Shown piece by piece: positions 1 to 64,000 of a DNA stretch of 64,000 nt (its first letter is position 1; each line of letters opens with the position of its first letter). Source of the stretch: Dyella lipolytica (lineage in GTDB: Bacteria; Pseudomonadota; Gammaproteobacteria; Xanthomonadales; Rhodanobacteraceae); NCBI RefSeq assembly GCF_030160075.1, contig NZ_BSNQ01000003.1:1610328-1674327 (forward strand), given 5' to 3'. Both the position numbers and the translations under genes were made by a program. The notes beneath the pieces were generated by a model. It was given only the letters and a program-made list of their open reading frames with translations, was not told where the DNA came from and searched no databases.

Positions 1-730
1 ACAACATGCCGGCGAGCAGGCCGAGCGCTTCCGGCTCCTGCGGCAGCAGCTCCGCCAGCAATCGGGCGAGGAATAGCGCTTCGTCGGCGAGATCGCGACG
101 GAGAAGGTCCGCATCGTTCGGATCGCTCCACCCTTGCGCGAAAGTGGTGTAAACGGCATCGAGCACACCGTCGAGCCGCTCCGTCAGTTCATCGAGATCA
201 GGTATGACGAAGGGGATGCCAGCTTCGCGGATTTTCTGTTTCGCACGCCCCAGACGCTTGCTCATCGCATCGGGCGAGGCAAGAAACGCGGAGGCGATGG
301 TCTTTGCATCGAGGCCAAGCACGGTCTGCAGCATCAGAGGTGCTCGAATATTCGTATCGATCGCCGGATGCGCGCAGGCAAAAAGCAGGGCGAGGCGCCG
401 GTCGGGAATCGCCGCATCGTCGGCTGCATCCGCCCACGTGGCGTGTTGATCCAGCATCGCTCGCAACTGCTGCGCTGCCGCGTCTCCACTACGACGACGG
501 CGCACTCCGTCAATGCCTTTCCGGCGCGCAACAGTCATCAGCCACGCCTCCGGATTGTCCGGGCATCCGTTCACGGGCCAATCCGAGAGTGCGGCAGCGA
601 ATGCCTCCGACAACGCGTCCTCAGCCGCCGACACGTCATGCATGTCGGCGGCCAGATACGCGACCAGCTTGCCGTAGCTGCGGCGCGCGACCGCATCCGC
701 AGCGAGGCACGCCTGGGTCTTGCCAGTCAC
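1..730 (-). CDS. ECF-type RNA polymerase sigma factor, DUF6596 family (3' end beyond the window)
   Basis: Reading the minus strand from a GTG at 730 gives an open frame to the window edge (about 243 residues). It carries region 2-like sequence (AEDALSEAFAAALSDWP, then NPEAWLMTVARRKGIDGVRR) and a region 4-like helix-turn-helix (LGLDAKTIASAFLASPDAMSKRLGRAKQKI). The later part resembles the C-terminal extension of the COG4941 sigma factors. The GTG overlaps the TGA of the upstream YCII gene (GTGA), so the two are probably translationally coupled. Such sigma/YCII pairs are very common and the YCII protein is thought to modulate or sense. The C-terminus is cut by the window edge. Target promoters cannot be told from the sequence. 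Confidence 0.88.
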   Translation of the reverse strand, partial: MTGKTQACLAADAVARRSYGKLVAYLAADMHDVSAAEDALSEAFAAALSDWPVNGCPDNPEAWLMTVARRKGIDGVRRRRSGDAAAQQLRAMLDQHATWADAADDAAIPDRRLALLFACAHPAIDTNIRAPLMLQTVLGLDAKTIASAFLASPDAMSKRLGRAKQKIREAGIPFVIPDLDELTERLDGVLDAVYTTFAQGWSDPNDADLLRRDLADEALFLARLLAELLPQEPEALGLLAGML

Positions 731-1080
731 CCTGCGTAACTCCACACCGGGCGCACTTCAATCGTGCCATGGCTACTACCGGGGCAGCGTGCAGCCCAGC
801 CAAGCGCCGCATCCAGGTCGGGCGCCTCGATCAGGTAATAGCCGCCCAGTTGCTCCTTGGAATCCACATAAGGGCCGTCCAGCACCTGCGACTTGCCGTC
901 GACCAGGCGTACCGTGGTGGCGGTATTCGTACCTTGGAGACGGTTGGAGCCTACCCACACGCCGGCCGCTTTCAAGGCCTCCGTGTAGGCGCCGTACGCG
1001 GCAACGCCGCGCTCCTGATCGGCCTTCGACATGCGGGCCCAGCCGCCTTCTTCCGCATAGAGCATGAGTAGGTATTGCAT
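727..1080 (-). CDS. YCII-related (DGPF) domain protein
   Basis: 117 residues starting MQYLLMLYAEEGGW. It has the family features: a beta-strand YLLMLY start, VRLVDGKSQVLDGPYVDSKEQLGGYYLIEAPDLDAAL in the middle and a terminal IEVRPVW strand, the usual ferredoxin-like fold of about 115 residues. The start was chosen because MQYLLMLY is the typical N-terminus; the frame stays open further upstream by chance. It overlaps the ECF sigma gene by 4 nt, so it is the first gene of a two-gene operon. The family's biochemical role is not established; an accessory role for the sigma factor is inferred from context. Confidence 0.9.
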   Translation of the reverse strand: MQYLLMLYAEEGGWARMSKADQERGVAAYGAYTEALKAAGVWVGSNRLQGTNTATTVRLVDGKSQVLDGPYVDSKEQLGGYYLIEAPDLDAALGWAARCPGSSHGTIEVRPVWSYAG

Positions 1081-1208
1081 CGAGATTCTCCGTTGGATCG
1101 TGACGGGCACTATGCGCCGCCATTCCGATGACGCGCGAGCTATCGCGATTTGGACATCTATCCTATCGGGCGCTATCTCGCCCTGCCCAATGTCCGACGC
1201 GCCCATTG

Positions 1209-1226
1209 TGCAACTAAAAGGTTGCA
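1209..1226. promoter_or_regulatory. Distal inverted repeat, candidate ArsR-type operator
   Basis: TGCAAC-N6-GTTGCA, a perfect 6-bp inverted repeat upstream of the SRPBCC/ArsR operon. The same half-sites with the same 6-nt spacer recur at 1251-1268, exactly 42 bp (about four helical turns) away. The likely ligand is the ArsR protein encoded at 1715-2080; this is inference from position. Confidence 0.6.
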
Positions 1227-1250
1227 TTAACGACGATGACCGATCTAATA

Positions 1251-1268
1251 TGCAACCAGGAGGTTGCC
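1251..1268. promoter_or_regulatory. Proximal inverted repeat over the ribosome binding site, candidate ArsR operator
   Basis: TGCAAC-N6-GTTGCC, the second copy of the 1209-1226 repeat. It contains the AGGAGG ribosome binding site (1258-1263) of the SRPBCC gene, so a bound repressor, or a hairpin of these arms in the mRNA, would hide the start region. Confidence 0.6.
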
Positions 1269-1269
1269 C

Positions 1270-1731
1270 ATGAACACAGCTACAGATCGCATCGAACGAC
1301 AGATCCATATCAAGGCGCCGCGCTCGAAAGTGTGGTGCGCATTGGCCGACGCCGAATCCTTCGGCGACTGGTTCGGCGTCGCGCTGAAAGGAAAGCGCTT
1401 TGTCGCTGGTGAGCCCGTCGAGGGAAACATCACCTATCCGGGCTACGAACACATCGTGTGGCAGGTCGTGATCGAACGCATCGAACCGGAACGCCTGCTT
1501 TCCTTCCGATGGCATCCGTATGCCATCGATCCCAGCCACGACTACTCTCAGGAACCCACCACCCTGGTGGTTTTCGAACTGGAAGAAACCCATGACGGCA
1601 CCCTGCTCCGCCTGGTGGAATCCGGCTTCGACGGTATTCCGCCGGGTCGCCGCCTCGATGCCTTCCGCATGAACAGCAGCGGCTGGGACGAACAGATGAA
1701 AAACATCGACGCCTATGTCGCCTCGCACTAG
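1270..1731 (+). CDS. SRPBCC (AHSA1-like) ligand-binding domain protein
   Basis: 153 residues forming one SRPBCC/AHSA1 domain: RIERQIHIKAPRSKVWCALAD, ESFGDWFGVALKG, a central VVFELEETHDGTLLRLVESGF and a long C-terminal helix, all typical of the family (usual length 140-160). Such proteins bind hydrophobic ligands in a helix-grip cavity; the ligand here is unknown. The ATG at 1270 has an AGGAGG six bases upstream and was preferred over a TTG two codons earlier. The gene overlaps the following ArsR gene by 17 nt, and both are probably controlled by the two inverted repeats in front. Confidence 0.92.
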   Translation: MNTATDRIERQIHIKAPRSKVWCALADAESFGDWFGVALKGKRFVAGEPVEGNITYPGYEHIVWQVVIERIEPERLLSFRWHPYAIDPSHDYSQEPTTLVVFELEETHDGTLLRLVESGFDGIPPGRRLDAFRMNSSGWDEQMKNIDAYVASH

Positions 1732-2080
1732 CTCATCCGCCAAAGGCATGTGGCCGAAGAGCGTTGCGCTGCGAAAATCCGCGCCAATTTTTGCCGCGCT
1801 CGGTGACGAAACGCGTCTGCGACTGATCGCCCTGCTCTGCGCCGGCGGCGCATTGTCCATCTCCCAGCTCACCGCCGGTTCCGACATCACAAGACAGGCA
1901 GTGACAAAACACCTGCAAGTGCTCGCCGATGCCGGACTGGTATGCGACATCAAGCAAGGGCGCGAACGACTATGGGAATTCGAACCAACTCAGCTCGATG
2001 AAGCCCGCCGTTCACTCGATACGATTGCCCAGCAGTGGGATCAGGCCCTAAGCAAGTTGAAATCCGCACTGGAGCGATAG
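1715..2080 (+). CDS. ArsR-family winged-helix repressor
   Basis: 121 residues with a single HTH_ArsR domain: FAALGDETRLRLIALLCAG, SISQLTAGSDITRQAVTKHLQVLADAGLV (recognition helix), then the wing KQGRERLWEF. No metal-binding CxC motif is visible in the recognition helix, so it belongs with the SRPBCC-associated, non-metal ArsR proteins. It starts inside the end of the SRPBCC gene (17-nt overlap). Its probable targets are the two TGCAAC-N6-GTTGCM repeats at 1209 and 1251, which would make the operon autoregulated. Confidence 0.93.
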   Translation: MSPRTSSSAKGMWPKSVALRKSAPIFAALGDETRLRLIALLCAGGALSISQLTAGSDITRQAVTKHLQVLADAGLVCDIKQGRERLWEFEPTQLDEARRSLDTIAQQWDQALSKLKSALER

Positions 2081-2182
2081 CTTCAGGCATACCTACTTAC
2101 GGGTCACCGACCACAAAACTTCCCATCGTACCTAGCGAACCGCTTACTATCCCCGTCAGGTTCCGGCGACGACGAGGACATC

Positions 2183-3298
2183 ATGCGAACGATCATGACA
2201 GCGGCGCGTCCGTTTATCGGCTGGTTAACGGTGGCGCTCTTTCTGGTTTTCGGATCGGGATGGATGGCGGGCCTCGCCAACCACGCCCTTGCGCTGGGTC
2301 TGTTCGTCTGGCTTTTCTTGGTCATCATCTGGGTAGCGTTCGGCGTGGTGCACGAGGCCGAAACGCTGGCCGAGATGCTGGGAGAGCCGCTGGGCACGCT
2401 GGTGCTTACGCTATCGATCGTGATCATCGAGGTGGTGCTGATTTCCGCCGTCATGCTGGGTCCGGAGGGCAACGCCACGCTGGCTCGCGACACCATGTAT
2501 TCCGTGCTGATGATCGTGCTCAACGGGGTCGTTGGGCTCGGTCTGCTGATGGGCGGGATCCGGCATTACGAGCAGGCTTACAACTTGAAAGGTGCGTCGG
2601 CGTATCTCTCGGTCATTATTCCGCTGACGATCATTGCATTGGTGCTGCCGGATTTCACCACGTCCACTTCCGATGGCTCGCTATCGCCGGCGCAGGCGCT
2701 GATGTTTTCCGTGCTGACCATCGGTCTGTATGGCATTTTCCTATGGCTGCAAACGGGCCGGCATCGTGGCTATTTTGTCGCGCAGGATGCGCAACCGATC
2801 GATGCCAAAGAGATGGAACATCAGCGTCCGTCAGCGATCGATAAAAAAGGACTTTTCGTTCACTTCATCTTGTTGCTGGTGAACATCCTTCCCATCGTCA
2901 TTCTTTCCAAAAGCCTGGCGAGTATTCTCGACTACGGCATCGCTGCCACCGGCGCGCCGGCGGCACTCGGCGGCATCGTCATCGCCACGCTGGTGTTTGC
3001 ACCGGAAGGCATCTCGGCGCTGATCGCGATCCGCGCCGATCGGTTGACGCGAGCGATCAACCTTTGCCTTGGCGCCGTGACGTCCACGCTGGGGCTTACC
3101 GTTCCCGCCGTGCTGGCCATCAGCCTCTACACGGGCCGGCATGTACTGCTTGGTTTACCACCATCGGGCATTGTTTTGCTGGTCTCGACGCTTATCTTGA
3201 GTTCGATCACTTTTTCCAACTCGCGCACGACGATGCTCGAAGGCGCGGTTCATCTCTCGCTGTTCGTAGTATTTCTGGTACTGGTTTTCAGTCCGTAG
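2183..3298 (+). CDS. chaA: Calcium/proton antiporter (ChaA/CAX family)
   Basis: 371 residues with about 11 hydrophobic segments. It shows the two inverted alpha-repeats of the CaCA superfamily: VVHEAETLAEMLGEPLGTLV with LTLSIVIIEVVLISAVML (about residues 50-95) and FAPEGISALIAIRADRLTRA with LGAVTSTLGLTVPAV (about 270-315), containing the acidic residues used for cation exchange. The product should export Ca2+ (and possibly Na+/K+) against H+ across the inner membrane. A GAGGA precedes the ATG. It stands alone between an ArsR operon and a convergent secreted protein gene, with no visible regulator. Confidence 0.9.
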   Translation: MRTIMTAARPFIGWLTVALFLVFGSGWMAGLANHALALGLFVWLFLVIIWVAFGVVHEAETLAEMLGEPLGTLVLTLSIVIIEVVLISAVMLGPEGNATLARDTMYSVLMIVLNGVVGLGLLMGGIRHYEQAYNLKGASAYLSVIIPLTIIALVLPDFTTSTSDGSLSPAQALMFSVLTIGLYGIFLWLQTGRHRGYFVAQDAQPIDAKEMEHQRPSAIDKKGLFVHFILLLVNILPIVILSKSLASILDYGIAATGAPAALGGIVIATLVFAPEGISALIAIRADRLTRAINLCLGAVTSTLGLTVPAVLAISLYTGRHVLLGLPPSGIVLLVSTLILSSITFSNSRTTMLEGAVHLSLFVVFLVLVFSP

Positions 3299-3365
3299 GC
3301 TCCGTTCTTGTGCGCGAACAATCCATGTTCGCAAGCGGGTCGATAAATTCACCCGTGTGCCGTAC

Positions 3366-3851
3366 CTAGCCTCGGAAGAACAGATAGATGGCGCTGTAAG
3401 GCACGCGTACCTCGGCACCTGCATGGGACGCATCACAACCCATGGCAGGCGCTACGCCTCCTTCAGTGCGGGTGCGGACGATGTATTGAACACTCGCCAT
3501 GGCTCCGTCGCCGCTGTGTGATTTGGCTTGCAGCACGAGCCACGCTATGGCACCGGCGTTGGGCGAAGGAGACACATTGAGCGGTGCGCCCACAACGGTG
3601 CTTCCGTCGGTGGCCTGCCAACTGGGTCCCGCGAAATGCTTGCCGATGACGTTGCCTTTAGCATCACTCAAGCTGGCATCCGGGGCTTTCAAGCTCCATG
3701 CGTAGCTGCCATCCGACGCTTTGCAGGTATAGATCTGCACGCCCTTACCGAATGCCTCGATGGCGGGCGGCTTGGTGGATGGCCCTTGAGCGTGCGACAA
3801 CGACGTAAAAGCGGCCAGTGCGACGGCACCGCAGATCAATACTTTTTGCAT
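3366..3851 (-). CDS. Secreted DUF3455-like protein
   Basis: 161 residues. MQKVLICGAVALAAFTSLSHAQG is a clear Sec signal peptide with an AHA-Q type cleavage site. The mature part has the pattern seen in DUF3455 proteins: GVQIYTCKASDGSYAWSLKAPDA, a GKHFAGPSWQATDGS block, LVLQAKSH and a final YSAIYLFF. The function of the family is unknown. The start at 3851 has AGGAG five to six bases upstream; 17 further codons upstream are open but lack a signal-peptide context. Confidence 0.85.
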   Translation of the reverse strand: MQKVLICGAVALAAFTSLSHAQGPSTKPPAIEAFGKGVQIYTCKASDGSYAWSLKAPDASLSDAKGNVIGKHFAGPSWQATDGSTVVGAPLNVSPSPNAGAIAWLVLQAKSHSGDGAMASVQYIVRTRTEGGVAPAMGCDASHAGAEVRVPYSAIYLFFRG

Positions 3852-4280
3852 AGCATTCTCCTGTAAGGCTTGGCATCTGCAACAGCAGGTACGGGCCATC
3901 ATATCGGTGAAATGTGCCGCATTTTTTACTCGGCATGCTCGCTTCTCATCGATCTGTGCCTCACCTCCGGCCGATCAACGTCGTTGTGCTTGTCCTGCCG
4001 CTGCAGGCATGGATAACGTCATGAATCCCATCGCATTTGCAGATTTACAAAGCACGCCTTCGAGCTGATCGCGTGCGCCGGATGAACCAATCCCTACACT
4101 GCGTTCCGCCTTGAATAAACCTACACATGATTTGTCATAGACTCCGTTCACGGCGATCGGTGATGACGTGCCAGATGCTGTAGTCATGCCGGGTGTCGCC
4201 ATACGGACTTCCGACTTCGCAGGCATTCGATGCTGGCTCGATGCGTGCGACAAACATTGCATAGTGAGGAGGGTACGTTG
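3852..4280. other. Intergenic region without a supported gene
   Basis: Divergent spacer between the DUF3455 gene and the small Pro/Gly-rich protein. It should hold both promoters. A 95-codon minus-strand frame exists (3975-4262), but it has no ribosome binding site or recognisable motif and I do not call it. Confidence 0.6.
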
Positions 4281-4640
4281 ATGACTCGCACCTCTCGAAT
4301 TCCGCTACACCGAAAGCTCACCATGACTGTCCTCGCCGTTGCTGTCGTAGCGGCTTCCTCTTTGCCGGCACAGGCGCAGCGCTATCGCCCTGGCCCCGGT
4401 TATCACGGTAGACCGGATTATCATCACCGCTACGCTCCTCCTCCGCGCCGCGGCGGAGGTGGTGGTGGCGCCCTCATCGCCGGTGCTTTGCTGGGTGTAG
4501 TAGCCGGTGCCGTCATTGCTAACTCCTCTGCCAGTGCTGCACAGCCGCCGCCGGGCGTCGTCTACTCCACCGCGCCACCGCCGCCGCCACCTGGCGTGGT
4601 TTATTACGATGACAACGGCAACCCGTCGCCGGGGTACTGA
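4281..4640 (+). CDS. Small secreted Gly/Pro-rich protein
   Basis: 119 residues. A signal peptide (LTMTVLAVAVVAASSLPAQA) is followed by a His/Tyr/Arg/Pro-rich stretch, a glycine run, a hydrophobic segment ALIAGALLGVVAGAVIA that looks like a glycine-zipper or membrane segment, then proline-rich repeats (PPPGVVYSTAPP, PPPPPPGVVYYDD). AGGAGG stands eight bases before the ATG. I do not recognise a defined family; the build resembles small outer-envelope proteins of Xanthomonads. The next gene, also exported, begins 69 bp later on the same strand. Confidence 0.8.
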   Translation: MTRTSRIPLHRKLTMTVLAVAVVAASSLPAQAQRYRPGPGYHGRPDYHHRYAPPPRRGGGGGGALIAGALLGVVAGAVIANSSASAAQPPPGVVYSTAPPPPPPGVVYYDDNGNPSPGY

Positions 4641-4709
4641 GCTCGTCACTACTCGTCGAGCCCTGTCGGGCCGTGGTTGATCTGCACCCATGAATCGGAG
4701 CTTCTCATC

Positions 4710-5255
4710 ATGAAAAACGTCATTCGCAAGGCTGCCGTACCCGTCATGCTGTCGCTTGCCATGTTTGCAGGCGCCGTGATGGCACAGCAGACATCCCCCG
4801 CCTCGGCCGCATCGTCCGCCGCTGCACCGGCTGCGACGAAAACCCACGCGCAACGGCGTGCGGATGCCGTGGAGCAACGCATCAACGATATGCACACGCA
4901 ATTGAAGATCACCGACGCGCAATCGACGCAATGGGATGCCTATGCACAGACCATGCGCGACAACGCCACCAAGGCATCTAGCGCCTTTCGTGACCGTGCG
5001 TCGAAGATGACGTCGATGAATGCCGACGACGTTATGAAGTCCTACGCAGCGCTGGCGCAAATGCACGCCGACGATATGCAGAAGCTCTCTTCTGCATGGA
5101 GCGCCGTGTACGCCGTACTGTCACCCGAACAGAAACAGACGGCCGATGCCCTGTTCCATAACCGGACGATGGGATCGCATTCGATGGGCCGTGGACATAA
5201 GAAGGGCAGCAAGCCGGCAAGCGCGTCATCTTCTGCGACAACGCCGAGCACCTGA
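4710..5255 (+). CDS. Periplasmic Spy/CpxP-like LTxxQ-type protein
   Basis: 181 residues. Signal peptide MKNVIRKAAVPVMLSLAMFAGAVMAQQ, an Ala/Ser-rich linker, then a helical domain: RRADAVEQRINDMHTQLKITDAQSTQWDAYAQTM and a second block ending LSPEQKQTADALF. LKITDAQ..QW and LSPEQK are the two LTxxQ-like motifs of the Spy/CpxP family, periplasmic chaperones or stress sensors. The tail is Ser/Lys-rich and low in complexity. The ATG at 4710 was chosen because it begins the signal peptide. Confidence 0.85.
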   Translation: MKNVIRKAAVPVMLSLAMFAGAVMAQQTSPASAASSAAAPAATKTHAQRRADAVEQRINDMHTQLKITDAQSTQWDAYAQTMRDNATKASSAFRDRASKMTSMNADDVMKSYAALAQMHADDMQKLSSAWSAVYAVLSPEQKQTADALFHNRTMGSHSMGRGHKKGSKPASASSSATTPST

Positions 5256-5258
5256 TCG

Positions 5259-5276
5259 GTAGGTTTTTGTACCTAC
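5259..5276. promoter_or_regulatory. Inverted repeat GTAGGT-N6-ACCTAC
   Basis: A perfect 6-bp inverted repeat starting 4 bp after the stop of the Spy-like gene, with a T-rich spacer. It could be a small hairpin ending that transcript or an operator for the dioxygenase gene downstream. The sequence does not decide. Confidence 0.45.
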
Positions 5277-5278
5277 AG

Positions 5279-5326
5279 AGAGGCCAGAAGCAATCTGGGC
5301 ACATCTCCGGAAAGTCTCTGGCCTCT
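5279..5326. repeat. 10-bp inverted repeat ahead of the dioxygenase promoter
   Basis: AGAGGCCAGA (5279-5288) and TCTGGCCTCT (5317-5326) are perfect complements with a 28-nt loop. There is no T-tract after it, so a simple intrinsic terminator is doubtful. The right arm lies just before the TATAAT at 5329, so it may overlap regulatory sites. Confidence 0.55.
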
Positions 5327-5328
5327 TC

Positions 5329-5334
5329 TATAAT
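5329..5334 (+). promoter_or_regulatory. TATAAT -10 element, probable leaderless transcript
   Basis: A perfect -10 hexamer ends 6 bases before the ATG at 5341, so transcription would begin at or next to the start codon. No Shine-Dalgarno sequence is present in this short gap. Leaderless mRNAs are known in this bacterial group. Confidence 0.55.
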
Positions 5335-5340
5335 CGGTCC

Positions 5341-6075
5341 ATGCATGACATCCCCGGTTTGTTAGTTCCGACGCTGTTCCACGCCGTGCAGCGCGATGGT
5401 TTTTCCTTCGTCACGGCAGACACCATGCGTCCGCTGCTGCAGTCCGTAGGCGAACTGTCCGACTGGGATGCATTTGCAGACAGCTGGAATCGGCTGGGCC
5501 CCGACCCTTATCTTGCGGCCAAGGGACGTTTTCGTCGGCGGTGCCATGCAACGTTCACGGCCACTGCACACGGTGCTGTCGAACCGGCACCGCATCAGCC
5601 GCATTACCAGGCGCTGCAATACAACGCTTTGCAAGGGGATATCCAGCGCTGGTTCGAGCCTGTCGATTCGTCCGTAGCGAAAGGCGCCAGCCTGCGCACC
5701 ATCCTGACGTTCTGCAACGACTTTTTCGGATCGCTATCGCCTTCTGTGCCGCACTGGCATGTGGAAGTCCACCAGTTTCGCATCGAAGCCAGCATCGATG
5801 TGGCCGGCGAGCCCACACCTGAAGGCAGCCATCGCGATGGTGTGGATTTTGTGCTCGTGCTGCTGATCGACCGGCACAACATCGCCAGCGGCACCACGAC
5901 CATCCACTCGCCGGATGGGCAGCTGCTGGGTGACTTCACGCTTGCTCACCCTCTTGATGCAGCGCTTATCCACGATCCGCGCGTGTTTCATGGCGTCACG
6001 CCGGTGATGCCGCTAGACGCCACGGAACCTGCACACCGCGATGTACTCGTGGTGACGTTTCGAGCCAAGTCCTGA
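5341..6075 (+). CDS. 2-oxoglutarate/Fe(II)-dependent dioxygenase family protein
   Basis: 244 residues resembling PF10014 (BsmA/IDO-like amino-acid hydroxylases). The facial triad is visible as H164-x-D166 (SHRDGVDF) and H217 (RVFHGVTP), with R233 in a good place for 2-oxoglutarate binding. VEVHQFRIEA precedes the triad as in this family. Several family members hydroxylate free aliphatic amino acids; the substrate here cannot be read from sequence. A TATAAT sits just 6 bases before the ATG. The gene is monocistronic, convergent with the phosphoesterase gene. Confidence 0.85.
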   Translation: MHDIPGLLVPTLFHAVQRDGFSFVTADTMRPLLQSVGELSDWDAFADSWNRLGPDPYLAAKGRFRRRCHATFTATAHGAVEPAPHQPHYQALQYNALQGDIQRWFEPVDSSVAKGASLRTILTFCNDFFGSLSPSVPHWHVEVHQFRIEASIDVAGEPTPEGSHRDGVDFVLVLLIDRHNIASGTTTIHSPDGQLLGDFTLAHPLDAALIHDPRVFHGVTPVMPLDATEPAHRDVLVVTFRAKS

Positions 6076-6089
6076 GCGGACCCTGTCCG

Positions 6090-7544
6090 TTACGGCTTAG
6101 CTTGCGCTGCGTTGCGACTCGCCTTCCACGCCGTCAGCCGCTCTTGGATATACCGATCGTAGTCGTAACCCGTCTCGAGTTTGGGCAGCGGACGATGCGT
6201 ACCACCGTCGGCGTCCGGCACCGGCAAGCGCGACACCAGATCGGCATACACTTCCTGCAGATGCGAAGGGCGATTGGCTGCGGGGTTGACGCCGCTCGAC
6301 ACCGGTACGACAACGCCGGCCAACGGATCATCGGTACGCGCCGTAGCCAAACTGAGCACCGCGCCAATGTCAGGCGCCGCCGCATCGCGCGCGGTCAACG
6401 CCGGTAGATTCCAACGCAACTCGACCGTCTTGAGGATCGAGGTGTGATCCAACGGCATGGAGCCCGCAGGCACACGAAACACAGTGCCGGCGGGAATCAG
6501 CGGCGAAATAAGCACGGTTGGTACGCGCGGGCCGAAGCGTGTGAAGTCGAATCCATATTCGCCCACCGAGGCATCAGGCGGCACTGCACCCGATGGCGGC
6601 GGAACGTGGTCGTAGCAGCCGCCGTGCTCGTCGTAAGTCACGATCAGCAGCGTTTCGTTCCACACCGGACTGTTGCGCAAGGCGTAGTAAAGGTCGTGAA
6701 TGAATTGCTCGCCGAGCGAGACATCGTAATTAGGATGCTGGCTGTTGCCTTTCGATCCCCAGCTCGGTTCGAGAAACGTAAAGGAAGGAAGCGAGCCGTT
6801 TGCCGCGGCCTTCTGGAAATCGGCGAAGGTTCCGAAATAACTGTCCGCAACGCCAGACAGGTCGGAGAACGTCATGCGAGTCAGCGGATCGGCGTCGTAA
6901 CCATAGATGGCCCAGCTGACGTTCTGTTTCGTCAGCGCGGTATAAATGGACGGCGCGGTGAAGTTCTTGGTCTTGTCGTCCATATGTCCCTGCGACGTCG
7001 CCGCATTGACAAAGGCACGATTGGGTAGCGTCTCCGTCGGTACCGAACAGTACCAGTGATCGCACACCGCAAAGCCGCGTGCCAAGGCCGACAACACCGG
7101 TAAGGTGGCCGGCGTGTGCATGCCCATGATGTCGTTGGCGACCGTGCCCGGAAGAATCGACCATTTCTCCTTACCCTCCCAACCCAAGGTGTAGGAAAAA
7201 TTGCTGATAAAGCCCTGATTGGTCGCCACCGGTGGCGTGGGCGCGGTGTTGCTGCCGAACAGCTGCGCATTGGTTGCCGTGTATCCCTCGCCAGGATCGG
7301 CACCTGGCATGAAATAGGTGCTGTTGGTGCCGCCCTGGATCTTGAACACGCTCACCGGTTCGTTGCCGCTGGTGCCGGGATTGGACTCCTTCCCGGTCAG
7401 CCCTTCGAACGGCTGGCCCGTAGGTGAAACGTTGCCGCTATCGGCATAGAGAAAGCCGAGCATATGATCGAAGGAGCGGTTCTCCAGCATCAGCACAACG
7501 ATGTGATTGATGGCCGACAATGAATTCGCGTTTGCCGTAGGCAT
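6090..7544 (-). CDS. Phosphoesterase / phospholipase C-like acid phosphatase (PF04185)
   Basis: 484 residues. The N-terminal metal-site motif ENRSFDHMLGF (residues 21-31) follows the usual HIVVLML strand; TYDEHGGCYDHVPPP and HTSILKTVELRW supply the later metal ligands of the alkaline-phosphatase-like fold. These enzymes cleave phosphate monoesters or phospholipid head groups. There is no Sec or Tat signal peptide at the chosen start, unlike many plcC proteins, so the location is unclear. A 415-residue homologue lies at 56867-58114, about 50 kb away. Confidence 0.9.
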   Translation of the reverse strand: MPTANANSLSAINHIVVLMLENRSFDHMLGFLYADSGNVSPTGQPFEGLTGKESNPGTSGNEPVSVFKIQGGTNSTYFMPGADPGEGYTATNAQLFGSNTAPTPPVATNQGFISNFSYTLGWEGKEKWSILPGTVANDIMGMHTPATLPVLSALARGFAVCDHWYCSVPTETLPNRAFVNAATSQGHMDDKTKNFTAPSIYTALTKQNVSWAIYGYDADPLTRMTFSDLSGVADSYFGTFADFQKAAANGSLPSFTFLEPSWGSKGNSQHPNYDVSLGEQFIHDLYYALRNSPVWNETLLIVTYDEHGGCYDHVPPPSGAVPPDASVGEYGFDFTRFGPRVPTVLISPLIPAGTVFRVPAGSMPLDHTSILKTVELRWNLPALTARDAAAPDIGAVLSLATARTDDPLAGVVVPVSSGVNPAANRPSHLQEVYADLVSRLPVPDADGGTHRPLPKLETGYDYDRYIQERLTAWKASRNAAQAKP

Positions 7545-7668
7545 GCCGTGTCACCTTGCTACTTGCGGTAGATGGGCTGCTATTTCGCCACGTTGACCGT
7601 CGTTATTTCATCAACGGCATGTGTCATGTCGGGAAAACATAGAGGATGACTGTGACATTTTTTGGGGT

Positions 7669-8574
7669 TCAGCCAACATCCAGATAAGGCGCCATGATGT
7701 CCGCCAACCAGTCCATGAAAGCCTGCACGCGCGCCGAGACGTTGCGACGCTGCGCATAGAGCAGCGATACGGGCATGGGTTCGGCCCGATATTGCGGTAA
7801 CACTTCGACCAGCGTTCCGTCCTCGATCAGATGCTGCAGGCCCGCGTGCGGTGCTTGGATAATGCCGAGCCCAGCCTGGCACCCGGCTTCGTATGCCTCG
7901 ATGCTGTTGACGGTAAGCACGCCTTGCATCGGCACATAGCGACACGCCGAACCCTCCAGATACTCGAAACCCGGTGGCCGTTGGCCCAGCGTCGATACGT
8001 AGTGGATGAATTTGTGTTGTGCCAAATCGCCGAGTTCGCGCGGCGTGCCGTGTTCGTCGAGATAGTCGGGGCTGGCGCAATTGACGATCCGAAACCGGCC
8101 CAGCGATCGCGCAACCAGACTCGAATCTTCCAGCGTGCCCACGCGCACCACACAGTCGAACCCCTCGCCCACCACATCCACGCGACGATCGGTGCAGCTC
8201 AGTTCCACTTCGATCTGCGGATGCTCGCGCATGAACTGCGGCAACCGCGGGATCACCTGATTCCGCGCGATACGGCTATTCATGTCCACGCGCAAACGGC
8301 CGCGCAGAGATTGCGGCACGCGCTGGAACATCGCATCCAACTCATCCATGTCCGCCAGCAGGGTTTTACAACGTTCATAGAAACGCTGCCCGTCCTGGGT
8401 CATTTGCACTTTGCGCGTGGTCCGATGCAACAGTTGTGTCCCCAACTGCCCTTCCAACTGCTGCACGGCGATGGAGGTGCTGGCCTTAGGCAGTCCCAGG
8501 CTGTCGGCGGCCTTGGTGAAACTGGCCAGTTCGGCGACCCGGACGAAGATGTGCATGGCGTCGATGCGATTCAT
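7669..8574 (-). CDS. LysR-family transcriptional regulator
   Basis: 301 residues: N-terminal HTH (MNRIDAMHIFVRVAELASFTKAADSLGLPKASTSIAVQQLE) and a LysR substrate-binding domain (RLRVDMNSRIARNQVIPRLPQF to the end). It belongs to the CrgA-like group that often controls a divergent reductase. The start at 8574 matches the family N-terminus; the frame is open 33 codons further but without support. It is divergent from the SDR gene at 8720, and the perfect inverted repeat at 8612-8630 between them is the likely binding site. Confidence 0.93.
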   Translation of the reverse strand: MNRIDAMHIFVRVAELASFTKAADSLGLPKASTSIAVQQLEGQLGTQLLHRTTRKVQMTQDGQRFYERCKTLLADMDELDAMFQRVPQSLRGRLRVDMNSRIARNQVIPRLPQFMREHPQIEVELSCTDRRVDVVGEGFDCVVRVGTLEDSSLVARSLGRFRIVNCASPDYLDEHGTPRELGDLAQHKFIHYVSTLGQRPPGFEYLEGSACRYVPMQGVLTVNSIEAYEAGCQAGLGIIQAPHAGLQHLIEDGTLVEVLPQYRAEPMPVSLLYAQRRNVSARVQAFMDWLADIMAPYLDVG

Positions 8575-8611
8575 AGGCCGCTCCGCGATATGCGCCAGAA
8601 AGTGGGTTGAT

Positions 8612-8630
8612 TGTTCGTTATTTGCGAACA
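8612..8630. promoter_or_regulatory. Candidate LysR operator
   Basis: TGTTCG-N7-CGAACA, a perfect 6-bp inverted repeat that contains the T-N11-A core usual for LysR-type regulators. It lies 38 bp before the LysR start and 89 bp before the SDR start, placed to control both divergent genes. Confidence 0.65.
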
Positions 8631-8719
8631 CATATCTCATAATCTGTCGATTTATGCGCCGTGTACAGATCAATATGCTGACGGGGTTGGCTTCATTCCC
8701 CTATGAACGGAGATACCCC

Positions 8720-9484
8720 ATGAGTGCACCCGCCCCCATCGCCCTGATCACCGGCGGCAGCCGCGGCCTGGGCAAAAGCATGGCCCTGAAACTGGCCGAA
8801 CACGGCACCGACGTGGTGCTGACTTATCGCTCCAACCAGGCCGAGGCGCAGGCGGTAGTCGCTGCGATCCAGAAGCTCGGCCGCCGCGCGGTCGCTCTGC
8901 CGCTGGATGTCGGCAAGGCCGGCGGCTTCAAGATGTTTGCCGAACAGTTGCGCGCTGCGCTCAAGGAACACTGGCAGCGCAACCAGTTCGACTACCTGGT
9001 CAACAACGCCGGCATCGGCATCCACGCCAGTTTCGCCGACACGACGGAAGCGCAGTTTGACGAGCTGATGGATATTCACTTCAAGGGGGCGTTCTTCCTG
9101 ACGCAGACCTTGCTACCGCTGATCGCCGACGGCGGGCGTATCCTGAATATCTCGAGCGGACTCGCACGCTTTGCGCTCCCCGGATATGCCGCTTATGCGG
9201 CGATGAAGGGCGCCATCGAGGTGCTTACCCGCTATCTCGCCAAGGAACTCGGCGCGCGCGGCATTGCGGTCAATACCTTGGCGCCCGGTGCGATCGAAAC
9301 CGATTTCGGTGGCGGCGTGGTGCGCGACAACGCCGACGTGAACGCGTTTGTCGCCTCGCAGACAGCCTTGGGCCGCGTCGGCAAGCCTGACGACATCGGC
9401 GGCGTGGTGGCATCGTTGCTGTCAAAGGACAGCGGCTGGATCAATGGTCAGCGTATTGAAGCATCGGGCGGCATGTTTATCTAA
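8720..9484 (+). CDS. Short-chain dehydrogenase/reductase (SDR)
   Basis: 254 residues of classical SDR type. TGGSRGLG (11-18) binds the nucleotide, NNAG is at 95-98, the catalytic Ser is at 145/146 and Y159xxxK163 follows. R36 after LTY suggests NADP(H). The C-terminal SGWINGQRIEASGGM is the usual end of this family. A GGAG lies seven to eight bases before the ATG. It is divergent from a LysR regulator, the standard arrangement for regulator-controlled SDRs. Substrate unknown. Confidence 0.93.
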   Translation: MSAPAPIALITGGSRGLGKSMALKLAEHGTDVVLTYRSNQAEAQAVVAAIQKLGRRAVALPLDVGKAGGFKMFAEQLRAALKEHWQRNQFDYLVNNAGIGIHASFADTTEAQFDELMDIHFKGAFFLTQTLLPLIADGGRILNISSGLARFALPGYAAYAAMKGAIEVLTRYLAKELGARGIAVNTLAPGAIETDFGGGVVRDNADVNAFVASQTALGRVGKPDDIGGVVASLLSKDSGWINGQRIEASGGMFI

Positions 9485-9636
9485 ACACCGCTGCGTAGCC
9501 GCGCCTTGCGAGACGAGTGATCCGTCGCACAGGGCGCGCGTTACGAAAAACAAATGATCCATTCAGCACATACGCGACCTTCCCCGATCGGTGTACCTTT
9601 AATGTCTTGCTAGCACCGTCCATCTGGGGAGCCACC

Positions 9637-11619
9637 TTGGTCAGCTACCGCCCGAACGACGCCACACCCAGCCGCGAACAAGCGCTACATGCGCTGTACG
9701 AAGCAGCTGAACTCGAACATTGCCTTATGTGCACGTATCTCTACGCCGCCTTCTCGCTGAAGTCGTCCGTGGAGGAAGGTCTGACCGCCGAACAGCTCGA
9801 TGCCGTCGCTCGCTGGCGTCGCTGCATTCTGCACATTGCGACGGAGGAAATGGGCCACCTCATGTCGGTGTGGAACATCACCGTCGCGCTGGGCGGCGCA
9901 CCGCGCGTTGGGCGTTCGAACTTTCCGCTCGACCCGGGGTATCTGCCAGCTGGCGTCGTCGTAAAACTCGCGCCATTCAACATGGCCACGCTGCAGCATT
10001 TTGTCTATCTGGAACGACCGGAGGGCTCAACCGAACCCGACGGCGAAGGCTTCGCACCCGAACGCAACTTCGTTCGCGGTGTAGAGGGCCCCCGGCTCAC
10101 GCCGATGGGCGTGGATTACGACACCGTCGGTCAGTTTTATGAAAAGCTGGGCGTTGGCCTGCGTCGCTTGTCCGACGCGCATGGCGAAGCCGGAGCGATG
10201 TGCGGCGATCCCGCATTGCAATTGTCGTCCGACGAAGTGTCCATGCCGGGGGCCAAGCGCGTCATTTGCCTGAAGACGGCACTGGCCGCTTTCAGCTCCA
10301 TCATTACGCAAGGCGAAGGCGCACAGGAAAACGTCAAAGACTCGCACTATCAAAAGTTCGCAGCGATACGTACGGAATACCAGGCATTGCTCGCCGCCGA
10401 TCCTTCGTTTATGCCAGCGTTCCCAGCAGCAACCAACCCGGTGATGCGCCGACCGCCGCGCCCGGAAGGTCGCGTATGGATCGAAGATCCCCGGGCGATT
10501 GCTACGGTCGACCTGGCCAATAGCGCTTATGGGCTGATGCAGCGTCTGCTCGCCTATACCTATGCGGTTCCTTCGCAAGATCCGGACAAGGCATTAGCGC
10601 TGGATCTCGCCATCGGCTTGATGCATGCACTGGTGCCGCTGGCCGAACGCGCCGCGCGATTACCGGCCGGTCCGTCGAACCCTGCGTGCCATGCAGGCGT
10701 ATCGTTCATTACGCTGCGGGATGCATCCACGTTGCCGCCCGGCCCGGGAGCGCGTCGCTTTTTCCGCGAGCGTTTTCAGCAATTGGCGGAAGCAGCCATG
10801 CGCATGCGTGATGAAGGCGACGCACGCACTGTTGCGGCTGCGTCGATTTTTTCCAGACTTGCGCAAAACGCCGAGCAGAACTTCGACCTTTCAAGGCCTC
10901 CGCCGTACGCCGTCGCACCAACGTTGTCCGTGGCGGCGGCAACGCCCGTCACCCAACCCGCACCGCCCACGTCCACGCAGGACGGCATCGAGCAGGTCGA
11001 TGGCGAAAAGCTGACTTTGCTATTCGAAGCGAAACGTTGCATCCACGCGCGCTTCTGCGTCACCGGGGCTCCCACGGTTTTTCTAGCCAACGTCCAAGGC
11101 CCATGGATTCATCCCGATACGATGGACGTGGAACGGCTGGCGGATATCGCCCATGCCTGCCCTTCCGGCGCGATTCGTTACAAGCGACGCGACGGTCGTC
11201 CCGACGAATCCGCACCGCCCGTCAATCTCGCCACCACGCGCGAAGCAGGTCCGTATGCCTTTCGTGGCGATCTGCGTCTCAACGGTGTGCCCGCAGGTTA
11301 TCGCGCCACGTTGTGCCGCTGCGGCGCATCGAAGAACAAACCGTTCTGTGACGGCTCGCATCACGATGTGGGCTTCAACGCCACCGGCGAACCACCGACG
11401 GCAACATCGACCGACGCACTTGCTGTGCGCGATGGCCCGCTGCAGATCGAACCGCAAACCAATGGTCCGCTGAAAGTACGCGGCAACCTGGAAATCACGA
11501 GCGGAACCGGACGCATGGTGGCGCGAGTGACCAGCACCTTCCTGTGCCGATGCGGGCACAGTCAGAACAAGCCGTTCTGCGATGGAAGCCATGCCAAGGT
11601 GGGATTTGTTGCGGATTGA
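9637..11619 (+). CDS. Ferritin-like / 4Fe-4S-like / double CDGSH iron-sulfur protein
   Basis: About 660 residues with four modules. Residues 10-230 form a ferritin-like helical domain of the VioB type (AAELEHCLMCTYLYAAF, HIATEEMGHLMSVWN). Residues 459-515 hold a mono-cluster ferredoxin-like domain (C468, C474, C508 in RCIHARFC and ACPSGAI). Two CDGSH zinc-finger-type [2Fe-2S] motifs follow: CRCGASKNKPFCDGSH (560-575) and CRCGHSQNKPFCDGSH (637-652). The TTG at 9637 was chosen because GGGGAG precedes it by five bases and the protein then begins at a natural domain edge; the frame remains open for 40 codons upstream. It suggests an iron/redox role, but no specific reaction is known to me. Confidence 0.88.
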   Translation: MVSYRPNDATPSREQALHALYEAAELEHCLMCTYLYAAFSLKSSVEEGLTAEQLDAVARWRRCILHIATEEMGHLMSVWNITVALGGAPRVGRSNFPLDPGYLPAGVVVKLAPFNMATLQHFVYLERPEGSTEPDGEGFAPERNFVRGVEGPRLTPMGVDYDTVGQFYEKLGVGLRRLSDAHGEAGAMCGDPALQLSSDEVSMPGAKRVICLKTALAAFSSIITQGEGAQENVKDSHYQKFAAIRTEYQALLAADPSFMPAFPAATNPVMRRPPRPEGRVWIEDPRAIATVDLANSAYGLMQRLLAYTYAVPSQDPDKALALDLAIGLMHALVPLAERAARLPAGPSNPACHAGVSFITLRDASTLPPGPGARRFFRERFQQLAEAAMRMRDEGDARTVAAASIFSRLAQNAEQNFDLSRPPPYAVAPTLSVAAATPVTQPAPPTSTQDGIEQVDGEKLTLLFEAKRCIHARFCVTGAPTVFLANVQGPWIHPDTMDVERLADIAHACPSGAIRYKRRDGRPDESAPPVNLATTREAGPYAFRGDLRLNGVPAGYRATLCRCGASKNKPFCDGSHHDVGFNATGEPPTATSTDALAVRDGPLQIEPQTNGPLKVRGNLEITSGTGRMVARVTSTFLCRCGHSQNKPFCDGSHAKVGFVAD

Positions 11620-11637
11620 TCACCGCTACACACAAGG

Positions 11638-11678
11638 AGGACGGAGGCAGTTAACGCAAACACGCCTCCGTCCTTTTT
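11638..11678 (+). terminator. Intrinsic terminator after the ferritin/CDGSH gene
   Basis: AGGACGGAGGC (11638-11648) pairs perfectly with GCCTCCGTCCT (11664-11674), followed by TTTT (T5 counting the last stem base). It ends the 9637-11619 transcript just before the convergent beta-propeller gene. Confidence 0.85.
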
Positions 11679-11684
11679 AATCGC

Positions 11685-12848
11685 TCAGCGCATGATGCCC
11701 GTGTGACCCAGCGAATAACGACCTGGCTGCGGCCATACCGCCAAGCCGTGCGGCTCCATGCCGACCTTGATGATCTTGACGTTGCCGGTCGCCGTGTCGA
11801 ACGCGTAAACCACATCGTCGAAACGACCCGATAGCCACAGCCATTTGCCGTCGGCGGTGACATTACCCATATCGGGGCTACCACCGCCCGGAATCGGCCA
11901 GTTGGCGACGACCTTGCGCGTGGCGAAGTCGATCACCGATACGCTGCCCGGACCGTTACGTGGACCGTGCACTTTGTTCGAACCGCGGTTGGCCACATAA
12001 AGCCGAGTACCGTCACGGCTGGGATACATGCCGTGCGTACCAATACCGGTTTTGATAAAACCGATCTGCGTGAAGTTGTCACCGTCGATCACGTACACGC
12101 CATTGGCCATCATGTCGGCAACATAGAACACCTTGCCGTCGGGCGAGACGCGGATGTCCTGCGGCATGCCACCTTTGCGTAGCTGGAGATAGCCCACCAC
12201 CTTCTGGTTGACCATGTCGATCTTGGCCACCATGCCACCGAATTCGCAGGTGAAAATGGCGTACTTGCCATCAATCGAAAAATCCGCGTGGTTGATGCCC
12301 TTGCATTCGGGCACCTGTAGCTTCGACTTCAGCGCCATGGTGTGCGCGTCGCGGAAATCCAGACGCGCGTGCGCCTCGGCCACCACGATGGCTTCCTTAC
12401 CATTCGGCGTGAAGTACATGTTGTACGGATCGTCGACGAGTATTTCTTTGCCTGGCTTGCCGGTCTTCGGATCGATCGGAGTGAGGCTACCGTCGTTGCG
12501 ACCTTCCGCGTTGTTGGTCACCCACAGCGTCTGAAGATCCCACGAAGGTACGACGTGCTGCGGGCTGCGGCCCACAGGGAATTTATCGACGACTTTGAAA
12601 GTGGCAGGGTCGATGACGTAAACATCGTTCGAACGCAAATTCGGGACGTAGATGCGCTGCAATGCACCGGCCACGGCGGGACTGAAATGGTTGAACCCCG
12701 CATCGCTGTACATGTTGCTGGGGTTTGTAACAGGCGGCATGCCCGGCACGGTCGCCACCGATTGCGCCGACGCGGCGCAGCTTACGCCCAGACCTACCAG
12801 GATGGCGCCGACATGCGCGGCAAGACGCCCAAAACGATCAAATTTCAC
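11685..12848 (-). CDS. Exported YVTN/YncE-type beta-propeller protein
   Basis: About 387 residues from a GTG at 12848 that starts a good signal peptide (MKFDRFGRLAAHVGAILVGLGVSCAASAQS). The mature protein has repeated propeller blades: RIYVPNLRSNDVYVIDPATFKVV, DVRVSPDGKVFYVADMM-like and GTRLYVANRGSNKVH repeats, ending with KWLWLSGRFDDVVYAFDTATG. Such proteins bind ligands or act in periplasmic redox systems; no catalytic residues are evident. A GTG at 12890 in frame is an alternative start. It follows the creatininase-like gene by about 50 bp on the same strand, so the two are probably one operon. Confidence 0.85.
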   Translation of the reverse strand: MKFDRFGRLAAHVGAILVGLGVSCAASAQSVATVPGMPPVTNPSNMYSDAGFNHFSPAVAGALQRIYVPNLRSNDVYVIDPATFKVVDKFPVGRSPQHVVPSWDLQTLWVTNNAEGRNDGSLTPIDPKTGKPGKEILVDDPYNMYFTPNGKEAIVVAEAHARLDFRDAHTMALKSKLQVPECKGINHADFSIDGKYAIFTCEFGGMVAKIDMVNQKVVGYLQLRKGGMPQDIRVSPDGKVFYVADMMANGVYVIDGDNFTQIGFIKTGIGTHGMYPSRDGTRLYVANRGSNKVHGPRNGPGSVSVIDFATRKVVANWPIPGGGSPDMGNVTADGKWLWLSGRFDDVVYAFDTATGNVKIIKVGMEPHGLAVWPQPGRYSLGHTGIMR

Positions 12849-12902
12849 GGCAAATTCCCGTATCAAAGATAAGACAAAAAAACCGGCCACATACCAGCTA
12901 CG

Positions 12903-13724
12903 TCAGTGCTCCGCTGTGTCTTTCCGGATGGCATCGACGGTGCGCGAAACTATAGCATCCACGCCCAGCTGGCCGAGTTCGGCGCTGGAACGCCGCGGGT
13001 CGCCGCCATAGACGCCATCCGCCGCGCCTAATTTGGAGCTAGCGCGCAGTTGACTCAGCCGCACCATCTGGGGGGCCACCGCGAGTTGCAGGGAGGTATC
13101 GGCGAGCCCCGCATGCGTGCCGATTTCATCGTCGCGGAAACCTTGCTGGCGTAGGATCTGGGCGTAACCGTCCGATGAAGCGTTGTAATACTCCGGTGGC
13201 ACGAATGCCTTGGCACCCGAACCCGCCCAGGTCTTGTTGAGATGGGCGACCACCTGGATCACGTCCTTCTGGTAACCGCCGTGATCGCCGAGAAAGACGA
13301 TGTTCCGAAAACCATGGACTGCAAAACTATTGGCGGCGGACTCGAGCATTTTTTCGAACACGTCGTCCGGAATGGTGATCGTGCCGGGAAATCGCATGTG
13401 CGATGCGGGTGGGGCGTAGCTTCCTTCCGGCACATAGGCGATGACTGGAGCGACCAGCGCATTGCCCAACTTTTCCGCGATTTTTCGGGACAGATATTCC
13501 GCCCGCACATTGTGCTTGCCCACCGCGATATAAGGGCCGCTTTGCTCGGTTCCACCGATGGGAATGATGACGGTAGTTTTGCCGGCGCGGATCTGCTCGC
13601 GCAGCTCGGTCCAGGTAAGGTTTTGCAGCAACACTGTCTGGGAAGACTGCGCGAACGACACTTGCGCAGCAATGAGCAGCACGGCAAACGCAAAAAGACG
13701 TCGGAAGAGAGGGTGCATCGTCAT
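12903..13724 (-). CDS. Exported creatininase-family amidohydrolase
   Basis: 273 residues with a signal peptide (MTMHPLFRRLFAFAVLLIAAQVSFAQ). The creatininase core is visible: TTVIIPIGGTEQSGPYIAVGKHNVRAEYLSRKIAEKLG, APVIAYVPEGS, FPGTITI and IVFLGDHGGYQ. Creatininases use two metals bound by Glu, His, Asp, His and Glu. Here the usual EQHGPH reads EQSGPY and the Asp of GTD is replaced (GKHN), so metal binding differs from the classical enzyme. The substrate is unknown. It is first in a probable operon with the exported beta-propeller gene. Confidence 0.85.
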   Translation of the reverse strand: MTMHPLFRRLFAFAVLLIAAQVSFAQSSQTVLLQNLTWTELREQIRAGKTTVIIPIGGTEQSGPYIAVGKHNVRAEYLSRKIAEKLGNALVAPVIAYVPEGSYAPPASHMRFPGTITIPDDVFEKMLESAANSFAVHGFRNIVFLGDHGGYQKDVIQVVAHLNKTWAGSGAKAFVPPEYYNASSDGYAQILRQQGFRDDEIGTHAGLADTSLQLAVAPQMVRLSQLRASSKLGAADGVYGGDPRRSSAELGQLGVDAIVSRTVDAIRKDTAEH

Positions 13725-13828
13725 GAAGCTCTGCAAGAACGAACGGGGAAGTGGCGAGCGCTATCCAATATGGTTGCACGTCACCCTTTCCTGCGCATCC
13801 CTCCTTTACACGTTGCCCGCGTTTTGCC

Positions 13829-14143
13829 TCATTCGTTCTCGGGGATGGCCTTTCGAAAGATGCTCTCCCAATACGCCACACGCTCCGAATACGCCTCGCG
13901 CACCGATTCCGGTTGATCGTTCTGCAGACTGCGTACGTGGGTGATCGGCAAAGTGGCCGACGCCATGTGTCGCCATGCATCGGCCGCGGCTCGCAAATGG
14001 GAATGGGAGGCCAGCAGCGCTGCGATCACCTGCTGATCCACCATTTGCTGCGCACTCAGCGCCATCATCCCTTCCAGCGCCATGTCCGTGCGCTGGGAGA
14101 TAAACGCCACCGCCTCACCCCAGTTTTTGAAGCTGACTTCCAT
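13829..14143 (-). CDS. Hypothetical small helical protein
   Basis: 104 residues (starting MEVSFKNWGEAVAFISQRTD) with no signal peptide and a predominantly helical, Ala/Met/Gln-rich composition. AAGGAG lies six bases before the ATG at 14143. I do not recognise a family; its size and helical character recall phasin-like or regulatory proteins but no motif proves this. It is transcribed divergently from the borosin methyltransferase gene across a 152-bp gap, so the two may share a control region. Confidence 0.75.
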   Translation of the reverse strand: MEVSFKNWGEAVAFISQRTDMALEGMMALSAQQMVDQQVIAALLASHSHLRAAADAWRHMASATLPITHVRSLQNDQPESVREAYSERVAYWESIFRKAIPENE

Positions 14144-14295
14144 AGAAGGCTCCTTTTCACCCGTGGGGAGTCCAGAGCCTATCACCAAGCTCGATGCGGC
14201 TTTGTCTTTGAAATGTCTACGCGCATTGCGCGATATGTCGACGCAGGCACGGGATCGGGCAATACTCCGCCCGCGCCGCTCGTTAGGGGAAGGTC

Positions 14296-15099
14296 TTGAA
14301 CAACGCATCTAAAGGCAGCCTGGCCTGCGTAGGTATTGGTATCACGCTGGGTTCGCATATCAGCCCCTTGGCGCGCAGTCACATCGAACAGGCCGACGTG
14401 GTTTTTTCCGGGGTATCCGATGGCATCGTCGAACTCTGGCTGAGCGGCATGAATAAGGACGTGCGCAGTCTGCAGCCGTACTACCAGGAGGGAAAATCGC
14501 GGCTCAAGACGTATCGGCAAATGGTGGACGCCATCATGACCGAAGTGCGCGCGGGCAAGCGTGTATGTGGCGCGTTCTACGGCCACCCCGGTGTGTTTGC
14601 CTGGGCGCCGCACAAAGCGATCGAAATGGCCCGGCTCGAAGGTTACGCAGCGCACATGGAGCCTGGCATTTCTGCCGAAGATTGCCTGTATGCCGATCTG
14701 GGTATCGATCCGGGCGCCTATGGCTGCCAGCACTACGAGACTAGCCAGTTCATGTTCTATAGGCGCTGTGTTGATCCAAGCGCATGGCTGATCCTGTGGC
14801 AGGTGGGACTGGCGGGCGATCAATCGAAGAAGCGGTTCGCCACGGGTGCCGCTTATCGGCAGGTGTTGGTGGACGTGCTGCTGCGCGACTATCCGCCGGA
14901 ACATGAAGTGGTTGTCTATCGCGCAGCGACATTGCCGATTCAGTCGCCGCGGATCGAACGGCTGATGCTCGCGAAGCTGCCTCATGCCGACCTGGGAATG
15001 ACGGATACGCTGGCGATTCCGCCCGCCCGTTCCCTACAGCCCGATGTAGAAGTTCGCGCCCGGCTGACGGCGCTTGATCAAGCAATAGCCGACAGCTAA
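14296..15099 (+). CDS. Borosin-type peptide backbone N-methyltransferase (split type, SonM-like)
   Basis: 267 residues of the tetrapyrrole methylase (SAM methyltransferase) fold: GSLACVGIGITLGSHISPLA, DVVFSGVSDGIVELWL, AFYGHPGVFAWAPHKAIEMA, MEPGISAEDCLYADLGIDPG, IQSPRIERLMLAKLP. This order is that of OphMA and SonM, which N-methylate peptide backbones. Residues aligning by eye with OphMA catalytic Tyr63, Arg72, Tyr76 and Tyr98 are Y63, R69 (in SRLKTY), Y73 and Y95 (in FYGHPG). Unlike OphMA there is no fused core peptide, so this is a split type. It starts with TTG after AGGGGAAGG. The probable precursor is at 15344. Other tetrapyrrole methylases are less similar. Confidence 0.88.
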   Translation: MNNASKGSLACVGIGITLGSHISPLARSHIEQADVVFSGVSDGIVELWLSGMNKDVRSLQPYYQEGKSRLKTYRQMVDAIMTEVRAGKRVCGAFYGHPGVFAWAPHKAIEMARLEGYAAHMEPGISAEDCLYADLGIDPGAYGCQHYETSQFMFYRRCVDPSAWLILWQVGLAGDQSKKRFATGAAYRQVLVDVLLRDYPPEHEVVVYRAATLPIQSPRIERLMLAKLPHADLGMTDTLAIPPARSLQPDVEVRARLTALDQAIADS

Positions 15100-15343
15100 C
15101 GGGCACAGGGCTGTTCCATTTCGCTCAGCAAGGCATTAAAACAATTAATATCAATAAGTTATATTCATATAGTCCCTAGTGAATACTAAAAGGACGGTAC
15201 TAAAGGTCCACAACGGCGCTATGTCGCATAGGGATCTTCACGGCGAGATATGATGGAAACTGACCACCACAATTTGCGAAGCGCAAGCCATGGATTGCGC
15301 CAGTGCCATTGCAAACATCAACTAACAGCGGGGGAATGGCTCA
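15100..15343. other. AT-rich leader between the methyltransferase and precursor genes
   Basis: 244 bp with a clearly AT-rich block at 15135-15172 that contrasts with the GC-rich neighbours and probably contains a promoter for the precursor gene. I find no intrinsic terminator after the methyltransferase. A 37-codon frame at 15250-15360 lacks support. The palindrome at 15281-15300 is described separately. Confidence 0.55.
15281..15300. promoter_or_regulatory. 20-bp near-palindrome ahead of the borosin precursor gene
   Basis: GCGCAA-GCCATGGA-TTGCGC: perfect 6-bp arms around a CCATGG centre, 18 of 20 bases symmetric. It ends 43 bp before the precursor ATG and could be a repressor site or an mRNA hairpin. 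Confidence 0.5.
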
Positions 15344-15649
15344 ATGTTGAGCGTTGTTGATTTTCTGGAAAGGATGGGCAGTGACGCGCAATGGCGCAAC
15401 GCTTCCCAGGATGAAGTTGAGATTGCGTTGGCAGAAGCCGAAGTGGAAGCACCATTGCGCGACGCCATATTGGCTAGGGATGCATCCAAACTCGAAGCAT
15501 TACTGCAACAAGGCCCGCTTATTGCCATGTTCGTCCCACCAGATGAAGAAGAGGAAGGAGAGGAAGACGACGAAGACGATTCCGGTGAGAAGCCGCATCC
15601 GCAAGGTGCCCGCGACTCACAGTTCCGTCCATCGCTTCGGCAACCGTAA
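15344..15649 (+). CDS. Probable borosin precursor peptide
   Basis: 101 residues. Residues 4-56 look like a helical borosin-binding leader: VVDFLERMGSDAQW, then LRDAILARDASKLEALLQQ, similar in pattern to the SonA leader (F..LG.DAQ ... A...GD..KL..L). Next comes a hydrophobic candidate core GPLIAMFVPP (57-66), then a strongly acidic run (67-79) and a polar tail. No signal peptide. A GGGGGA ribosome site is about eight bases before the ATG. It follows the methyltransferase by 244 bp, and the GGDEF gene starts 8 bp after its stop. The precursor assignment rests on pattern and context; the exact methylated residues are not known. Confidence 0.75.
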   Translation: MLSVVDFLERMGSDAQWRNASQDEVEIALAEAEVEAPLRDAILARDASKLEALLQQGPLIAMFVPPDEEEEGEEDDEDDSGEKPHPQGARDSQFRPSLRQP

Positions 15650-15657
15650 GCGCATTG

Positions 15658-17454
15658 ATGTTCATGCCCGGCCGCACTCGCCGGAAACTTTTGGCACGCG
15701 CTGCCTCGCTTTTGTGCCTGCTTGCGGGAGTGGCATTTGCCGCCACTCCCGAATCCAGCGATTCGTCGCAGTTGCTCGCACGCGCGGACGCGATCAAGAC
15801 AGTTGACAATACGGCCTTTGCCAAGCTGCTCGAACAGCTCGATAAAAACACAGCAAACCTGTCCGAAGCCCAGAAATGGACGTTGCGCTACCTGCATGCT
15901 TGGGAGCTCGGATACACCGGCCAGTTCGTCAAAGCCAAGCCCGAACTGGAGGTGATCGCCAGGCAAGCCCCAGATAACACGATGCGGATAAATGCCACGG
16001 CATCCCTTATCAACATTCTGGGCTTCGGGCATCACTATGAAGAAGCCTTCGCACAATTGGACCAGGGGCTCGACGAACTACCGCGAGTCAGCGACAAGAA
16101 TGCGCGCTTCCATCTGATGGCCGAAGCCGCGCAGTTGCTGATCGGCGCGGGGCAATATGACCTGGCTACCAGTTACACCGACCAGATAATCGCCGACTAT
16201 CCTGACGGTCGAAACGGCTGCATCGGCAGATACTTGAAGGTCCATGCCAACTTCCTGGATGGCCGCATGCGCGCATCGGATCTCGATGCCCAGCAAGGTC
16301 TTGAAACATGCGTGAAAGCCGGAGAAAACATGTGGACTGACGCCATTCGGCGCGACGTAGCCAATTTTGCGATTCAGCAAGGTAGGATCCCGGAAGCCAT
16401 CCGCCTGCTGCAAAACAGTTACGCGAATGTCGTGGGCTATCACTATCCGGAGCTGACGGCCGAATATGACGCCTTGCTGGCGCAGGCGTACTGGGAAACG
16501 AACGATAGCGCGCACGCCGAGAAGTTCGCGCTGGACACAGTGGATATCGCGAAAAAAGACGACTACACCCAGCCACTAAGCACGGCTTACGAACTTCTCT
16601 TCCAGATCGCAAGGCAACAAGGCGACCTGCGCAACGCGGTGACCTACCGTGAAAAATTCGTGGCCGCCGACAAAGACCATGTCGACGAACTCCGCGAAAA
16701 GGCATTGGCGTACCAGTTCGCTAAACAGCAGGTGGAAATCAAGAAATCTCAGCTCGAAGAGCTGAACAAGAAGAACCAGATCTTGCAGCTGCAACGCGCG
16801 CTCGACCACAAAGCCGTTGAAACAAGCCGGCTCTATATCGCCCTACTGCTGACCGTCCTGGCGTCGATCGGCTTCCTGCTCTATCGCCTCAAGCGCTCAC
16901 AACTGCGCTTCATGCGATTGGCCAGGCGCGATGGCCTGACGGGGATTTTCAATCGGCAGCATTTTGTCGACGAGGCGGAACAAGCGCTGCGCTACACGGC
17001 TAAGTCCATGCGCGGCGCCTGCCTTATTCTCATCGACATGGATCATTTCAAACTGATCAACGATACCCACGGCCACACGGTGGGGGATCAGGTACTCCGC
17101 CGCGCGGTGACCATGTGCCAGCGTTATTTGCGCTCGTGCGACGTGTTCGGTCGCCTGGGTGGTGAAGAATTTGGCATTCTGTTGCCCGAATGCACACCGA
17201 CTCAAGCACTCTATCGTGCCGAGCAGATCCGCGCAGCGATTCATGCAACCACCGAAGACGAACCGCAGGACATCCCGATATCTGCCAGCTTCGGTATCGC
17301 TTCGGCCGATCACTACGGTTACGAACTGCGCAAGCTGCTGATTGCCGCCGATGACGCGCTCTATAGCGCCAAGCGTGAAGGACGCAATCGCGTAGTAATG
17401 AGCGAGACAGACACTGATGCTGTCTCGCCCAGCTCGGAAAGGGCTACGGGATAG
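15658..17454 (+). CDS. Membrane TPR-sensor diguanylate cyclase (GGDEF)
   Basis: About 598 residues: signal peptide (LLARAASLLCLLAGVAFA), a long periplasmic helical TPR-type region (about 40-370, ALAYQFAKQQVEIKKSQ ending as coiled coil), one transmembrane helix (LYIALLLTVLASIGFLLYRL) and a C-terminal GGDEF domain. The signature is GGEEF (about 501-505), preceded by the RxxD inhibitory site (RSCD) at the canonical five-residue distance, so active cyclic-di-GMP synthesis with product feedback is expected. It starts 8 bp after the borosin precursor stop, with a weak ribosome site, so translational coupling is possible. A start at 15664 is an alternative. Confidence 0.9.
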   Translation: MFMPGRTRRKLLARAASLLCLLAGVAFAATPESSDSSQLLARADAIKTVDNTAFAKLLEQLDKNTANLSEAQKWTLRYLHAWELGYTGQFVKAKPELEVIARQAPDNTMRINATASLINILGFGHHYEEAFAQLDQGLDELPRVSDKNARFHLMAEAAQLLIGAGQYDLATSYTDQIIADYPDGRNGCIGRYLKVHANFLDGRMRASDLDAQQGLETCVKAGENMWTDAIRRDVANFAIQQGRIPEAIRLLQNSYANVVGYHYPELTAEYDALLAQAYWETNDSAHAEKFALDTVDIAKKDDYTQPLSTAYELLFQIARQQGDLRNAVTYREKFVAADKDHVDELREKALAYQFAKQQVEIKKSQLEELNKKNQILQLQRALDHKAVETSRLYIALLLTVLASIGFLLYRLKRSQLRFMRLARRDGLTGIFNRQHFVDEAEQALRYTAKSMRGACLILIDMDHFKLINDTHGHTVGDQVLRRAVTMCQRYLRSCDVFGRLGGEEFGILLPECTPTQALYRAEQIRAAIHATTEDEPQDIPISASFGIASADHYGYELRKLLIAADDALYSAKREGRNRVVMSETDTDAVSPSSERATG

Positions 17455-17483
17455 GTTGGCTTCGCTGTCCTCACGCCAACCTA
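17452..17483 (+). terminator. Probable terminator overlapping the GGDEF stop codon
   Basis: TAGGTTGGC (17452-17460) pairs with GCCAACCTA (17475-17483); the left arm includes the TAG stop. A T5 run follows only after 8 more bases, so the strength is uncertain. It lies between convergent genes. Confidence 0.5.
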
Positions 17484-17507
17484 GATCGACGTTTTTCCTG
17501 ACTCCCT

Positions 17508-18425
17508 TTATTTGCTCGCATCCTGCCCTTTGGACAGGTCGATCATCGGAATGGAGCCTGCTCCCACAACCTGCGGCAGAATGCCGTTCCAGTGCTGCAG
17601 ACCGTAGAAGCGCGTGTACTCCGGATTACCCTTCAACGCTTCGCCAACCGTATCGATGGCCTTGGCCTGCGCTTGCGCCTGTAGCACCGTGGCTTGAGCT
17701 TCGCCGTTGGCGCGCTCCACAGCAGCCGTGGCCTCCGCATTGGCAGTAACGGTTTTCTGCTCGCCTTCGTATTTCTTCTGCGCCACCGTGTTTTCCGCCT
17801 GCACGGCAAGATTCTTGGCGCGCACCGCTTCTTCGATGGATTGATCGAACACAGGCGAGTAATGGATACCGACCAGCTGCACGTCGATCACTTCGACGTT
17901 GAACAAGCGGTTCAGCGCATCGCTGATGTCTTTACGCATCTGCGCCGTAATCTGCGCGCGCTGATCAGAAATGGTCAGCGTGTTGTACTGAGCGAATGCA
18001 GCAAGCGCGCGGTCCCTTACCACTGGAAGAATAGTGGCCTCAATGTCCACCGCACCGGCACGGCCCACGTGATACAGAAGATTCATGACGGCCGAACTGG
18101 GAATCTGATAGATCAGACTGACATCGATCGTCACCTTCTGGTTGTCGTTGGTATACACGTCGAGTCCGTTGAGCGTGTAAACCGAACGGCTCGTTTGCAG
18201 ACGATCGACTGTCTCGAAGAAAGGCACCTTGAAGTGCACGCCCGTGGTCAGCGGCGCGACGGTCATCGGTGTACCGCCCATCCAGCGCGTTCCCGCTTCT
18301 TCACTTGGCGACACGACGAAAACACTGCCGAACAGAAAAACGATGATGAGTGCGGCGACAATAAGTCCACCGGTGCCAAATCGACCAAGAAAGGAGCGAG
18401 GATCCCTAGGTGGCAAGCTGAGCAT
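17508..18425 (-). CDS. SPFH/Band 7 (prohibitin-like) membrane protein
   Basis: 305 residues. An N-terminal transmembrane helix (GGLIVAALIIVFLFGSVFVVSPSEEAG) is followed by a prohibitin/HflK-like domain (HFKVPFFETVDRLQTS, DNQKVTIDVSLIYQI, NLLYHVGRAGAV) and a long Ala/Glu-rich coiled coil (EGEQKTVTANAEATAAVERA). The product should be an inner-membrane scaffold facing the periplasm. The ATG at 18425 with GGAGA upstream is preferred over a TTG two codons before. No hflK/hflC or protease gene is next to it; it is apparently monocistronic. Confidence 0.88.
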   Translation of the reverse strand: MLSLPPRDPRSFLGRFGTGGLIVAALIIVFLFGSVFVVSPSEEAGTRWMGGTPMTVAPLTTGVHFKVPFFETVDRLQTSRSVYTLNGLDVYTNDNQKVTIDVSLIYQIPSSAVMNLLYHVGRAGAVDIEATILPVVRDRALAAFAQYNTLTISDQRAQITAQMRKDISDALNRLFNVEVIDVQLVGIHYSPVFDQSIEEAVRAKNLAVQAENTVAQKKYEGEQKTVTANAEATAAVERANGEAQATVLQAQAQAKAIDTVGEALKGNPEYTRFYGLQHWNGILPQVVGAGSIPMIDLSKGQDASK

Positions 18426-18804
18426 GAACAATCTCCACTTCTGGTGACATCAATGATGGAAAGCCGGGCCTGACAGGCAAGGTATAGATGAGTGCAGGTG
18501 ACAGCGCAGCTTTTGCTGTCTGTACTGCTGCAACTGTTGATAGCGGAAAGGTGTCATCGACGAATCGAACGGCAATACGCGCCGGCAGCGAACACTAACG
18601 AGATACAGCCTGCGCTCCGTTACAGACGTGTCCATGGTGCTTCCCCCTGATGCGGGGCATCTTGCCGCAAAGACGCTTGGTTGGCGAGTGACAGTCGCTA
18701 AGTTGCGAAAAATTTACGCAACCCGGGTCTTTCGCATATAGCACTTTTACCTTGCCCGGCGAGAACATACGTCATCCGCATTGCAATAGCATGGGCGTAT
18801 CGCC
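18426..18804. other. Intergenic region, promoters only
   Basis: Spacer between the divergent SPFH gene and the dehydroquinase-like gene. No convincing open frame or hairpin; a short 61-codon minus frame inside has no supporting features. Confidence 0.55.
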
Positions 18805-19227
18805 GTGACCATCATGATTGTCCAGGGGCCTCACGCGAATGCCAGATCGCTCAGCGGTGAATTACTAGGCCATCTACAGCAACTCGCACGTGCCGCGGGG
18901 CGAACACTGGAAGTTTGCAGCTGCAACGGCTTGCGCGAGTTTGTCGCGCGGGTACGCACGGCGCGATCTCAAACCACTGAATTCATGCTGCTGGATCCAG
19001 GCAGCCTTACGCAACAAGTGCAGGCGCATCCGGAGGCCGGGCTTGGTGATGCACTCGATGCGTTGAACATGCCCTATATCGAAGTCCACGACGACAGCGA
19101 TGACACCCTGGAACCCAGAGATGTTCTGCACGCCCCTTTAGCCACGATTGTGATCCATGGCGACCTGGGTACCAGTTACCGAATTGCACTGGGCATCGCA
19201 TTGCGCCGGCTAAGCGCTTCCGTATAA
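18805..19227 (+). CDS. Degenerate type II 3-dehydroquinase-like protein
   Basis: 140 residues that follow the AroQ (type II dehydroquinase) fold order: IMIVQGPHANARSLSGELLG, EFMLLDPGSLTQQV, LNMPYIEVHDDS and LGTSYRIALGIALRRL align with VLNGPNLNLLG, INPGAYTHTS, PVIEVHLSN and GYLLALEAL. The catalytic features are gone: the mobile-loop RxxxYG Tyr/Arg and the conserved His and Asn of the active site are not recognisable. It is thus likely not a dehydroquinase but a diverged relative of unknown role. The start is a GTG at 18805; an in-frame ATG at 18814 is possible. Confidence 0.7.
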   Translation: MTIMIVQGPHANARSLSGELLGHLQQLARAAGRTLEVCSCNGLREFVARVRTARSQTTEFMLLDPGSLTQQVQAHPEAGLGDALDALNMPYIEVHDDSDDTLEPRDVLHAPLATIVIHGDLGTSYRIALGIALRRLSASV

Positions 19228-19344
19228 CCGTAACGGCAACCGAGGACAGAGCGCGCGTCTGCGTAGAACCAGGGGCTAACGGCAGGCCTTTACGTGGGAG
19301 ACCGCTTCGACGTCTGTCGAGGCGGCGGCATGCGCGCATCCATA

Positions 19345-19378
19345 TATGAAGTTAACCTTTGCAGTTTCCCTTCATATC
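19345..19378. promoter_or_regulatory. Candidate MarR operator
   Basis: ATATGAAG (19345-19352) and CTTCATAT (19371-19378) are perfect 8-bp complements 18 nt apart, ending 18 bp before the MarR gene. The site would suit autoregulation by that protein, and thereby control of the downstream operon. Confidence 0.5.
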
Positions 19379-19396
19379 TACTAGAATGATGGAATC

Positions 19397-19849
19397 ATGG
19401 CCAAGCCCTCGACAGATCCAGCAGCGACACGCGCATTGGCATTGGCCGGAGAACTTCGCGTTCTTATCGGCCAGCTGAAACGTCGCCTGCGCGAGGAAGC
19501 ACGTGCGGGCGATCTCACCGCGTCACAACTTTCCGTCCTCGGTCGACTGGAGCGCGAAGGACCTGCGACCGTAACCAGTCTTGCGCAGGCCGAAAGCGTG
19601 CGCCCCCAATCCATGGGCGCCACCATTGCCGCGCTGGAAAAGATCGGCCTCGTACGCGGCGAGGCGCATCCGACCGATGGGCGGCAAACCCTTTTGTCAC
19701 TAACCCCTGCCTGCCACGCATGGATCAAGGTCAGCCGTGCAGCGCGCGAGGACTGGCTCGCTCACGCTATCCAGGCACATCTCGCGCCCGCAGAGCAAAA
19801 GCAGCTGGCCAGCGCCGTTAAGTTACTTAAGCGCTTGGTCGATCAGTAA
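19397..19849 (+). CDS. MarR-family transcriptional regulator
   Basis: 150 residues with a MarR winged helix: LTASQLSVLGRLEREGPATVTSLAQ, RPQSMGATIAALEKIGLVRGE, and the wing DGRQTLLSLTPACHAW, with helical dimerisation arms at both ends. It heads a co-oriented group with an isochorismatase-like hydrolase, a small membrane protein and an MFS exporter (62 bp, then 4-nt overlaps). MarR regulators of this kind usually sense a small aromatic or lipophilic compound and derepress an exporter. Confidence 0.93.
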   Translation: MAKPSTDPAATRALALAGELRVLIGQLKRRLREEARAGDLTASQLSVLGRLEREGPATVTSLAQAESVRPQSMGATIAALEKIGLVRGEAHPTDGRQTLLSLTPACHAWIKVSRAAREDWLAHAIQAHLAPAEQKQLASAVKLLKRLVDQ

Positions 19850-19911
19850 CCGTTCTATCCCATGCCTATCGCTGCATTGCGCAGCAATCCCCTACCTTTA
19901 GGAAGAACATC

Positions 19912-20481
19912 ATGGCTGTCACCACGCTTGATCCGAACACTGCACTAATCATCATCGATCTGCAGAAAGGTATCGTCTCCCTTCCGACGGCGCAGCCCGT
20001 CGACCTGGTGGTGAAGCACTCAGTAGCGCTTGCCGACGCATTCCGCCACCACCGCTTGCCCATCGTGCTGGTGAACGTCGCCGGCGGCGCTCCGGGTCGA
20101 GCGGAACAGAGCCGCAACCTCGGCGAGCTTCCCGCCGACTGGGCCGACTTAATTCCTGAATTGAATCGTCAGCCGCAGGATCACGCCGTCACGAAGCACA
20201 CCTGGGGCGCGTTCATGAATACAGACCTCAACGCACATTTGAAGAAGCTCGGCGTGACTCAGGTAGTCATCGTCGGTGTCGCTACCAGCATTGGCGTCGA
20301 GTCCACCGCGCGCCAGGCGCACGAACACGGATACCACGTCACCCTCGCCGTTGATGCCATGACCGACATGAACGCCGATGCACATCACAACAGTATCGCG
20401 CGGATTTTTCCAAGGCTCGGCGAAACCGGCACGACGCAGGAAATCATCGACCTCCTCGACTCGTCCCATAGGAGTGCATGA
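19912..20481 (+). CDS. Isochorismatase-family hydrolase
   Basis: 189 residues with the Rossmann-like isochorismatase fold: ALIIIDLQKG (catalytic Asp16), VTKHTWGAF (Lys95) and GVATSIGVESTARQA. At the place where cysteine hydrolases of this superfamily carry the nucleophile (TxxCV) this protein has Gly128 (TSIGV), as also in true isochorismatases. Its reaction is therefore uncertain. A TTAGGAAG precedes the ATG. It is coupled with the next gene by an ATGA overlap and is controlled with the MarR-led operon. Confidence 0.88.
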   Translation: MAVTTLDPNTALIIIDLQKGIVSLPTAQPVDLVVKHSVALADAFRHHRLPIVLVNVAGGAPGRAEQSRNLGELPADWADLIPELNRQPQDHAVTKHTWGAFMNTDLNAHLKKLGVTQVVIVGVATSIGVESTARQAHEHGYHVTLAVDAMTDMNADAHHNSIARIFPRLGETGTTQEIIDLLDSSHRSA

Positions 20482-20813
20482 CGATGCCTTGGACTCACTA
20501 TGTGTCCTATTTCTTTGGTGGGGTTTTTCTCACCAACGCTGTGCCGCATTTTGTCAGCGGCGTCATGGGCAAACCTTTTCAAAGTCCATTTGCAAAACCA
20601 CGCGGCGAAGGGCTTTCTTCTTCAACGATAAACGTGCTTTGGGGATTTCTCAACGCGGTGATCGCCTACGTATTGATATACCGCTCTGGAGATTTCGAGC
20701 TGCGCTCCAGCGATGATGCCATCGCGCTGGGATTGGGCGTCTTGCTCTTCGGCGTGCTGACGGCGCGCTTGTTCGGACGATTCAACGGTGGCAATTCGCC
20801 CGGAAACACGTGA
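20478..20813 (+). CDS. Small inner-membrane protein
   Basis: 111 residues with about three hydrophobic segments (VSYFFGGVFLTNAVPHFVSGVM, VLWGFLNAVIAYVLIY, AIALGLGVLLFGVLTARLF). No catalytic motif or family recognised with confidence. It overlaps the isochorismatase-like gene by 4 nt (ATGA) and the MFS gene by 4 nt (GTGA), so it is tightly coupled and probably works with the exporter. Confidence 0.85.
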   Translation: MTMPWTHYVSYFFGGVFLTNAVPHFVSGVMGKPFQSPFAKPRGEGLSSSTINVLWGFLNAVIAYVLIYRSGDFELRSSDDAIALGLGVLLFGVLTARLFGRFNGGNSPGNT

Positions 20814-22138
20814 GCGATCCGATGCTGGGCACCTTTCGCTCGCTGCGAAGTTTCAACTACCGCGTCTGGGCAGCCGGGGCGATCGTGTCCAACATCGGCA
20901 CCTGGATGCAGCGCATCGCGCAGGATTGGCTCGTCCTCACCCAGCTCACGCACCGTAACGCCGCCGCCGTCGGCGTAGTGATGGCACTGCAGTTTGGCCC
21001 GCAGATTCTGCTGCTACCGCTGACCGGTTTCACAGCCGATCACCTCGATCGACGAAAACTGCTGTTTGCCACGCAAGCGGCCATGGGCGTGCTAGCGCTT
21101 GGGCTGGGCGTTCTTACCATCACCGGCATAGTTCAACTGTGGCAGGTGTATGTTTTTGCCTTTCTGTTGGGATGTGTCGCCGCGTTCGATGCACCGGCAC
21201 GGCAGACATTCGTTTCGGACCTGGTGGGCGAGGCCGATCTTTCAAATGCGGTGGGGCTCAACTCCACGTCGTTCAATGCCGCACGAATGATCGGGCCAGC
21301 CATCGCCGGTTTACTGATTGCCGCCGTCGGTTGCGGGTGGGTATTCGTGTTCAACGCCGCCTCGTTTGCCGCTGTGCTGTGCTCGCTGTGTTTTCTTCGC
21401 GTTCGCGAGCTGCATCCCAGGCATCATGCATCGCGAACGCGCGCAAGCCTCGCTGAAGGTTTTCGTTATGTATGGAAACGGCCCGATCTGAAAGCCGTGC
21501 TGCTCATGTTGTTTCTGATCGGCACCTTCGGGCTCAACTTTCCGATCTTTATTTCGACCATGTCGGTCACCGTCTTCCACGCCGGCGCGGGTCGATACGG
21601 ATTGCTGACATCGACCATGGCGATTGGGTCGGTCATCGGCGCGCTGCTTGCGGCGAGACGCGAGAATCCTCACATCGCACTCTTGCTTGCGGCAGCAGCC
21701 ATGTTTGGACTCGGCTTGGTGCTGGCCGCGATCATGCCCAACTACTGGCTGTTTGGTAGCGTACTCATCCTTATAGGTATGGCTGCCCAGACCTTCACCA
21801 CGTCGACCAATAGCTTGATGCAACTTTCCACCGAACCCGCCATGCGCGGCCGGGTGGTGGCCATCTTCCTCGCCATAGCCTTGGGCGGCACGCCCATTGG
21901 CGCACCGATCGTTGGCTGGGTTGCCGATACGTTCGGTCCGCGCTGGGCGTTGGGCGTCGGTGCTGCCGCAGGCTTAGTCGCCGCGATGATCGGTATCCGT
22001 TACCTCGTGACTTATCATCGCCTGCGTGTGTACGTGGACGCAGGGCGCCTGCACCTCAGCATGGACGACGGCGCCCCTGTAGGCGACTCAAATAGCAAGC
22101 AACCGAAGTCGCCACCTTTGGAACAAACTTCTCCGTAA
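20810..22138 (+). CDS. MFS exporter (MFS_3 / EntS-like)
   Basis: 442 residues with 12 predicted membrane helices. The MFS motif A appears as GFTADHLDRRKLLF, and AFDAPARQTFVSDLVG is the typical mid-region of the EntS-like exporters; RGRVVAIFLAIALGGTPIGAPIVGWVAD marks the C-terminal half. The tail is polar. The GTG start overlaps the preceding TGA by 4 nt. It is last in the MarR operon, consistent with drug or metabolite efflux; substrate unknown. Confidence 0.9.
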   Translation: MSDPMLGTFRSLRSFNYRVWAAGAIVSNIGTWMQRIAQDWLVLTQLTHRNAAAVGVVMALQFGPQILLLPLTGFTADHLDRRKLLFATQAAMGVLALGLGVLTITGIVQLWQVYVFAFLLGCVAAFDAPARQTFVSDLVGEADLSNAVGLNSTSFNAARMIGPAIAGLLIAAVGCGWVFVFNAASFAAVLCSLCFLRVRELHPRHHASRTRASLAEGFRYVWKRPDLKAVLLMLFLIGTFGLNFPIFISTMSVTVFHAGAGRYGLLTSTMAIGSVIGALLAARRENPHIALLLAAAAMFGLGLVLAAIMPNYWLFGSVLILIGMAAQTFTTSTNSLMQLSTEPAMRGRVVAIFLAIALGGTPIGAPIVGWVADTFGPRWALGVGAAAGLVAAMIGIRYLVTYHRLRVYVDAGRLHLSMDDGAPVGDSNSKQPKSPPLEQTSP

Positions 22139-22169
22139 GCGGTCAGAGCCGCGCGCCCTTCACTCTCGA

Positions 22170-22703
22170 TCACGGTTTCTTGCGAGCGTATTCTCCGCGA
22201 AATGCTGTGGACCACGTGACACCGTTGTCCTCCGATTTCTCCCACACCTGATCGACTCGGTCTGGGCTGATCCGCACGATGCTTACGCGGTTCATCACCG
22301 GCTTTCCATCAGACCCGGTACTGGGACCCGTAAACATGACCGAATCCGCTGAGGCCTTGCCGTCCACGAAGACGTGCACGCGTCCCTCATTGTCCGCGAA
22401 CATGCCGTGCCAACGTTTGTCGTCGGCGCTATACGCGAACATGTTCTCGCCTCGATGCCCTCGACCGCCATCCCAGTTTTCGATCACCGCGCACTTGTCG
22501 AGCGCCAAAGACACATGGCTAGTTGCGCTGGCTGATGCGCCTGCGCCGCCTACCGCCCAATCACCCACCCAGAAATCGAGCTGTCGGCTCGCCGGATCTG
22601 TAGCACATGAATTTCTCGCTGATGCGGCGAATGCGTTCGAGGTAAACGCGGCACAAAGGCCAGCCACCGAAACAAGAAGAAGACTTCTGCCCTGTATCGC
22701 CAT
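22170..22703 (-). CDS. Secreted DUF1579-like protein
   Basis: 177 residues with a signal peptide (SLLLVSVAGLCAAFTSNAFAAS). The mature part has the lipocalin-like pattern RQLDFWVGDWAV, KCAVIENWDGGRGHRGENMFAYSADDKRWHGMFADNEG, DQVWEKSEDNGVTWSTAFRGEY. This matches the DUF1579 layout (FW.G.W ... Y....W ... S.DGG.TW). A homologous build occurs at 26288-26875. Function unknown. The ATG at 22703 is spaced nine bases from GGAG; a GTG two codons upstream is less likely. Confidence 0.8.
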   Translation of the reverse strand: MAIQGRSLLLVSVAGLCAAFTSNAFAASARNSCATDPASRQLDFWVGDWAVGGAGASASATSHVSLALDKCAVIENWDGGRGHRGENMFAYSADDKRWHGMFADNEGRVHVFVDGKASADSVMFTGPSTGSDGKPVMNRVSIVRISPDRVDQVWEKSEDNGVTWSTAFRGEYARKKP

Positions 22704-22828
22704 GTTCACCGCTCCGCTGTTGGATTTCGCCGCGGTCAGCCCGCTCGATGGATGTCTGACGGCTTGATCTCGACGGTGCCTAGCATGGTCATTGCCGCGT
22801 TTTCGTACTTTCGATAGGATGACAACAA

Positions 22829-23635
22829 ATGTCGAGAAAACGCCAAACTGCGATTTTCGACCGTCTGGCCGATGACGGGAGCGCGATTGCCACGCTCACG
22901 CATAACTACCCCGCCGGGCACGTCATCCCGCTGCATTTTCACGATCGCGACCAATTGGTCTATGCGTCGCGCGGTGTCATGACCGTGCAAACCGACGGCG
23001 GCGCCTGGATTGTCCCCACACATCGCGGCGTGTGGATACCCAAGGGCGTTCCGCACTCCATTGCCATGTCGGGCGCGGTGGCCATGCGCACGCTCTATCT
23101 GCAACCTCGGCTGGCAAAAGTACTGCCACGGGATTGCTGCGTGATCAATGTCCCGCCACTGCTGAAAGAACTCATCCTTCACGCGTGTACGGTGGGTCCG
23201 CTGTGGAAAAGCGAACGCGCGCAGCGCCACCTTGTCGACATGATTGTGGATCAGCTTCAGGTGATTCAGATGGTTCCCTTGCAACTGCCCAATCTCACCG
23301 ATTCGCGGGCACGGCGTGTTGCCGAAACGTTGTTGACGGAACCCGGCAACCGCCAGCCACTCGCACACATCTGCAAGACAAGTGGCGCAAGCCTGCGCAC
23401 CATCGAGCGACTCTTTCTAGACGAGACAAACATGACCTTCGGCAAGTGGCGCCAGCAACTTCGGATGATGCACGCCATGCGCCTTCTCGGCGAAGGTGCA
23501 AAGGTAACGCATGCGGCACTAGACGCGGGTTACAGCACACCGAGCGCGTTTATCGCGGCGTTCCGAAAAACATTTGGAACCACACCTACTTCGTATTTCG
23601 AAACATTTGCCAGAACGCCATCCGCACCCACGTAG
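22829..23635 (+). CDS. AraC-family regulator with cupin sensor domain
   Basis: 268 residues: an N-terminal cupin (PAGHVIPLHFHDRDQLVYASRGVMTVQTDGG...VPTHRGVWIPKGVPHSI) and a C-terminal double HTH (HICKTSGASLRTIERLFLDETNMTFGKWRQQLRM, then THAALDAGYSTPSAFIAAFRKTFGTTP). This architecture is that of NimR-type regulators, which usually control a nearby MFS exporter. It stands alone, divergent from the DUF1579-like gene and just before the sigma-54-dependent peptide locus. Confidence 0.92.
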   Translation: MSRKRQTAIFDRLADDGSAIATLTHNYPAGHVIPLHFHDRDQLVYASRGVMTVQTDGGAWIVPTHRGVWIPKGVPHSIAMSGAVAMRTLYLQPRLAKVLPRDCCVINVPPLLKELILHACTVGPLWKSERAQRHLVDMIVDQLQVIQMVPLQLPNLTDSRARRVAETLLTEPGNRQPLAHICKTSGASLRTIERLFLDETNMTFGKWRQQLRMMHAMRLLGEGAKVTHAALDAGYSTPSAFIAAFRKTFGTTPTSYFETFARTPSAPT

Positions 23636-23700
23636 CAGTGAGCTCATCGTAAAAAACCTCGGCTTGGTGAGCCGCTGGCTCCGACTGAATGTCCGCACTA

Positions 23701-23733
23701 TGTCCGGACAACAAGGACGACCGTCCGCGGACA
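23701..23733. promoter_or_regulatory. Candidate enhancer (UAS) with two palindromes, copy 1
   Basis: TGTCCGGACA (23701-23710) is a perfect palindrome, and GTCCGCGGAC (23723-23732) is another. They lie 90-100 bp upstream of a sigma-54 promoter, the normal place for an enhancer-binding protein. The same pair, at the same spacing, occurs at 50101-50133. Confidence 0.65.
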
Positions 23734-23800
23734 GTCGTCCGTGATGCGATAGCGCGCAAGGAATGGCTTAGAAATGCGGTTTTCCACGGCTTCGCGACGT

Positions 23801-23816
23801 TGGCACGCACCTTGCC
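23801..23816 (+). promoter_or_regulatory. Sigma-54 (-24/-12) promoter, copy 1
   Basis: TGGCACG-CACC-TTGCC matches the sigma-54 consensus TGGCAC-N5-TTGC with invariant GG and GC at the correct distance. Transcription would start near 23827, about 35 bp before the small ORF at 23862. Confidence 0.75.
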
Positions 23817-23861
23817 ATATACCTCTCGAAGGCTTCATTTCCCAACCTACGGAGAACCGCC

Positions 23862-24008
23862 ATGAAATTCGAGACCCTGCTGCTGAAAGGCCTTTTCACT
23901 GCCTGCCTGCTGATTTGCGTGTTGACCATGGGCGCCATGCTCACCTCGAACACAACCGTCACCAGCGGCCATGCTCCGATTGCGGCATTGGCGAGTACGG
24001 CTGGTTAA
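23862..24008 (+). CDS. Small membrane peptide of the MKFET family, copy 1
   Basis: 48 residues, beginning MKFETLLLKGLF, with a single hydrophobic segment (ACLLICVLTMGAML, about 14-27) and a polar Ser/Thr/Ala tail. GGAG lies seven bases before the ATG, in the string ACGGAGAACCGCC that is identical at the second copy (50261). It is preceded by a sigma-54 promoter and followed by a strong terminator, so it forms its own transcription unit. The family is not known to me; a single-pass membrane or exported peptide is inferred. Confidence 0.75.
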   Translation: MKFETLLLKGLFTACLLICVLTMGAMLTSNTTVTSGHAPIAALASTAG

Positions 24009-24062
24009 ACCGCAGATGAGTATCCATCACCGATCGAACAACGCAGCCACGAATATCGAGTA

Positions 24063-24100
24063 CGTGGCGCGTCGAAAGATCGACGCGCCACGATTCTTTT
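24063..24100 (+). terminator. Strong intrinsic terminator after the small peptide gene
   Basis: CGTGGCGCGTCGA (24063-24075) pairs perfectly with TCGACGCGCCACG (24080-24092), 4-nt loop, then ATTCTTTT. It ends the peptide transcript 55 bp after its stop and lies between convergent genes, so it may also help stop the S53 transcript. Confidence 0.88.
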
Positions 24101-24107
24101 GCGGCGA

Positions 24108-25814
24108 TTACGGATACAGCGTCGTGATCAGTGCCGCTTTCGGACTACCCCAGCCCGTCACAAGGTCATAGCCCACCACCGCCGAATAGGTGCCGGACTT
24201 GCCGCTAGTGATGTCGTGGAAGTCGGTGGCATAGGTAGCCGTCAATGCTCCGCCCGACTCGTTCTCTGCGTAGATCACAGGATCGAGGAATCCAAGGTTG
24301 GTCTTGCCCACGTTTGCCTGCTGCTCGTTGGCCAACGCAATGAAGGCCGCCCACATCGGCGCAGCAAAGCTGGTGCCGCCGTAGCTGTTAGCCAGGCACG
24401 ACGTCTGATCTGCGCAGGTGTAGAAGGTGAAGTTGGCGTTGGCCGAAACGTCCGGACCATTGCGATAGGTGGTTGAACCATGGTTGCTTGAATTGATCAC
24501 GCCAGCGATCTTCTGCCATGAAGGAATGGCGATCTTGTCTGGCGAGATGCCGCCTCCGCTGTCGACCCATGCCGTTTCCGACTTCCACGGCCCGCCCGCG
24601 CTGCTGGTGATCAGGTCGGTGCCGCCGACGGAAATGACGTTCGCATCGTCGGCTGGCCATGCTTCGTTTCTCGACGACCATGTCTTGTTGTCGCCGGAAG
24701 CTGCAAAGAAGGTCTGGCCCTGGGCGGCCATCTTCTCGAAGTACGGATCGAGTGTCGACGGATCGGCAGGTGTCCAGCCCCACGAACAACCGATCGTGGT
24801 CGGCAGCGGGCTGTGGGTGGTCATGGCGCTGATGATGGCGGTGTCGGTGGAGCCGACATACATCACCAGACTGCTGAGACCCGGTGCCATGCCGAGGGCC
24901 TGCGTCATGTCGAGCGTCTGCTCGGTATCGTCACAACCTGCCGAGTACAGACACGAGGTGCTCGTACCGTCGGTGGAAAGCAGCGTGACAGGAACGTTGT
25001 TGGTCTGATGGACGTTGTTGTAGTACGTCGTCAGATCAGCCAGATCGGTGCCGTAGTATTCGAACAAACCCAGATTCTGACCTGTGCCGGTAAGCGTTCC
25101 ACCATAGTAGGCAGCGCGCATATCGCTGCCCAGGAACGAGGCCGAGGGACCCGAACCTGTCGTTGCATGGGAAACGACCGCATCAGCACTGATGCCATGC
25201 GCCATGGCGTAGTCGGTCTTCTTGACGAGCATCGGATGCGGGATCGAATAGTTGTCCAGACCGGAAACGTGCCACAGCGGAATCGCTAGACCGGTTACGG
25301 GCTCGCGGTCAGGGCTGTAGAAGACGCGATTCTCCGTATCGTGTTGATAGGTGCGCATCTTCACGTTGAAGGCGGCTTCGATGGCCGAGACCGGACCCAC
25401 TACTTGCACATCCATGCCATCGCGGCTTCCGCCGGTAATGGTGAATCCGTACTTGCTCAGATATTGAACGACCGTGTCGTAATCGTTCTTGGTCGGACCG
25501 AATCGTGCGGTGAACTCCGCCGGGGTAACGTAATGACGGAAATTGGGGCTCGCCGGGTTGGTGACGTCTGCTACAAACGCGTCCAGGCCGGCCTTATCAC
25601 GCAATGGCAGAACAACGTCGAGACTCATCATCTGGTTGGCTGGGAGGCGACCGACCGCTTTCGCCGCCCCTGCATGCACCGCATCCCGCACGTGATGGGT
25701 GGAAACTTCCGCTGCCTGAACTGCCGCAGTTGCGCCGAATGCCAAGGCAATGGCAAGCGCAAGGCGGAACGTCCCGTTGGTGAGATCTTTTCCAGTCGCA
25801 TTTGATCTAATCAT
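24108..25814 (-). CDS. Secreted S53 serine-carboxyl peptidase (sedolisin/xanthomonalisin type)
   Basis: 568 residues: signal peptide (about 1-35), an activation prodomain (LDVVLPLRDKAGLDAFVADV ... FRHYVTPAEFTARFGPT, about 36-200) and the catalytic domain. The S53 residues are visible as E298 and D302 (DDTEQTLDMTQ), oxyanion D375 (AASGD) and Ser482 (YGGTSFAAP). The calcium site is in the C-terminal FHDITSG ... GYDLVTGWGSP. It should be secreted and act at acid pH on proteins. Its 5' region is repeated at 28688-28916, next to the remnant of a second copy. Confidence 0.93.
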   Translation of the reverse strand: MIRSNATGKDLTNGTFRLALAIALAFGATAAVQAAEVSTHHVRDAVHAGAAKAVGRLPANQMMSLDVVLPLRDKAGLDAFVADVTNPASPNFRHYVTPAEFTARFGPTKNDYDTVVQYLSKYGFTITGGSRDGMDVQVVGPVSAIEAAFNVKMRTYQHDTENRVFYSPDREPVTGLAIPLWHVSGLDNYSIPHPMLVKKTDYAMAHGISADAVVSHATTGSGPSASFLGSDMRAAYYGGTLTGTGQNLGLFEYYGTDLADLTTYYNNVHQTNNVPVTLLSTDGTSTSCLYSAGCDDTEQTLDMTQALGMAPGLSSLVMYVGSTDTAIISAMTTHSPLPTTIGCSWGWTPADPSTLDPYFEKMAAQGQTFFAASGDNKTWSSRNEAWPADDANVISVGGTDLITSSAGGPWKSETAWVDSGGGISPDKIAIPSWQKIAGVINSSNHGSTTYRNGPDVSANANFTFYTCADQTSCLANSYGGTSFAAPMWAAFIALANEQQANVGKTNLGFLDPVIYAENESGGALTATYATDFHDITSGKSGTYSAVVGYDLVTGWGSPKAALITTLYP

Positions 25815-26083
25815 TGGTAATTACCCCATTGGTAGATAATGAAATAAGCGGATTTTGGCGTGCACGCCACCATCACCGCTATTGCACATAGCGGCGTCAA
25901 GAAGGCATGCACTACCCACGCAAAGTCGCCAGAAACGACTTCGCTCTCTCACTTGCTCCCTACGATCCCCATACGTCACAGCGATGATCGCTGTTGCGGC
26001 TATTGGTCATGCTGTGCCGCTCTACTCGACGAAACACTCATCAAGACGACGGTGAAGAATGATCACGAAAAAGCCTGGCTATA
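25815..26083. repeat. S53 upstream control region, copy A of a diverged duplication
   Basis: This region shares a long, gapped similarity with 28688-28916: CCATTGGTAGA, CGCTATTGCACATA, GCAAAGTCG.C...ACGACTTCGC, TACGATCCCC, GATCGCTGTTGCGGCT, GATGAAGAATG-like blocks in the same order. It contains AAGTCG-N7-CGACTT (25923-25941) and CAGCGAT-N-ATCGCTG (25979-25993). It covers the 5' region of the S53 gene and probably holds its promoter. Confidence 0.7.
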
Positions 26084-26198
26084 TTGACGAACGTCACATG
26101 GCGAAACTTAGACCGATCCAAAGAAAGCGACGCTCGCGCGCCGCTTCCATAGGTCTATCTACATCGCATGGAGTGCGTGAAACGGAGGTGACGTCGAA

Positions 26199-26246
26199 GC
26201 GTTTGCATGCATGCAAACGCGCAAGAAGTTGCGTATAACTTCTTGC
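26199..26246. repeat. Perfect 22-bp palindrome and adjacent hairpin
   Basis: 26199-26220 is a perfect palindrome built from GCGTTTGCATG and its complement. It is followed at once by GCAAGAAGTT-GCGTAT-AACTTCTTGC (26221-26246). They lie 42-90 bp downstream of the gene at 26288-26875 and could form two hairpins that end that transcript, or a protein site. Confidence 0.6.
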
Positions 26247-26287
26247 GTTGGTCTCGCGCAACGCTTGCTATGTACTACGCACGGCAG

Positions 26288-26875
26288 TCAGTGGACTCGC
26301 GTGAAGTCGCTAACCCAATTCGTTTCCCAGGTCTTTCCACCGTCGGGCGAATAAGCCTGTTCCCAGCGCGCGGATGTTGACGTGATGTGCGACCAGATGA
26401 CGCGTACCTTGATCGGCTTTCCCTGCAGCACATCGTCGGCATACAAAGTGCCGACACCATTGACGAAGCTACCCTTCATCGGGGGATCGAGGTTGTCGGC
26501 TGGATAGCGTCCATCCAGAAACCAACTGGCCCATTGCCCACTGACCGGATCGTAGGAGCGCAAGCCGACACCGCGATAGACGCCATCCGGCAGATTGATC
26601 ACGTTGTCGCTAACGTCGGCAAAGCCGTCCATCAACTTACGCACATCGAGCGTGCCATCGAATTCGATCCATTCGTGACTCCCTGCCAGACGCGCTTTCA
26701 ATTTGCGGTGGTGGCCATGCCAGGTGCCGACGAGAAAATCGAAGTCGTGCAGACCGCTCAGGTTAGGGGCTCCCTGTTTGGCTACAGGGGTATCTTGCGA
26801 AGCCTGAGCAGGCGCAAAAGCGCCGACAAACATCGCTAACGAAATGGCCATAAGCATGGTGCAGAAGCGTTTCAT
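26288..26875 (-). CDS. Secreted DUF1579-like protein
   Basis: 195 residues with a signal peptide (MKRFCTMLMAISLAMFVGAFAPAQA). The mature protein shows LHDFDFLVGTWHGHHRKLKARLAGSHEWIEFDG, RSYDPVSGQWASWFLDGRYP and WEQAYSPDGGKTWETNWVSDF, the DUF1579-like pattern of alternating beta strands. It resembles in layout the protein at 22170-22703, but they share little sequence. Function unknown. It is flanked by the palindromes at 26199 on its 3' side. Confidence 0.82.
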   Translation of the reverse strand: MKRFCTMLMAISLAMFVGAFAPAQASQDTPVAKQGAPNLSGLHDFDFLVGTWHGHHRKLKARLAGSHEWIEFDGTLDVRKLMDGFADVSDNVINLPDGVYRGVGLRSYDPVSGQWASWFLDGRYPADNLDPPMKGSFVNGVGTLYADDVLQGKPIKVRVIWSHITSTSARWEQAYSPDGGKTWETNWVSDFTRVH

Positions 26876-27164
26876 GTCATTGACTCCTCCAGTGATCTGG
26901 AGGCGACATTACCCGCTAAACATGCCACCTGATGTCATGTATTTCCGAATAGAGATTCGCAAGCTCTGCGTCATCATGCACGCGGCAGGGCACGAAAAAC
27001 CGATTCTGAAAGAACAAATCCAGGCTTGCTGACTGCCCATCATTAAATGACCCGGAACATTCTGTTGCTATATCTACAACCGCATTCCTAACGCGAACAC
27101 CGAGGGGGAATAACCCCCTCGGCTTCTTTCTCTGGTTGAATTTAGCAAACAACCATCAGACTTC
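26876..27164. other. Intergenic region with one terminator
   Basis: Carries the promoter of the secreted protein at 26288-26875 and the 3' end of the 27165-28184 transcript. I see no gene. Confidence 0.55.
27100..27122 (-). terminator. GC-rich hairpin, probable terminator
   Basis: CCGAGGGGG-AATAA-CCCCCTCGG, a perfect 9-bp stem with a 5-nt loop, 43 bp after the end of the secreted gene at 27165-28184. On the minus strand it is followed by TGTTCG, a weak T-run; on the plus strand by CTTCTTTCTC. Confidence 0.65.
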
Positions 27165-28184
27165 TTAGTTCGATTCGGTAAATGAAACCGAAGGCGTCGA
27201 ACCAGCCGAAGCGGTGCAGCTGCCCAGGTTGAGGTTGTTGGTTTCGCCGGTGGAACCGTTATTGGCTTGGCAAGTCGGCGCGGCAGTGGAACCATTGGTC
27301 ACGGCGATGTTCACACCGATCGTGGAACCGCTGTTGAATTGAGCTTGCGAACCGCCAGCATTACCCACAACGTTGTATTCAACTTCTTTCCACACACTCG
27401 CGATATCCAGAGTGCTGTCTTTCTGGCTGGTGCTATAAGCGTTGCCATTGTAGGTAACAACCGTCGTATCGTTACCGCCGGTGACAGCGGTGCCGGTCAG
27501 CGTCACGCTACCCAGAGCCGTGCCCGGAATGTCCGCCATCGAAGTGGCAGCGCTGTTCTTGTAGCAGTCGCCTGCGCCGTCGCTTCCGAAACCGCTCGGG
27601 CAACGACGTCCGCCGTAGCCGATCAGCCAATCCTGGATGAACACCGCACCCTGACCCTGGACTTCATAGTCGGGGGCATAGATGAACTGCTGCCACACAA
27701 CGCAGCCGGAGTGGCCATTGCACGCGGCGGTGGTGCTATTGAAGCTCGTGTTCATCTGCAGCGAGTATTCGTTCGGCCCGATGATGCCGTTGCTCTCACC
27801 ACTGCCGAACGGCACGTTGACCCCTTGCTCGGAAGTTACGCCCGAGAACGTCGGGAAGCTGCCCACGGCCTTGCTGATCACGTTGGTGCTGTCCAGCGTG
27901 TAGTCGACGCCGTTACCGGTGGTTTGTTCCTGACCGAAAACAATCTGGCGAGGCACCGTGTGTGCGCGCGGAGCCAACTGGTGGCAAGCGGTCGGTTCCC
28001 ACAAGACGCTGGGATAGGTGGCCTTGAAGCAGCCTTCCGCCGGTGTAGCGATCTGCGCAATGTCATGACGCCAGGAGGCCTTGGCCGCCTGTTCGAGGAT
28101 GCCATCATCAGCAGCGAAAGCAGCCGGAGCGCACGCTGCACTCAAAAGGCCGACTGCGAAAACGAACTTTAACTTTGCTTGCAT
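27165..28184 (-). CDS. Secreted protein of unknown function
   Basis: 339 residues: signal peptide (KLKFVFAVGLLSAACAPAAFAADD), then a Gly/Ser/Thr/Asn-rich, cysteine-containing domain with GVTSEQGVNVPFGSGE, YSLQMNTSF, CNGHSGCVVWQQFIYAPDY, IQDWLIGYG. Blocks of this kind are seen in secreted proteins of this group but I cannot name a family. GGGGAGA lies seven bases before the ATG. It lies between the S53 gene and the S53 remnant. Confidence 0.8.
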   Translation of the reverse strand: MQAKLKFVFAVGLLSAACAPAAFAADDGILEQAAKASWRHDIAQIATPAEGCFKATYPSVLWEPTACHQLAPRAHTVPRQIVFGQEQTTGNGVDYTLDSTNVISKAVGSFPTFSGVTSEQGVNVPFGSGESNGIIGPNEYSLQMNTSFNSTTAACNGHSGCVVWQQFIYAPDYEVQGQGAVFIQDWLIGYGGRRCPSGFGSDGAGDCYKNSAATSMADIPGTALGSVTLTGTAVTGGNDTTVVTYNGNAYSTSQKDSTLDIASVWKEVEYNVVGNAGGSQAQFNSGSTIGVNIAVTNGSTAAPTCQANNGSTGETNNLNLGSCTASAGSTPSVSFTESN

Positions 28185-28537
28185 TTACATTTCTCCCCAT
28201 CTTGCAATTGATGATCAATGTCGGCTCTGGACCACCCAGTAGCCGTCGCGCTTACAACTACGACTAACATCCGTGTAAGCAACACAACTCCTCCCCCTAC
28301 AGCAAAAGTTGCTTTACAGAAAACATCAAGACAGAGCGCCGTTGTTTTGCGCTGCAAAATAATTTGTATGACGCGGCCGAACAAAGCAGCTACATCGCTG
28401 CTGACATAGTTAAAAATGAAAAATGCGATACCGGTGTGCGCACGCATCTGCTCAGATGCAAAGCGCCTAAGAGCCATCTCCAACGCATTTGAGTGCTGGC
28501 GCTGCTGTATGGAATCGTCATCGTTCGACCAAACCGC
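28185..28537. other. Promoter region of the secreted protein gene
   Basis: 353 bp between the 27165-28184 gene and the S53 remnant. The minus-strand frame here (to 28483) has no start context or known motif. No hairpin noticed. Confidence 0.5.
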
Positions 28538-28687
28538 TTATGGTCTGGTCATCGGGAGAGGAGCGTGCGTACTTTTTCCGCACGCTGTCCGCACCGCCCA
28601 TGTTGCGTCGAGTATTGAGTCAGCGGTGGGCGCAAGGCGGAAATCTCCGTTTGCAAGTGTTCTTCCAGTCGAATCTCGTCTAATCAC
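28538..28687 (-). pseudogene. Remnant of a second S53 peptidase gene (signal peptide only)
   Basis: A 50-codon minus frame from GTG at 28687 reads VIRRDSTGRTLANGDFRLA, which aligns with the S53 precursor start MIRSNATGKDLTNGTFRLA at 25814; a later GKSTHA also aligns with EVSTHH. The frame stops at 28538 after the signal peptide region, and no prodomain or catalytic sequence follows. The 5' control region upstream is also a copy. It is a truncated paralogue of the S53 gene. Confidence 0.7.
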
Positions 28688-28916
28688 AGGTAATAATCCC
28701 ATTGGTAGACATCTCTCGCTATTGCACATAACAGCGTTAAAAAGGCGTGCGCTTCCAAGGCAAAGTCGTCAAAACGACTTCGCAATTCGACTTACTCCTT
28801 ACGATCCCCTACGGCACAGCAACGATCGCTGTTGCGGCTGTTCGCTATTGCGTGCCGCGATACTCGATGGGCCACTTTCCAAAGCGACGATGAAGAATGG
28901 TCATAAAGAAAATTCT
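28688..28916. repeat. S53-type upstream region, copy B
   Basis: Diverged copy of 25815-26083 in the same orientation. It keeps CCATTGGTAGA, TCGCTATTGCACATAA, AAGTCGT-CAAA-ACGACTT (28763-28780) and GCAAC-N7-GTTGC (28819-28835). It belongs to the remnant S53 gene. Confidence 0.7.
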
Positions 28917-29228
28917 CTTTTTTGATCGGCGTCACATCGTGGGACATAGACCTGTCTACAAAACACTACAACTTGTCACACAGTGTCCATGAGCACTTTA
29001 TTCGCATTCGGCGCGTGAAGATCCGGTGATGCTTACGCACTCGCGGCTGCGCAAGAATTTGCGCGCCAGCGAAGTTCCATTATTTCAATTCGCGAAAAAA
29101 CAACGCGACGCGTCGATTCCTCGATGCGTCGCGTTGTATATAACGGTTAGATTCTTCGCACCTTGATTCTTCCACCCATTCGTGCTTCCCAATAGATTAA
29201 AGAAGCGACCAAGCAACGGATCTCTTCG
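28917..29228. other. Intergenic region with terminator only
   Basis: Apart from the terminator at 29095-29136, no gene or repeat is visible. Confidence 0.5.
29095..29136 (-). terminator. Strong intrinsic terminator of the secreted protein gene at 29229
   Basis: CAACGCGACGC (29101-29111) and GCGTCGCGTTG (29126-29136) pair perfectly, with TCGA/TCGA inside the loop. On the minus strand the stem is followed by T6 (AAAAAA on the plus strand at 29095-29100). Confidence 0.88.
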
Positions 29229-29942
29229 CTACATCACAGGTGCGGCCGTTCCATCCGACCACTTACCGGCGGGAATCATGAAAACTTTTATGGGATCGCG
29301 GTCGCCCTCAAGCTGCGGGTTCAGCATGATCGGTGAACCTGGCAAGTCGGCGCCCCAATCCACCTCACGCGAGGTATAGAACATCAGGTGCGGAATCCAG
29401 TGCCCTGCCGCATCGTTTAGGTAGCCTCCCTTCGACATCATGTAGCTCATGCCGCCAGGGGCCAAAGGCGGGAGCTGTTTTTTGGCAAACGCAGCCTTCA
29501 TACCTTCCATGATTTGATTTTTGGATTGCCCCGCGAGCGCCAGCTCGGTTCTTTTGTAGGTGATGGGCAAGATCGACTGCGCCGCTTGCCGATTGAAGCA
29601 AATGGGGCCACGCAATTTGGGATTCCAAAACTCTGGGTTTTCAAATTCCGCCGTCCAGGATCGGTCGACCACACATACGAAGCCGTTCTTGCCTTCGACG
29701 GCGGTGACGTAGCCGTGGGGTCCGAGTACAAGGATCTTGGCTTCTCCGGAAATGGTTTTGGGTGCCGCGCTGCGCGCCAGCGCGATTTCGGCATCGCGGT
29801 CCCCCATCAAGTATTCCGATAGAGGCGCCATCGTCGGATAGGAATGTTGTTGATTTTGAGCTGACAGTCTTTCACCAGCGCCGATAGCTAAAAGCACGAT
29901 TAGCATCGCGCACATCTTTAAGCGGCCGGCGTCTTGCTTCAT
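29229..29942 (-). CDS. Secreted protein, paralogue of the TonB-receptor-linked protein at 40638
   Basis: 237 residues: signal peptide (MCAMLIVLLAIGAGERLSAQ) then MAPLSEYLMGDRDAEIALARSAAP, ILVLGPHGYVTAVEGKNGFVC, NPKLRGPICFN, LPITYKRTELALAG, LPPLAPGGMSYMMSK and HWIPHLMFYTSREVDWGADLPGSPIM. The protein at 40638-41351 has the same length (237) and very similar sequence throughout. No known domain name comes to mind. ATG at 29942 has GGGGAGA upstream; an ATG five codons earlier is possible. Confidence 0.88.
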   Translation of the reverse strand: MKQDAGRLKMCAMLIVLLAIGAGERLSAQNQQHSYPTMAPLSEYLMGDRDAEIALARSAAPKTISGEAKILVLGPHGYVTAVEGKNGFVCVVDRSWTAEFENPEFWNPKLRGPICFNRQAAQSILPITYKRTELALAGQSKNQIMEGMKAAFAKKQLPPLAPGGMSYMMSKGGYLNDAAGHWIPHLMFYTSREVDWGADLPGSPIMLNPQLEGDRDPIKVFMIPAGKWSDGTAAPVM

Positions 29943-30259
29943 CTCATCTCTCCCCATCGGTTCGTGGAAACATCATGAAGGTCTGACTCTTCCTGGATCG
30001 GGCCTAGATGGCACCCAACCCAAAGGAGCCACAGCGAAGGCGACCTTTACGATTGACGAACGGGATATAGGGAAATCGACATGCGTCGAGGGCCGCGCCA
30101 ACGGACGGCATGGCTTCGAATCGTAGGCCGGAAAAATAACTTCCAGCGGAGATGTCGATTCGATCATCGCCCATTCGTTGCCTTAATAGCCAGGATGTTA
30201 GCGGGAGGCGACCATTCCCCACGCCCTGCTCCGACCTTTCACCCCATGGAGATAAGCCG
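29943..30259. other. Divergent promoter region
   Basis: 317 bp between the secreted protein gene (minus) and the YCII gene (plus). No conserved element noticed. Confidence 0.5.
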
Positions 30260-30625
30260 ATGCAATTCCTTTCGATAATCCGAATCAACGAAAGCAGTAC
30301 CCAGCAGCCCGACCAGCGGCTCATGAACGACATGGGCAAGCTCATGGAGGAGATGACAAAGGCCGGCATCCTCGTCGACACCGCCGGACTGAAGCCCAGC
30401 GTCGAAGGCGCACGCGTCAAACTCTCGCGCGGAAAAATCAGCCGAATCGACGGCCCGTTCGCCGAGGCGAAGGAAGTGATCGGCGGCTACGCCATCCTTG
30501 AAGCGCCATCGATGGACGAGGCGGTCCACGCCAGCCGGCGTTTTCTGGAAGTCCATGGCGACGGCTGGGACATCGACTGCGAGATCCGCGAGATGGTGCG
30601 CCACCCAGACGCAAGCGCGACCTGA
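30260..30625 (+). CDS. YCII-related (DGPF) domain protein
   Basis: 121 residues: MQFLSIIRINESS, MNDMGKLMEEMTKAGILVDTAGLKPS, ISRIDGPFAEAKEVIGGYAILEAPSMDEAVHASRRFLE, the standard YCII layout. It differs from the copy at 727-1080 in not sitting beside a sigma factor gene. GGAGA is six to seven bases before the ATG. Role unknown; many relatives are encoded near ECF sigma factors. Confidence 0.88.
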   Translation: MQFLSIIRINESSTQQPDQRLMNDMGKLMEEMTKAGILVDTAGLKPSVEGARVKLSRGKISRIDGPFAEAKEVIGGYAILEAPSMDEAVHASRRFLEVHGDGWDIDCEIREMVRHPDASAT

Positions 30626-30665
30626 GCCGCGACACTCCGGCCTACGGAGTTAGAAATCAGACATG

Positions 30666-30714
30666 GTCCAACCTCACCCAGTGACTAAACAGCGAACCAG
30701 GGGTGAGGTTGGAC
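30666..30714 (+). terminator. Long hairpin, probable terminator of the YCII gene
   Basis: GTCCAACCTCACCC (30666-30679) and GGGTGAGGTTGGAC (30701-30714) pair perfectly over 14 bp with a 21-nt loop, followed by TTTATAAG. It stands 41 bp after the YCII stop and 10 bp before the convergent Lrp stop. Confidence 0.7.
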
Positions 30715-30723
30715 TTTATAAGC

Positions 30724-31221
30724 TCACGAAATGGCGCTCTTACCCTTGTTCTCGGCAAGAGGCATGACATGTCGCGCTTCGTGGTTGAACACGACGGATG
30801 TTTCAACGCGCACCACAACAGCGTGACGATTGAAGTGTTGCGAAATGATTTCCTTCAAATGCTCCATATCATGAACAACCACGTGGACAAGCAAATCAAA
30901 CCGGCCCGATACCAGAAACACGCCGCGAACTTCCGGAATGGCGGCGGTTGATTTCAGGAACTTGTCGACAACTTGACCTTCGAGCTTGCCAAGCTGCACG
31001 AACAGGACGGCCTCCAGAGGGAACCCGATCGCCTGGAGGTTCACCTCAGCGTGAGCACTCACGAGAACGCCGCGTGTCCTCAGCGATTTGATGCGCTCAT
31101 GGCAGCTCGATGGCGCAAGGCCAACTGCCGCCGCGATCTCTTTATTGGATAACCATGCGTCCTTCATCAAGAGCCGCAAAATGGCGAAGTCCGTTCGGTC
31201 GAGGTCCACTTCAGTTGCCAT
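30724..31221 (-). CDS. Lrp/AsnC-family transcriptional regulator
   Basis: 165 residues: N-terminal HTH (DRTDFAILRLLMKDAWLSNKEIAAAVGLAPSSCHERIKSLRTRGV) and a C-terminal RAM domain (GFPLEAVLFVQLG, EVRGVFLVSGRFDLLVHVVVHDMEHLKEII). It should be an oligomeric amino-acid-sensing regulator. Its divergent neighbour at 31277 encodes an exported NTF2-like protein, and the repeated half-sites in between are likely targets. Confidence 0.92.
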   Translation of the reverse strand: MATEVDLDRTDFAILRLLMKDAWLSNKEIAAAVGLAPSSCHERIKSLRTRGVLVSAHAEVNLQAIGFPLEAVLFVQLGKLEGQVVDKFLKSTAAIPEVRGVFLVSGRFDLLVHVVVHDMEHLKEIISQHFNRHAVVVRVETSVVFNHEARHVMPLAENKGKSAIS

Positions 31222-31222
31222 A

Positions 31223-31276
31223 TATTCGAAATTTATTCGATTGACTGTAATGTTATTCTAATACTATTCTAAATAT
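31223..31276. promoter_or_regulatory. Tandem ATTCKA half-sites between Lrp and NTF2-like genes
   Basis: The AT-rich spacer contains four copies of the hexamer ATTCGA or ATTCTA (ATTCGA, ATTCGA, ATTCTA, ATTCTA) at roughly helical distances. This is the sort of repeated degenerate site that Lrp proteins bind. The plus gene has no Shine-Dalgarno sequence, so it may be leaderless. Confidence 0.5.
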
Positions 31277-31813
31277 ATGACAAATAACCGAATTTACGCC
31301 AAACATCGTCGTATAAGCGCTTGGCAATGCGGCGCCTTCCTCGCATCCCTTTCGCTTGCAGTGGCCATCGACATCATGGCTCCGAGTGTCTGTTACGCCA
31401 CGCCGCAAAGCCAAACGCAATCGCACATCACATTGAAGGACGCGATTGGGCAGCGCTTGATTGCCAATGAAAGGATGAGCTGGGAGCTAGCCATCAAGGG
31501 TGAGGCAACTTCTTACAAAGCTTTTCACGCACCGGACTTCTTTACGGTCTCAGGAACCGGGGTCACGAACAGGGAGCTCAGTGAAGCTTCTGCCATGGAT
31601 TCGAAAGTGCACTTCGATCAATGCGACCTTTCAGGATTCGACGTCCGCTTCGTTGCAGAGAACGCAGTACTTATCACTTACCGTGTGAAGGCTGCGGGGC
31701 TCGATCATGGGAAGGCATTCCAGCTCGACAGTTACGCTTCGTCCTTGTGGATGAAGCGTAACGGGCAATGGCTAAATGTGTTTTATCAGGCGACGCCTGC
31801 ACCGACCCAGTAA
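31277..31813 (+). CDS. Exported NTF2-like (DUF4440-type) protein
   Basis: 178 residues: a hydrophobic N-terminal segment (CGAFLASLSLAVAIDIMAPSVCYATPQ) that looks like a signal peptide, then an NTF2-like domain with LKDAIGQRLIANERMSWELAIKGEATSYKAFHAPDFFTVSGTGVTNREL, VRFVAENAVLITYRVKAAG and LWMKRNGQWLNVFYQATPAPT. The last block is the typical SnoaL/DUF4440 ending. Function unknown. Upstream half-sites suggest Lrp control. Confidence 0.85.
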   Translation: MTNNRIYAKHRRISAWQCGAFLASLSLAVAIDIMAPSVCYATPQSQTQSHITLKDAIGQRLIANERMSWELAIKGEATSYKAFHAPDFFTVSGTGVTNRELSEASAMDSKVHFDQCDLSGFDVRFVAENAVLITYRVKAAGLDHGKAFQLDSYASSLWMKRNGQWLNVFYQATPAPTQ

Positions 31814-31834
31814 TCGTGTAGCGATAGCCTTATC

Positions 31835-31864
31835 GCATAAAAAAGGACCATGCCCCTTTTATGC
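31835..31864. terminator. Probable bidirectional terminator between convergent genes
   Basis: GCATAAAAAAGG (31835-31846) pairs with CCCCTTTTATGC (31853-31864) except near the loop. A- and T-runs on the two sides of the stem suit both directions. Confidence 0.6.
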
Positions 31865-31871
31865 AATATCA

Positions 31872-32804
31872 CTAATCGTCGCCAAGATTCTTCAGAAATG
31901 TGGCGGATGGGATGAAGAACAGCGTCCCGGTCACGGCTTTACTGTAGTCGAGCAAGCGATCGTAATTGCCCGGCGGCCGGCCGACGAACATGTTCTGAAG
32001 CATCTGTTCAATGCGGTGTGGGGATCGTGCGTAACCGATGAAGTAGGTACCGAAATCCCCTTTACCGACTTCACCAAACGACATGTTGTCGCGCACGATT
32101 TCAAGCTGGCTGCCGTTCTCCACGATCGTCGTCAGCGCATTGTGTGCGCTCGTCGGTTTTACCGAGTCGTCCAGTTCGATGTCGGCCAGCTTGGTCCGGC
32201 CAATGATCTTTTCCTGCTGCTCTACGGGCAATGAGTTCCAGTGTTGCAGGTCATGAAGATACTTCTGAACGATGACGTAGCTTCCGCCAGTGAACGTCGG
32301 ATCTTCATCGCCGATGATCGCGGCGTCTATCGCCGCCTGGTCCACCGGATTTTCCGTACCGTCGACGAAGCCGATCAGATCGCGGCCGTCGAAGTAACCG
32401 AAGCCGTGCACCTCGTCGACCGTGATCACGGCATCGCGAAGGCGAAACATGATTTGGGTCGCGAGCTCAAAGCACAGATCCATACGCGAAGCGCGTATAT
32501 GCAACAGGATGTCCCCGGGTGTGGCGACGGCATGGTGCTGGCCCCGTATTTCTTGGAACGGGTGAAGATCCTTGGGCCTCGGCTGCCCGAAGAGCGAATC
32601 CCATGCATCGGAGCCAACGCCCATCACGCACGAAAGGTTTCCTCCAAGATCACGGGAACCCACCGCACGCACAAGTCCGGCCAAGTCGCCACAACATGCC
32701 CGGACAGTGTCACGGGACTGAGGTTCGGGCTTCAACGTGAGCACGAGAAAAATAGCGGCGTGCGTAAGCTTGGCTACGACCGGCTGCGAAATAGCGGACA
32801 CGCT
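31872..32804 (-). CDS. Dye-decolorizing (DyP-type, YfeX-like) heme peroxidase
   Basis: About 310 residues. The class motif is GFVDGTENP (catalytic Asp), preceded by EVHGFGYFDGRDL; KPTSAHNALT carries the probable proximal His and IVRDNMSFG the distal Arg, followed by GTYFIGYARSP. No signal peptide, so a cytoplasmic enzyme. The start is chosen at a GTG with GGAG six bases upstream; a TTG three codons before is possible. It uses H2O2 to oxidise dyes or porphyrin-like substrates. Convergent with the NTF2-like gene. Confidence 0.88.
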   Translation of the reverse strand, partial: SVSAISQPVVAKLTHAAIFLVLTLKPEPQSRDTVRACCGDLAGLVRAVGSRDLGGNLSCVMGVGSDAWDSLFGQPRPKDLHPFQEIRGQHHAVATPGDILLHIRASRMDLCFELATQIMFRLRDAVITVDEVHGFGYFDGRDLIGFVDGTENPVDQAAIDAAIIGDEDPTFTGGSYVIVQKYLHDLQHWNSLPVEQQEKIIGRTKLADIELDDSVKPTSAHNALTTIVENGSQLEIVRDNMSFGEVGKGDFGTYFIGYARSPHRIEQMLQNMFVGRPPGNYDRLLDYSKAVTGTLFFIPSATFLKNLGDD

Positions 32805-32890
32805 CCACTCCAAGTTTGTTGTTTCAGTAGTTTAATCACGAGGCGATCCCTCGCAAGGCAGAAACCACAACCATTTGCGCCTGTTACGAT

Positions 32891-33370
32891 CTAGCTGGCT
32901 GGCTGGTCCATCGGTACCAGCACGCCACGTTTGAGCGTGCTCAATGCCACCCGTGTCTGGAAACGTCGCACATTGGCGTTTTCTCCCATCATCCTTTGCA
33001 TCAACGCATCGAAGTCATCGACGTCGCGCGCTACCACAATCAGTACGTAATCACCCGCACCAGTGACGTACCAAGCCTCCTGGATGACCGGCTCGGCCGC
33101 GATCCACTGCTTAAGACTGGCTAGCAGTTCGGGACGCTCTCGCTCCACCTCGACATCCACGATCATCGTCAACGGGCGACCGACGCTGATCGGGTCCACC
33201 ACTGCCACTTCTGCAGTGATGACGGCTTCGTCACGCATCCGTGCAATGCGACGTTGCACCGCCGATGCGGACAGACCGATCTCGGTGCCAATCAGCTCGG
33301 CCGGGCGGCGTGCGTCCTTCTGGATGACTGCCAGGATTCGTCGGTCAAATTTGTCGAGATCCATGGCCAT
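32891..33370 (-). CDS. Lrp/AsnC-family transcriptional regulator
   Basis: 159 residues: HTH (LDKFDRRILAVIQKDARRPAELIGTEIGLSASAVQRRIARMRDEAVI) and a RAM domain (SVGRPLTMIVDVEVERERPELLASLKQWI, WYVTGAGDYVLIVVARDVDDFDALM). It differs from the Lrp protein at 30724. Divergent from the GST gene with a 124-bp gap, the usual regulator/enzyme layout. The start at 33370 is taken as the first ATG of the conserved domain; upstream spacing of the ribosome site is poor. Confidence 0.9.
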   Translation of the reverse strand: MAMDLDKFDRRILAVIQKDARRPAELIGTEIGLSASAVQRRIARMRDEAVITAEVAVVDPISVGRPLTMIVDVEVERERPELLASLKQWIAAEPVIQEAWYVTGAGDYVLIVVARDVDDFDALMQRMMGENANVRRFQTRVALSTLKRGVLVPMDQPAS

Positions 33371-33494
33371 CTGTATGCAAAACCTGCGCGAGTCGAGGAA
33401 AAAACCTGTCTTTCCGCAAATAGTCGCGGGCTGGCCGCGCGGCCGAAACTTAGCATAGGCCACACCTTTCACCAACTTGGAACGCACTCATCTC

Positions 33495-34154
33495 ATGCGG
33501 CTCTTGTATCAGTCACATTCGCCCTACGCTCGCAAAGTTCTCGTCGCCGCCCACGAGATGGGCTTGGTCAGCCGACTCGAAGTGATTCATCACGAAACGA
33601 GCCCGACCTTGCGCAATGACGAGGTGTTTGCTCTCAATCCGCTAGGCAAGGTACCTGTGCTCGTTTGCGACGACCACACGGTATTAATCGACTCCAGCGT
33701 GATCTGCGAGTACCTGGACGGATTGCACAACGGACGAAAACTCCTTCCCGCACCCTCTGCGCAACGCTTCCTTGCCCTTCGTAACCAGGCGATTGCCATG
33801 GGCATCGCCGACGCCGGTATTGCCGTTCGTTGGGAAACCGAACGCCGACCTGAAGCGGTCCGCTGGGCGCCGCTGCGTGAAGGCCATCTGCAAAAGATCA
33901 TGGCATCCTGCGATTTCCTTGAAGGGAATATCGATCAGGAGAAAGAGCTCGACATCGGTGACATCGCATTAGCCACCGCGCTCAGCTGGATAGCGTTCCG
34001 ACAGATCTACGAATTCCAGCTGGGGCGACCGCGACTCGAAGCTTGGTACCAGCGAATCAGCATGCGTCCATCAATGATGGCCACGCAGCTCGAAGGCGAT
34101 ACCGTCGATTGCGACATACACGCCGCATACAACCAAGAGCCAAGCGACGCCTAG
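33495..34154 (+). CDS. Glutathione S-transferase family protein
   Basis: 219 residues: thioredoxin-like N-terminal domain (MRLLYQSHSPYARKVLVAAHEMGL, NPLGKVPVLVCDDHTVLIDSSVICEYLD) and a helical C-terminal domain (DIGDIALATALSWIAFRQ). The SHSPYARKV start places it among the bacterial GSTs with Ser/Tyr at the G-site. The likely substrates are electrophiles. It is divergent from an Lrp-type regulator. Confidence 0.9.
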   Translation: MRLLYQSHSPYARKVLVAAHEMGLVSRLEVIHHETSPTLRNDEVFALNPLGKVPVLVCDDHTVLIDSSVICEYLDGLHNGRKLLPAPSAQRFLALRNQAIAMGIADAGIAVRWETERRPEAVRWAPLREGHLQKIMASCDFLEGNIDQEKELDIGDIALATALSWIAFRQIYEFQLGRPRLEAWYQRISMRPSMMATQLEGDTVDCDIHAAYNQEPSDA

Positions 34155-34165
34155 GGGCCTACGGA

Positions 34166-34942
34166 TCAATAACCCATCAGAGGTACTGCTACATGCAGTA
34201 CCAAGTCCGCGCAGAAATGGGCCAGCATGGCGTGTTCCAGTCCGTACTTCCAAAATAACGAGCCCGTTACCAGCCCGACCAACGCATTGAGTAAGACGAT
34301 TTTGCCGATCAACATGGGCGTATGGCTCATGCCTATTGTGAAAGCGTATGGCAGATGACCTACGCCAAATAGCAACGCCGCGAGAATGATCGCTAGCACA
34401 AACATCCAGGATCGTGTCTGCCGTCGATTGAATAAGGCAAGCAACCATACAAGCAGACTCACCATAAACAGGCGCAGCAATATTTCCTCAGCCGTCCCAC
34501 CGTATAAGGACGCGAGGGCGCCGCGCCAAGCTTGTTCCGCACGCGACATGCCTTCGATCGGCGATCCCACTCTTGGGCCCCAAAAAGCCAGCCCCGCTGC
34601 CAGCGCGCCCGCCAGCACTCCTGCAAACGCAGCTAAACGCCAGTGCGTACGAACAACCGGTTCGGGCCGAACGTGATACACGAAAGCGCGTAGCCATGGT
34701 GCATCCAAGCCGTATTGCAGCCCCAAACTCAACCCAAGCCACCCCAGCAACAAGCACGGAACACCCGCCTGCACGACAGCGATGACCAAGAACGGCACAT
34801 GCAACTTGGACATAGCCGCCGGCGCGGTCATGACAAGGTACGGCTGCAGGGCGAGTGTCGCGATGACGGCAAAAGCGCTGAGCACCAACGCGAGTTTCAG
34901 ATTGGATCTACGCGTCGATGGCAAGGACAATGCGACTGACAT
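34166..34942 (-). CDS. CPBP-family intramembrane metalloprotease
   Basis: 258 residues with about 7 membrane segments. The Abi/CPBP motifs are visible: EEILLRLFMVS (EExxxR, about 165), HLPYA (a single His, about 210) and HAMLAHFCADL (about 240), the zinc-binding residues. These proteases often process membrane proteins or prenylated peptides, and some confer bacteriocin immunity. AAGGAG precedes the ATG at 34942 by seven bases. Its stop is 11 bp from the convergent GST stop. No associated peptide gene is seen. Confidence 0.88.
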   Translation of the reverse strand: MSVALSLPSTRRSNLKLALVLSAFAVIATLALQPYLVMTAPAAMSKLHVPFLVIAVVQAGVPCLLLGWLGLSLGLQYGLDAPWLRAFVYHVRPEPVVRTHWRLAAFAGVLAGALAAGLAFWGPRVGSPIEGMSRAEQAWRGALASLYGGTAEEILLRLFMVSLLVWLLALFNRRQTRSWMFVLAIILAALLFGVGHLPYAFTIGMSHTPMLIGKIVLLNALVGLVTGSLFWKYGLEHAMLAHFCADLVLHVAVPLMGY

Positions 34943-35046
34943 GGTGCCACTCCTTGGTTCAATCAATCTAGAAATTCGATGATTGCTTGCAACGGAAGCT
35001 ATTTACTTCAGACCGATGTTTGCGCTTTTTTTCGGCGATAACGTAT

Positions 35047-35238
35047 TCAATCATCATCTTTATCAGTCACCGGCTTCGTCTTCGCCGCTTTCAGCCGACC
35101 ATTTTTATAAAGCGCTTGCCGCAGCACAAACTCGATTTGCGCATTGACACTACGCAGCTCATCGTCAGCCCAGCGCTGCATGGCGTCCAGGACGCTTGCA
35201 CTCATCCGCAACGGGTAGGCTTTTTTTTCGGCGCTCAT
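35047..35238 (-). CDS. Arc-type ribbon-helix-helix DNA-binding protein
   Basis: 63 residues. KKAYPLRMSASVLDAMQRWADDELRSVNAQIEFVLRQAL has the ribbon-helix-helix pattern of Arc-like repressors: a short beta strand then two helices. The C-terminal tail is highly charged (KTKPVTDKDDD). It follows the SPFH gene by 7 nt, in a two-gene operon. Such SPFH/RHH pairs recur in many bacteria; the regulator may repress the operon. Confidence 0.85.
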   Translation of the reverse strand: MSAEKKAYPLRMSASVLDAMQRWADDELRSVNAQIEFVLRQALYKNGRLKAAKTKPVTDKDDD

Positions 35239-35245
35239 GTCGCCG

Positions 35246-36115
35246 TCAATTGTGTAGCGTGCCGGTGTTTATTACCGGCTGCGTGCCACGCTCACCGCAC
35301 AACACAACTAGCAGATTGCTGACCATCGCCGCCTTCCGCTCTTCGTCGAGATCGACGACACCCTGCGTGCGAAGCTTGTCCAGCGCCATGCCCACCATCC
35401 CTACCGCACCTTCAACAATGCGTTGACGTGCAGCGATGATGGCGCCTGCCTGCTGGCGTTGCAGCATGGCCTGGGCGATCTCCTGCGCATAGGCGAGATG
35501 GCTTATGCGCGCCTCGCTTATCTGCACGCCAGCCTTGCCGAGCCTCGCCTGAATCTCATCGCGAAGGTGATTGTTGATGACCTCACCGTGGCTGCGCAGC
35601 GAAGGTTTGCCATCGTCGTGAGTGTCATAGGGGTAGCTCTGCGCCATCTGACGCAACGCCGACTCGCTTTGAATTTGCACGAAATTTTCGTAGTTATCGA
35701 CACAGAACGTCGCCTCAGCCGTATCGACGACCTGCCAAACAATGACGGCGGCTATTTCGATGGGATTTCCGTCACTGTCATTGACCTTCAATTTGCTGCT
35801 TTCAAAATTGCGAGCCCGCAGGGAAATCCGGCGCCGGGTGCAGAATGGATTGGTCCAGCGTAGCCCCTCCAGACGCACCGTACCCGCATACCTTCCGAAC
35901 AACTGCAGCACTTGCCCTTCATTCGGGGCAACCTGGAAAAAACCCTTCAGCAACAAGGCAATAAGCGCGAAAGTTGCCACGCCGACCAGTGCAATCCACG
36001 GGGGCAAACCACCGGGGCCCGCATGGGCAAAGAAGCCGATGCCGCACACGATTAGTACTAAGCAAAAGGCGATAAATGGAATGCCTGCGATTGAAAACCC
36101 ACTGCGCTCGTTCAT
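35246..36115 (-). CDS. SPFH/Band 7 domain membrane protein (RHH-linked)
   Basis: 289 residues: two membrane segments near the N-terminus (SIAGIPFIAFCLVLIVCGIGFFA, ALVGVATFALIALLL), then a Band 7 domain (FFQVAPNEGQVLQLFGRYAGTVR, LEGLRWTNPFCTRRRISLRARNFESSKLKVNDSDG, EIAAVIVWQVVDTAEATF) and a coiled coil (RISHLAYAQEIAQAMLQRQQA). Such proteins organise membrane patches. It is the first gene in an operon with an RHH regulator. The inverted repeat at 36146-36160 lies 30 bp upstream. Confidence 0.9.
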   Translation of the reverse strand: MNERSGFSIAGIPFIAFCLVLIVCGIGFFAHAGPGGLPPWIALVGVATFALIALLLKGFFQVAPNEGQVLQLFGRYAGTVRLEGLRWTNPFCTRRRISLRARNFESSKLKVNDSDGNPIEIAAVIVWQVVDTAEATFCVDNYENFVQIQSESALRQMAQSYPYDTHDDGKPSLRSHGEVINNHLRDEIQARLGKAGVQISEARISHLAYAQEIAQAMLQRQQAGAIIAARQRIVEGAVGMVGMALDKLRTQGVVDLDEERKAAMVSNLLVVLCGERGTQPVINTGTLHN

Positions 36116-36145
36116 AACTAGGCCTCCTCAGGATGGCCTAGTTAT

Positions 36146-36160
36146 ATATCAAAATGATAT
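36146..36160. promoter_or_regulatory. Inverted repeat ATATC-N5-GATAT
   Basis: A small AT-rich palindrome between the SPFH and YceI genes. It may be the operator of the RHH protein encoded downstream; RHH sites are usually short inverted repeats in core promoters. Weak on its own. Confidence 0.4.
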
Positions 36161-36166
36161 CACTTT

Positions 36167-36874
36167 CTAGTGGCTCTGGCCGGCAGCAGTCGACAACGGC
36201 GGTCCATTGAACTCGGCCTCAATAGATACGTCGATCGAGTCGCCCACACCCATCGTGGTGCCCGGAGCGGGTACGCCGTATCCCATTCCGAAATCCGAGC
36301 GCTTGAAGGTTCCATGCGCGGAAAATCCAACGCGAGCGTGAGGGTCCATATCGGCCATCCCCGCATACCCTCCGTTGTAAGTGCCGGTTAGAACCAGTGG
36401 CCGCGTGACGCCATGCAGATCCAGGGTGCCCTCGATTTCAAACGATTTGGCGCCGGTCATTCGAATCTTTTCCGAGCGGAAGACGATCTCGGGAAACTTT
36501 TTTGTGTCGAGGAATTGAGGTCCTTGCACGATGTCCGTGCACATCTTCGGCGCCGCATCCATTTCCAACGACGCGGCGTCGATGGTGGCCACGAGCTTGG
36601 ATGCAGGTATGTTGCTCGGGTCGAACGTCAATGTTGCATCGAAGCGGCTAAACCGCGTGGTGTAAGTCGAGAACCCCATGTGGCTAACACGAAGCTGCAG
36701 ACTCGCGTGTGCCTTATCGATCTGGTAGGCGCCAGCGGGTGGTGCAGTCACTGGAGGCATGACGGGTGGTGCCGGCGAGTCGGCAGCACGGGACATGGTG
36801 CAATACACACCGAGCAAGATGGCAACCGAGCTGCTGGCAAGTCGCCGAGAAGCTGTTCGGATAGTGTTGTTCAT
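36167..36874 (-). CDS. yceI: Secreted YceI-family lipid/isoprenoid-binding protein
   Basis: 235 residues: signal peptide (SSVAILLGVYCTMSRAAD), a proline-rich linker, and the YceI lipocalin-like fold (GAYQIDKAHASLQLRVSHMGFSTYTTRFSRFDATLTFDP, SKLVATIDAASLEM, LDTKKFPEIVFRSEKIRM, VTRPLVLTGTYNG, HGTFKRSDFGMGYGVP). The family binds polyisoprenoid lipids in the periplasm. The cap of 10-15 prolines near the N-terminus is longer than usual. It is monocistronic. Confidence 0.9.
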   Translation of the reverse strand: MNNTIRTASRRLASSSVAILLGVYCTMSRAADSPAPPVMPPVTAPPAGAYQIDKAHASLQLRVSHMGFSTYTTRFSRFDATLTFDPSNIPASKLVATIDAASLEMDAAPKMCTDIVQGPQFLDTKKFPEIVFRSEKIRMTGAKSFEIEGTLDLHGVTRPLVLTGTYNGGYAGMADMDPHARVGFSAHGTFKRSDFGMGYGVPAPGTTMGVGDSIDVSIEAEFNGPPLSTAAGQSH

Positions 36875-37056
36875 GGCAAGTTATTCCGTATAAGTTGAAA
36901 GGTCGCGATCAGGGCTGCCAACGGGGTCGGTCGCGCTCATGTTCCGCAGCTTGCGCTCCCCTGTCGGTGCCGGGTGTCGTACGCCTCAGCTGCGTACTCT
37001 TCCATCTATGCAACGAACGACTCATAGCCAAATCGACACATAAGCCAAGGGGCTAT

Positions 37057-37245
37057 ATGGCGGCTTCACCGAGTATCAACAATGACGGTGAACATACGAT
37101 GTGCCTTTCGACAGTAGCAGTCAAATTAGCGAACGCGACGGCCATGAATACCAAGGGTAGCCACGCGATCTATGTCTCGAACCCGAAGGTTGTCGCGGCG
37201 CTGATCGAACAAGCTGCGAAGAGTGTGGCGACTGCATCGAATTGA
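37057..37245 (+). CDS. Small hypothetical ORF
   Basis: 62 codons from an ATG with AAGGGG about five bases upstream; a hairpin lies 57 bp after the stop. The product (MAASPSINNDGEHTMCLS...) has no recognisable domain. The frame is open further upstream without support. The case for a real gene is weak. Confidence 0.3.
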   Translation: MAASPSINNDGEHTMCLSTVAVKLANATAMNTKGSHAIYVSNPKVVAALIEQAAKSVATASN

Positions 37246-37301
37246 GCGTCGAAGGTGATGCCGGCAGCGATCACTGCCGTGTTTCACTGCACTAAAACCG
37301 C

Positions 37302-37328
37302 AAAGGGCGCGGATCGTCCGCGCCCTTT
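37302..37328. terminator. Perfect 12-bp hairpin near the TonB receptor 3' end
   Basis: AAAGGGCGCGGA-TCG-TCCGCGCCCTTT, 3-nt loop, 51 bp past the TonB-receptor stop. The stem ends in AAA/TTT, so it may work in both directions. Confidence 0.75.
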
Positions 37329-37378
37329 GTTCTGTTCGTCGCCGGCAACCTGCTGCCAGCGCTGAGTGACAAGTGCGA

Positions 37379-40300
37379 CTAGAAAAACTTCTGCTCGTAC
37401 TTGAGGTAAATGACACGTCCAATATCGTATTGCGGGTTGTAGGGATAGTCGCTGTAGCCATCCGTTCCGGTGGGTCCCAGCGGGCCTGCCACACTGTACA
37501 CGCCGGTGTATGAGAGCGGCGCTTTGCGATTGAAGATATCGGTGGCACCGAACGCGATGCGACCTTTCCACGGTGCCTCCCAACTCACTTGCAAATCATT
37601 GAAAGCAAGGCCGCCTTGCCGATTCAATCCATTCGGCGAGTTGACCAAATCCTTAGCGGGATTGTTGCAAGGGAGAAACTGGCTCAATGCCGGGTTGGGC
37701 GGAACGCACGGCTCGGACAGCGATGAGTAGTAACGGATCGTCCAGGTCGCACCGAAGTGTTTGTAACTCCAGTTCAGATTGACCGTGGAACGAAAGCGCC
37801 ACAGCGGACCGAGCACGGTGTCGTAGGCACCTAGCGTGTTGGAAATGATGGGGCCACCGGGCACGGTCTGCTCCCTCACCGAATTGATATAGGTGCTCGT
37901 CGAATCGAACTTGAATCGACCGACGGGCGTTTCGGGGAACAAGTAGGTTAAGTTTAGATCTTCGCCCCGTTCTTCCACAAAGCCCTGGTTCACTAGCGCT
38001 TGCAGCAGATTGACCACTTGCCCCAGGAACGGACCTGCTACCGCCGAACGTTGGAATTGCGAACACTGTTGTGTCTCGGCCAACAAGTAGCAGTTGTCGA
38101 GAATGCTGGTAGCCGTTGGCAACGTGATGACGTTGGCGATCCTGATGCGGTACCAGTCGACGGTGACATTAAGGCCGCTGAGATAATGCGGGCTATATAC
38201 GATACCCGCTGTATAGGTCCGCGATGTTTCGGGTTTCAGGTTGGAATTGGCACCGGTGAAAAACGGCGTGGTGCTGGTCTGATCGGGCGCGGGAATCGGC
38301 TGGCCATTGGGATTGAGCTGCGTAAAACCGGGACCGACCGCAGGCACCCCAGCAAATCCATTGACGCAGCGCTGCCGGACTACGGCATTACCCGTCAAAC
38401 CAAAGTTGACGTCGCAAGGGTCGGTATAGTTCGTGAAGCTCTGCAACTTACCGCCATACAGATTGGCAATAGCCGGCGCGCGAAAACCGGTGCCGTAACT
38501 GGCGCGAACCAGCAGATCGTTAATCGGCTGCCACGATAGCTTGAACTGATTGTTGTTGGTGTTGCCGAAATTGGTGTAGCGCGAAAAGCGGTGCGCGAGG
38601 TCGACGTTCAGCAGTTGCGCACCAGGCATGTCCTTCAGGATAGGAAAGTTCACTTCGGCGTAAGCCTCGTTGAGGCCATAGGAGCCACTGCCGCGGTTTT
38701 GTTGCAGATTGGTGTTGAGACCAAGCTGCGTATACAGATCTGGCGTGGCGCCACCGGAGATATCGCGGTGATCGGCGCCCACGGCAAACGTCGCATCACC
38801 ACCACCCATGGATTGCGGGAGCGTGAACATGTCACCCGTCAGATCTACGTTTACGGTTTTCATCACACTGTAAGACCGCGTGCCGGCAATGATATTCAGA
38901 TAGTTGATTTGGGCTGGCGTAATGCCACCTGCGCCGGAAAACGGATTGAGCGGTACACAACCGGCAATCACATTGCCCGGTGTGCCGCACTCCACCACGC
39001 CGCCAGGCCCCATGAAAGATGGCCCAACAGCTTGTTCAAGGTGGACCAAATTGAGATTGCCTGGACCAAAACTCGATTGGGTGTATCGGAAATTGCTGTA
39101 GCCAGCATCCCAGTTGAACCCTCTATCACCGAGCGAAAAATCACCCTCCAGGCCAAAACGCCAGCCGTATTGCTTGACCTTGTCCGTCGTCAAGCGATTG
39201 GGATATTGCAGCGGCAACAAGAATTCAAGATTGTTACCCGGCAACGGGTTGTAATAGCTCTGCGAGGACAGTGTCGGGAAATAAACCGCCGGGAATGTCC
39301 CCACGGGAAGACCAAGCGCTTGCGCCAGATGCGCACCATTTGCCGGTGTCAGCGAGCTAAGTTCATAACCGCTGGTGCTGTTGGTGGCGCTGTTGGTGTT
39401 GTACGTGCCGGTCAACGTCGCCGTGATGTGGTCGGTCAGCTTGTAATCGCCTTTCAAAAAATAGGACCGCAGCCGATTGTCCGGAATCAGCGTTTCGAGG
39501 AACGCCGAGTTTTGGTAGTCATTGTCGAAATAAGGCGACGGATATTGAGCGCCGAAGGTGTTGACGTGATAGTTGGCAATATCCAGTCCGTTCTGGCCCA
39601 TGTTGACGGTGAGCGGACCATTGGCCAATTGCGGCAAGCTCACCGGCAGGCCTGTCGCAGGATTGAGCGCACCGGTGATGGTGCCGAAAGGCGAAGGGAC
39701 TACCTGGCTCTGGGGATAGTTCGGTCCAAAGCTGAAAAAGCCGTATTTACTGTAGTCGCGATCGTTCGCGTTCAGCCCATTGGTGTTTTGGATGGTCATG
39801 TTGACCAGGAACGAACCTCTGGAGAACTTCTTGCCGCCAGTGAGGCTGAACTGGCTGGACTGACCGTCGTTTTCCGGTGAATACATACTGTTGTACGTAT
39901 CGAGTTGTAGACCATCAAAATCTTTTTTAGTGATGATGTTGACCACGCCGGAAATAGCATCGGAGCCATAAATCGCCGAAGCACCGTCCTGCAGAATTTC
40001 AACGCGATCGATGATCGAGCTGGGGATCGTGCTTAGATCGGTTTGGCCGAAAATATCCGTGGTCCAGCGCTGACCGTCGACCAACACCAGTGTGCGCGGC
40101 GCACCAAGGCCGCGCAAGCTTACGTACTGGCCAACAATATTGCCCAATGCGCTTTGAGTGCTGGTACCCGAAGAGCCCACAGAGGAAACGTTCTGCAGGA
40201 TCTGACCGACACTCACAAAGCCCTGTTGTTGAAGCGCTTCATGCGTCAGTTCAGTAACGGGTTGCGCCGTTTCCACATCGACGCTGCGAATCATCGAGCC

Positions 40301-40555
40301 GGTGACGGTTATTCCCTGCAACGTCACGGTTTTCTGTGTGGATGGCGGGTTGTTCGCGTTTTGCGCTTGTGTTGCCTGTGACTGCGTATTTGCCTGCGAA
40401 GGTGATGCTGTTGAAGGAGTTGTCTGGGTACTTGTTGCGGAGGATTGTTGTCCGGAAGTCGCGGTTTGTGCCGCTGCCACCGTCGTCAATACACAGCTCC
40501 CAAGTACCAACGCCATCCGTATGGCGTCTGCCATTTTTTGATGTCGTATGTTCAA
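37379..40555 (-). CDS. TonB-dependent outer-membrane receptor
   Basis: 1058 residues: signal peptide (MALVLGSCVLTTVAAAQ), a Gln/Thr/Ser-rich linker, plug domain (QGITVTGSMIRSVDVETAQPVTELT, VGQYVSLRGLGAPRTLVLVDGQRW, SSIIDRVEILQDGASAIYGSDAISGVVNIITKK) and a long beta-barrel ending in YLKYEQKFF (terminal aromatic). This is the omp_rec/TonB plug layout. No Oar-type N-terminal carboxypeptidase domain and no FpvA-type signalling domain are visible. The TTG start at 40555 has GGGAG eight bases upstream. It follows the secreted 237-residue protein in the same direction. Confidence 0.93.
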   Translation of the reverse strand: MNIRHQKMADAIRMALVLGSCVLTTVAAAQTATSGQQSSATSTQTTPSTASPSQANTQSQATQAQNANNPPSTQKTVTLQGITVTGSMIRSVDVETAQPVTELTHEALQQQGFVSVGQILQNVSSVGSSGTSTQSALGNIVGQYVSLRGLGAPRTLVLVDGQRWTTDIFGQTDLSTIPSSIIDRVEILQDGASAIYGSDAISGVVNIITKKDFDGLQLDTYNSMYSPENDGQSSQFSLTGGKKFSRGSFLVNMTIQNTNGLNANDRDYSKYGFFSFGPNYPQSQVVPSPFGTITGALNPATGLPVSLPQLANGPLTVNMGQNGLDIANYHVNTFGAQYPSPYFDNDYQNSAFLETLIPDNRLRSYFLKGDYKLTDHITATLTGTYNTNSATNSTSGYELSSLTPANGAHLAQALGLPVGTFPAVYFPTLSSQSYYNPLPGNNLEFLLPLQYPNRLTTDKVKQYGWRFGLEGDFSLGDRGFNWDAGYSNFRYTQSSFGPGNLNLVHLEQAVGPSFMGPGGVVECGTPGNVIAGCVPLNPFSGAGGITPAQINYLNIIAGTRSYSVMKTVNVDLTGDMFTLPQSMGGGDATFAVGADHRDISGGATPDLYTQLGLNTNLQQNRGSGSYGLNEAYAEVNFPILKDMPGAQLLNVDLAHRFSRYTNFGNTNNNQFKLSWQPINDLLVRASYGTGFRAPAIANLYGGKLQSFTNYTDPCDVNFGLTGNAVVRQRCVNGFAGVPAVGPGFTQLNPNGQPIPAPDQTSTTPFFTGANSNLKPETSRTYTAGIVYSPHYLSGLNVTVDWYRIRIANVITLPTATSILDNCYLLAETQQCSQFQRSAVAGPFLGQVVNLLQALVNQGFVEERGEDLNLTYLFPETPVGRFKFDSTSTYINSVREQTVPGGPIISNTLGAYDTVLGPLWRFRSTVNLNWSYKHFGATWTIRYYSSLSEPCVPPNPALSQFLPCNNPAKDLVNSPNGLNRQGGLAFNDLQVSWEAPWKGRIAFGATDIFNRKAPLSYTGVYSVAGPLGPTGTDGYSDYPYNPQYDIGRVIYLKYEQKFF

Positions 40556-40637
40556 GGTAGATACTCCCTTTTTACTTTGAGTGTGATTACACGCCTGCTA
40601 ACTCCCTTGGTTGTTGGTTCTTATTGGTTGGTGGTTC

Positions 40638-41351
40638 TTACATGCTCGGCGCGGGGGTACCGTCGGACCATTTGCCGGCGGGGATCATGAACACGTTGAC
40701 GGGCTCAGGAGCGCCGTGAAACTGTGGATTCAGCATGATGGGTGACCCTGTCTGGTCGGCACCCCAATCCACATTGGTGGCGGTATAGAACATCAGGTGC
40801 GGAATCCAGTGACCCGCCTTGTCATCCAGAAACCCTTGCTTGGACATCATGTAAGACATCGCCCCGGGTGCGAGTGGCGGCAGTTGTTTTGTCGCGAGCG
40901 CCGCTTCGATGTCTTTTTTGATTTCCTCTTTGGAACGCCCGGCTATCACCAAGGCCGTCCGTTTGTACGTCATCGGTAGGATCGATTTGACGGCCTCTGG
41001 ATTGAAGCAAATCGGGCCGCGTAATTTTGGATCCCAAAACTGGGGAGCATCGAAGGGGGACATCCATCCTCGCTCGACCGCGCACACATAGCCGTTCTTG
41101 CCTTCGACTGCCGTCACGTAGCCATGCGGCTCGAGGACCAGGACGGTGGCTTGGTCGGAAATCGATGCAGGTGCAGCACTTCTTGCCAGCGCTATTTCCT
41201 TGGCGCGGTCAGATATCAGGTATTGGGAAAGCGGCGCCATGCGGGGGTAACTAGTCGCCGCTTGTTGAGCCGGGGCGGCTGCGCTCATAACCAGTGCGGC
41301 AAACGTGCATGGCACAGCTAAATATCTGAAAAAAAGCACTTTTTTATTCAT
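40638..41351 (-). CDS. Secreted protein upstream of the TonB receptor (paralogue of 29229)
   Basis: 237 residues with a signal peptide (LAVPCTFAALVMSAAAPAQQ). The body repeats that of the protein at 29229-29942: MAPLSQYLISDRAKEIALARSAAP, VLVLEPHGYVTAVEGKNGYVC, DPKLRGPICFN, LPMTYKRTALVIAG, LPPLAPGAMSYMMSK, HWIPHLMFYTATNVDWGAD, FMIPAGKWSDGTPAPSM. The ATG at 41351 is preceded by GGGAGCAGAGAG. It sits 82 bp upstream of the TonB receptor, so a joint role in outer-membrane transport or surface binding is inferred. Confidence 0.88.
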   Translation of the reverse strand: MNKKVLFFRYLAVPCTFAALVMSAAAPAQQAATSYPRMAPLSQYLISDRAKEIALARSAAPASISDQATVLVLEPHGYVTAVEGKNGYVCAVERGWMSPFDAPQFWDPKLRGPICFNPEAVKSILPMTYKRTALVIAGRSKEEIKKDIEAALATKQLPPLAPGAMSYMMSKQGFLDDKAGHWIPHLMFYTATNVDWGADQTGSPIMLNPQFHGAPEPVNVFMIPAGKWSDGTPAPSM

Positions 41352-41691
41352 CTCTCTGCTCCCTTGTTCACTACCGTGTAGGGCGTTCGGGCGCGCTCCG
41401 GCCTGCCGGGCGTGACTGAGCTCTGGCCCAACAAATACCCTGCATTTGAACGACGATTGAGGGACCGACAAATCGACATTCGCCCCGCTTGTCGTACCGA
41501 CGTATGCGGGGCCGATGGGGATTGACGTCATCCCACGGCGGAACTCGAAAGCCTCGTGCTACTCGAGCTCACGGGAACGTCGCATGAGCCGAAGGCATGC
41601 CATTCGACATGTCATCTATGAGCATGCGGCTTATGGCTGCGAAAACGATGTGGACGCGTCACACGATTAGCGTCTACGCAAACGGCAATAA
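41352..41691. other. Upstream region of the TonB-receptor operon
   Basis: 340 bp with no supported gene. It should hold the promoter of the secreted protein/TonB receptor operon and the end of the DoxX gene transcript. No hairpin noticed. Confidence 0.5.
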
Positions 41692-42069
41692 CTAAGCATG
41701 TCGGTTAGTGCTGTCAGTCTCGATGAGCCGTTTGCGCCAGCTTATCCAGCCGACCAGAAATGACAATGTTGCCGCGACGAGTGGTGGCACAGCGTGGGCG
41801 TATTCGCCGTGGATGATGACGGTCGCAACGGCGGCACACATGACAGTGCAACCCAGCGCCGCGCCTAACAGGCGACTCGACGCCCGGAAAAGCAGAATGG
41901 CAGCAGTGAGTTCCAGCGATCCGGTGACGAAATGGAACCAGCGCGGATATCCCCATGCGAGATATTCCTGGTAGATAGATCCCGGAGCGAAGATGTTGGT
42001 GAACGAACCCACGACGAAGAACGCGGCAAGGACTAACGGTAAGACTTGGCGCCAAGAGAATTTAGACAT
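41692..42069 (-). CDS. DoxX-like membrane protein
   Basis: 125 residues with four hydrophobic segments (VLPLVLAAFFVVGSFTNIFA, WFHFVTGSLELTAAILLF, LLGAALGCTVMCAAVATVII, PPLVAATLSFLVGWISW). This is the DoxX/SURF4-like pattern. It lies 123 bp downstream of the NmrA gene on the same strand, perhaps under the same HxlR regulator. Confidence 0.82.
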   Translation of the reverse strand: MSKFSWRQVLPLVLAAFFVVGSFTNIFAPGSIYQEYLAWGYPRWFHFVTGSLELTAAILLFRASSRLLGAALGCTVMCAAVATVIIHGEYAHAVPPLVAATLSFLVGWISWRKRLIETDSTNRHA

Positions 42070-42192
42070 TGGTACGACCTGTCATGACGAGTTTGCTAAG
42101 GGAACGGCTGTTTTGGACTCTCTGCCAAAATCGCGACGGATGCGACTATCGGAATAGATTCCGAGAGTCGCATCGATCGCTGATCCGCGGAC

Positions 42193-43065
42193 CTACGCTG
42201 CAGCAGCCTTCTGTGCCGCCGCGAAAACATCGTGGGCGGACGTCGTGCCTGGGACGTGTTCCGTACCCTCGACCCCGAGTTTCATCCAGCCTGAGTTGAC
42301 GGCGTCAAACATCGCCTCGGCCGGTCCCGTGTGGCCCTTCGGAATACCGAGCTGCTCGAACGCTGCCGGCCACCCGGCGCGCGGGATAGCAAACGCTTTG
42401 ACGTCGATCTTCAAGACTTCACCCAATTGCGTCGCTACTTCATCTGCGCTGACCATCGAGCCGAGTTCGATGACCCGATGCCCCAACCATGCCGGCCCGG
42501 TCAGAAGCGCTGCGATCTCGGCGCCGATGTCATGCGTCGCGACCATGGTCGATTTGCGATCTGTCGGGTTGTAGTAGACGGGGAGCGTGCCACCTTGGGC
42601 AACATGCAAACCGTAGAGGAAGTTTTCGAAAAAGCCGCCGGCGCGTACATAGGCGATCGGCAATCGCAGGTCGCGAAATCCTTGCTCCAGAAGCGACAAA
42701 GCCGTGATCATCCCCAGCCCGCTGGTTCTGTTCGCACCCATGGATGAGAGTGCTACCACCCGCGGCGGTGCTGCCTTGGCAAGCGCACCGACGTAGTTTG
42801 CAATCACCGCCTTCGCTTCTTTGTAATCAGGCGAAGGCGCCCATTCCGATGGCAACATGACAAATGCGCCTTCGACATCTTTAAGCGCCATCTCAATGGC
42901 TGCCGAATCATTCCAGTCACCGTCGACCAGTTGCACGCCTTCGTCGGCCCACTTCGCCGCCTTTTCACGATTCCGGACCAGCGCGCGTACTTCTTTGCCT
43001 TGCGCTAACAGATGTTTTGCGGTTGCACCGCCGACTTTTCCCGTAATTCCCATGACTAAAAACAT
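42193..43065 (-). CDS. NmrA-family NAD(P)-binding protein
   Basis: 290 residues. GITGKVGG (6-13) is the Rossmann motif, followed by VRALVRNREKAAKWADEGVQLVDGDWND, GAFVMLPSEWAPS and PIAYVRAGGFFENFLYGL. It lacks an SDR YxxxK triad in the classic place, so a redox sensor (NmrA-like) or quinone/NADPH-dependent reductase (QOR2-like) function is likely. Divergent from an HxlR regulator, the typical combination. Confidence 0.9.
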   Translation of the reverse strand: MFLVMGITGKVGGATAKHLLAQGKEVRALVRNREKAAKWADEGVQLVDGDWNDSAAIEMALKDVEGAFVMLPSEWAPSPDYKEAKAVIANYVGALAKAAPPRVVALSSMGANRTSGLGMITALSLLEQGFRDLRLPIAYVRAGGFFENFLYGLHVAQGGTLPVYYNPTDRKSTMVATHDIGAEIAALLTGPAWLGHRVIELGSMVSADEVATQLGEVLKIDVKAFAIPRAGWPAAFEQLGIPKGHTGPAEAMFDAVNSGWMKLGVEGTEHVPGTTSAHDVFAAAQKAAAA

Positions 43066-43320
43066 GAGCGTTCTCCTGATCTTTAGGATTTATGTACGTA
43101 AAGGCCAACTAACAGGCAGGAATTTCTGCCGATACGCTTTAGTTGGAGTTAGTGATTCCAAGCCATAGCCGCGCTCAATCGTCAGACGGCGAAGCCGCTC
43201 CAAGCGTGATCCGCCTGTATGCCGGAGCCAGTGACGAGAAAGCGCGCGGGAACAGATGGAGACATGAAGACTCCGTAAGCGGGAGACTTATTTGCTTGGG
43301 GTAGGTCTACTATAGAGACC

Positions 43321-43343
43321 GCCTCCTCGTGCCGTAAGGAGGC
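43321..43343. promoter_or_regulatory. Candidate HxlR operator
   Basis: GCCTCCT-N9-AGGAGGC, a perfect 7-bp inverted repeat 37 bp before the HxlR gene. It lies between HxlR and NmrA and is preceded by a second, shorter repeat, GGTCT-N7-AGACC (43304-43320). Confidence 0.55.
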
Positions 43344-43379
43344 AGTTTTTAGTAACCAGCAGATGTCGAGGAATTCCGC

Positions 43380-43850
43380 ATGAGCAACGCATTGAGCGCC
43401 ATCGAACGATTTAGCCGATATCCGTTGGGCGAGTCCCAGTCCGTCTGCTGCCCGGTGCGCGACGTGCTCGACCGCATCGGCGACAAATGGAGCATGCTCA
43501 TGATCATGGCTCTCGCGATGCGACCGCACCGCTTCGGCGAGCTTCACCGCGCTGTCCATGACATTTCCAAGCGCATGCTCACCCAGACCTTGCGCGATTT
43601 GGAGCGCGATGGACTGATCACCCGCCATGTCTTTCCGACCAAGCCGCCGGGCGTTGAATATCGTCTGGCCCCGCTAGGCCAATCGCTGCTGGAACCGATG
43701 GCGGGCCTCATCGATTGGGCGGATCGTTGCTATGGTGACATCCACGCAGCACGCGCCCGCTTTGACAGCACGCACGGCGATGCCTCGCGTCAGGCTTCTT
43801 CTACTCGACTCGCTGGAAAGATATCGACCGGTGCCCACGCGCGCCGCTAG
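43380..43850 (+). CDS. HxlR-family transcriptional regulator
   Basis: 156 residues: winged helix with C39/C40 near the start of the domain ([76 protein letters not shown]). The Cys in the N-terminal helix is the redox switch in HypR/YodB-type HxlR proteins; here CC at 23-24. It is divergent from an NmrA reductase, so electrophile or oxidative stress sensing is likely. The C-terminal tail is longer than usual and rich in Ser, Ala and Arg. Confidence 0.92.
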
Positions 43851-44179
43851 GAGATGGGGACCGCGTGAGTCGTTAGCCCCCAAAACCTGGCCAGCCAGAG
43901 TCATTGGCTGAGCATGGCTCCGACCGTTTCAATGAATGTGACGCAATGAGTCATCTAACTATTCCTGTGCGTCCATTCGCAGCTCGGCCAACGTGCTGCC
44001 CCCTCTGGGGCAAGCGGCAGATAGTTCGATAACCCCCTAGAAAACAAGCAAGACCTCCCCTCAAACGCGAAGGAACCGCTTCTGGCTCAAATCCTGCTTA
44101 CCTATACCGAGGTTTGGAGTGGCTTGAAGTCACGCAGATAAAAAATCACGCGGCGTGATGGAACGCGCAGGGGGCAGTT
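43851..44179. other. Intergenic region without a supported gene
   Basis: 329 bp between the HxlR gene and the Mrr-like gene. It presumably includes the promoter of the latter. No repeat or hairpin of note. Confidence 0.5.
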
Positions 44180-44989
44180 GTGGCACGGCGTAAAGACAGC
44201 GGCATCGAACAGCTTTCCCGACTGCCTTGGCCGGTTTGCATCGTGTTGGGGATCGTCAGCTACGTCGGCGTGCGCTATGTATTCACCTGGCTGGCCTCCA
44301 CGCTCGGCAATCCCAGCCAGCGGGCGATCGAACAGCAACTCAACCATGACCCAAGTGTCGCCGTTGCCTGGTTGTTACTGGGCGCGTGCTGGATCGCTGC
44401 ACTGGTCTCTTACGTCGATGGCCTTAGACGTAAACGCTTGCTGGCAGCACAGACCGGTTTAAACAGCCTGCGCGCCATCGATTGGCGTGAGTTCGAGATG
44501 CTGGTTGGCGAAGCCTTTCGACGGCAAGGTTACTTGGTGCACGAAACAGGTTTAGGCGGTGCCGACGGTGGCATCGACCTCATCTTGCGCAAAGACGGCG
44601 CGATAACACTGGTTCAATGCAAGCAATGGCGTAACAGACTCGTCGATGTAAAGGTTGTGCGCGAGATGTACGGGTTGCTTGGCCATCATCACGCCGACGC
44701 GGTAAAGATAGTGGCTATCGGCAGCTACACGGACGATGCCCAGGCATTTGCACAGGGTAAACCCATCGAGTTGGTCCATGGAAACGCGCTGCTTGAGATG
44801 GTGCGAGAAAGCCAAAAACTCTCGCCCACCCGACATAAAGTAGCGAAAGAGCCAGAAGTGGCTTCAGGCGCTGAACCACTTTGCCCGATATGCGCACGCG
44901 CCATGGTGCAGAGAACTAATCGAAAAAGTGGGAAGACGTTTTGGGGATGCTCGGACTATCCGGCATGTCATGGCACGCGCGTATCGTAA
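44180..44989 (+). CDS. Membrane-anchored Mrr-like restriction endonuclease with zinc finger
   Basis: 269 residues: two transmembrane helices (about 17-40 and 60-80), a PD-(D/E)XK Mrr catalytic domain (DWREFEMLVGEAFRRQGYLV, GGADGGIDLILRKDG with D133, and VQCKQW with Q146xK148) and a C-terminal topoisomerase-type zinc ribbon (CPICARAM ... FWGCSDYPACHG). The QxK variant is common in Mrr. It could cut modified or foreign DNA from the membrane. The GTG start at 44180 has GGGGGCA before it. No methyltransferase is beside it, so it would be a modification-dependent type IV-like enzyme. Confidence 0.87.
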   Translation: MARRKDSGIEQLSRLPWPVCIVLGIVSYVGVRYVFTWLASTLGNPSQRAIEQQLNHDPSVAVAWLLLGACWIAALVSYVDGLRRKRLLAAQTGLNSLRAIDWREFEMLVGEAFRRQGYLVHETGLGGADGGIDLILRKDGAITLVQCKQWRNRLVDVKVVREMYGLLGHHHADAVKIVAIGSYTDDAQAFAQGKPIELVHGNALLEMVRESQKLSPTRHKVAKEPEVASGAEPLCPICARAMVQRTNRKSGKTFWGCSDYPACHGTRVS

Positions 44990-45061
44990 TTGTTGGTAAC
45001 TAGCTTGATGTCCGCAATGTATTCACCACGCATTGTCGGCTCTGGCGAACCGGGCCGAGGG

Positions 45062-45634
45062 CTATCCCAACTGTTTTCCGGCTAGGCGAATATGCCGTGT
45101 CTGGCCCAACAGGCTATGGATGAGTACGACCTCTCCTGCTGGCCATGCGATGGGCGTGATCTTCCGGAAGGGAATCGTGATCGCTTTGTAAGCCACAGTC
45201 ATATGCGGCGTGAAAGAACCGTGGGTCAACCGCCCCAAGGTGGAAGCGCGCAGATGCGTGGCCAGCTGCTTGCGCAATGCGTGAAGTTCTTCGTTGCCGT
45301 TGCTCGCGGTAAGCACGAGCGGACCAATCGATTGACGGCTGAAGCTGCCGATTTGATCGAAGTGGATGGTGAAGGGCTTTGCCATCAAGCGCGATAACGC
45401 TTCAGTTGCGTTGGCTACCAGCCCGGGCGGTAGCTCGGTGTAATCGCCGAGATCAAACACCGTGACATGCAGGCGGCTCGTTTCCGTCGCGCCACTTCCT
45501 AAACGATGATCGGCAAGATGCTGGGCGGCGAGTGCTGCCAGTCGAGCGGCATGTTGCGCATCGGGGAATATCGCCAGGAAGAGTCGATCGGTGGGTTTAG
45601 CGGGCTCGAAGCCGGGCAATGATCCTTGGGACAT
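45062..45634 (-). CDS. thpR: 2'-5' RNA ligase family protein (ThpR-like)
   Basis: 190 residues with two HxT motifs: RLHVTVFDLGDYTELPP (His57-x-Thr) and FTPHMTVAYKA (His144-x-Thr). Both are needed for the cyclic phosphodiesterase reaction of the 2H superfamily (LigT/ThpR), which opens or joins RNA 2'-5' linkages or cyclic nucleotides. It is divergent from the exported methyltransferase-like protein at 45788. No signal peptide. The gene name is by family. Confidence 0.85.
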   Translation of the reverse strand: MSQGSLPGFEPAKPTDRLFLAIFPDAQHAARLAALAAQHLADHRLGSGATETSRLHVTVFDLGDYTELPPGLVANATEALSRLMAKPFTIHFDQIGSFSRQSIGPLVLTASNGNEELHALRKQLATHLRASTLGRLTHGSFTPHMTVAYKAITIPFRKITPIAWPAGEVVLIHSLLGQTRHIRLAGKQLG

Positions 45635-45787
45635 TTTTTTCTTGATGGCTGCTGGTTGAATAGTGGTGGAGGAGGAACGCTGGACTTTCCAAGCCCGTGA
45701 AATTGCACGCTGAACCTGCTTTGGTCAACTCCCTCACGGTATCTGTTTCGGCGTAATCTTGGTCACTCTTCGCCAGGAGGTCGAGCC

Positions 45788-46588
45788 ATGTTCCACCGCA
45801 TCTGCAAACTACTCGTCCTGCTTGCCGGCACATTGGCGCTCCCCGCCATCGCCAGCACGACACCGCCGGACACTACTGCGTCACTGCAACAAGCAGTCAA
45901 CGGCCAGTGGCGCTCGGCGGCGAACAAAGCGCGCGATCAATACCGCCACCCCATCGAAACCTTGCAGTTCTTCGGCATCCAGCCGGACATGACCGTGATC
46001 GAACTGTCACCGGGCGGCGGTTGGTATACCGAGATCCTCGCGCCCTTCCTTTCCGCGCGTGGTCATCTGATCGAAGCTGCGTCACCGAAAGCGGAGAAGT
46101 TCAGCGCCAAGCTCAAAGCCGATCCGGCGGTGTACGGACATATCGCCAAGGTGATCCCGTTTGCGCCACCCGATCAAGTGAACCTGGGGCCCAGCAACTC
46201 CGCCGACATGGTGCTCACTTTCCGCAACACCCACGACTGGTTGATCGACAGCCCTGACACCCTCGAAGCCGTCTTCAAGGCCGCATTCGACGTGCTCAAG
46301 CCGGGCGGTGTGTTCGGTCTTACCGAGCATCGTGCAAAGCCCTTCGCCGCCCCCGTGCTGACCGCCGCCGCACTGCATCGCATCCCCGAGGACTATCTGA
46401 TCACACTGGCGCTCAAGACCGGTTTCCGCGTGGCTGGCGTGTCGGAGATCAATGCCAACCCCAACGACCCGGAAGACATCAACATCCACCGTCTGCCACC
46501 GGATCTGGCCGGCCCCGACGACGAGCACGCCAAGATGAAAGCCATTGGCGAGTCCGATCGCATGACGCTGAAGTTTGTGAAACCCTGA
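45788..46588 (+). CDS. Exported SAM-methyltransferase-like protein
   Basis: 266 residues. A signal peptide (LLVLLAGTLALPAIA) precedes a class I methyltransferase-like domain: VIELSPGGGWYTEILAPFL (SAM motif I, about 75), SADMVLTFRNTHDWL and VFDVLKPGGVFGLTEHRAK. Families of this kind are found in many Gram-negatives and are exported although SAM is not expected in the periplasm, so catalytic activity is uncertain. A GGAGGTCGAGCC lies before the ATG. Followed 70 bp later by a small DUF3820 gene. Confidence 0.85.
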   Translation: MFHRICKLLVLLAGTLALPAIASTTPPDTTASLQQAVNGQWRSAANKARDQYRHPIETLQFFGIQPDMTVIELSPGGGWYTEILAPFLSARGHLIEAASPKAEKFSAKLKADPAVYGHIAKVIPFAPPDQVNLGPSNSADMVLTFRNTHDWLIDSPDTLEAVFKAAFDVLKPGGVFGLTEHRAKPFAAPVLTAAALHRIPEDYLITLALKTGFRVAGVSEINANPNDPEDINIHRLPPDLAGPDDEHAKMKAIGESDRMTLKFVKP

Positions 46589-46658
46589 TGCATTCAAAGG
46601 CATTCGCGGATCGCGCGGCGGTTTGCCGAATAACGCCGCGCAATCCGAGTCAAGCAAC

Positions 46659-46871
46659 ATGAAACCGGAAGATCTGCAACGACTGGTCACCGTCACCATG
46701 CCATACGGCAAATACCAAGGTCGCCTGATCGCCGACCTGCCCGGCGCTTACCTTGCCTGGTTCGCACGCAAAGGTTTTCCACCCGGTGAGCTGGGTCATT
46801 TGCTGGCGCTAATGCTCGAGCTCGATCACAACGGACTCAAGCCGCTGCTCGATCCGCTGCGAAAGCGTTAA
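46659..46871 (+). CDS. DUF3820 family protein
   Basis: 70 residues. PYGKYQGRLIADLPGAYLAWFARKGFPPGELGHLLALM is the DUF3820 signature (MPFGKYKG...L..LP..YL.W). The domain is about 65 residues and occurs alone; its function is unknown. The ATG at 46659 fits the domain start. It may be co-transcribed with the methyltransferase-like gene. Confidence 0.88.
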   Translation: MKPEDLQRLVTVTMPYGKYQGRLIADLPGAYLAWFARKGFPPGELGHLLALMLELDHNGLKPLLDPLRKR

Positions 46872-46902
46872 CCATCCTTTGACCGCAGACGTAAATTGGA
46901 AT

Positions 46903-47445
46903 CTACGGCGTGACGCATTGCATCGCCATATGATCGGCGTTGTCGGCGGCGTCTTTGGCGCGCTGAGCCGCGTCTCGCTCGTCCTGTGATTCGAAAGTGT
47001 GCGTGTTGAAATCGTCCATCTTGGCTTTGAAGTAGACGATATCCGCATCCATCGAAGACACTTCGGCTTCCTGAGTGGCCTGCGCGCAGGCATCGTGCAT
47101 CGACATGTCGGCAATTTTTTGCCTTTCAGCCGTGAGTCCGGGAAGCCGCCCCTCGATCTGAGAAGCGTCGCCATGTTCGGTAATTCGCTCGTCCATGACC
47201 CAGACATTCCACTCCATGGCCAGATCACCGGTGTCTTTGCTGGTTGGAAGGCCGTGCACCACCGGTGAAGCGTTGCGTTGCGGATTCGGCTCCGGCTCGC
47301 TTTGGGACGCCGCAGTAGCGGGATCAGCAGCCGCTGCCTGTTGCGCTTGTTGTGCCCGCACTTCAGCACGATGGTGTTTGACGTTGTATAGCCAAAAACA
47401 CACAACCAATAAGACACCTGCGGATAACCACAATCGGGCGCTCAT
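46903..47445 (-). CDS. Hypothetical membrane-anchored protein
   Basis: 180 residues: an N-terminal membrane anchor (LWLSAGVLLVVCFWLYNV), a Gln/Ala-rich coiled segment, then a charged helical C-terminal part with MDERITEHGDASQIEGRLPGLTAERQKIADMSMHDACAQATQEAEVSS and a terminal CVTP. The two cysteines could form a disulfide. No family is recognised. Confidence 0.75.
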   Translation of the reverse strand: MSARLWLSAGVLLVVCFWLYNVKHHRAEVRAQQAQQAAAADPATAASQSEPEPNPQRNASPVVHGLPTSKDTGDLAMEWNVWVMDERITEHGDASQIEGRLPGLTAERQKIADMSMHDACAQATQEAEVSSMDADIVYFKAKMDDFNTHTFESQDERDAAQRAKDAADNADHMAMQCVTP

Positions 47446-47541
47446 ACATTCCCCCTTGGAAAAATTGACGTCGATTCTGGAAAGAGTTTACGACCGATTG
47501 ACACGGTCAGGTCGACTGATAAAAGTTCAACCTCATACCGC

Positions 47542-48171
47542 TTACACGTCCACCAATGGCTTATTGCGAAGCCGATGAGCGGCTTGTTTCGCACGATTGC
47601 CGCAATTGGCCATGCTGCACCATCTGCGCGCGTGTCCTCGTGTGTGATCGGCAAACAGCAATGTGCATGTCGGTCCCTCGCACGCTTTCACATACGAGAA
47701 GTCTTCATCACAGACCAACCGCGCCATCGCTTCCGCGATAGGTAGCAGGAGCGCTTCCGGCGACGCCCAACGTCGCGTGTGAATCAAGTGCAGTACGGAA
47801 GACTCATCTGACGGTCGCGCAACGATCGCACGGTATCCATCATCGCGTTTCAGTAGTTGGTTAAGCGGTTCCAGTTCGCCGAGGTCAGCGGTCTTCAGTG
47901 ATCGACCCCTGCGTTCACGGACGAATGTGCGAAACCACTCCCTGAGCGTCCGCGCCTGGCTCGCGATGCGGTCGATCTCTCCCGGAATGGCACGCGCACG
48001 TATCGAGCCGACGATCTCGTCGGGCACCAAGTCTGCCTGCTGGAGCCAACTCAGCAGACCTTCTCCGTCTTCGAGCCAATCGACCGGCACATCCACCACC
48101 GTCGCGACCGAATTGAGGAAATCCAGGCCGGGCGAATCGGCGAGGAAAAGGGCGGGCATCGACTGTGTCAT
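47542..48171 (-). CDS. ABATE/CGNR zinc-finger transcriptional regulator
   Basis: 209 residues. The N-terminal ABATE domain (ALFLADSPGLDFLNSVATVVDVPVDWLEDGEGLLSWL) and the C-terminal CGNR zinc finger (ACEGPTCTLLFADHTRGHARRWCSMANCGNRAKQAAHR) define the family. The ATG at 48171 has AGGAGA six bases upstream, and the 9-bp inverted repeat at 48194-48265 lies just in front, so this start is preferred. It is divergent from two alpha/beta hydrolase genes and likely controls them. Confidence 0.9.
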   Translation of the reverse strand: MTQSMPALFLADSPGLDFLNSVATVVDVPVDWLEDGEGLLSWLQQADLVPDEIVGSIRARAIPGEIDRIASQARTLREWFRTFVRERRGRSLKTADLGELEPLNQLLKRDDGYRAIVARPSDESSVLHLIHTRRWASPEALLLPIAEAMARLVCDEDFSYVKACEGPTCTLLFADHTRGHARRWCSMANCGNRAKQAAHRLRNKPLVDV

Positions 48172-48193
48172 GGGCTGTCTCCTGGAAGCCAAA

Positions 48194-48265
48194 GTAACCG
48201 CCTTGACGGCTGTTGACAAGTTACTCATGCAGGAATAACCTCCTTGAGAAGATTTAGGCGGTTAC
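48194..48265. promoter_or_regulatory. Inverted repeat GTAACCGCC ... GGCGGTTAC with internal half-sites
   Basis: GTAACCGCC (48194-48202) and GGCGGTTAC (48257-48265) are perfect 9-bp complements 54 nt apart. GTTAC and ATAACC half-sites occur between them. The region lies between the CGNR regulator and the hydrolase gene. Confidence 0.55.
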
Positions 48266-48326
48266 TCTCATTTCAAGGCGTGCCGCCAGCTAATCCGCCA
48301 AAAATGCCGCCCAGGAGGCGCCGAAA

Positions 48327-49019
48327 ATGAACGCAAACGCCGCAACAGTCGTCCTAGCCCATGGGGCATGGGCAGACGAGTCCAGCTGGGCCAAAGCCGT
48401 TGACCTACTCCAGTCAAAGCACATTAAGACAGTTACCTTCCGCCTCCCACTTTCGTCACTCGGCAATGACGTGGCGGCGCTGGACCAGGTTCTGGAACGG
48501 ACCGATGGGCCGGTGGTTCTAGTCGGCCATGCGTATGCCGGCGCCGTCATAGCCGCGACACGTAGCGACAAGGTCAAAGCGCTGGTCTACATCGCCGCCT
48601 TGGCGCCCGATCAGGGTGAGACAGTGGCGGACGTGTTCTACCGTTACGAGCACGACGACAAAGCACCGAAACTCGCTCCCGACAGCGACGGATGGATTCG
48701 GTTGCCGAAGGAAGCATTCGCCACCGCGTTCGCGCAACACGCGACGGAGCGGGAACAAAGCGCACTCGCCGCAGCGCAGCTTCCCATTTCGCCGGCATGC
48801 ATCACCGTTGCCGTCGACCAGCCGCTCTGGAAGACCGTGCCCACCTGGTATCTCGTCGCGGAGCACGACCACATGATTCCCGAAAAGACGCAGCGCTTCA
48901 TGGCCGCGCGCATGAAGGCTCACGTGAGCTCGCACCCTGTCGATCACTTGCCAAGCCTTACGGCTCCAGAGCTCGTCGAGAAAATCATCATCGACGCATT
49001 GCGACAGTCCGAAGCTTGA
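48327..49019 (+). CDS. Alpha/beta hydrolase lacking the nucleophile serine
   Basis: 230 residues of the alpha/beta hydrolase fold: TVVLAHGAWADESSW (oxyanion HG), VLVGHAYAGAVIA at the nucleophile elbow, and AEHDHMIPEKTQRFMA with a C-terminal catalytic-type His (HPVDHLPSL). The elbow reads G67-H-A69-Y-A-G where a Ser is normal, so the standard esterase reaction is not expected; the Ser is absent. AGGAGG stands nine bases before the ATG. Followed 105 bp later by a second hydrolase. Confidence 0.88.
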   Translation: MNANAATVVLAHGAWADESSWAKAVDLLQSKHIKTVTFRLPLSSLGNDVAALDQVLERTDGPVVLVGHAYAGAVIAATRSDKVKALVYIAALAPDQGETVADVFYRYEHDDKAPKLAPDSDGWIRLPKEAFATAFAQHATEREQSALAAAQLPISPACITVAVDQPLWKTVPTWYLVAEHDHMIPEKTQRFMAARMKAHVSSHPVDHLPSLTAPELVEKIIIDALRQSEA

Positions 49020-49123
49020 TCGCCTTTCGTCAGTTCGCTGAGCGCAGTACACGCTATCCGCTCGGCGAAAACCACATCACCCCTGCCCCTCTAAAACCTA
49101 GTTCATCGCCAAGGAGAACTCAC

Positions 49124-49978
49124 ATGTCTGCCATTCGCTATCGCCGTGCCAATGTCGACGGCTTGAACATCTTCTATCGGGAAGCCGGTTCCACCGCAAA
49201 ACCGAAGTTGCTTCTGCTTCACGGTTTTCCGAGTTCCAGCCATATGTTTCGCGACCTCATTCCGTTGCTGAGCGAGCACTTCCATATCGTCGCACCCGAT
49301 CTGCCCGGGTTCGGACTATCGGACATGCCGTCACGCGACCGCTTCACGTACACGTTCGACAATATCGCCAACGTCATCGATCGCTTTACCGAAGTCGTGG
49401 GTTTCGATCGCTTTGCGATTTACGTGTTCGACTACGGCGCACCGACGGGTTTCCGCATCGCCGTTAAACACCCGGATCGCATCACTGGAATCATTTCCCA
49501 AAACGGCAACGCCTACGAAGAAGGCCTGAGCGACGGTTGGACTCCGATCCGCACCTACTGGGAAAACCCTTCGGATACCAACCGCGAAGCCTTGCGCGGA
49601 TTTCTTACCCCGGAAACGACACGCTGGCAGTACACGCACGGCACGACGGATGAATCCCTGGTATCGCCCGATGGCATCGCGTTGGACAGCCACTACCTGG
49701 CGCGCGAGGGAGCGGATGACGTGCAGTTGGATCTGTTCCTCGACTACAGAAGCAACGTAGCGCTTTATCCGGCATTCCAGGCGTATTTTCGCCATCATCG
49801 TCCGCGCTTTCTCGCCGTATGGGGCAAGAACGATCCGTTTTTCCTTCCGCCGGGCGCCGAATCGTTCAAGCGCGACATCCCGGACGCGCGCGTTCGTTTC
49901 TTCGACACCGGGCACTTCGCACTGGAAACCCATACGAAAGAGATAGCGGACGCCATCCGCGAATTCTTTACCCACTGA
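49124..49978 (+). CDS. Alpha/beta hydrolase (epoxide hydrolase / haloalkane dehalogenase-like)
   Basis: 284 residues. HGFPSSSHMFRDLIPLL is the oxyanion-hole motif (HGFP 33-36); the nucleophile elbow is VFDYGAP with D103, which points to an epoxide hydrolase or dehalogenase-like ester intermediate rather than Ser. LAVWGKNDPFF and DTGHFALETH carry the acid and His of the triad. AAGGAG is seven bases before the ATG. It is second in a probable operon with the 48327 hydrolase. Confidence 0.9.
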   Translation: MSAIRYRRANVDGLNIFYREAGSTAKPKLLLLHGFPSSSHMFRDLIPLLSEHFHIVAPDLPGFGLSDMPSRDRFTYTFDNIANVIDRFTEVVGFDRFAIYVFDYGAPTGFRIAVKHPDRITGIISQNGNAYEEGLSDGWTPIRTYWENPSDTNREALRGFLTPETTRWQYTHGTTDESLVSPDGIALDSHYLAREGADDVQLDLFLDYRSNVALYPAFQAYFRHHRPRFLAVWGKNDPFFLPPGAESFKRDIPDARVRFFDTGHFALETHTKEIADAIREFFTH

Positions 49979-50032
49979 ACCCACGTATACGGCGACGTCG
50001 GACCACACGATTCGTTCAACTGTTCCTGGAAT

Positions 50033-50060
50033 CGGAGGCAGCCCCGTCTGCCTCCGTTTT
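50033..50060 (+). terminator. Intrinsic terminator after the second hydrolase
   Basis: CGGAGGCAG (50033-50041) and CTGCCTCCG (50048-50056) pair perfectly; TTTT follows. It separates the hydrolase operon from the sigma-54 unit. Confidence 0.85.
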
Positions 50061-50100
50061 GTTCATTCGATCAGGCGACCTAAACACCCTTCTCACACAC

Positions 50101-50133
50101 TGTCCGGACAGTGCGGACAACTGTCCGCGGACA
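50101..50133. promoter_or_regulatory. Candidate enhancer (UAS) with palindromes, copy 2
   Basis: TGTCCGGACA (50101-50110) and TGTCCGCGGACA (50122-50133) are perfect palindromes. Both line up with copy 1 (23701, 23722) at the same distance from the following sigma-54 promoter. GCGGACA and TGTCCGC at 50113-50128 add a third arrangement. Confidence 0.68.
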
Positions 50134-50200
50134 ATCTTATGCGTTTGCCGGGATATCGAAAAATGGCTTAGGAATGCGGTTTTTTAGAGGTTGGCGCGGA

Positions 50201-50216
50201 TGGCACGGGCTTTGCA
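50201..50216 (+). promoter_or_regulatory. Sigma-54 (-24/-12) promoter, copy 2
   Basis: TGGCACG-GGCT-TTGCA matches the sigma-54 consensus closely. It lies at exactly the same distance from its UAS as copy 1. Transcription would start near 50227, 34 bp before the small peptide ATG. Confidence 0.78.
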
Positions 50217-50260
50217 GCCTAAACATCGAAAGCCTCACACCTCTTCAACGGAGAACCGCC

Positions 50261-50347
50261 ATGAAATTCGAAACCATCATGTTGAACAGCTTCTTCGCCG
50301 CCTGCATCGTGCTTTGTGTGTCGACGATCAGTGCCATGTTGCTGTAA
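50261..50347 (+). CDS. Small membrane peptide of the MKFET family, copy 2
   Basis: 28 residues starting MKFETIMLNSFFAAC, with a hydrophobic C-terminal half. It shares the first residues (MKFET), the ACGGAGAACCGCC leader and the sigma-54 promoter with the 48-residue peptide at 23862. Here the gene ends right after the membrane segment. No terminator follows, so transcription may continue into the serine hydrolase gene 112 bp later. Confidence 0.72.
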   Translation: MKFETIMLNSFFAACIVLCVSTISAMLL

Positions 50348-50459
50348 TCGATCCTGCTGCTTTAAACCGCCATACGCATTGCGTTGCGTTATCTCTGAAC
50401 ACCGATGACCCCATTTGTCGCGCTTTTCGCCTCGCCGCCTGATCTGAAATGGAGAGCTC

Positions 50460-51662
50460 ATGCATTCGATGAGATCGCTGGAAGCAAAAGTCGATAAGTG
50501 GGGTACGACGTGGGTTAGTTGCGCGCTCGCACTGCTGTGTACCTTCATAGCGTCATCAACGCTTGCTGCGATTACCACGATACCGAGCGACAACCTCCAT
50601 CGCTCTGCGTTGGATAGCGTTGTCGACAAGGCAGCCAGCGATTTCTTCCGCAATCGTTGTCATGTGGGTTTTTCGCTGGTGGTGGTGGATGGCAATCGGT
50701 CCCATTTCTACGACTACGGCTCGACCTCTCGCACCAAGGCCGAACTAGCAACTTCGCAGAGCGTTTACGAACTGGCTTCCGTCACCAAGACCTTTACGGC
50801 GACACTGGCAGCACAAGCCGTGCTTGATGGCCGCATGAGTGTGGACGGCGATTTTCGTAGCGCTCTGCCGGGCAACCACAGCAACCTAGCTTTGGATGGA
50901 AAACCCATCACGCTGCGAACGCTGCTCACCCACTATTCGGGCATGCCGCGCGATATCCCGGACACGGATGCTATCTATGCGGAAAAGAACTACGCGACGC
51001 TGCCCGCTCGCTTGATCGCGCTCAACCAAGGATTCGGCCGCGATCAGTTTCTGATGGCGCTGCACAGTGTCGCGCTGCGCAGCGAGCCTGGAAAAAATCA
51101 GGCGTACTCAAACGCCGGGTTCCAGGTGATCGGTCTGGGCCTGGAAAACGTCTATGGAAAGTCCTTCGAGGCGCTGGTACAGCAACGCATTACCCAGCCT
51201 CTAGGCATGACCTCGACCGGATTGACGTTGGATAGCGCGGAACAATCACGCCTCGTTGCCGGTTACGACCGCGATGGCCGGCTCGCTCCCTACCACCCCC
51301 AAAATGCCGGCGCTGCGTGGGGTTTGTATTCCTCCACGGAAGACATGGCGAAGTATTTGCGCTGGCAGCTTGATACCCAAGACCCCGCGATTCGTCTTTC
51401 GCATCAGCGACTCATTGGCACCGCCGACGATGGCGAAGCGATGGCGTGGCACCTGCAAATCGACCAGGGCCAACCCATCGTGTGGCACAGCGGCGGGAGC
51501 TTTGGCACATCCAGTCAGATGGTGCTTTATCCGAAGCAGCACCAAGGATTTGTGCTGTTAGCTAACGACACCTGCCAAGGCACGGAGGGTGCGCTGAAAA
51601 CGATGGCGATGTCGATTCATGCGGCAGCCTCTGAAAACAAGATCACGGCAACGAAACCGTGA
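50460..51662 (+). CDS. Exported beta-lactamase-like serine hydrolase (class C type)
   Basis: 400 residues: signal peptide (ALALLCTFIASSTLAAI), then the class C/EstB pattern. S107-V-T-K110 (ASVTKTFTATLA) holds the catalytic Ser/Lys, AYSNAGFQVIGLGLE the YxN motif and WHSGGSFGTSSQM the HxG motif. TLLTHYSGMP is another family mark. It may act on cell-wall peptides, beta-lactams or small esters. GGAGA precedes the ATG. It may be read from the sigma-54 promoter at 50201. Confidence 0.9.
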   Translation: MHSMRSLEAKVDKWGTTWVSCALALLCTFIASSTLAAITTIPSDNLHRSALDSVVDKAASDFFRNRCHVGFSLVVVDGNRSHFYDYGSTSRTKAELATSQSVYELASVTKTFTATLAAQAVLDGRMSVDGDFRSALPGNHSNLALDGKPITLRTLLTHYSGMPRDIPDTDAIYAEKNYATLPARLIALNQGFGRDQFLMALHSVALRSEPGKNQAYSNAGFQVIGLGLENVYGKSFEALVQQRITQPLGMTSTGLTLDSAEQSRLVAGYDRDGRLAPYHPQNAGAAWGLYSSTEDMAKYLRWQLDTQDPAIRLSHQRLIGTADDGEAMAWHLQIDQGQPIVWHSGGSFGTSSQMVLYPKQHQGFVLLANDTCQGTEGALKTMAMSIHAAASENKITATKP

Positions 51663-51728
51663 CACATGCCGCGACGGCCTCAGCGTGAATGCGCAAAGGG
51701 GCGCAGTCCGCTCTGGACCCATTTTCTT

Positions 51729-52703
51729 CTAGCGTACTTGCTGATCTCTCACCGACTGACGGCGGCGCCACGTCGCGGGAGGCAGGCCAAATTCGCGGTG
51801 GAACGCGCGGCTGAATGCCGTGTCCGTCTGGTAGCCCACATCCTCGGCAATGCGCGCAAGCGTGGCGTTGCTTCGAGACAGCAGATTGGCAGCGAGCAAC
51901 ATGCGCCATTGCGTCAAATACTGCATCGGCGTGCTTCCAACCAGCTGGTGAAAGCGTTCGGCAAGTACAGAGCGCGACGTGGCTGCCGCATTGGCCAGCT
52001 CATCCAGCGACCAGGCATGGGCGGGGTGTGTGTGCAACGCGTTCAACGCGGCGCCTACGATGGGATCCGCCAAACCCGCAAGCCATCCGGTGCGATCGTC
52101 GTGCCGATCATTCATGTAAAGACGCAAGACTTCGATAAACAGGACTTCGGCCAGCTTCGCCAACACCCCTTCCCCGCCGGGCCTGGGCGAACGCGCTTCG
52201 TTCAATGCATAACGAACCGACGTTTCCAACCAGGCTCCCGCGTTCGATCCACGCAGATTGACGTGCACAAGCGGCGGCAGTCCGCCCAGCAGCATATGCG
52301 CCAGACGTGCATCGCACGCCAGATAGCCGCAGATGATGCGCGTCGTCGGCCCGCCACCACCGTATGAAAGCAGCCGTGGTCGGCGAGACAACACCTCGTG
52401 CAACGGCGAGCCCTTGCCGGGCGTCAGGTCCGGTTGGGAGCTCATGCGATGCGCATCTCCGCGCGGAAAAACCACGACATCTCCTGCAGAGATAGATGTT
52501 GGTGGCTGGTTATCCAACTCTACAAAACACGTCCCTTCGGTGATCAAGTGAAAGATCACAACACGTTCGGCACCGGGTTCGAGCAGAGGCGCTACGGTAT
52601 CGGCACGGGGTGACTGATAGCACCATGGCGCCGTGAATCTCGCTTGGATGAAGATGGCGCCGACCATGTGTACGACGCGAAGGATTTCCGATAGCGCATC
52701 CAT
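51729..52703 (-). CDS. AraC-family regulator with cupin-like sensor
   Basis: 324 residues: cupin/AraC-binding N-terminal domain (PLLEPGAERVVIFHLITEGTCFVELDNQPPTSISAGDVVVFPRGDAHRM) and a C-terminal double HTH (WSLDELANAAATSRSVLAERFHQLVGSTPMQYLTQWRM, LARIAEDVGYQTDTAFSRAFHREFG). The start at 52703 is 11 nt after the OsmC gene stop, so the two form an operon. It may sense a small ligand and control the OsmC protein. Confidence 0.9.
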   Translation of the reverse strand: MDALSEILRVVHMVGAIFIQARFTAPWCYQSPRADTVAPLLEPGAERVVIFHLITEGTCFVELDNQPPTSISAGDVVVFPRGDAHRMSSQPDLTPGKGSPLHEVLSRRPRLLSYGGGGPTTRIICGYLACDARLAHMLLGGLPPLVHVNLRGSNAGAWLETSVRYALNEARSPRPGGEGVLAKLAEVLFIEVLRLYMNDRHDDRTGWLAGLADPIVGAALNALHTHPAHAWSLDELANAAATSRSVLAERFHQLVGSTPMQYLTQWRMLLAANLLSRSNATLARIAEDVGYQTDTAFSRAFHREFGLPPATWRRRQSVRDQQVR

Positions 52704-52714
52704 TTTCGCAAGGC

Positions 52715-53245
52715 TCAGATGATGTTTGCATCGATATGCACGTGCGTAGATAACGTGCCTTCCACGACACACGCGATGGGCGAGCAACGGCGGCTCCTTT
52801 CCACCAGTTCGCGTAGCCGTCCCGATGTAACACCCTGTGCATCGATGCGAATGCGCCATTCCATGTCGCACGGCCCGGCAGAGACACGTTCACCGTTGCC
52901 ATCGACCATGCCGAGAAAGCCGCGCGTATCGGTACGACTGTGCACCGACACCTCCAACCTGGTCAGCACGATGCCTTCTGCGGCCGCGTTCATCGCGATG
53001 CAGGTGGCAAGACAGGATGCTGCGCCGGCCCTGAATAGCCAGCCCGGTGTCATCTGGTCGCCGCTGCCACCTATCTCCGCAGGCATATCGGTCAACACCT
53101 GCGCACCATTGGGATGGCGGGAAACGACTCGCAGGCCATGCTGCCAATGCGCCGTGGCCGGCGTGTCATCCTGAAGACCTCTTTGAGGCTGACGTTGCAG
53201 TACAGCCCTGACGCGCTGCACAGCCTCCGCGATGCCCTGCACCAT
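52715..53245 (-). CDS. OsmC-family peroxiredoxin-like protein
   Basis: 176 residues. GDQMTPGWLFRAGAASCLATCIAMNAAAEGI carries the OsmC/Ohr cysteine region: C(LAT)C in the helix where many family members have the peroxidatic Cys. The other conserved Cys lies near RRCSPIACVVEGTL. Such proteins reduce organic hydroperoxides with two cysteines. GGAGGG precedes the ATG at 53245. First gene of an operon with an AraC-type regulator, an unusual partner for OsmC. Confidence 0.85.
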   Translation of the reverse strand: MVQGIAEAVQRVRAVLQRQPQRGLQDDTPATAHWQHGLRVVSRHPNGAQVLTDMPAEIGGSGDQMTPGWLFRAGAASCLATCIAMNAAAEGIVLTRLEVSVHSRTDTRGFLGMVDGNGERVSAGPCDMEWRIRIDAQGVTSGRLRELVERSRRCSPIACVVEGTLSTHVHIDANII

Positions 53246-53501
53246 GGCGACGCCCTCCGCCAAACCCGTGCGTGAACGTGTTCGGCCTAATCCCCTGAGG
53301 CTGTTCCGGCATGCCGAGCATCCGGACGGTTGAGCAGGTCAGGGCGACGCGCGGATAGGACGCGGCTGACCGGCAGACGCCACAGTACACCCAAATGCGT
53401 ACCCAGTCAGCGCGGCCGCCGGGTTGTCGTACGTCGCCCGGCGGGCAGCTCGCTGAGGGTCGGACCACGTACACCGCCAATGTCGACGGGGAGGTTCTTG
53501 T

Positions 53502-54278
53502 ATGACTCGCTTGATTTGCTTTCTCTATGGTGTTGTTTGCTATCTCGCGTTCTTCATCACGTTTCTCTACATGATCGGTTTCGTCGGAAATCTGGTGGTT
53601 CCCAAATCCATCGATACCGGATCGCCGGCGCCCTCCGCAGAGGCGATAGCGATCAACCTGGTGCTGGTAGCGTTGTTCGGCATCCAGCACAGCGTCATGG
53701 CACGGCCAGGCTTTAAACGTTGGTGGACGCGCTGGGTGCCGCAAACCATCGAGCGCAGCAGCTACGTGCTGCTGGCGAGCCTGACGTTGCTCCTCCTGTT
53801 CGCGCTATGGATGCCCATGACGCGTGAGGTATGGCATGTGCCGTCGTCGCTTGCGTCACTGGTGCTATGGATACTGTTCGCACTGGGGTGGACACTGGTT
53901 CTGGCCAGCACCGTGCTAATCAATCACTTCGATCTCTTCGGATTGCGTCAGGTTTATTTGAACCTTAAAAACAAAACGTACACGCCGATCGGATTCCGTA
54001 TTCCCCTCTTCTACCGCGCTGTGCGTCACCCGCTGCTGCTCGGCTTCCTCATTTCATTCTGGGCAACTCCGCTGATGACGGTAGGCCATCTGCTGTTTGC
54101 CTCTGCCATGACGACTTACATACTCATCGCGGTGCACTTTGAAGAGCGCGACCTTGCAGAAGCTTTCGGCGAAAAATATCGCCAATACCAGCAGCGCGTT
54201 TCCATGCTGATACCGTGGACCACGCACCAGAAAAACTATGACAACAAGCCATCAACACCGACGCTTCATTCGCGATAA
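53502..54278 (+). CDS. mddA: Methanethiol S-methyltransferase (MddA)
   Basis: 258 residues with about 5-6 membrane helices: [30 protein letters not shown] near the N-terminus, [34 protein letters not shown] in the middle, and [26 protein letters not shown] and [20 protein letters not shown] near the end. This is the MddA pattern within the isoprenylcysteine-methyltransferase superfamily; MddA turns methanethiol into dimethyl sulfide using SAM. An NnrU-type relative is a less likely alternative. Confidence 0.86.
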
Positions 54279-54357
54279 CTCTTGCCGCATTCCCTCCCCT
54301 ATGTGCAGTAGGGGAGGTCGCTATGCATACGTCGCTCCCTATTTTTCTGGACCTTGC

Positions 54358-55650
54358 TCAATGCGAAACGACTGCCTTCCATTGCGTCCCGCTATAGACA
54401 ACCGCGCACGAAGTAGATGCGCCACCGGTTACTGGCGAGTTAGCTGTACAGGCCACCGCATCAGAAATTGCCGCCTGATCTCCGGCTTGCGGCGATGGAT
54501 CTACAGTGGAGGAAAGCGATGCAAGTGTTGTCATGATCGGACGAACAAAGGTGCCGGTTATTGACCCTGTTGCCTTCAATGTTCCTTGCACTTGTGTCGG
54601 TGCGGCAACGAACATGGTTCCTCCATTGTCATAAATGGAGGAAGTGCTACCGAAGAGAATACCGGTTAGATCTGGAAGCTTGATTGCATAGGTAGATGAG
54701 TAAGTTCCCGCACTGAGGTCGAGCCCGGTCACCCAATCGCCGCTTACTTGTGCCCATGCGGCAGGCGCATCCACTGACACCGATCCACCGTAATCTTGAT
54801 GAGCCACACCTCCAGCGGCGATTGTGTCCCTTCGTATAAGCGTTCCTGTCCACCACTGGTGGCCATGAACGGATGCTCCGATGGCTTCTGCAAAATCCCC
54901 TGGGTACGACGGTAGTGCGTCGATGGGTGCTACAAATGAGCCCGTGGTGTTGATCGGCGATCCACCAAGGGTTGAAGAAATCTCGAATGTGTTTGGTGTG
55001 AGGCCGGCCGAAAGAATGTAGTACGTTGTTCCGGCTGTTATACCGGTTGGCAATGTGCCCGTTCCGCCAAACGAAACGCCCATATTTGCCGTAAAACCAT
55101 GACTCGCTAACGTAACGACAGCCGGTGACGCTACCGAAATCGTCACCGGGACCTGATTGATACCATCTGCCGATGGAAGCACGTCGGGTACGATCTGCAA
55201 TCCGACCGTATAGTTTGTGTATCCGAGATCACTCTGATACATGAAATTCCTCCAACGGTTTCCGACATTGATCTCCAAGCCTATGGCTGCACCGCCACTA
55301 TAGGTTTGACTAAGATACCCAGCCGGCGTATTCGATCCGAACCACCCGGCGAAGACCTGTCCACCGGTCAAGTTTTCATGAGTCACCCAGCTTGTTAGAC
55401 CAGAGTCAAACTGTGACCCCGGTGTTGCAGCCGTGACTGTGTATGCCGAAAGGAAGTTTCCATACGAACCAACACCACCGGTTCTGGTGCTGGTGGCGGA
55501 AAATATTCCTGCACCCACAGGATTATTTGGTGTGAGGGCATTATTCGTAAGTGTCATCACACTACCCGTAAGACTCATCACTTGCGCCGAGACAACTGGG
55601 GTGGCTAAGAGCGCAATCAAGACAGTGAAACTGATAAGCACCTGCTTCAT
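54358..55650 (-). CDS. Secreted protein with a phage-tail-like segment
   Basis: 430 residues. A signal peptide (MKQVLISFTVLIALLATPVVSAQ) precedes a Gly/Thr/Ser-rich body. Residues 165-245 (NQVPVTISVASPAVVTLASHGFTANMGVSF ... YYILSAGLTPNTFEISSTLGG) have the signature of segments found in phage tail/baseplate proteins. Before it YSGGAAIGLEINVGNRWRNFMYQ and after it WTGTLIRRDTIAAGG look like trimeric-fibre or adhesin content. The C-terminal ISDAVACTANSPVTGGASTSCAVVYSGTQWKAV holds two Cys. GC is lower than in the neighbours. A cell-surface or phage-derived origin is inferred. Confidence 0.78.
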   Translation of the reverse strand: MKQVLISFTVLIALLATPVVSAQVMSLTGSVMTLTNNALTPNNPVGAGIFSATSTRTGGVGSYGNFLSAYTVTAATPGSQFDSGLTSWVTHENLTGGQVFAGWFGSNTPAGYLSQTYSGGAAIGLEINVGNRWRNFMYQSDLGYTNYTVGLQIVPDVLPSADGINQVPVTISVASPAVVTLASHGFTANMGVSFGGTGTLPTGITAGTTYYILSAGLTPNTFEISSTLGGSPINTTGSFVAPIDALPSYPGDFAEAIGASVHGHQWWTGTLIRRDTIAAGGVAHQDYGGSVSVDAPAAWAQVSGDWVTGLDLSAGTYSSTYAIKLPDLTGILFGSTSSIYDNGGTMFVAAPTQVQGTLKATGSITGTFVRPIMTTLASLSSTVDPSPQAGDQAAISDAVACTANSPVTGGASTSCAVVYSGTQWKAVVSH

Positions 55651-55770
55651 AAGGCTTCATCCTTTTGTTCTCGTGAACACCATGCCACTTGCAGACACGA
55701 ATAAAGAGGACAGAGTTAGTTAAGCGACGCGCCTGTCATCTAACTATGTCCGATCCGTTTTCGCACTTGA

Positions 55771-56505
55771 TCAAAACGCGTCACCGCTGCGTATCGACGC
55801 TTCCGTCAACACCATCTCGTAAAGATCAAGACGTCCTTTCGCACGAACACCCCACCATGAAACAAGGTAGGTAGCGAGCAACATCGTTAGCAGAAAAGCG
55901 CCTATCCAGTGAATATGATCGAGCATTCCCTTCCAGTCTCCGAACGACCAATCCTTGAACTGCAGATACATGGCTAACAGCAATGGCAGGATGCCCAACT
56001 TATCTATGCCGCCGCTAAGCAAGCCATGGCGGTAAATGAATCTGGACTTTCGGTCGCTGACATAACGCAATTGCGCAGCAATAACGTGGAGCGGATAACG
56101 GCACACGGCATCCACGACGACGTTGTATTGCACTAGTTGTTGGTCCAGTTCTCGCGCAAAGGTTTCGTATTGATGTCGGTAGCCAAGCCATGCCTGCCAA
56201 CCGGCGTTCGCGAGAAGGGTGGCCATGCAAAGGCATTCCAGCACGACACCGATTTGCAGTATGCGCAGACCAAGCTGATTGCGCAGTAGCAGCGCACCAA
56301 GCACACCTAGGGCGCCGAAAAGAATCGCTCCGGCAACGGCAAATCGATCCAGCTTAGTCGTTAACGGATCATCGTTGCCCTGCGTGTGTTCGGCGATAAG
56401 CGCTTCCAGCCACGCAAAGCTAAAAGACTCGGGCAGCCTGGGTTCGCCCTCCCCTACGCCCGCTCCCACCATCGTGGCAGACGCCGCATGCGACATCCCT
56501 TCCAT
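55771..56505 (-). CDS. Hypothetical membrane protein
   Basis: 244 residues with about four hydrophobic segments (VAGAILFGALGVLGALLLRN, IGVVLECLCMATLLANAGW, ILPLLLAMYLQF, IHWIGAFLLTMLLATYLVSWWGV), separated by a soluble helical part (RHQYETFARELDQQLVQYNVVVDAVCRYPLHVIAAQLRYVSDRKS). It ends DLYEMVLTEAS. The start at 56505 has GGGGGCGG before it. No family recognised with confidence; size and layout recall phage/toxin-linked DUF4231-type proteins, but this is only a resemblance. Confidence 0.78.
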   Translation of the reverse strand: MEGMSHAASATMVGAGVGEGEPRLPESFSFAWLEALIAEHTQGNDDPLTTKLDRFAVAGAILFGALGVLGALLLRNQLGLRILQIGVVLECLCMATLLANAGWQAWLGYRHQYETFARELDQQLVQYNVVVDAVCRYPLHVIAAQLRYVSDRKSRFIYRHGLLSGGIDKLGILPLLLAMYLQFKDWSFGDWKGMLDHIHWIGAFLLTMLLATYLVSWWGVRAKGRLDLYEMVLTEASIRSGDAF

Positions 56506-56621
56506 GGCCGCCCCCTGTATTCGGCAGATGCGATAGGCGCATCGTGAGGCAGTGCCCAGCAACCGTCAACACGACTTTGAACTACTCCCGTTTTTCAGAG
56601 GCAATTAATCAACCCGCTACC

Positions 56622-56870
56622 TCAGTGACGAATGGCCCCTCTCCTCCGCTGCCTCCGCTTGTCGCGCTCCTGCATCAACATCGGCATCAGCTCCTCGATG
56701 TATGCCTTGGCGTGCCCACGCGTATGCATTTGGCGAAAGCGTTGATGCGCCTGATCTCGTCCAATCAGTTCCGCATGGGCTTTCCTCATGATGTGCAGAA
56801 AAGCCATCAAGCTGGTGCCGTCGCGCAAAGGTTCTTCGTCGCGCGGGTCCGGGGAAGATGTCTGGATCAT
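56622..56870 (-). CDS. Small protein coupled to the phosphoesterase
   Basis: 82 residues starting MIQTSSPDPRDEEP, with a helical, Arg-rich C-terminal half (MHTRGHAKAYIEELMPMLMQERDKRRQRRR). The ATG overlaps the phosphoesterase stop codon by 4 nt (ATGA), so both are translated together. No motif or membrane segment. Possibly an accessory or regulator of the phosphoesterase; function unknown. Confidence 0.8.
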   Translation of the reverse strand: MIQTSSPDPRDEEPLRDGTSLMAFLHIMRKAHAELIGRDQAHQRFRQMHTRGHAKAYIEELMPMLMQERDKRRQRRRGAIRH

Positions 56871-58114
56871 GGTCCGATCCTTTCCGAGCAGTCCGCGCGG
56901 CACGTTGTTGTGATCAAGGAAAGCACATCGTTCGCATTACGGTCGCGGTCGGTCAGCGGCGATAGGCCGAACAGGCGCTCGATGGTGGCAAGCGTCGATG
57001 CGTGGTCATAGATCGTGTGATCGACGTAACCACACGCCACCCAAGGCGACACGACAATCGCCGGCACACGTACGCCATAGACATCGAACCGGAATCCGTT
57101 CGTGTTGAGCGTTGGATCCGCACCATCATTAGGCGGCGTCGCCACGCCGGGTTTGGCGGAGTCGTAGAAGCCGCCGTGCTCGTCGTAAAGGATCACCAGC
57201 AAGCTGCTTTCCCACAGCGGCGAGTTGCGGATCGCGTTGTAGACGCGGGCTGCGAGTTGATCGCCGCCCGACAGACCGTCCATGGGATGTTGCGAACTAC
57301 CGCCCGCGTACGTGCTGTGCACGATGTCACCGTAGCCCGGCTCGATGAAGGTGTAACGAGCGGTATATCCCGTTTCGAGATCGTCTTCGAAATGCGCTAG
57401 GTCATCGACGTCGAAAAAACTGATGCCCTTGAGTGACGCGATCTGCGGCACATGCCCCAACAACGCGCCCGACTGATCTTGGTACAGGCGATAGTTGCCC
57501 TCACCCAGCGCGTCGAAGATCGAGCCTTTTGGGTAATGAAAACCATCGCATAACTCCCACCCATCCATTTCGGCAGAGGTAGGCGAATGATCCAGTCCGG
57601 CTGACGATGCACCATGCAGGAAATATCGGTTCGGCCAGGTTGGGCCAGGCAGCGACGAGTGCCAGCTGTCGCAAAGCACGAACTCGCTCGCCAACTGGTA
57701 TAGCGAAGGTGACCGGCTACGGGGATCGACACCTTGCATGACCTTGCCCACATCCGCCACCTGTGGCGGCGGGCCTTCGGATTGGGTGGTCGCGTAGTTC
57801 GAGACGAAACCGGAATTGTCGACCGTCGGGTAAGCCTGGCCCGCCTGAAAATGGACGCCAGCGCCGCACAGTTGCTCGACCACGTCCGTGAATTCATGCC
57901 CGGGATCGGTAGGCATCTGGTCGGGCGCACTGCCGCCGAATGGGTATGCAACACCACCGTAGGCGTTAGTGTTCGTGGACGTCGCGGCGGTGATGCCGGG
58001 TATGCCCGACAGTGCAAACAGATGGTCGAACGACCGGTTCTCCAGCATCAGCACAAACACATGCTGGATACGAGCCTGAACTGATGTGGACGCCATGGTT
58101 GGGTTTGCGCTCAC
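56867..58114 (-). CDS. Phosphoesterase (PF04185), second copy
   Basis: 415 residues. The metal motif ENRSFDHLFALSG (25-37) and LYDEHGGFYDS plus HASTLATIERLFGL are those of the phosphoesterase/phospholipase C-like family. It is shorter than the homologue at 6090-7544 and only distantly related. No signal peptide. The GTG start with AGGGGG just before it is preferred over an ATG six codons later. Coupled to the downstream small ORF. Confidence 0.88.
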   Translation of the reverse strand: MSANPTMASTSVQARIQHVFVLMLENRSFDHLFALSGIPGITAATSTNTNAYGGVAYPFGGSAPDQMPTDPGHEFTDVVEQLCGAGVHFQAGQAYPTVDNSGFVSNYATTQSEGPPPQVADVGKVMQGVDPRSRSPSLYQLASEFVLCDSWHSSLPGPTWPNRYFLHGASSAGLDHSPTSAEMDGWELCDGFHYPKGSIFDALGEGNYRLYQDQSGALLGHVPQIASLKGISFFDVDDLAHFEDDLETGYTARYTFIEPGYGDIVHSTYAGGSSQHPMDGLSGGDQLAARVYNAIRNSPLWESSLLVILYDEHGGFYDSAKPGVATPPNDGADPTLNTNGFRFDVYGVRVPAIVVSPWVACGYVDHTIYDHASTLATIERLFGLSPLTDRDRNANDVLSLITTTCRADCSERIGP

Positions 58115-58689
58115 TGGGCCCCCTAAGGATTCGCGGTGTCAGGTTTGTGATTCGGGCCGCCCTCGAGTGACAAGCAGCGGTGCTTAAGAACAGGCAAATG
58201 CTTTAAACCACTTTGCGCCTTAATACCACCACGCACCCCAAACCCGACTTCTCTTGACGGCCGTAAATCGAGAACAAAGCCACCGATCCTTGGCGCCATG
58301 ACTTCCGGCCTAGATACAGTTTGGGCCAGCGGAAACGTAGTCTCGAGCCATTAGCTGAAATCTCTCGGCAACATGGCAGAGAAGAAGAAACAAGGGCACG
58401 AATTGTGCTCGCGTTGGGTCAAAGCATTACGACCTTCACATGAGTTGTGTAACACCTCTCTGCTAATTTAAACCTATTGTCGCCGTCGACCATCCAAAAG
58501 ACCGTGGCACCTATTTGGAATGGGGCTGGCAAGTTCAGGCGTTACTGGAAGAGACGCTGCAGTTAACAAGGAAAGCAAGGACATTAGCAGTGTCCCCACG
58601 CTGCTTTGACATAGATCGTCCAACCCATCACCGCGCGAGCGTTGAACGGTTTGGTGTGTCTGAATCCCCACAAATCCACGAGCAAAAAC
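58115..58689. other. Long intergenic region without a supported gene
   Basis: 575 bp between the divergently read phosphoesterase and secreted protein genes. Both promoters should lie here. Short minus- and plus-strand frames are present but have no ribosome sites or motifs. No hairpin of note. Confidence 0.5.
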
Positions 58690-59088
58690 ATGAACATCAT
58701 TAAAAAATACGAAGTCAATCGCCACCAGAAACACGGGTTCCGCTTCGCGTCCAAGCTCATGTCGGCCCTCGCCGTGGGTGCATTTGGCGCCATGGCATTC
58801 AGCGCTGCCCATGCGCAGGACACCGACTCCAAAATCGTCGGCAAGGCTCCCACCGATGGCGCCACCATCACGGCGCACAGCGATACCGGCACTACCCGTC
58901 ATGGCACCGCTAACAGCAAAGGTCGCTACACTCTCTCCTCGCTGCGACCGGGAACCTACGTTGTGTCGCTGGAAAAGGATGGCAAGACGCTTGCCAGCCT
59001 GCCTGGCGTTCCGCTTTTCGTGGGCGTTGCATCCGAAGTGGACTTTGCTTGTGACAACGATCAGTGCACGGCATCGCTTGCTCGCTGA
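58690..59088 (+). CDS. Secreted protein with a single carboxypeptidase-regulatory-like domain
   Basis: 132 residues: signal peptide (MSALAVGAFGAMAFSAAHAQ), then SKIVGKAPTDGATITAHSDTGTTRHGTANSKGRYTLSSLRPGTYVVSLEKDGKTL. This resembles the N-terminal carboxypeptidase-D-regulatory-like repeat of Oar-type TonB receptors and SusC proteins (a beta-sandwich of about 80 residues), here alone, with a short C-terminal piece. The role is unknown; a surface-adhesion or carrier function is possible. Followed by a terminator. Confidence 0.82.
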   Translation: MNIIKKYEVNRHQKHGFRFASKLMSALAVGAFGAMAFSAAHAQDTDSKIVGKAPTDGATITAHSDTGTTRHGTANSKGRYTLSSLRPGTYVVSLEKDGKTLASLPGVPLFVGVASEVDFACDNDQCTASLAR

Positions 59089-59112
59089 TCGCGCACATAG
59101 CAACACCGAAAC

Positions 59113-59142
59113 AAAAAGGCCCGTCGACAGACGGGTCTTTTT
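59113..59142 (+). terminator. Intrinsic terminator after the regulatory-like domain gene
   Basis: GGCCCGTC-GACA-GACGGGTC, with one G-T pair, flanked by A5 before and T5 after. It lies 25 bp after the stop. Confidence 0.85.
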
Positions 59143-59166
59143 GCTTTGATAGGGTCAGGCGCGGCG

Positions 59167-60165
59167 TTACACGTTCAGATCGGCCGGGTAGGTAAGCCCA
59201 ATTTGCTCCCGTATAAGATCAAGGCAGGTCATGAGTGCCAGCGATTCGTCGTGGCTCATGACGGGACTTTCTATCAAACCTTCTCTCAGACAACGCGTCA
59301 CTTCCATCGCTTCAAGGCAGTAACCGTTACCGATATAAGGGCACGGTATCGTGCGTCTTTCTCCGTTCGCCAATACCACCGTCAGCGCATTGCTTACATA
59401 GAACGGCGACTCCAGCCGCAAATAACCGAGATCGCCTGCAATGGTCAATTCCGTGGGCGTTTGCGCGTTGATAGCGCAAGCGCAGGAAGACACAGCGCCG
59501 CCTCGATGCTGCAATGTAAACGCCGTTTGCATGTCGACGCCGGTGTCGCCTAATTGGGCGACGGCTGTTACAGAATCAATCGCACCAAGAAAATAGGCAG
59601 CCAGAGAAAGCGGATAAATACCGACATCCAACAATGCACCGCCGCCAAGATCCCGGTCATATAAACGATGTGCCGACGCGTCGTTTGCAGCAAACCCGAA
59701 ATCGCCATGACACTGTTGCACCCGGCCTATCTCGCCCGACGCGATAACGCGCTTGGCTTCGGCAACCACAGGCAGGAATCGTGTCCACATGGCCTCCATC
59801 AAGAACAGGTTCTTCTGGCGTGCCAATTCAATCGCAGCACGCGCTTCACGCAGATTCATCGTGAACGGCTTTTCGCACAAGACGGCCTTGCCACCCTGTA
59901 AGCACATCAGCGTATTTTCTGCATGTTGCGGATGTGGGGTCGCGACATAGATAACGTCGACTTCGGCGTCGTCCGCCAGTTCCTGATACGAACCGTGACA
60001 ACGGCTTACATCGACATCCCTTCCAAACGCTTTTGCGTTGCCGCTGGTACGCGAAGCAACAGCGGCCAATGTTGCTCCTGGCACATTGCGTAAAGCTGCC
60101 GCAAATTTATGTGCAATCACCCCAGTCCCGAGAATTCCCCACCGAATGACTTGCTGCACGTGCAT
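59167..60165 (-). CDS. Gfo/Idh/MocA-family oxidoreductase
   Basis: 332 residues. RWGILGTGVIAHKFAAALRNVPG (Rossmann GxGxxA) and AVLCEKPFTMN (catalytic EKP) are the family motifs; GGALLDVGIYPLSLAAYFLG is the typical C-terminal sheet element. It oxidises or reduces a sugar or related substrate using NAD(P). No sugar transporter or kinase is next to it; monocistronic by appearance. Confidence 0.92.
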   Translation of the reverse strand: MHVQQVIRWGILGTGVIAHKFAAALRNVPGATLAAVASRTSGNAKAFGRDVDVSRCHGSYQELADDAEVDVIYVATPHPQHAENTLMCLQGGKAVLCEKPFTMNLREARAAIELARQKNLFLMEAMWTRFLPVVAEAKRVIASGEIGRVQQCHGDFGFAANDASAHRLYDRDLGGGALLDVGIYPLSLAAYFLGAIDSVTAVAQLGDTGVDMQTAFTLQHRGGAVSSCACAINAQTPTELTIAGDLGYLRLESPFYVSNALTVVLANGERRTIPCPYIGNGYCLEAMEVTRCLREGLIESPVMSHDESLALMTCLDLIREQIGLTYPADLNV

Positions 60166-60279
60166 CTCCGTTCATGTCCTACAACTTACGCATATTATCG
60201 GTGTGACCCAACGAGAAGCAGATCAACTGCGGCTTAAGCGCGCGCCTAGCTCCGCGACAAGTGAACCCGCTCTTTTTTC

Positions 60280-61203
60280 TCAGCCATGCGCCAACGCGTA
60301 ATCAATGGCCGCACGCGCCGCCGCGACCTGTGCCTGAATACACTGCTCAGGCGTGGCACGTGGACTATCGGGATAAACCTCGGTGGTTGTCGTATAACGC
60401 GCGGCGGTGATGCTTGCGCACAGGCCAAGCTTCTTCAGCGCGTATTCGATCACGCCCGGCGCTACCACCGGCGAGCCGATGATCTCGCCCTTTGCGTCCG
60501 CCGGTGCGATATGCGTCAGCTGCGACACCGCCGCCAGCACGGATTGCTGGAACGCCGGCTGGGGGTTCTCGGCATCGTCGACCAGATAGAAGCCATCCGG
60601 TATCTCACCCGGTTCAAATACTTTGCCATCGCGCGCGGCCAGCGCACGGCGGAATTCGGTTTCGTCGCTATCGGTGGTTTCGTGCAGGTCGATGTGCATC
60701 AGGAAGCGACCGCGCAACGGCGCAACCAGCCGCATCAAGGCCGCCGACTCACCCGACGGGCTGTTCTCTTGGAACGAACGGTTCGGATCGATGGCATCAG
60801 GATTCCAACGCTGGATACGTTCGTAGGCCCATGGGCTGATACACGGAGCGACCAGTATGTTTGCACGCCCAGCATAGTCACCCATGTGTTGTTCGGCGAA
60901 GCGAAGCGCACCATGCACGCCACTCGTTTCGTAACCATGCACGCCACCGGTGACCAGCGTGACGGGAAGATCATCCTGCCAATCACGGGTACGAACGGCA
61001 AACAGCGAGAAACTGCCCTGGGCGTAATCAAGTCGACCATATTCCGTCACGTCGAAACGGGAACGAAGCGGGTCGATCGCGCCGAGCACATCTGTTTCAT
61101 AGCTGCGCTGGCGAACCTGCCGCGAAAGCCACTCATCTCTTTCCGCTTTGCCCCAGGCCTGCCCCACCTCACCAATGGGGTAACCGACGTCTATGTTGTC
61201 CAT
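60280..61203 (-). CDS. M14-family zinc carboxypeptidase-like protein
   Basis: 307 residues. GGVHGYETSGVHGAL gives the zinc ligands H89 and E92 (HxxE), and IDLHETTDSDE gives H174; the catalytic Glu is probably in TTTTEVYP. The Arg of substrate binding is likely in RNPDAIDPNRSF. It is a cytoplasmic-type M14 peptidase (no signal peptide), close to the AspA/AstE succinylglutamate-desuccinylase branch. Substrate unknown. Confidence 0.86.
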   Translation of the reverse strand: MDNIDVGYPIGEVGQAWGKAERDEWLSRQVRQRSYETDVLGAIDPLRSRFDVTEYGRLDYAQGSFSLFAVRTRDWQDDLPVTLVTGGVHGYETSGVHGALRFAEQHMGDYAGRANILVAPCISPWAYERIQRWNPDAIDPNRSFQENSPSGESAALMRLVAPLRGRFLMHIDLHETTDSDETEFRRALAARDGKVFEPGEIPDGFYLVDDAENPQPAFQQSVLAAVSQLTHIAPADAKGEIIGSPVVAPGVIEYALKKLGLCASITAARYTTTTEVYPDSPRATPEQCIQAQVAAARAAIDYALAHG

Positions 61204-61538
61204 GCTTTTTCCTGTGCCTCACATTTCGTCACACGGGCCGTTGCGTTCAGCCCTCCAAGAACGGAGCAATCTTACCTATTCGCGAAAAAGAAAAGGATCC
61301 GTGTGCATGCTTTCTTCTTAAGAAAGCACCTCGACTTCTTTTTCTTTATGGCCACTTTTTCTCTTATGCATGGCGGTGTCGATCCCGCATTTCCTTCCAT
61401 GACAGGCAATCTGTATCAAGCGTGTTACACGTTGACGCCCATAGATATTGGCGGGACCATGCGGCCGTTTGTTGCGTCAAAAAGGTGATCTCGTTCGACA
61501 TGAATCGTCACGTCCTTCATTAAACCTGGGAGGTTTAC
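61204..61538. other. Intergenic region with one long hairpin
   Basis: 335 bp holding the promoters of the M14 gene and the secreted protein gene. The hairpin at 61284-61344 is listed separately. Confidence 0.5.
61284..61344. repeat. Long imperfect hairpin, REP-like element 1
   Basis: Outer arms GAAAAAGAA (61284-61292) and TTCTTTTTC (61336-61344), inner arms TGCTTTCTT (61308-61316) and AAGAAAGCA (61320-61328). The inner stem and its flank GTGCAT are shared with the element at 62856-62908. Confidence 0.5.
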
Positions 61539-62087
61539 ATGAAAATCAGTCGCAGCTTTCTCGCCGGTATCTTTGTACTACTCGGCGCACTCGCAGTAAT
61601 CCAACCTTCGAATGTGCGAGCACAGACCAATACGGATATTGCAAAAGACGCCTTTCAAGTGACTGTGGAAGTCAACATCAACAATTTTGTCTTCACACCT
61701 GTCAGCATTCCGGCCGGAAAGCGGCTAGTTGTCCAACAAGTGAGTTTGTCAGGTGCTGCAACAACGACTGGCGCCTATGTGCAACCCATCGTCATCCTTG
61801 CTTCCGAGCTTGGCACAGCCGGCTTCAACTACAATTACTTTGGACCCAACCCTGCAACGGCTGATCCAACACAGTTTTATGCGTCGTATCCGACGACGAT
61901 CTATGCGGATACGTTAGAGGTAGGGCCGGCGTTCGCCGGCTACACGCCATCGTTCTTGGCATTCAATGTGGTAATCAACGGATATCTCGTCGATCTGCCC
62001 AAGAACGCCGCCACGACAGCCACCAACCGGCAAGCTCCAGGCCCAGACGTGAGGCTGCTGGGAAATCACAGCATCGTCACTCATTAG
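61539..62087 (+). CDS. Secreted hypothetical protein
   Basis: 182 residues: signal peptide (ISRSFLAGIFVLLGALAVIQPSNVRAQ), then a beta-rich protein (AFQVTVEVNINNFVFTPVSIPAGKRLVVQQVSLSG, QPIVILASELGTAGFNYNYFGPNP, FVAFNVVINGYLVDLP-like end). No motif recognised; the even beta-strand pattern suggests a small beta-sandwich. GGGAGG lies a few bases before the ATG. It has its own strong terminator. Confidence 0.8.
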   Translation: MKISRSFLAGIFVLLGALAVIQPSNVRAQTNTDIAKDAFQVTVEVNINNFVFTPVSIPAGKRLVVQQVSLSGAATTTGAYVQPIVILASELGTAGFNYNYFGPNPATADPTQFYASYPTTIYADTLEVGPAFAGYTPSFLAFNVVINGYLVDLPKNAATTATNRQAPGPDVRLLGNHSIVTH

Positions 62088-62105
62088 ACATGTCCCACGA
62101 AAAAC

Positions 62106-62148
62106 GCCGGAGGTAGTTGAGCGACTTTGACTACCTCCGGCTTTTTTT
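62106..62148 (+). terminator. Strong intrinsic terminator
   Basis: GCCGGAGGTAGT (62106-62117) and ACTACCTCCGGC (62130-62141) pair perfectly, followed by T7 (62142-62148). It lies 19 bp after the secreted protein stop. Confidence 0.92.
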
Positions 62149-62177
62149 GGGGATGGCGCCACAACGATTCTTCAAAC

Positions 62178-62756
62178 TCAGCTGCCATTTCCCTTGTAAA
62201 ACAGAAATTCGCCCTGGTGCTGTTTCTTTGGCTCGGTGACGATGGCATTAGACAACTGCTTTGCCATGTCTTCCAACATGTCATCGGGCGTCGTGAGATG
62301 GGTCGTTGACTTCTCTTGGTAGGTATAACTCGATATCGCCTGCCCGTCCTTTACGCTCAGCACACGCACCGAGATACCTGCGCGATCCGAGTGAAGTCCC
62401 ACCAGCCCGGTGCGGTAGTAATTCTGGACCTCGCCATTGATGACATACCGGTAGCCTTTTTTATTGGCGTAAGCGACCGCTGCATCGTCAGCGAGCTGTG
62501 CGTTGGCTCCCACGGGTCTTGGCAGCGAAACGGCGTGCAGACCCGGCTTTTGCGAAAGTACGCGGACAAAGATCGAACTGGCAGTCGTCCCGGAGCCGGC
62601 ACAATCCGCCTGATTCGCGATATCGCAATCCTGGAACATCACCACGGCAACCGTGCTTCCGTGGGGAACGCGATGTTTTACCTCGATGGACGGGTCGGCG
62701 GCGCATCCCGCCAACAGCATCATCGTTGCCAAAAGAGCGCGTGTACGCATGGTCAT
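62178..62756 (-). CDS. Lipoprotein (CsgG/DUF4823-like)
   Basis: 192 residues. The N-terminus carries a lipobox LLAGC (Cys about residue 17), so it should be an outer-membrane lipoprotein. The body VAVVMFQDCDIANQADCAG, KKGYRYVINGEVQNYYRTGLVG, ISVRVLSVKDGQAISSYTYQEKST has the pattern of DUF4823/CsgG-like lipoproteins (a nucleotide-binding-like alpha/beta fold). The start at 62756 begins the signal peptide. Function unknown. Confidence 0.84.
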   Translation of the reverse strand: MTMRTRALLATMMLLAGCAADPSIEVKHRVPHGSTVAVVMFQDCDIANQADCAGSGTTASSIFVRVLSQKPGLHAVSLPRPVGANAQLADDAAVAYANKKGYRYVINGEVQNYYRTGLVGLHSDRAGISVRVLSVKDGQAISSYTYQEKSTTHLTTPDDMLEDMAKQLSNAIVTEPKKQHQGEFLFYKGNGS

Positions 62757-62855
62757 GACTGACTCTCTGCAAGCCTTGGAAGTGCCATCGCTACGAGACA
62801 GGAAGGATACCAAACTGCTTTTTTGGAGACCCAAAAAGGGGGGCGCCAGGCCAGA

Positions 62856-62908
62856 AAAAAGGGGTCAGAGTGCATTTCTATCTAGAGAAAGCATTCTGCC
62901 TCCTTTTT
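62856..62908. repeat. Long imperfect hairpin, REP-like element 2
   Basis: AAAAAGGGGTCAGAGTGC on the left pairs, with about three mismatches or G-T pairs, with GCATTCTGCCTCCTTTTT on the right. It shares GTGCAT, TTTCT and AGAAAGCA blocks with the element at 61284-61344. Confidence 0.5.
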
Positions 62909-62988
62909 AAGAAGGGACTCTAACCCGGCGAGCTTGCTATGCTCGGCCTGCACGGCGCGGGGGCGCCGATCATCAGCGAAGAGACACC

Positions 62989-63891
62989 ATGACTACACGA
63001 TCCAGGGGACCGTCGGCCGGCTTTGGCTGGCTTACGCGCGGTATCAGCGTGGGCTTTCGCCATAAAAAGCCACTGCTCGGCGGGGCGGCCTTTGTGCTGC
63101 TGGCGGCGATGATTCCATCGCTGATCACACTACCCATGCAAATTCATGCGATGCAGGGAGGTACACCACTGCCACCGACCACCTTCGGTTGGATCATGGC
63201 GATATCCATGCTGTTCAGTCTGCTTACCCTGCCGCTCTATGCGGGCTACCTACAAGTGATCGACGAGGCGGAGCGCGGGCTGCCCGCCCGTGCACGTGAT
63301 GTCTTCAAGCCCTATCTAGAGGGCAAAGCGTTGCGCCTGATCGGCTATGGACTGCTGCAGTTGGCGATCTACCTCGCCATGTTCGCCATCGTCATTGCGA
63401 CGACTGGGCGCAGCGTCGTCAGCTGGTACATGCAGGCGATCGCCGCACAGGCCAACCATCTGCCGCCGCCGACGGCGTTGCCCGACGGCTTTGGGATCAC
63501 CATCCTGCTGTTCATGGTGCTCATTCTCTTCATGATGGGTTTCTATTCGATCGGCCTTGGCCAGGTGGCACTCCGCAACCGCAGCGTGTTCGGTGCGGTC
63601 GGCGACGGCGTGATCGGCGCGTTGAAGAACCTGCTGCCGCTGCTCGTGCTTGCAGTGAGCCTCGTACTTGCTTGGATCGTCGTGGCCATCGCCTTTGGAC
63701 TCGTTGCCCTTTTGCTCGCTCTGCTTGGCAAGCTTGTCGGCGGATGGCTGGTATTCGTGGTGATCATTCCGCTCTATATCGCTTTCGCGCTCATGGTGTT
63801 CGCGGTGATGTTCGGAGTGATGTATCACCTGTGGCATGACGTGTGCGGCGACGACGTCGCGACGGGAATGGCTGAATCCGTCGCTGCTTAA
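62989..63891 (+). CDS. Hypothetical membrane protein (BPSS1780-like)
   Basis: 300 residues with six to seven membrane helices. WLTRGISVGFRHKKPLLGGAAFVLLAAMIPSLI starts the protein, YAGYLQVIDEAERGLPARARDVFKPYLEGKALRLIGYGLLQLAIYLAMFAIVI is in the middle. The layout (soluble N-terminal stub, six helices, cytoplasmic loop DEAERG) fits the BPSS1780-type membrane proteins. Function unknown. Terminator follows at 63946. Confidence 0.82.
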   Translation: MTTRSRGPSAGFGWLTRGISVGFRHKKPLLGGAAFVLLAAMIPSLITLPMQIHAMQGGTPLPPTTFGWIMAISMLFSLLTLPLYAGYLQVIDEAERGLPARARDVFKPYLEGKALRLIGYGLLQLAIYLAMFAIVIATTGRSVVSWYMQAIAAQANHLPPPTALPDGFGITILLFMVLILFMMGFYSIGLGQVALRNRSVFGAVGDGVIGALKNLLPLLVLAVSLVLAWIVVAIAFGLVALLLALLGKLVGGWLVFVVIIPLYIAFALMVFAVMFGVMYHLWHDVCGDDVATGMAESVAA

Positions 63892-63945
63892 TTCACGTTA
63901 TCCGTTCGCATACGGGTGGCCACGGCCGCCCTTGCTGGTTTAAGC

Positions 63946-63981
63946 AACGGGGTCAGGTTGACTACCTGACCCCGTTCTTTT
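63946..63981 (+). terminator. Intrinsic terminator at the right window edge
   Basis: AACGGGGTCAGGT (63946-63958) and ACCTGACCCCGTT (63964-63976) pair perfectly, 5-nt loop, then CTTTT. It follows the membrane protein gene by about 55 bp. Confidence 0.88.
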
Positions 63982-64000
63982 GGACGTTTGCATGCGCCAG

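Follow-up and report, generated by a model that had tools for sequence, protein, structure and literature searches.

A probable split borosin precursor with an acidic tail, paired with a membrane TPR-GGDEF sensor gene in Dyella lipolytica

In a 64,000-nucleotide stretch of the Dyella lipolytica genome (hereafter the window), we found that a 101-residue reading frame very probably encodes the precursor of a split borosin, extended by a tail that is absent from SonA. We are highly confident that its product is a substrate of a borosin methyltransferase. The precursor gene stands directly before a gene for a membrane TPR-GGDEF sensor, and the recurrence of this pair across related bacteria suggests that the modified peptides are signals with receptors of their own. 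Our main reading is that the methylated borosin core is released, binds the TPR domain and alters the c-di-GMP output, and we give this full mechanism a probability of about 0.6. The features of the locus are collected in Table 1.

Table 1. Features of the borosin locus, in window positions
Feature	Position	Strand	Basis
SonM-like alpha-N-methyltransferase, 267 aa, TTG start	14296-15099	+	PF00590 and SonM match
Gap of 244 bp, two weak overlapping promoter-like matches at 15136-15173	15100-15343	+	Scan
Predicted borosin precursor, 101 aa, ATG start	15344-15649	+	ORF coordinates and homologues
Leader, residues 1-55, predicted borosin-binding domain, five predicted helices	15344-15508	+	SonA profile match and AF2
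Candidate core, residues 57-66 (GPLIAMFVPP)	15512-15541	+	Sequence and close-family alignment
Acidic tail, residues 67-79	15542-15580	+	D/E content among precursor relatives
Membrane TPR-GGDEF sensor protein, up to 599 aa from TTG 15655	15655-17454	+	Pfam, homologues beside borosin genes
TPR ligand-sensing region, predicted periplasmic	15742-16812	+	Hydropathy, AF2, invariant cysteines, structural neighbours
Predicted transmembrane helix, residues ~391-411	16825-16887	+	Hydropathy peak within residues 390-413
GGDEF domain with GGEEF from residue 502 and RxxD motif (RSCD)	16924-17391	+	Pfam, motif

The first-pass annotation of the window had proposed this frame as a RiPP substrate next to a methyltransferase gene, and our analysis agrees with it on the main points: the coordinates, the strand and the ATG start hold, the adjoining gene at 14296 encodes a SonM homologue, and the combination of a SonA-like leader with a SonM-like neighbour supports the substrate status. 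The methyltransferase matched PF00590 (E 1.5e-16) and, in the PDB, SonM (7ltc, E 3e-80, 53% identity over 251 aligned residues) and the fungal OphMA (~1e-49). Four SonM active-site residues that are described as binding the core or as affecting catalysis and cofactor binding (PMC8429565) are kept in the window enzyme (Y58, R67, Y71, and Y93 as Y63, R69, Y73, and Y95); I234 is not, and T236 takes its place. Thus, the locus has the SonM/OphMA-homologous alpha-N-methyltransferase with conserved core-binding residues and the separately encoded, adjoining precursor of a split borosin.

Homologues of the precursor are widespread beside such enzymes. In a first set of 30 other loci, a phmmer search with the single query found one in 29, each on the same strand as the methyltransferase; the precursor of the remaining locus (L028) was recovered later with a leader profile built from the phmmer matches. 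The same profile detected a precursor in 76 of 80 named loci, mostly of Rhodanobacteraceae (e.g. Dyella, Rhodanobacter, Luteibacter, and Frateuria), and in 65 of 69 after leaving out the 11 named loci that repeat loci of the first set. It found none in L056, L063, L102, and L107; at L056 and L102 the contig ends just past the methyltransferase.

One could suspect a chance ORF, or an unrelated small acidic protein beside a tetrapyrrole-type methylase, from the fact that the single sequence matched no Pfam or NCBIfam family (in line with the earlier remark that simple inspection leaves it unannotated) and did not find SonA in the PDB. Against the homologues in 29 of 30 and 76 of 80 loci and the profile match to SonA reported below, this explanation has practically no chance of being right. 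The sole PDB match of the single precursor sequence was ninjurin-1 (E 0.05-0.06), which was taken as a chance match.

The leader had been described as helical and SonA-like, and lack of similarity in profile searches had been named as grounds for giving up the idea. A profile of 18 precursors did match SonA in the PDB at E 0.0035, with residues 1-58 aligned on 1-58 ungapped. Since the single sequence missed SonA, the leader evidence rests on this family profile. The AlphaFold2 (AF2) model of the precursor, built on the alignment of these 18, placed five helices in the leader (residues 4-13, 15-19, 22-31, 36-43, and 47-55) with good confidence, and the tail was disordered or of low confidence (whole-model pLDDT 71, pTM 0.45). 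When this model was used in a fold search, SonA chains took ranks 1-5 with TM-scores by target of 0.70-0.73 and weak E-values (0.81-2.4). Sequence profile and predicted structure therefore agree that the leader is a borosin-binding domain; it shows the five-helix form expected for a split borosin, with fold-search E-values of 0.81 and worse.

Past the leader, residues 57-66 read GPLIAMFVPP as proposed, and the order of leader, core ending in proline and acidic tail recurs in relatives. The acidic run claimed for residues 67-79 is acidic throughout except for G72. The first-pass annotation had also held that conservation outside residues 57-66, rather than in the core, would speak against it, and on this point the result formally went the other way: among 13 close relatives, mean pairwise identity was 46.7% for the leader against 23.3% for residues 57-66, with 34.9% for the acidic stretch and 15.2% for the region past it. 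RiPPs usually show a leader that is conserved more than the core. The cores differ in sequence and mostly keep the plan of a hydrophobic residue, then proline, then acidic residues; all 13 rows of the close family have a hydrophobic residue at position 64 and Pro at position 65.

Methylation of SonA falls on residues 63 and 65 (PMC8429565), which in the same register correspond to F63 and P65 of the window precursor. Because the amide of P65 has no hydrogen, the possible N-methylation sites lie within residues 60-64, as far as the sequence indicates. Of the Val, Ile, Ala, Met, and Phe residues suggested earlier, F63 stands in the SonA register, and the range is narrowed to 60-64.

The acidic tail is common, not universal. 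Our census comprised 111 loci, 11 of which were present twice, with 123 precursor hits. Of these hits, 109 were scorable, and 97 of the 109 had at least 25% D/E past the core; counted by distinct tails, this was 86 of 97. The 14 unscored hits, which have no leader motif, included five with Lys-rich and several with Pro-rich tails. Several precursors among L185-L197 have hydrophobic-Pro-acidic ends similar to that of the window precursor, and SonA-type precursors of ~70 residues have no acidic tail. The narrow SonA form of a type IV borosin (~75 residues, ending with the core) does not describe the window precursor, with its 101 aa and 35 residues past the candidate core.

Other tails and fusions were observed among the homologues. 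At L083 (6361-6786) the precursor tail has repeated GGDKDEEEIRxAA-type units, and proline-rich stretches lie past the precursor core at L048, L051, L068, and L082. At five loci (L090, L095, L096, L098, and L105), a GNAT acetyltransferase (Acetyltransf_3, E 4e-19 or better) is located between methyltransferase and precursor in one open frame with the leader, as a fusion or as two genes in frame; instead of an acidic tail, these precursors have a histone H1-like one with much Lys, Ala, and Pro.

Judging by the letters alone, the gap upstream of the precursor gene could hold a separate promoter for precursor and sensor. In 14950-17700, we counted two promoter-like sites versus a shuffle mean of 1.5 (sd 1.3), which is not significant. 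A short inverted repeat, GCTCAATGTTGAGC, spans the precursor start codon (15339-15352); it is one of two terminator-like matches, for which shuffles give 3.0, again not significant.

Directly 3' of the precursor lies a third gene, absent from the first-pass annotation. Three start codons are possible (TTG 15655, ATG 15658, and ATG 15664), and they place its start 5-14 bp past the precursor stop. Its product matched GGDEF (PF00990, E 1.6e-40) and TPR families in Pfam and carries GGEEF, which we take to be the GG(D/E)EF motif of diguanylate cyclases, and RSCD, presumably the RxxD inhibitory-site motif. With a GGDEF domain and this motif, it is a predicted diguanylate cyclase. By hydropathy, the N-terminus (hydrophobic residues ~11-31) is signal-peptide-like. 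AF2 modelled the TPR domain as a confident helical repeat (pLDDT 93.1), and two cysteines of the aligned TPR segment, C160 and C190, do not vary across 53 rows, a pattern compatible with a disulphide formed in the periplasm.

The genome of this Dyella has 17 GGDEF matches, and the two with this sensor region are both beside a borosin methyltransferase and precursor. The second set (L002, G000:C9:1015781-1019560) consists of methyltransferase, precursor, and sensor with a different core region (QSTQTPGHEEE type).

The sensor is also the constant neighbour in relatives. A homologue of its residues 1-410 was present in 76 of the 80 named loci (missing from L056, L102, L103, and L109), and 87 of the 91 precursor hits in these loci share the locus with a sensor. 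For 75 of the 87, the sensor ORF starts at most 60 bp past the precursor or overlaps it, the overlaps being partly due to over-long ORF starts. Ten other window genes were considered as parts of the module and rejected (creatininase, YVTN, Band 7, ferritin/CDGSH, MarR, SDR, MFS, and others): each occurred in at most one of the 80 named loci, although the outermost of them, at a distance of ~5 kb or more from the methyltransferase, lie on the edge of the examined 5-kb flanks or outside them. Neither an exporter nor a peptidase was seen as a conserved neighbour of borosin loci.

We also counted matches across 61 relatives, which gave 65 methyltransferases (excluding a 53-residue remnant, G010:C1) and 86 sensors (including fragments). 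A sensor lay downstream of 57 of the 65 methyltransferases, on the same strand and 411-1293 bp away; 8 of the 65 had none downstream. At the genome level, 37 had both, 2 only the methyltransferase, 1 only the sensor, and 21 neither (Fisher p 4e-13, kinship ignored).

Nineteen of the 86 sensor matches in these 61 relatives had no upstream methyltransferase, and we examined their neighbourhoods. This resulted in 14 loci (L112-L125) with no intact methyltransferase within the 7-9.5 kb examined, plus L126 and L127, where the methyltransferase is elsewhere in the stretch. An intact precursor was found directly upstream of the sensor in 12 of the 14; at L118 the precursor next to the intact sensor is degenerate, and L125 has none. 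Since the precursor is kept before the sensor in these 12 loci, precursor and sensor are a conserved unit.

Seven of the 14 loci (L112-L116, L118, and L119) share flanking genes with the window locus, and for this reason the methyltransferase gene was probably lost in place there. A methyltransferase remnant was detected upstream of the precursor at L119 and, weakly, at L116. A methyltransferase is encoded somewhere in 36 of the 37 precursor-bearing genomes; the one without, G013, has an assembly of 86% completeness. The precursors at methyltransferase-less loci may thus be methylated in trans.

These loci bear on a simpler explanation: an ordinary split borosin pathway whose diffusible product acts outside the cell, the TPR-GGDEF protein sensing something else and regulating only the operon or a production-linked behaviour. 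Substrate and enzyme are indeed as in SonM/SonA. However, such a pathway accounts poorly for a precursor that stays by the sensor in 12 of 14 methyltransferase-less loci and in either gene order, and for the more than one precursor-sensor pair around a single methyltransferase at L043, L089, L218, and L126. Overall, we regard it as unlikely, albeit a serious contender to the main reading, in which the released core binds the sensor.

The pairing extends to other gammaproteobacteria. From two other orders, 57 methyltransferase matches gave 40 stretches, which together with 14 earlier loci made a set of 54; the earlier loci were L127-L129, L131, and L138-L147, with L131 and L147 representing divergent methyltransferases of same-genus genomes. 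Four of the 54 (L127, L138, L144, and L146) had contributed sequences to the profiles applied here. A TPR sensor lay within 5 kb in 45 of the 54 loci, with a GGDEF output in 32 and a histidine kinase in 12 (one locus having both, two neither). The precursor was found in 40 of the 54, and the gap between precursor and sensor was <100 bp in 36 of the 54. The methyltransferase may come before or after the pair; precursor and sensor are still adjacent. At L198, a precursor close to SonA (E 1e-21) is followed after 11 bp by a TPR-GGDEF protein.

The link to the sensor has its limits. Nine of these 54 loci have no sensor (L129, L131, L140-L143, L147, L208, and L214); at L214 a kinase is near the precursor, with no TPR match detected. 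In an even sample of the class, 8 of 369 genomes had a match, and among the six loci outside the family a TPR sensor was present in L138 and L139 and absent from the other four (L140-L143). With only two of these six loci having one, divergent methyltransferases are thus often without a sensor, a point in favour of the ordinary pathway.

In 148 genomes of one other order, an A2-type sensor was within 5 kb of 38 of 53 methyltransferases (15 of 53 without), and 50 of 65 A2-type sensors were near a methyltransferase (15 of 65 with none within 5 kb). Both were present in 28 of these genomes, the methyltransferase only in 8, the A2-type sensor only in 5, and neither in 107. A different arrangement was observed at L220 (5595-8804, genome G557) and in genome G529, where at least three consecutive TPR proteins of ~350-370 aa, without a GGDEF or kinase match, stand beside a borosin methyltransferase.

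Is the peptide the ligand of the sensor? The best matches of the TPR model in a fold search were LGN and Pins complexes, and behind them came Rap-peptide complexes (4gyo, 4i9c, and Phi3T Rap) and NprR. In a profile search of the PDB, a designed repeat protein and a dynein subunit ranked above RapF, which came third (E 4.7e-5). Given how generic the TPR fold is, this likeness shows no more than compatibility with peptide binding.

A co-divergence analysis gave a mixed result. We found 75 methyltransferase-precursor-sensor triplets, kept 65 with the leader motif and at least 70 residues, and retained the 62 with a GGDEF match; they were split into families 1 and 2 by leader motif, and all the permutation p-values given here ignore phylogeny. 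Across the 62, the core distance followed the TPR distance with the methyltransferase removed (partial r 0.46, p 0.002) and did not follow the methyltransferase with the TPR removed (-0.01), and the GGDEF distance added nothing beyond the TPR (0.02).

Core and sensor co-diverge in family 2 but not in the window's own family. Among the 38 triplets of family 2, the core tracked the TPR domain (0.39, p 0.002) more than the methyltransferase (0.16, p 0.02). Among the 24 triplets of family 1, which includes the window, the core tracked the methyltransferase (partial r 0.42, p 0.002), with no such relation to the TPR domain (partial r 0.06, p 0.27), as the ordinary pathway would have it. On balance, we lean modestly towards the N-methylated peptide being the ligand of the TPR-GGDEF sensor.

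For the released-core mechanism, we propose the following course. The five-helix leader would dock on the SonM-like methyltransferase encoded at 14296, which would methylate backbone amides at around residues 60-64, from N to C as far as the conserved proline. A role in keeping the acidic-tailed, unmodified precursor soluble, or in later processing, may fall to the tail. The core would then be released, and its N-methylation would confer protease resistance and perhaps membrane permeability. Lee is said to have described in 2024 that the peptidase shewasin A cuts a borosin precursor.

The released core would have to reach the periplasm with no export signal or exporter seen in the module; by inspection, the precursor has no hydrophobic signal sequence and starts with its helical leader. 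N-methylation can raise membrane permeability (PMC8429565), and therefore an exporter could be unnecessary. Once there, the core would bind the predicted periplasmic TPR domain of the diguanylate cyclase, and the c-di-GMP output would change, whether up or down.

A variant without release is that the methylated precursor stays uncut and acts as a regulatory partner of the sensor, which it contacts from the cytosol through the acidic tail. It fits the lack of a peptidase or exporter as a conserved neighbour, the common acidic tail, and the retention of the precursor where the methyltransferase is absent. However, SonA-type precursors of ~70 aa without an acidic tail pair with the same kind of sensor, and the co-variation with the core in family 2 concerns the TPR domain, whose location appears to be periplasmic. 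We consider this variant improbable and keep release of the core as the preferred reading.

An adjacent and conserved receptor gene gives the precursor a specific, testable role, that of a methylated peptide controlling c-di-GMP or a phosphorelay. If this is true, borosins of this kind would be signals rather than toxins or antibiotics, which would account for precursor and sensor remaining paired at loci that have no enzyme gene, and these loci would provide natural receptor-ligand pairs for N-methylated peptides. Extended to bacterial split borosins in general, the idea would make them ribosomal, backbone-N-methylated signals that reach the periplasm by virtue of methylation instead of a dedicated exporter. 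Each would have a membrane TPR receptor of its own, a diguanylate cyclase or a histidine kinase, through which it would control c-di-GMP or a phosphorelay. We hold this wider generalization tentatively, at slightly less than even odds.

Split borosins, SonM/SonA, and their wide occurrence in bacteria have been published (PMC8429565; PMC11285071; PMC11395268). GGDEF is among the abbreviations that the Figure 1 legend of PMC11395268 spells out for borosin architectures, and therefore the association of borosins with GGDEF proteins is probably known in part. Our literature search, with incomplete coverage, returned no report linking borosins with diguanylate cyclases as signalling partners, and a search for borosins with Dyella, Rhodanobacter or Xanthomonadales had none on borosins among the matches listed. 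Work on periplasmic tetratricopeptide sensors with diguanylate cyclases led to other systems, and the locus tags SO1478-SO1480 led only to PMC8429565.

Among known systems, the closest is SonM/SonA of Shewanella oneidensis, a type IV split borosin (7ltc; PMC8429565). Both systems have separate methyltransferase and precursor genes, a homologous leader, methyltransferases that are 53% identical, and a hydrophobic core after the leader. They differ in that the SonA core (residues 62-71) is at the end of the peptide, whereas the window precursor goes on into an acidic tail, and in that methylation has been demonstrated for SonA (PMC8429565), whereas the window precursor is a predicted substrate. 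The fused borosins OphMA and dbOphMA share a homologous methyltransferase domain (E ~1e-49), but their precursor is fused to the enzyme, and in the window it is separate.

In pairing a TPR receptor with a small peptide gene, the locus is also like the RRNPP systems (Rap-Phr, NprR), a likeness extended by the weak RapF profile match and the structural similarity of the window TPR. RRNPP receptors are cytosolic TPR proteins with a DNA-binding or phosphatase domain, and their peptides are made with a secretion signal. The window receptor, in contrast, is membrane-bound, with a signal-peptide-like N-terminus, a transmembrane helix, and a GGDEF domain; its TPR region is predicted to be periplasmic, and the output of borosin-linked sensors is GGDEF or histidine kinase. 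The product of the window peptide gene is probably a methyltransferase substrate; it has a folded leader and, by inspection, no secretion signal. In our view, what sets this precursor apart from the known kind is that it forms a module with a receptor and that this module survives without a local enzyme gene.
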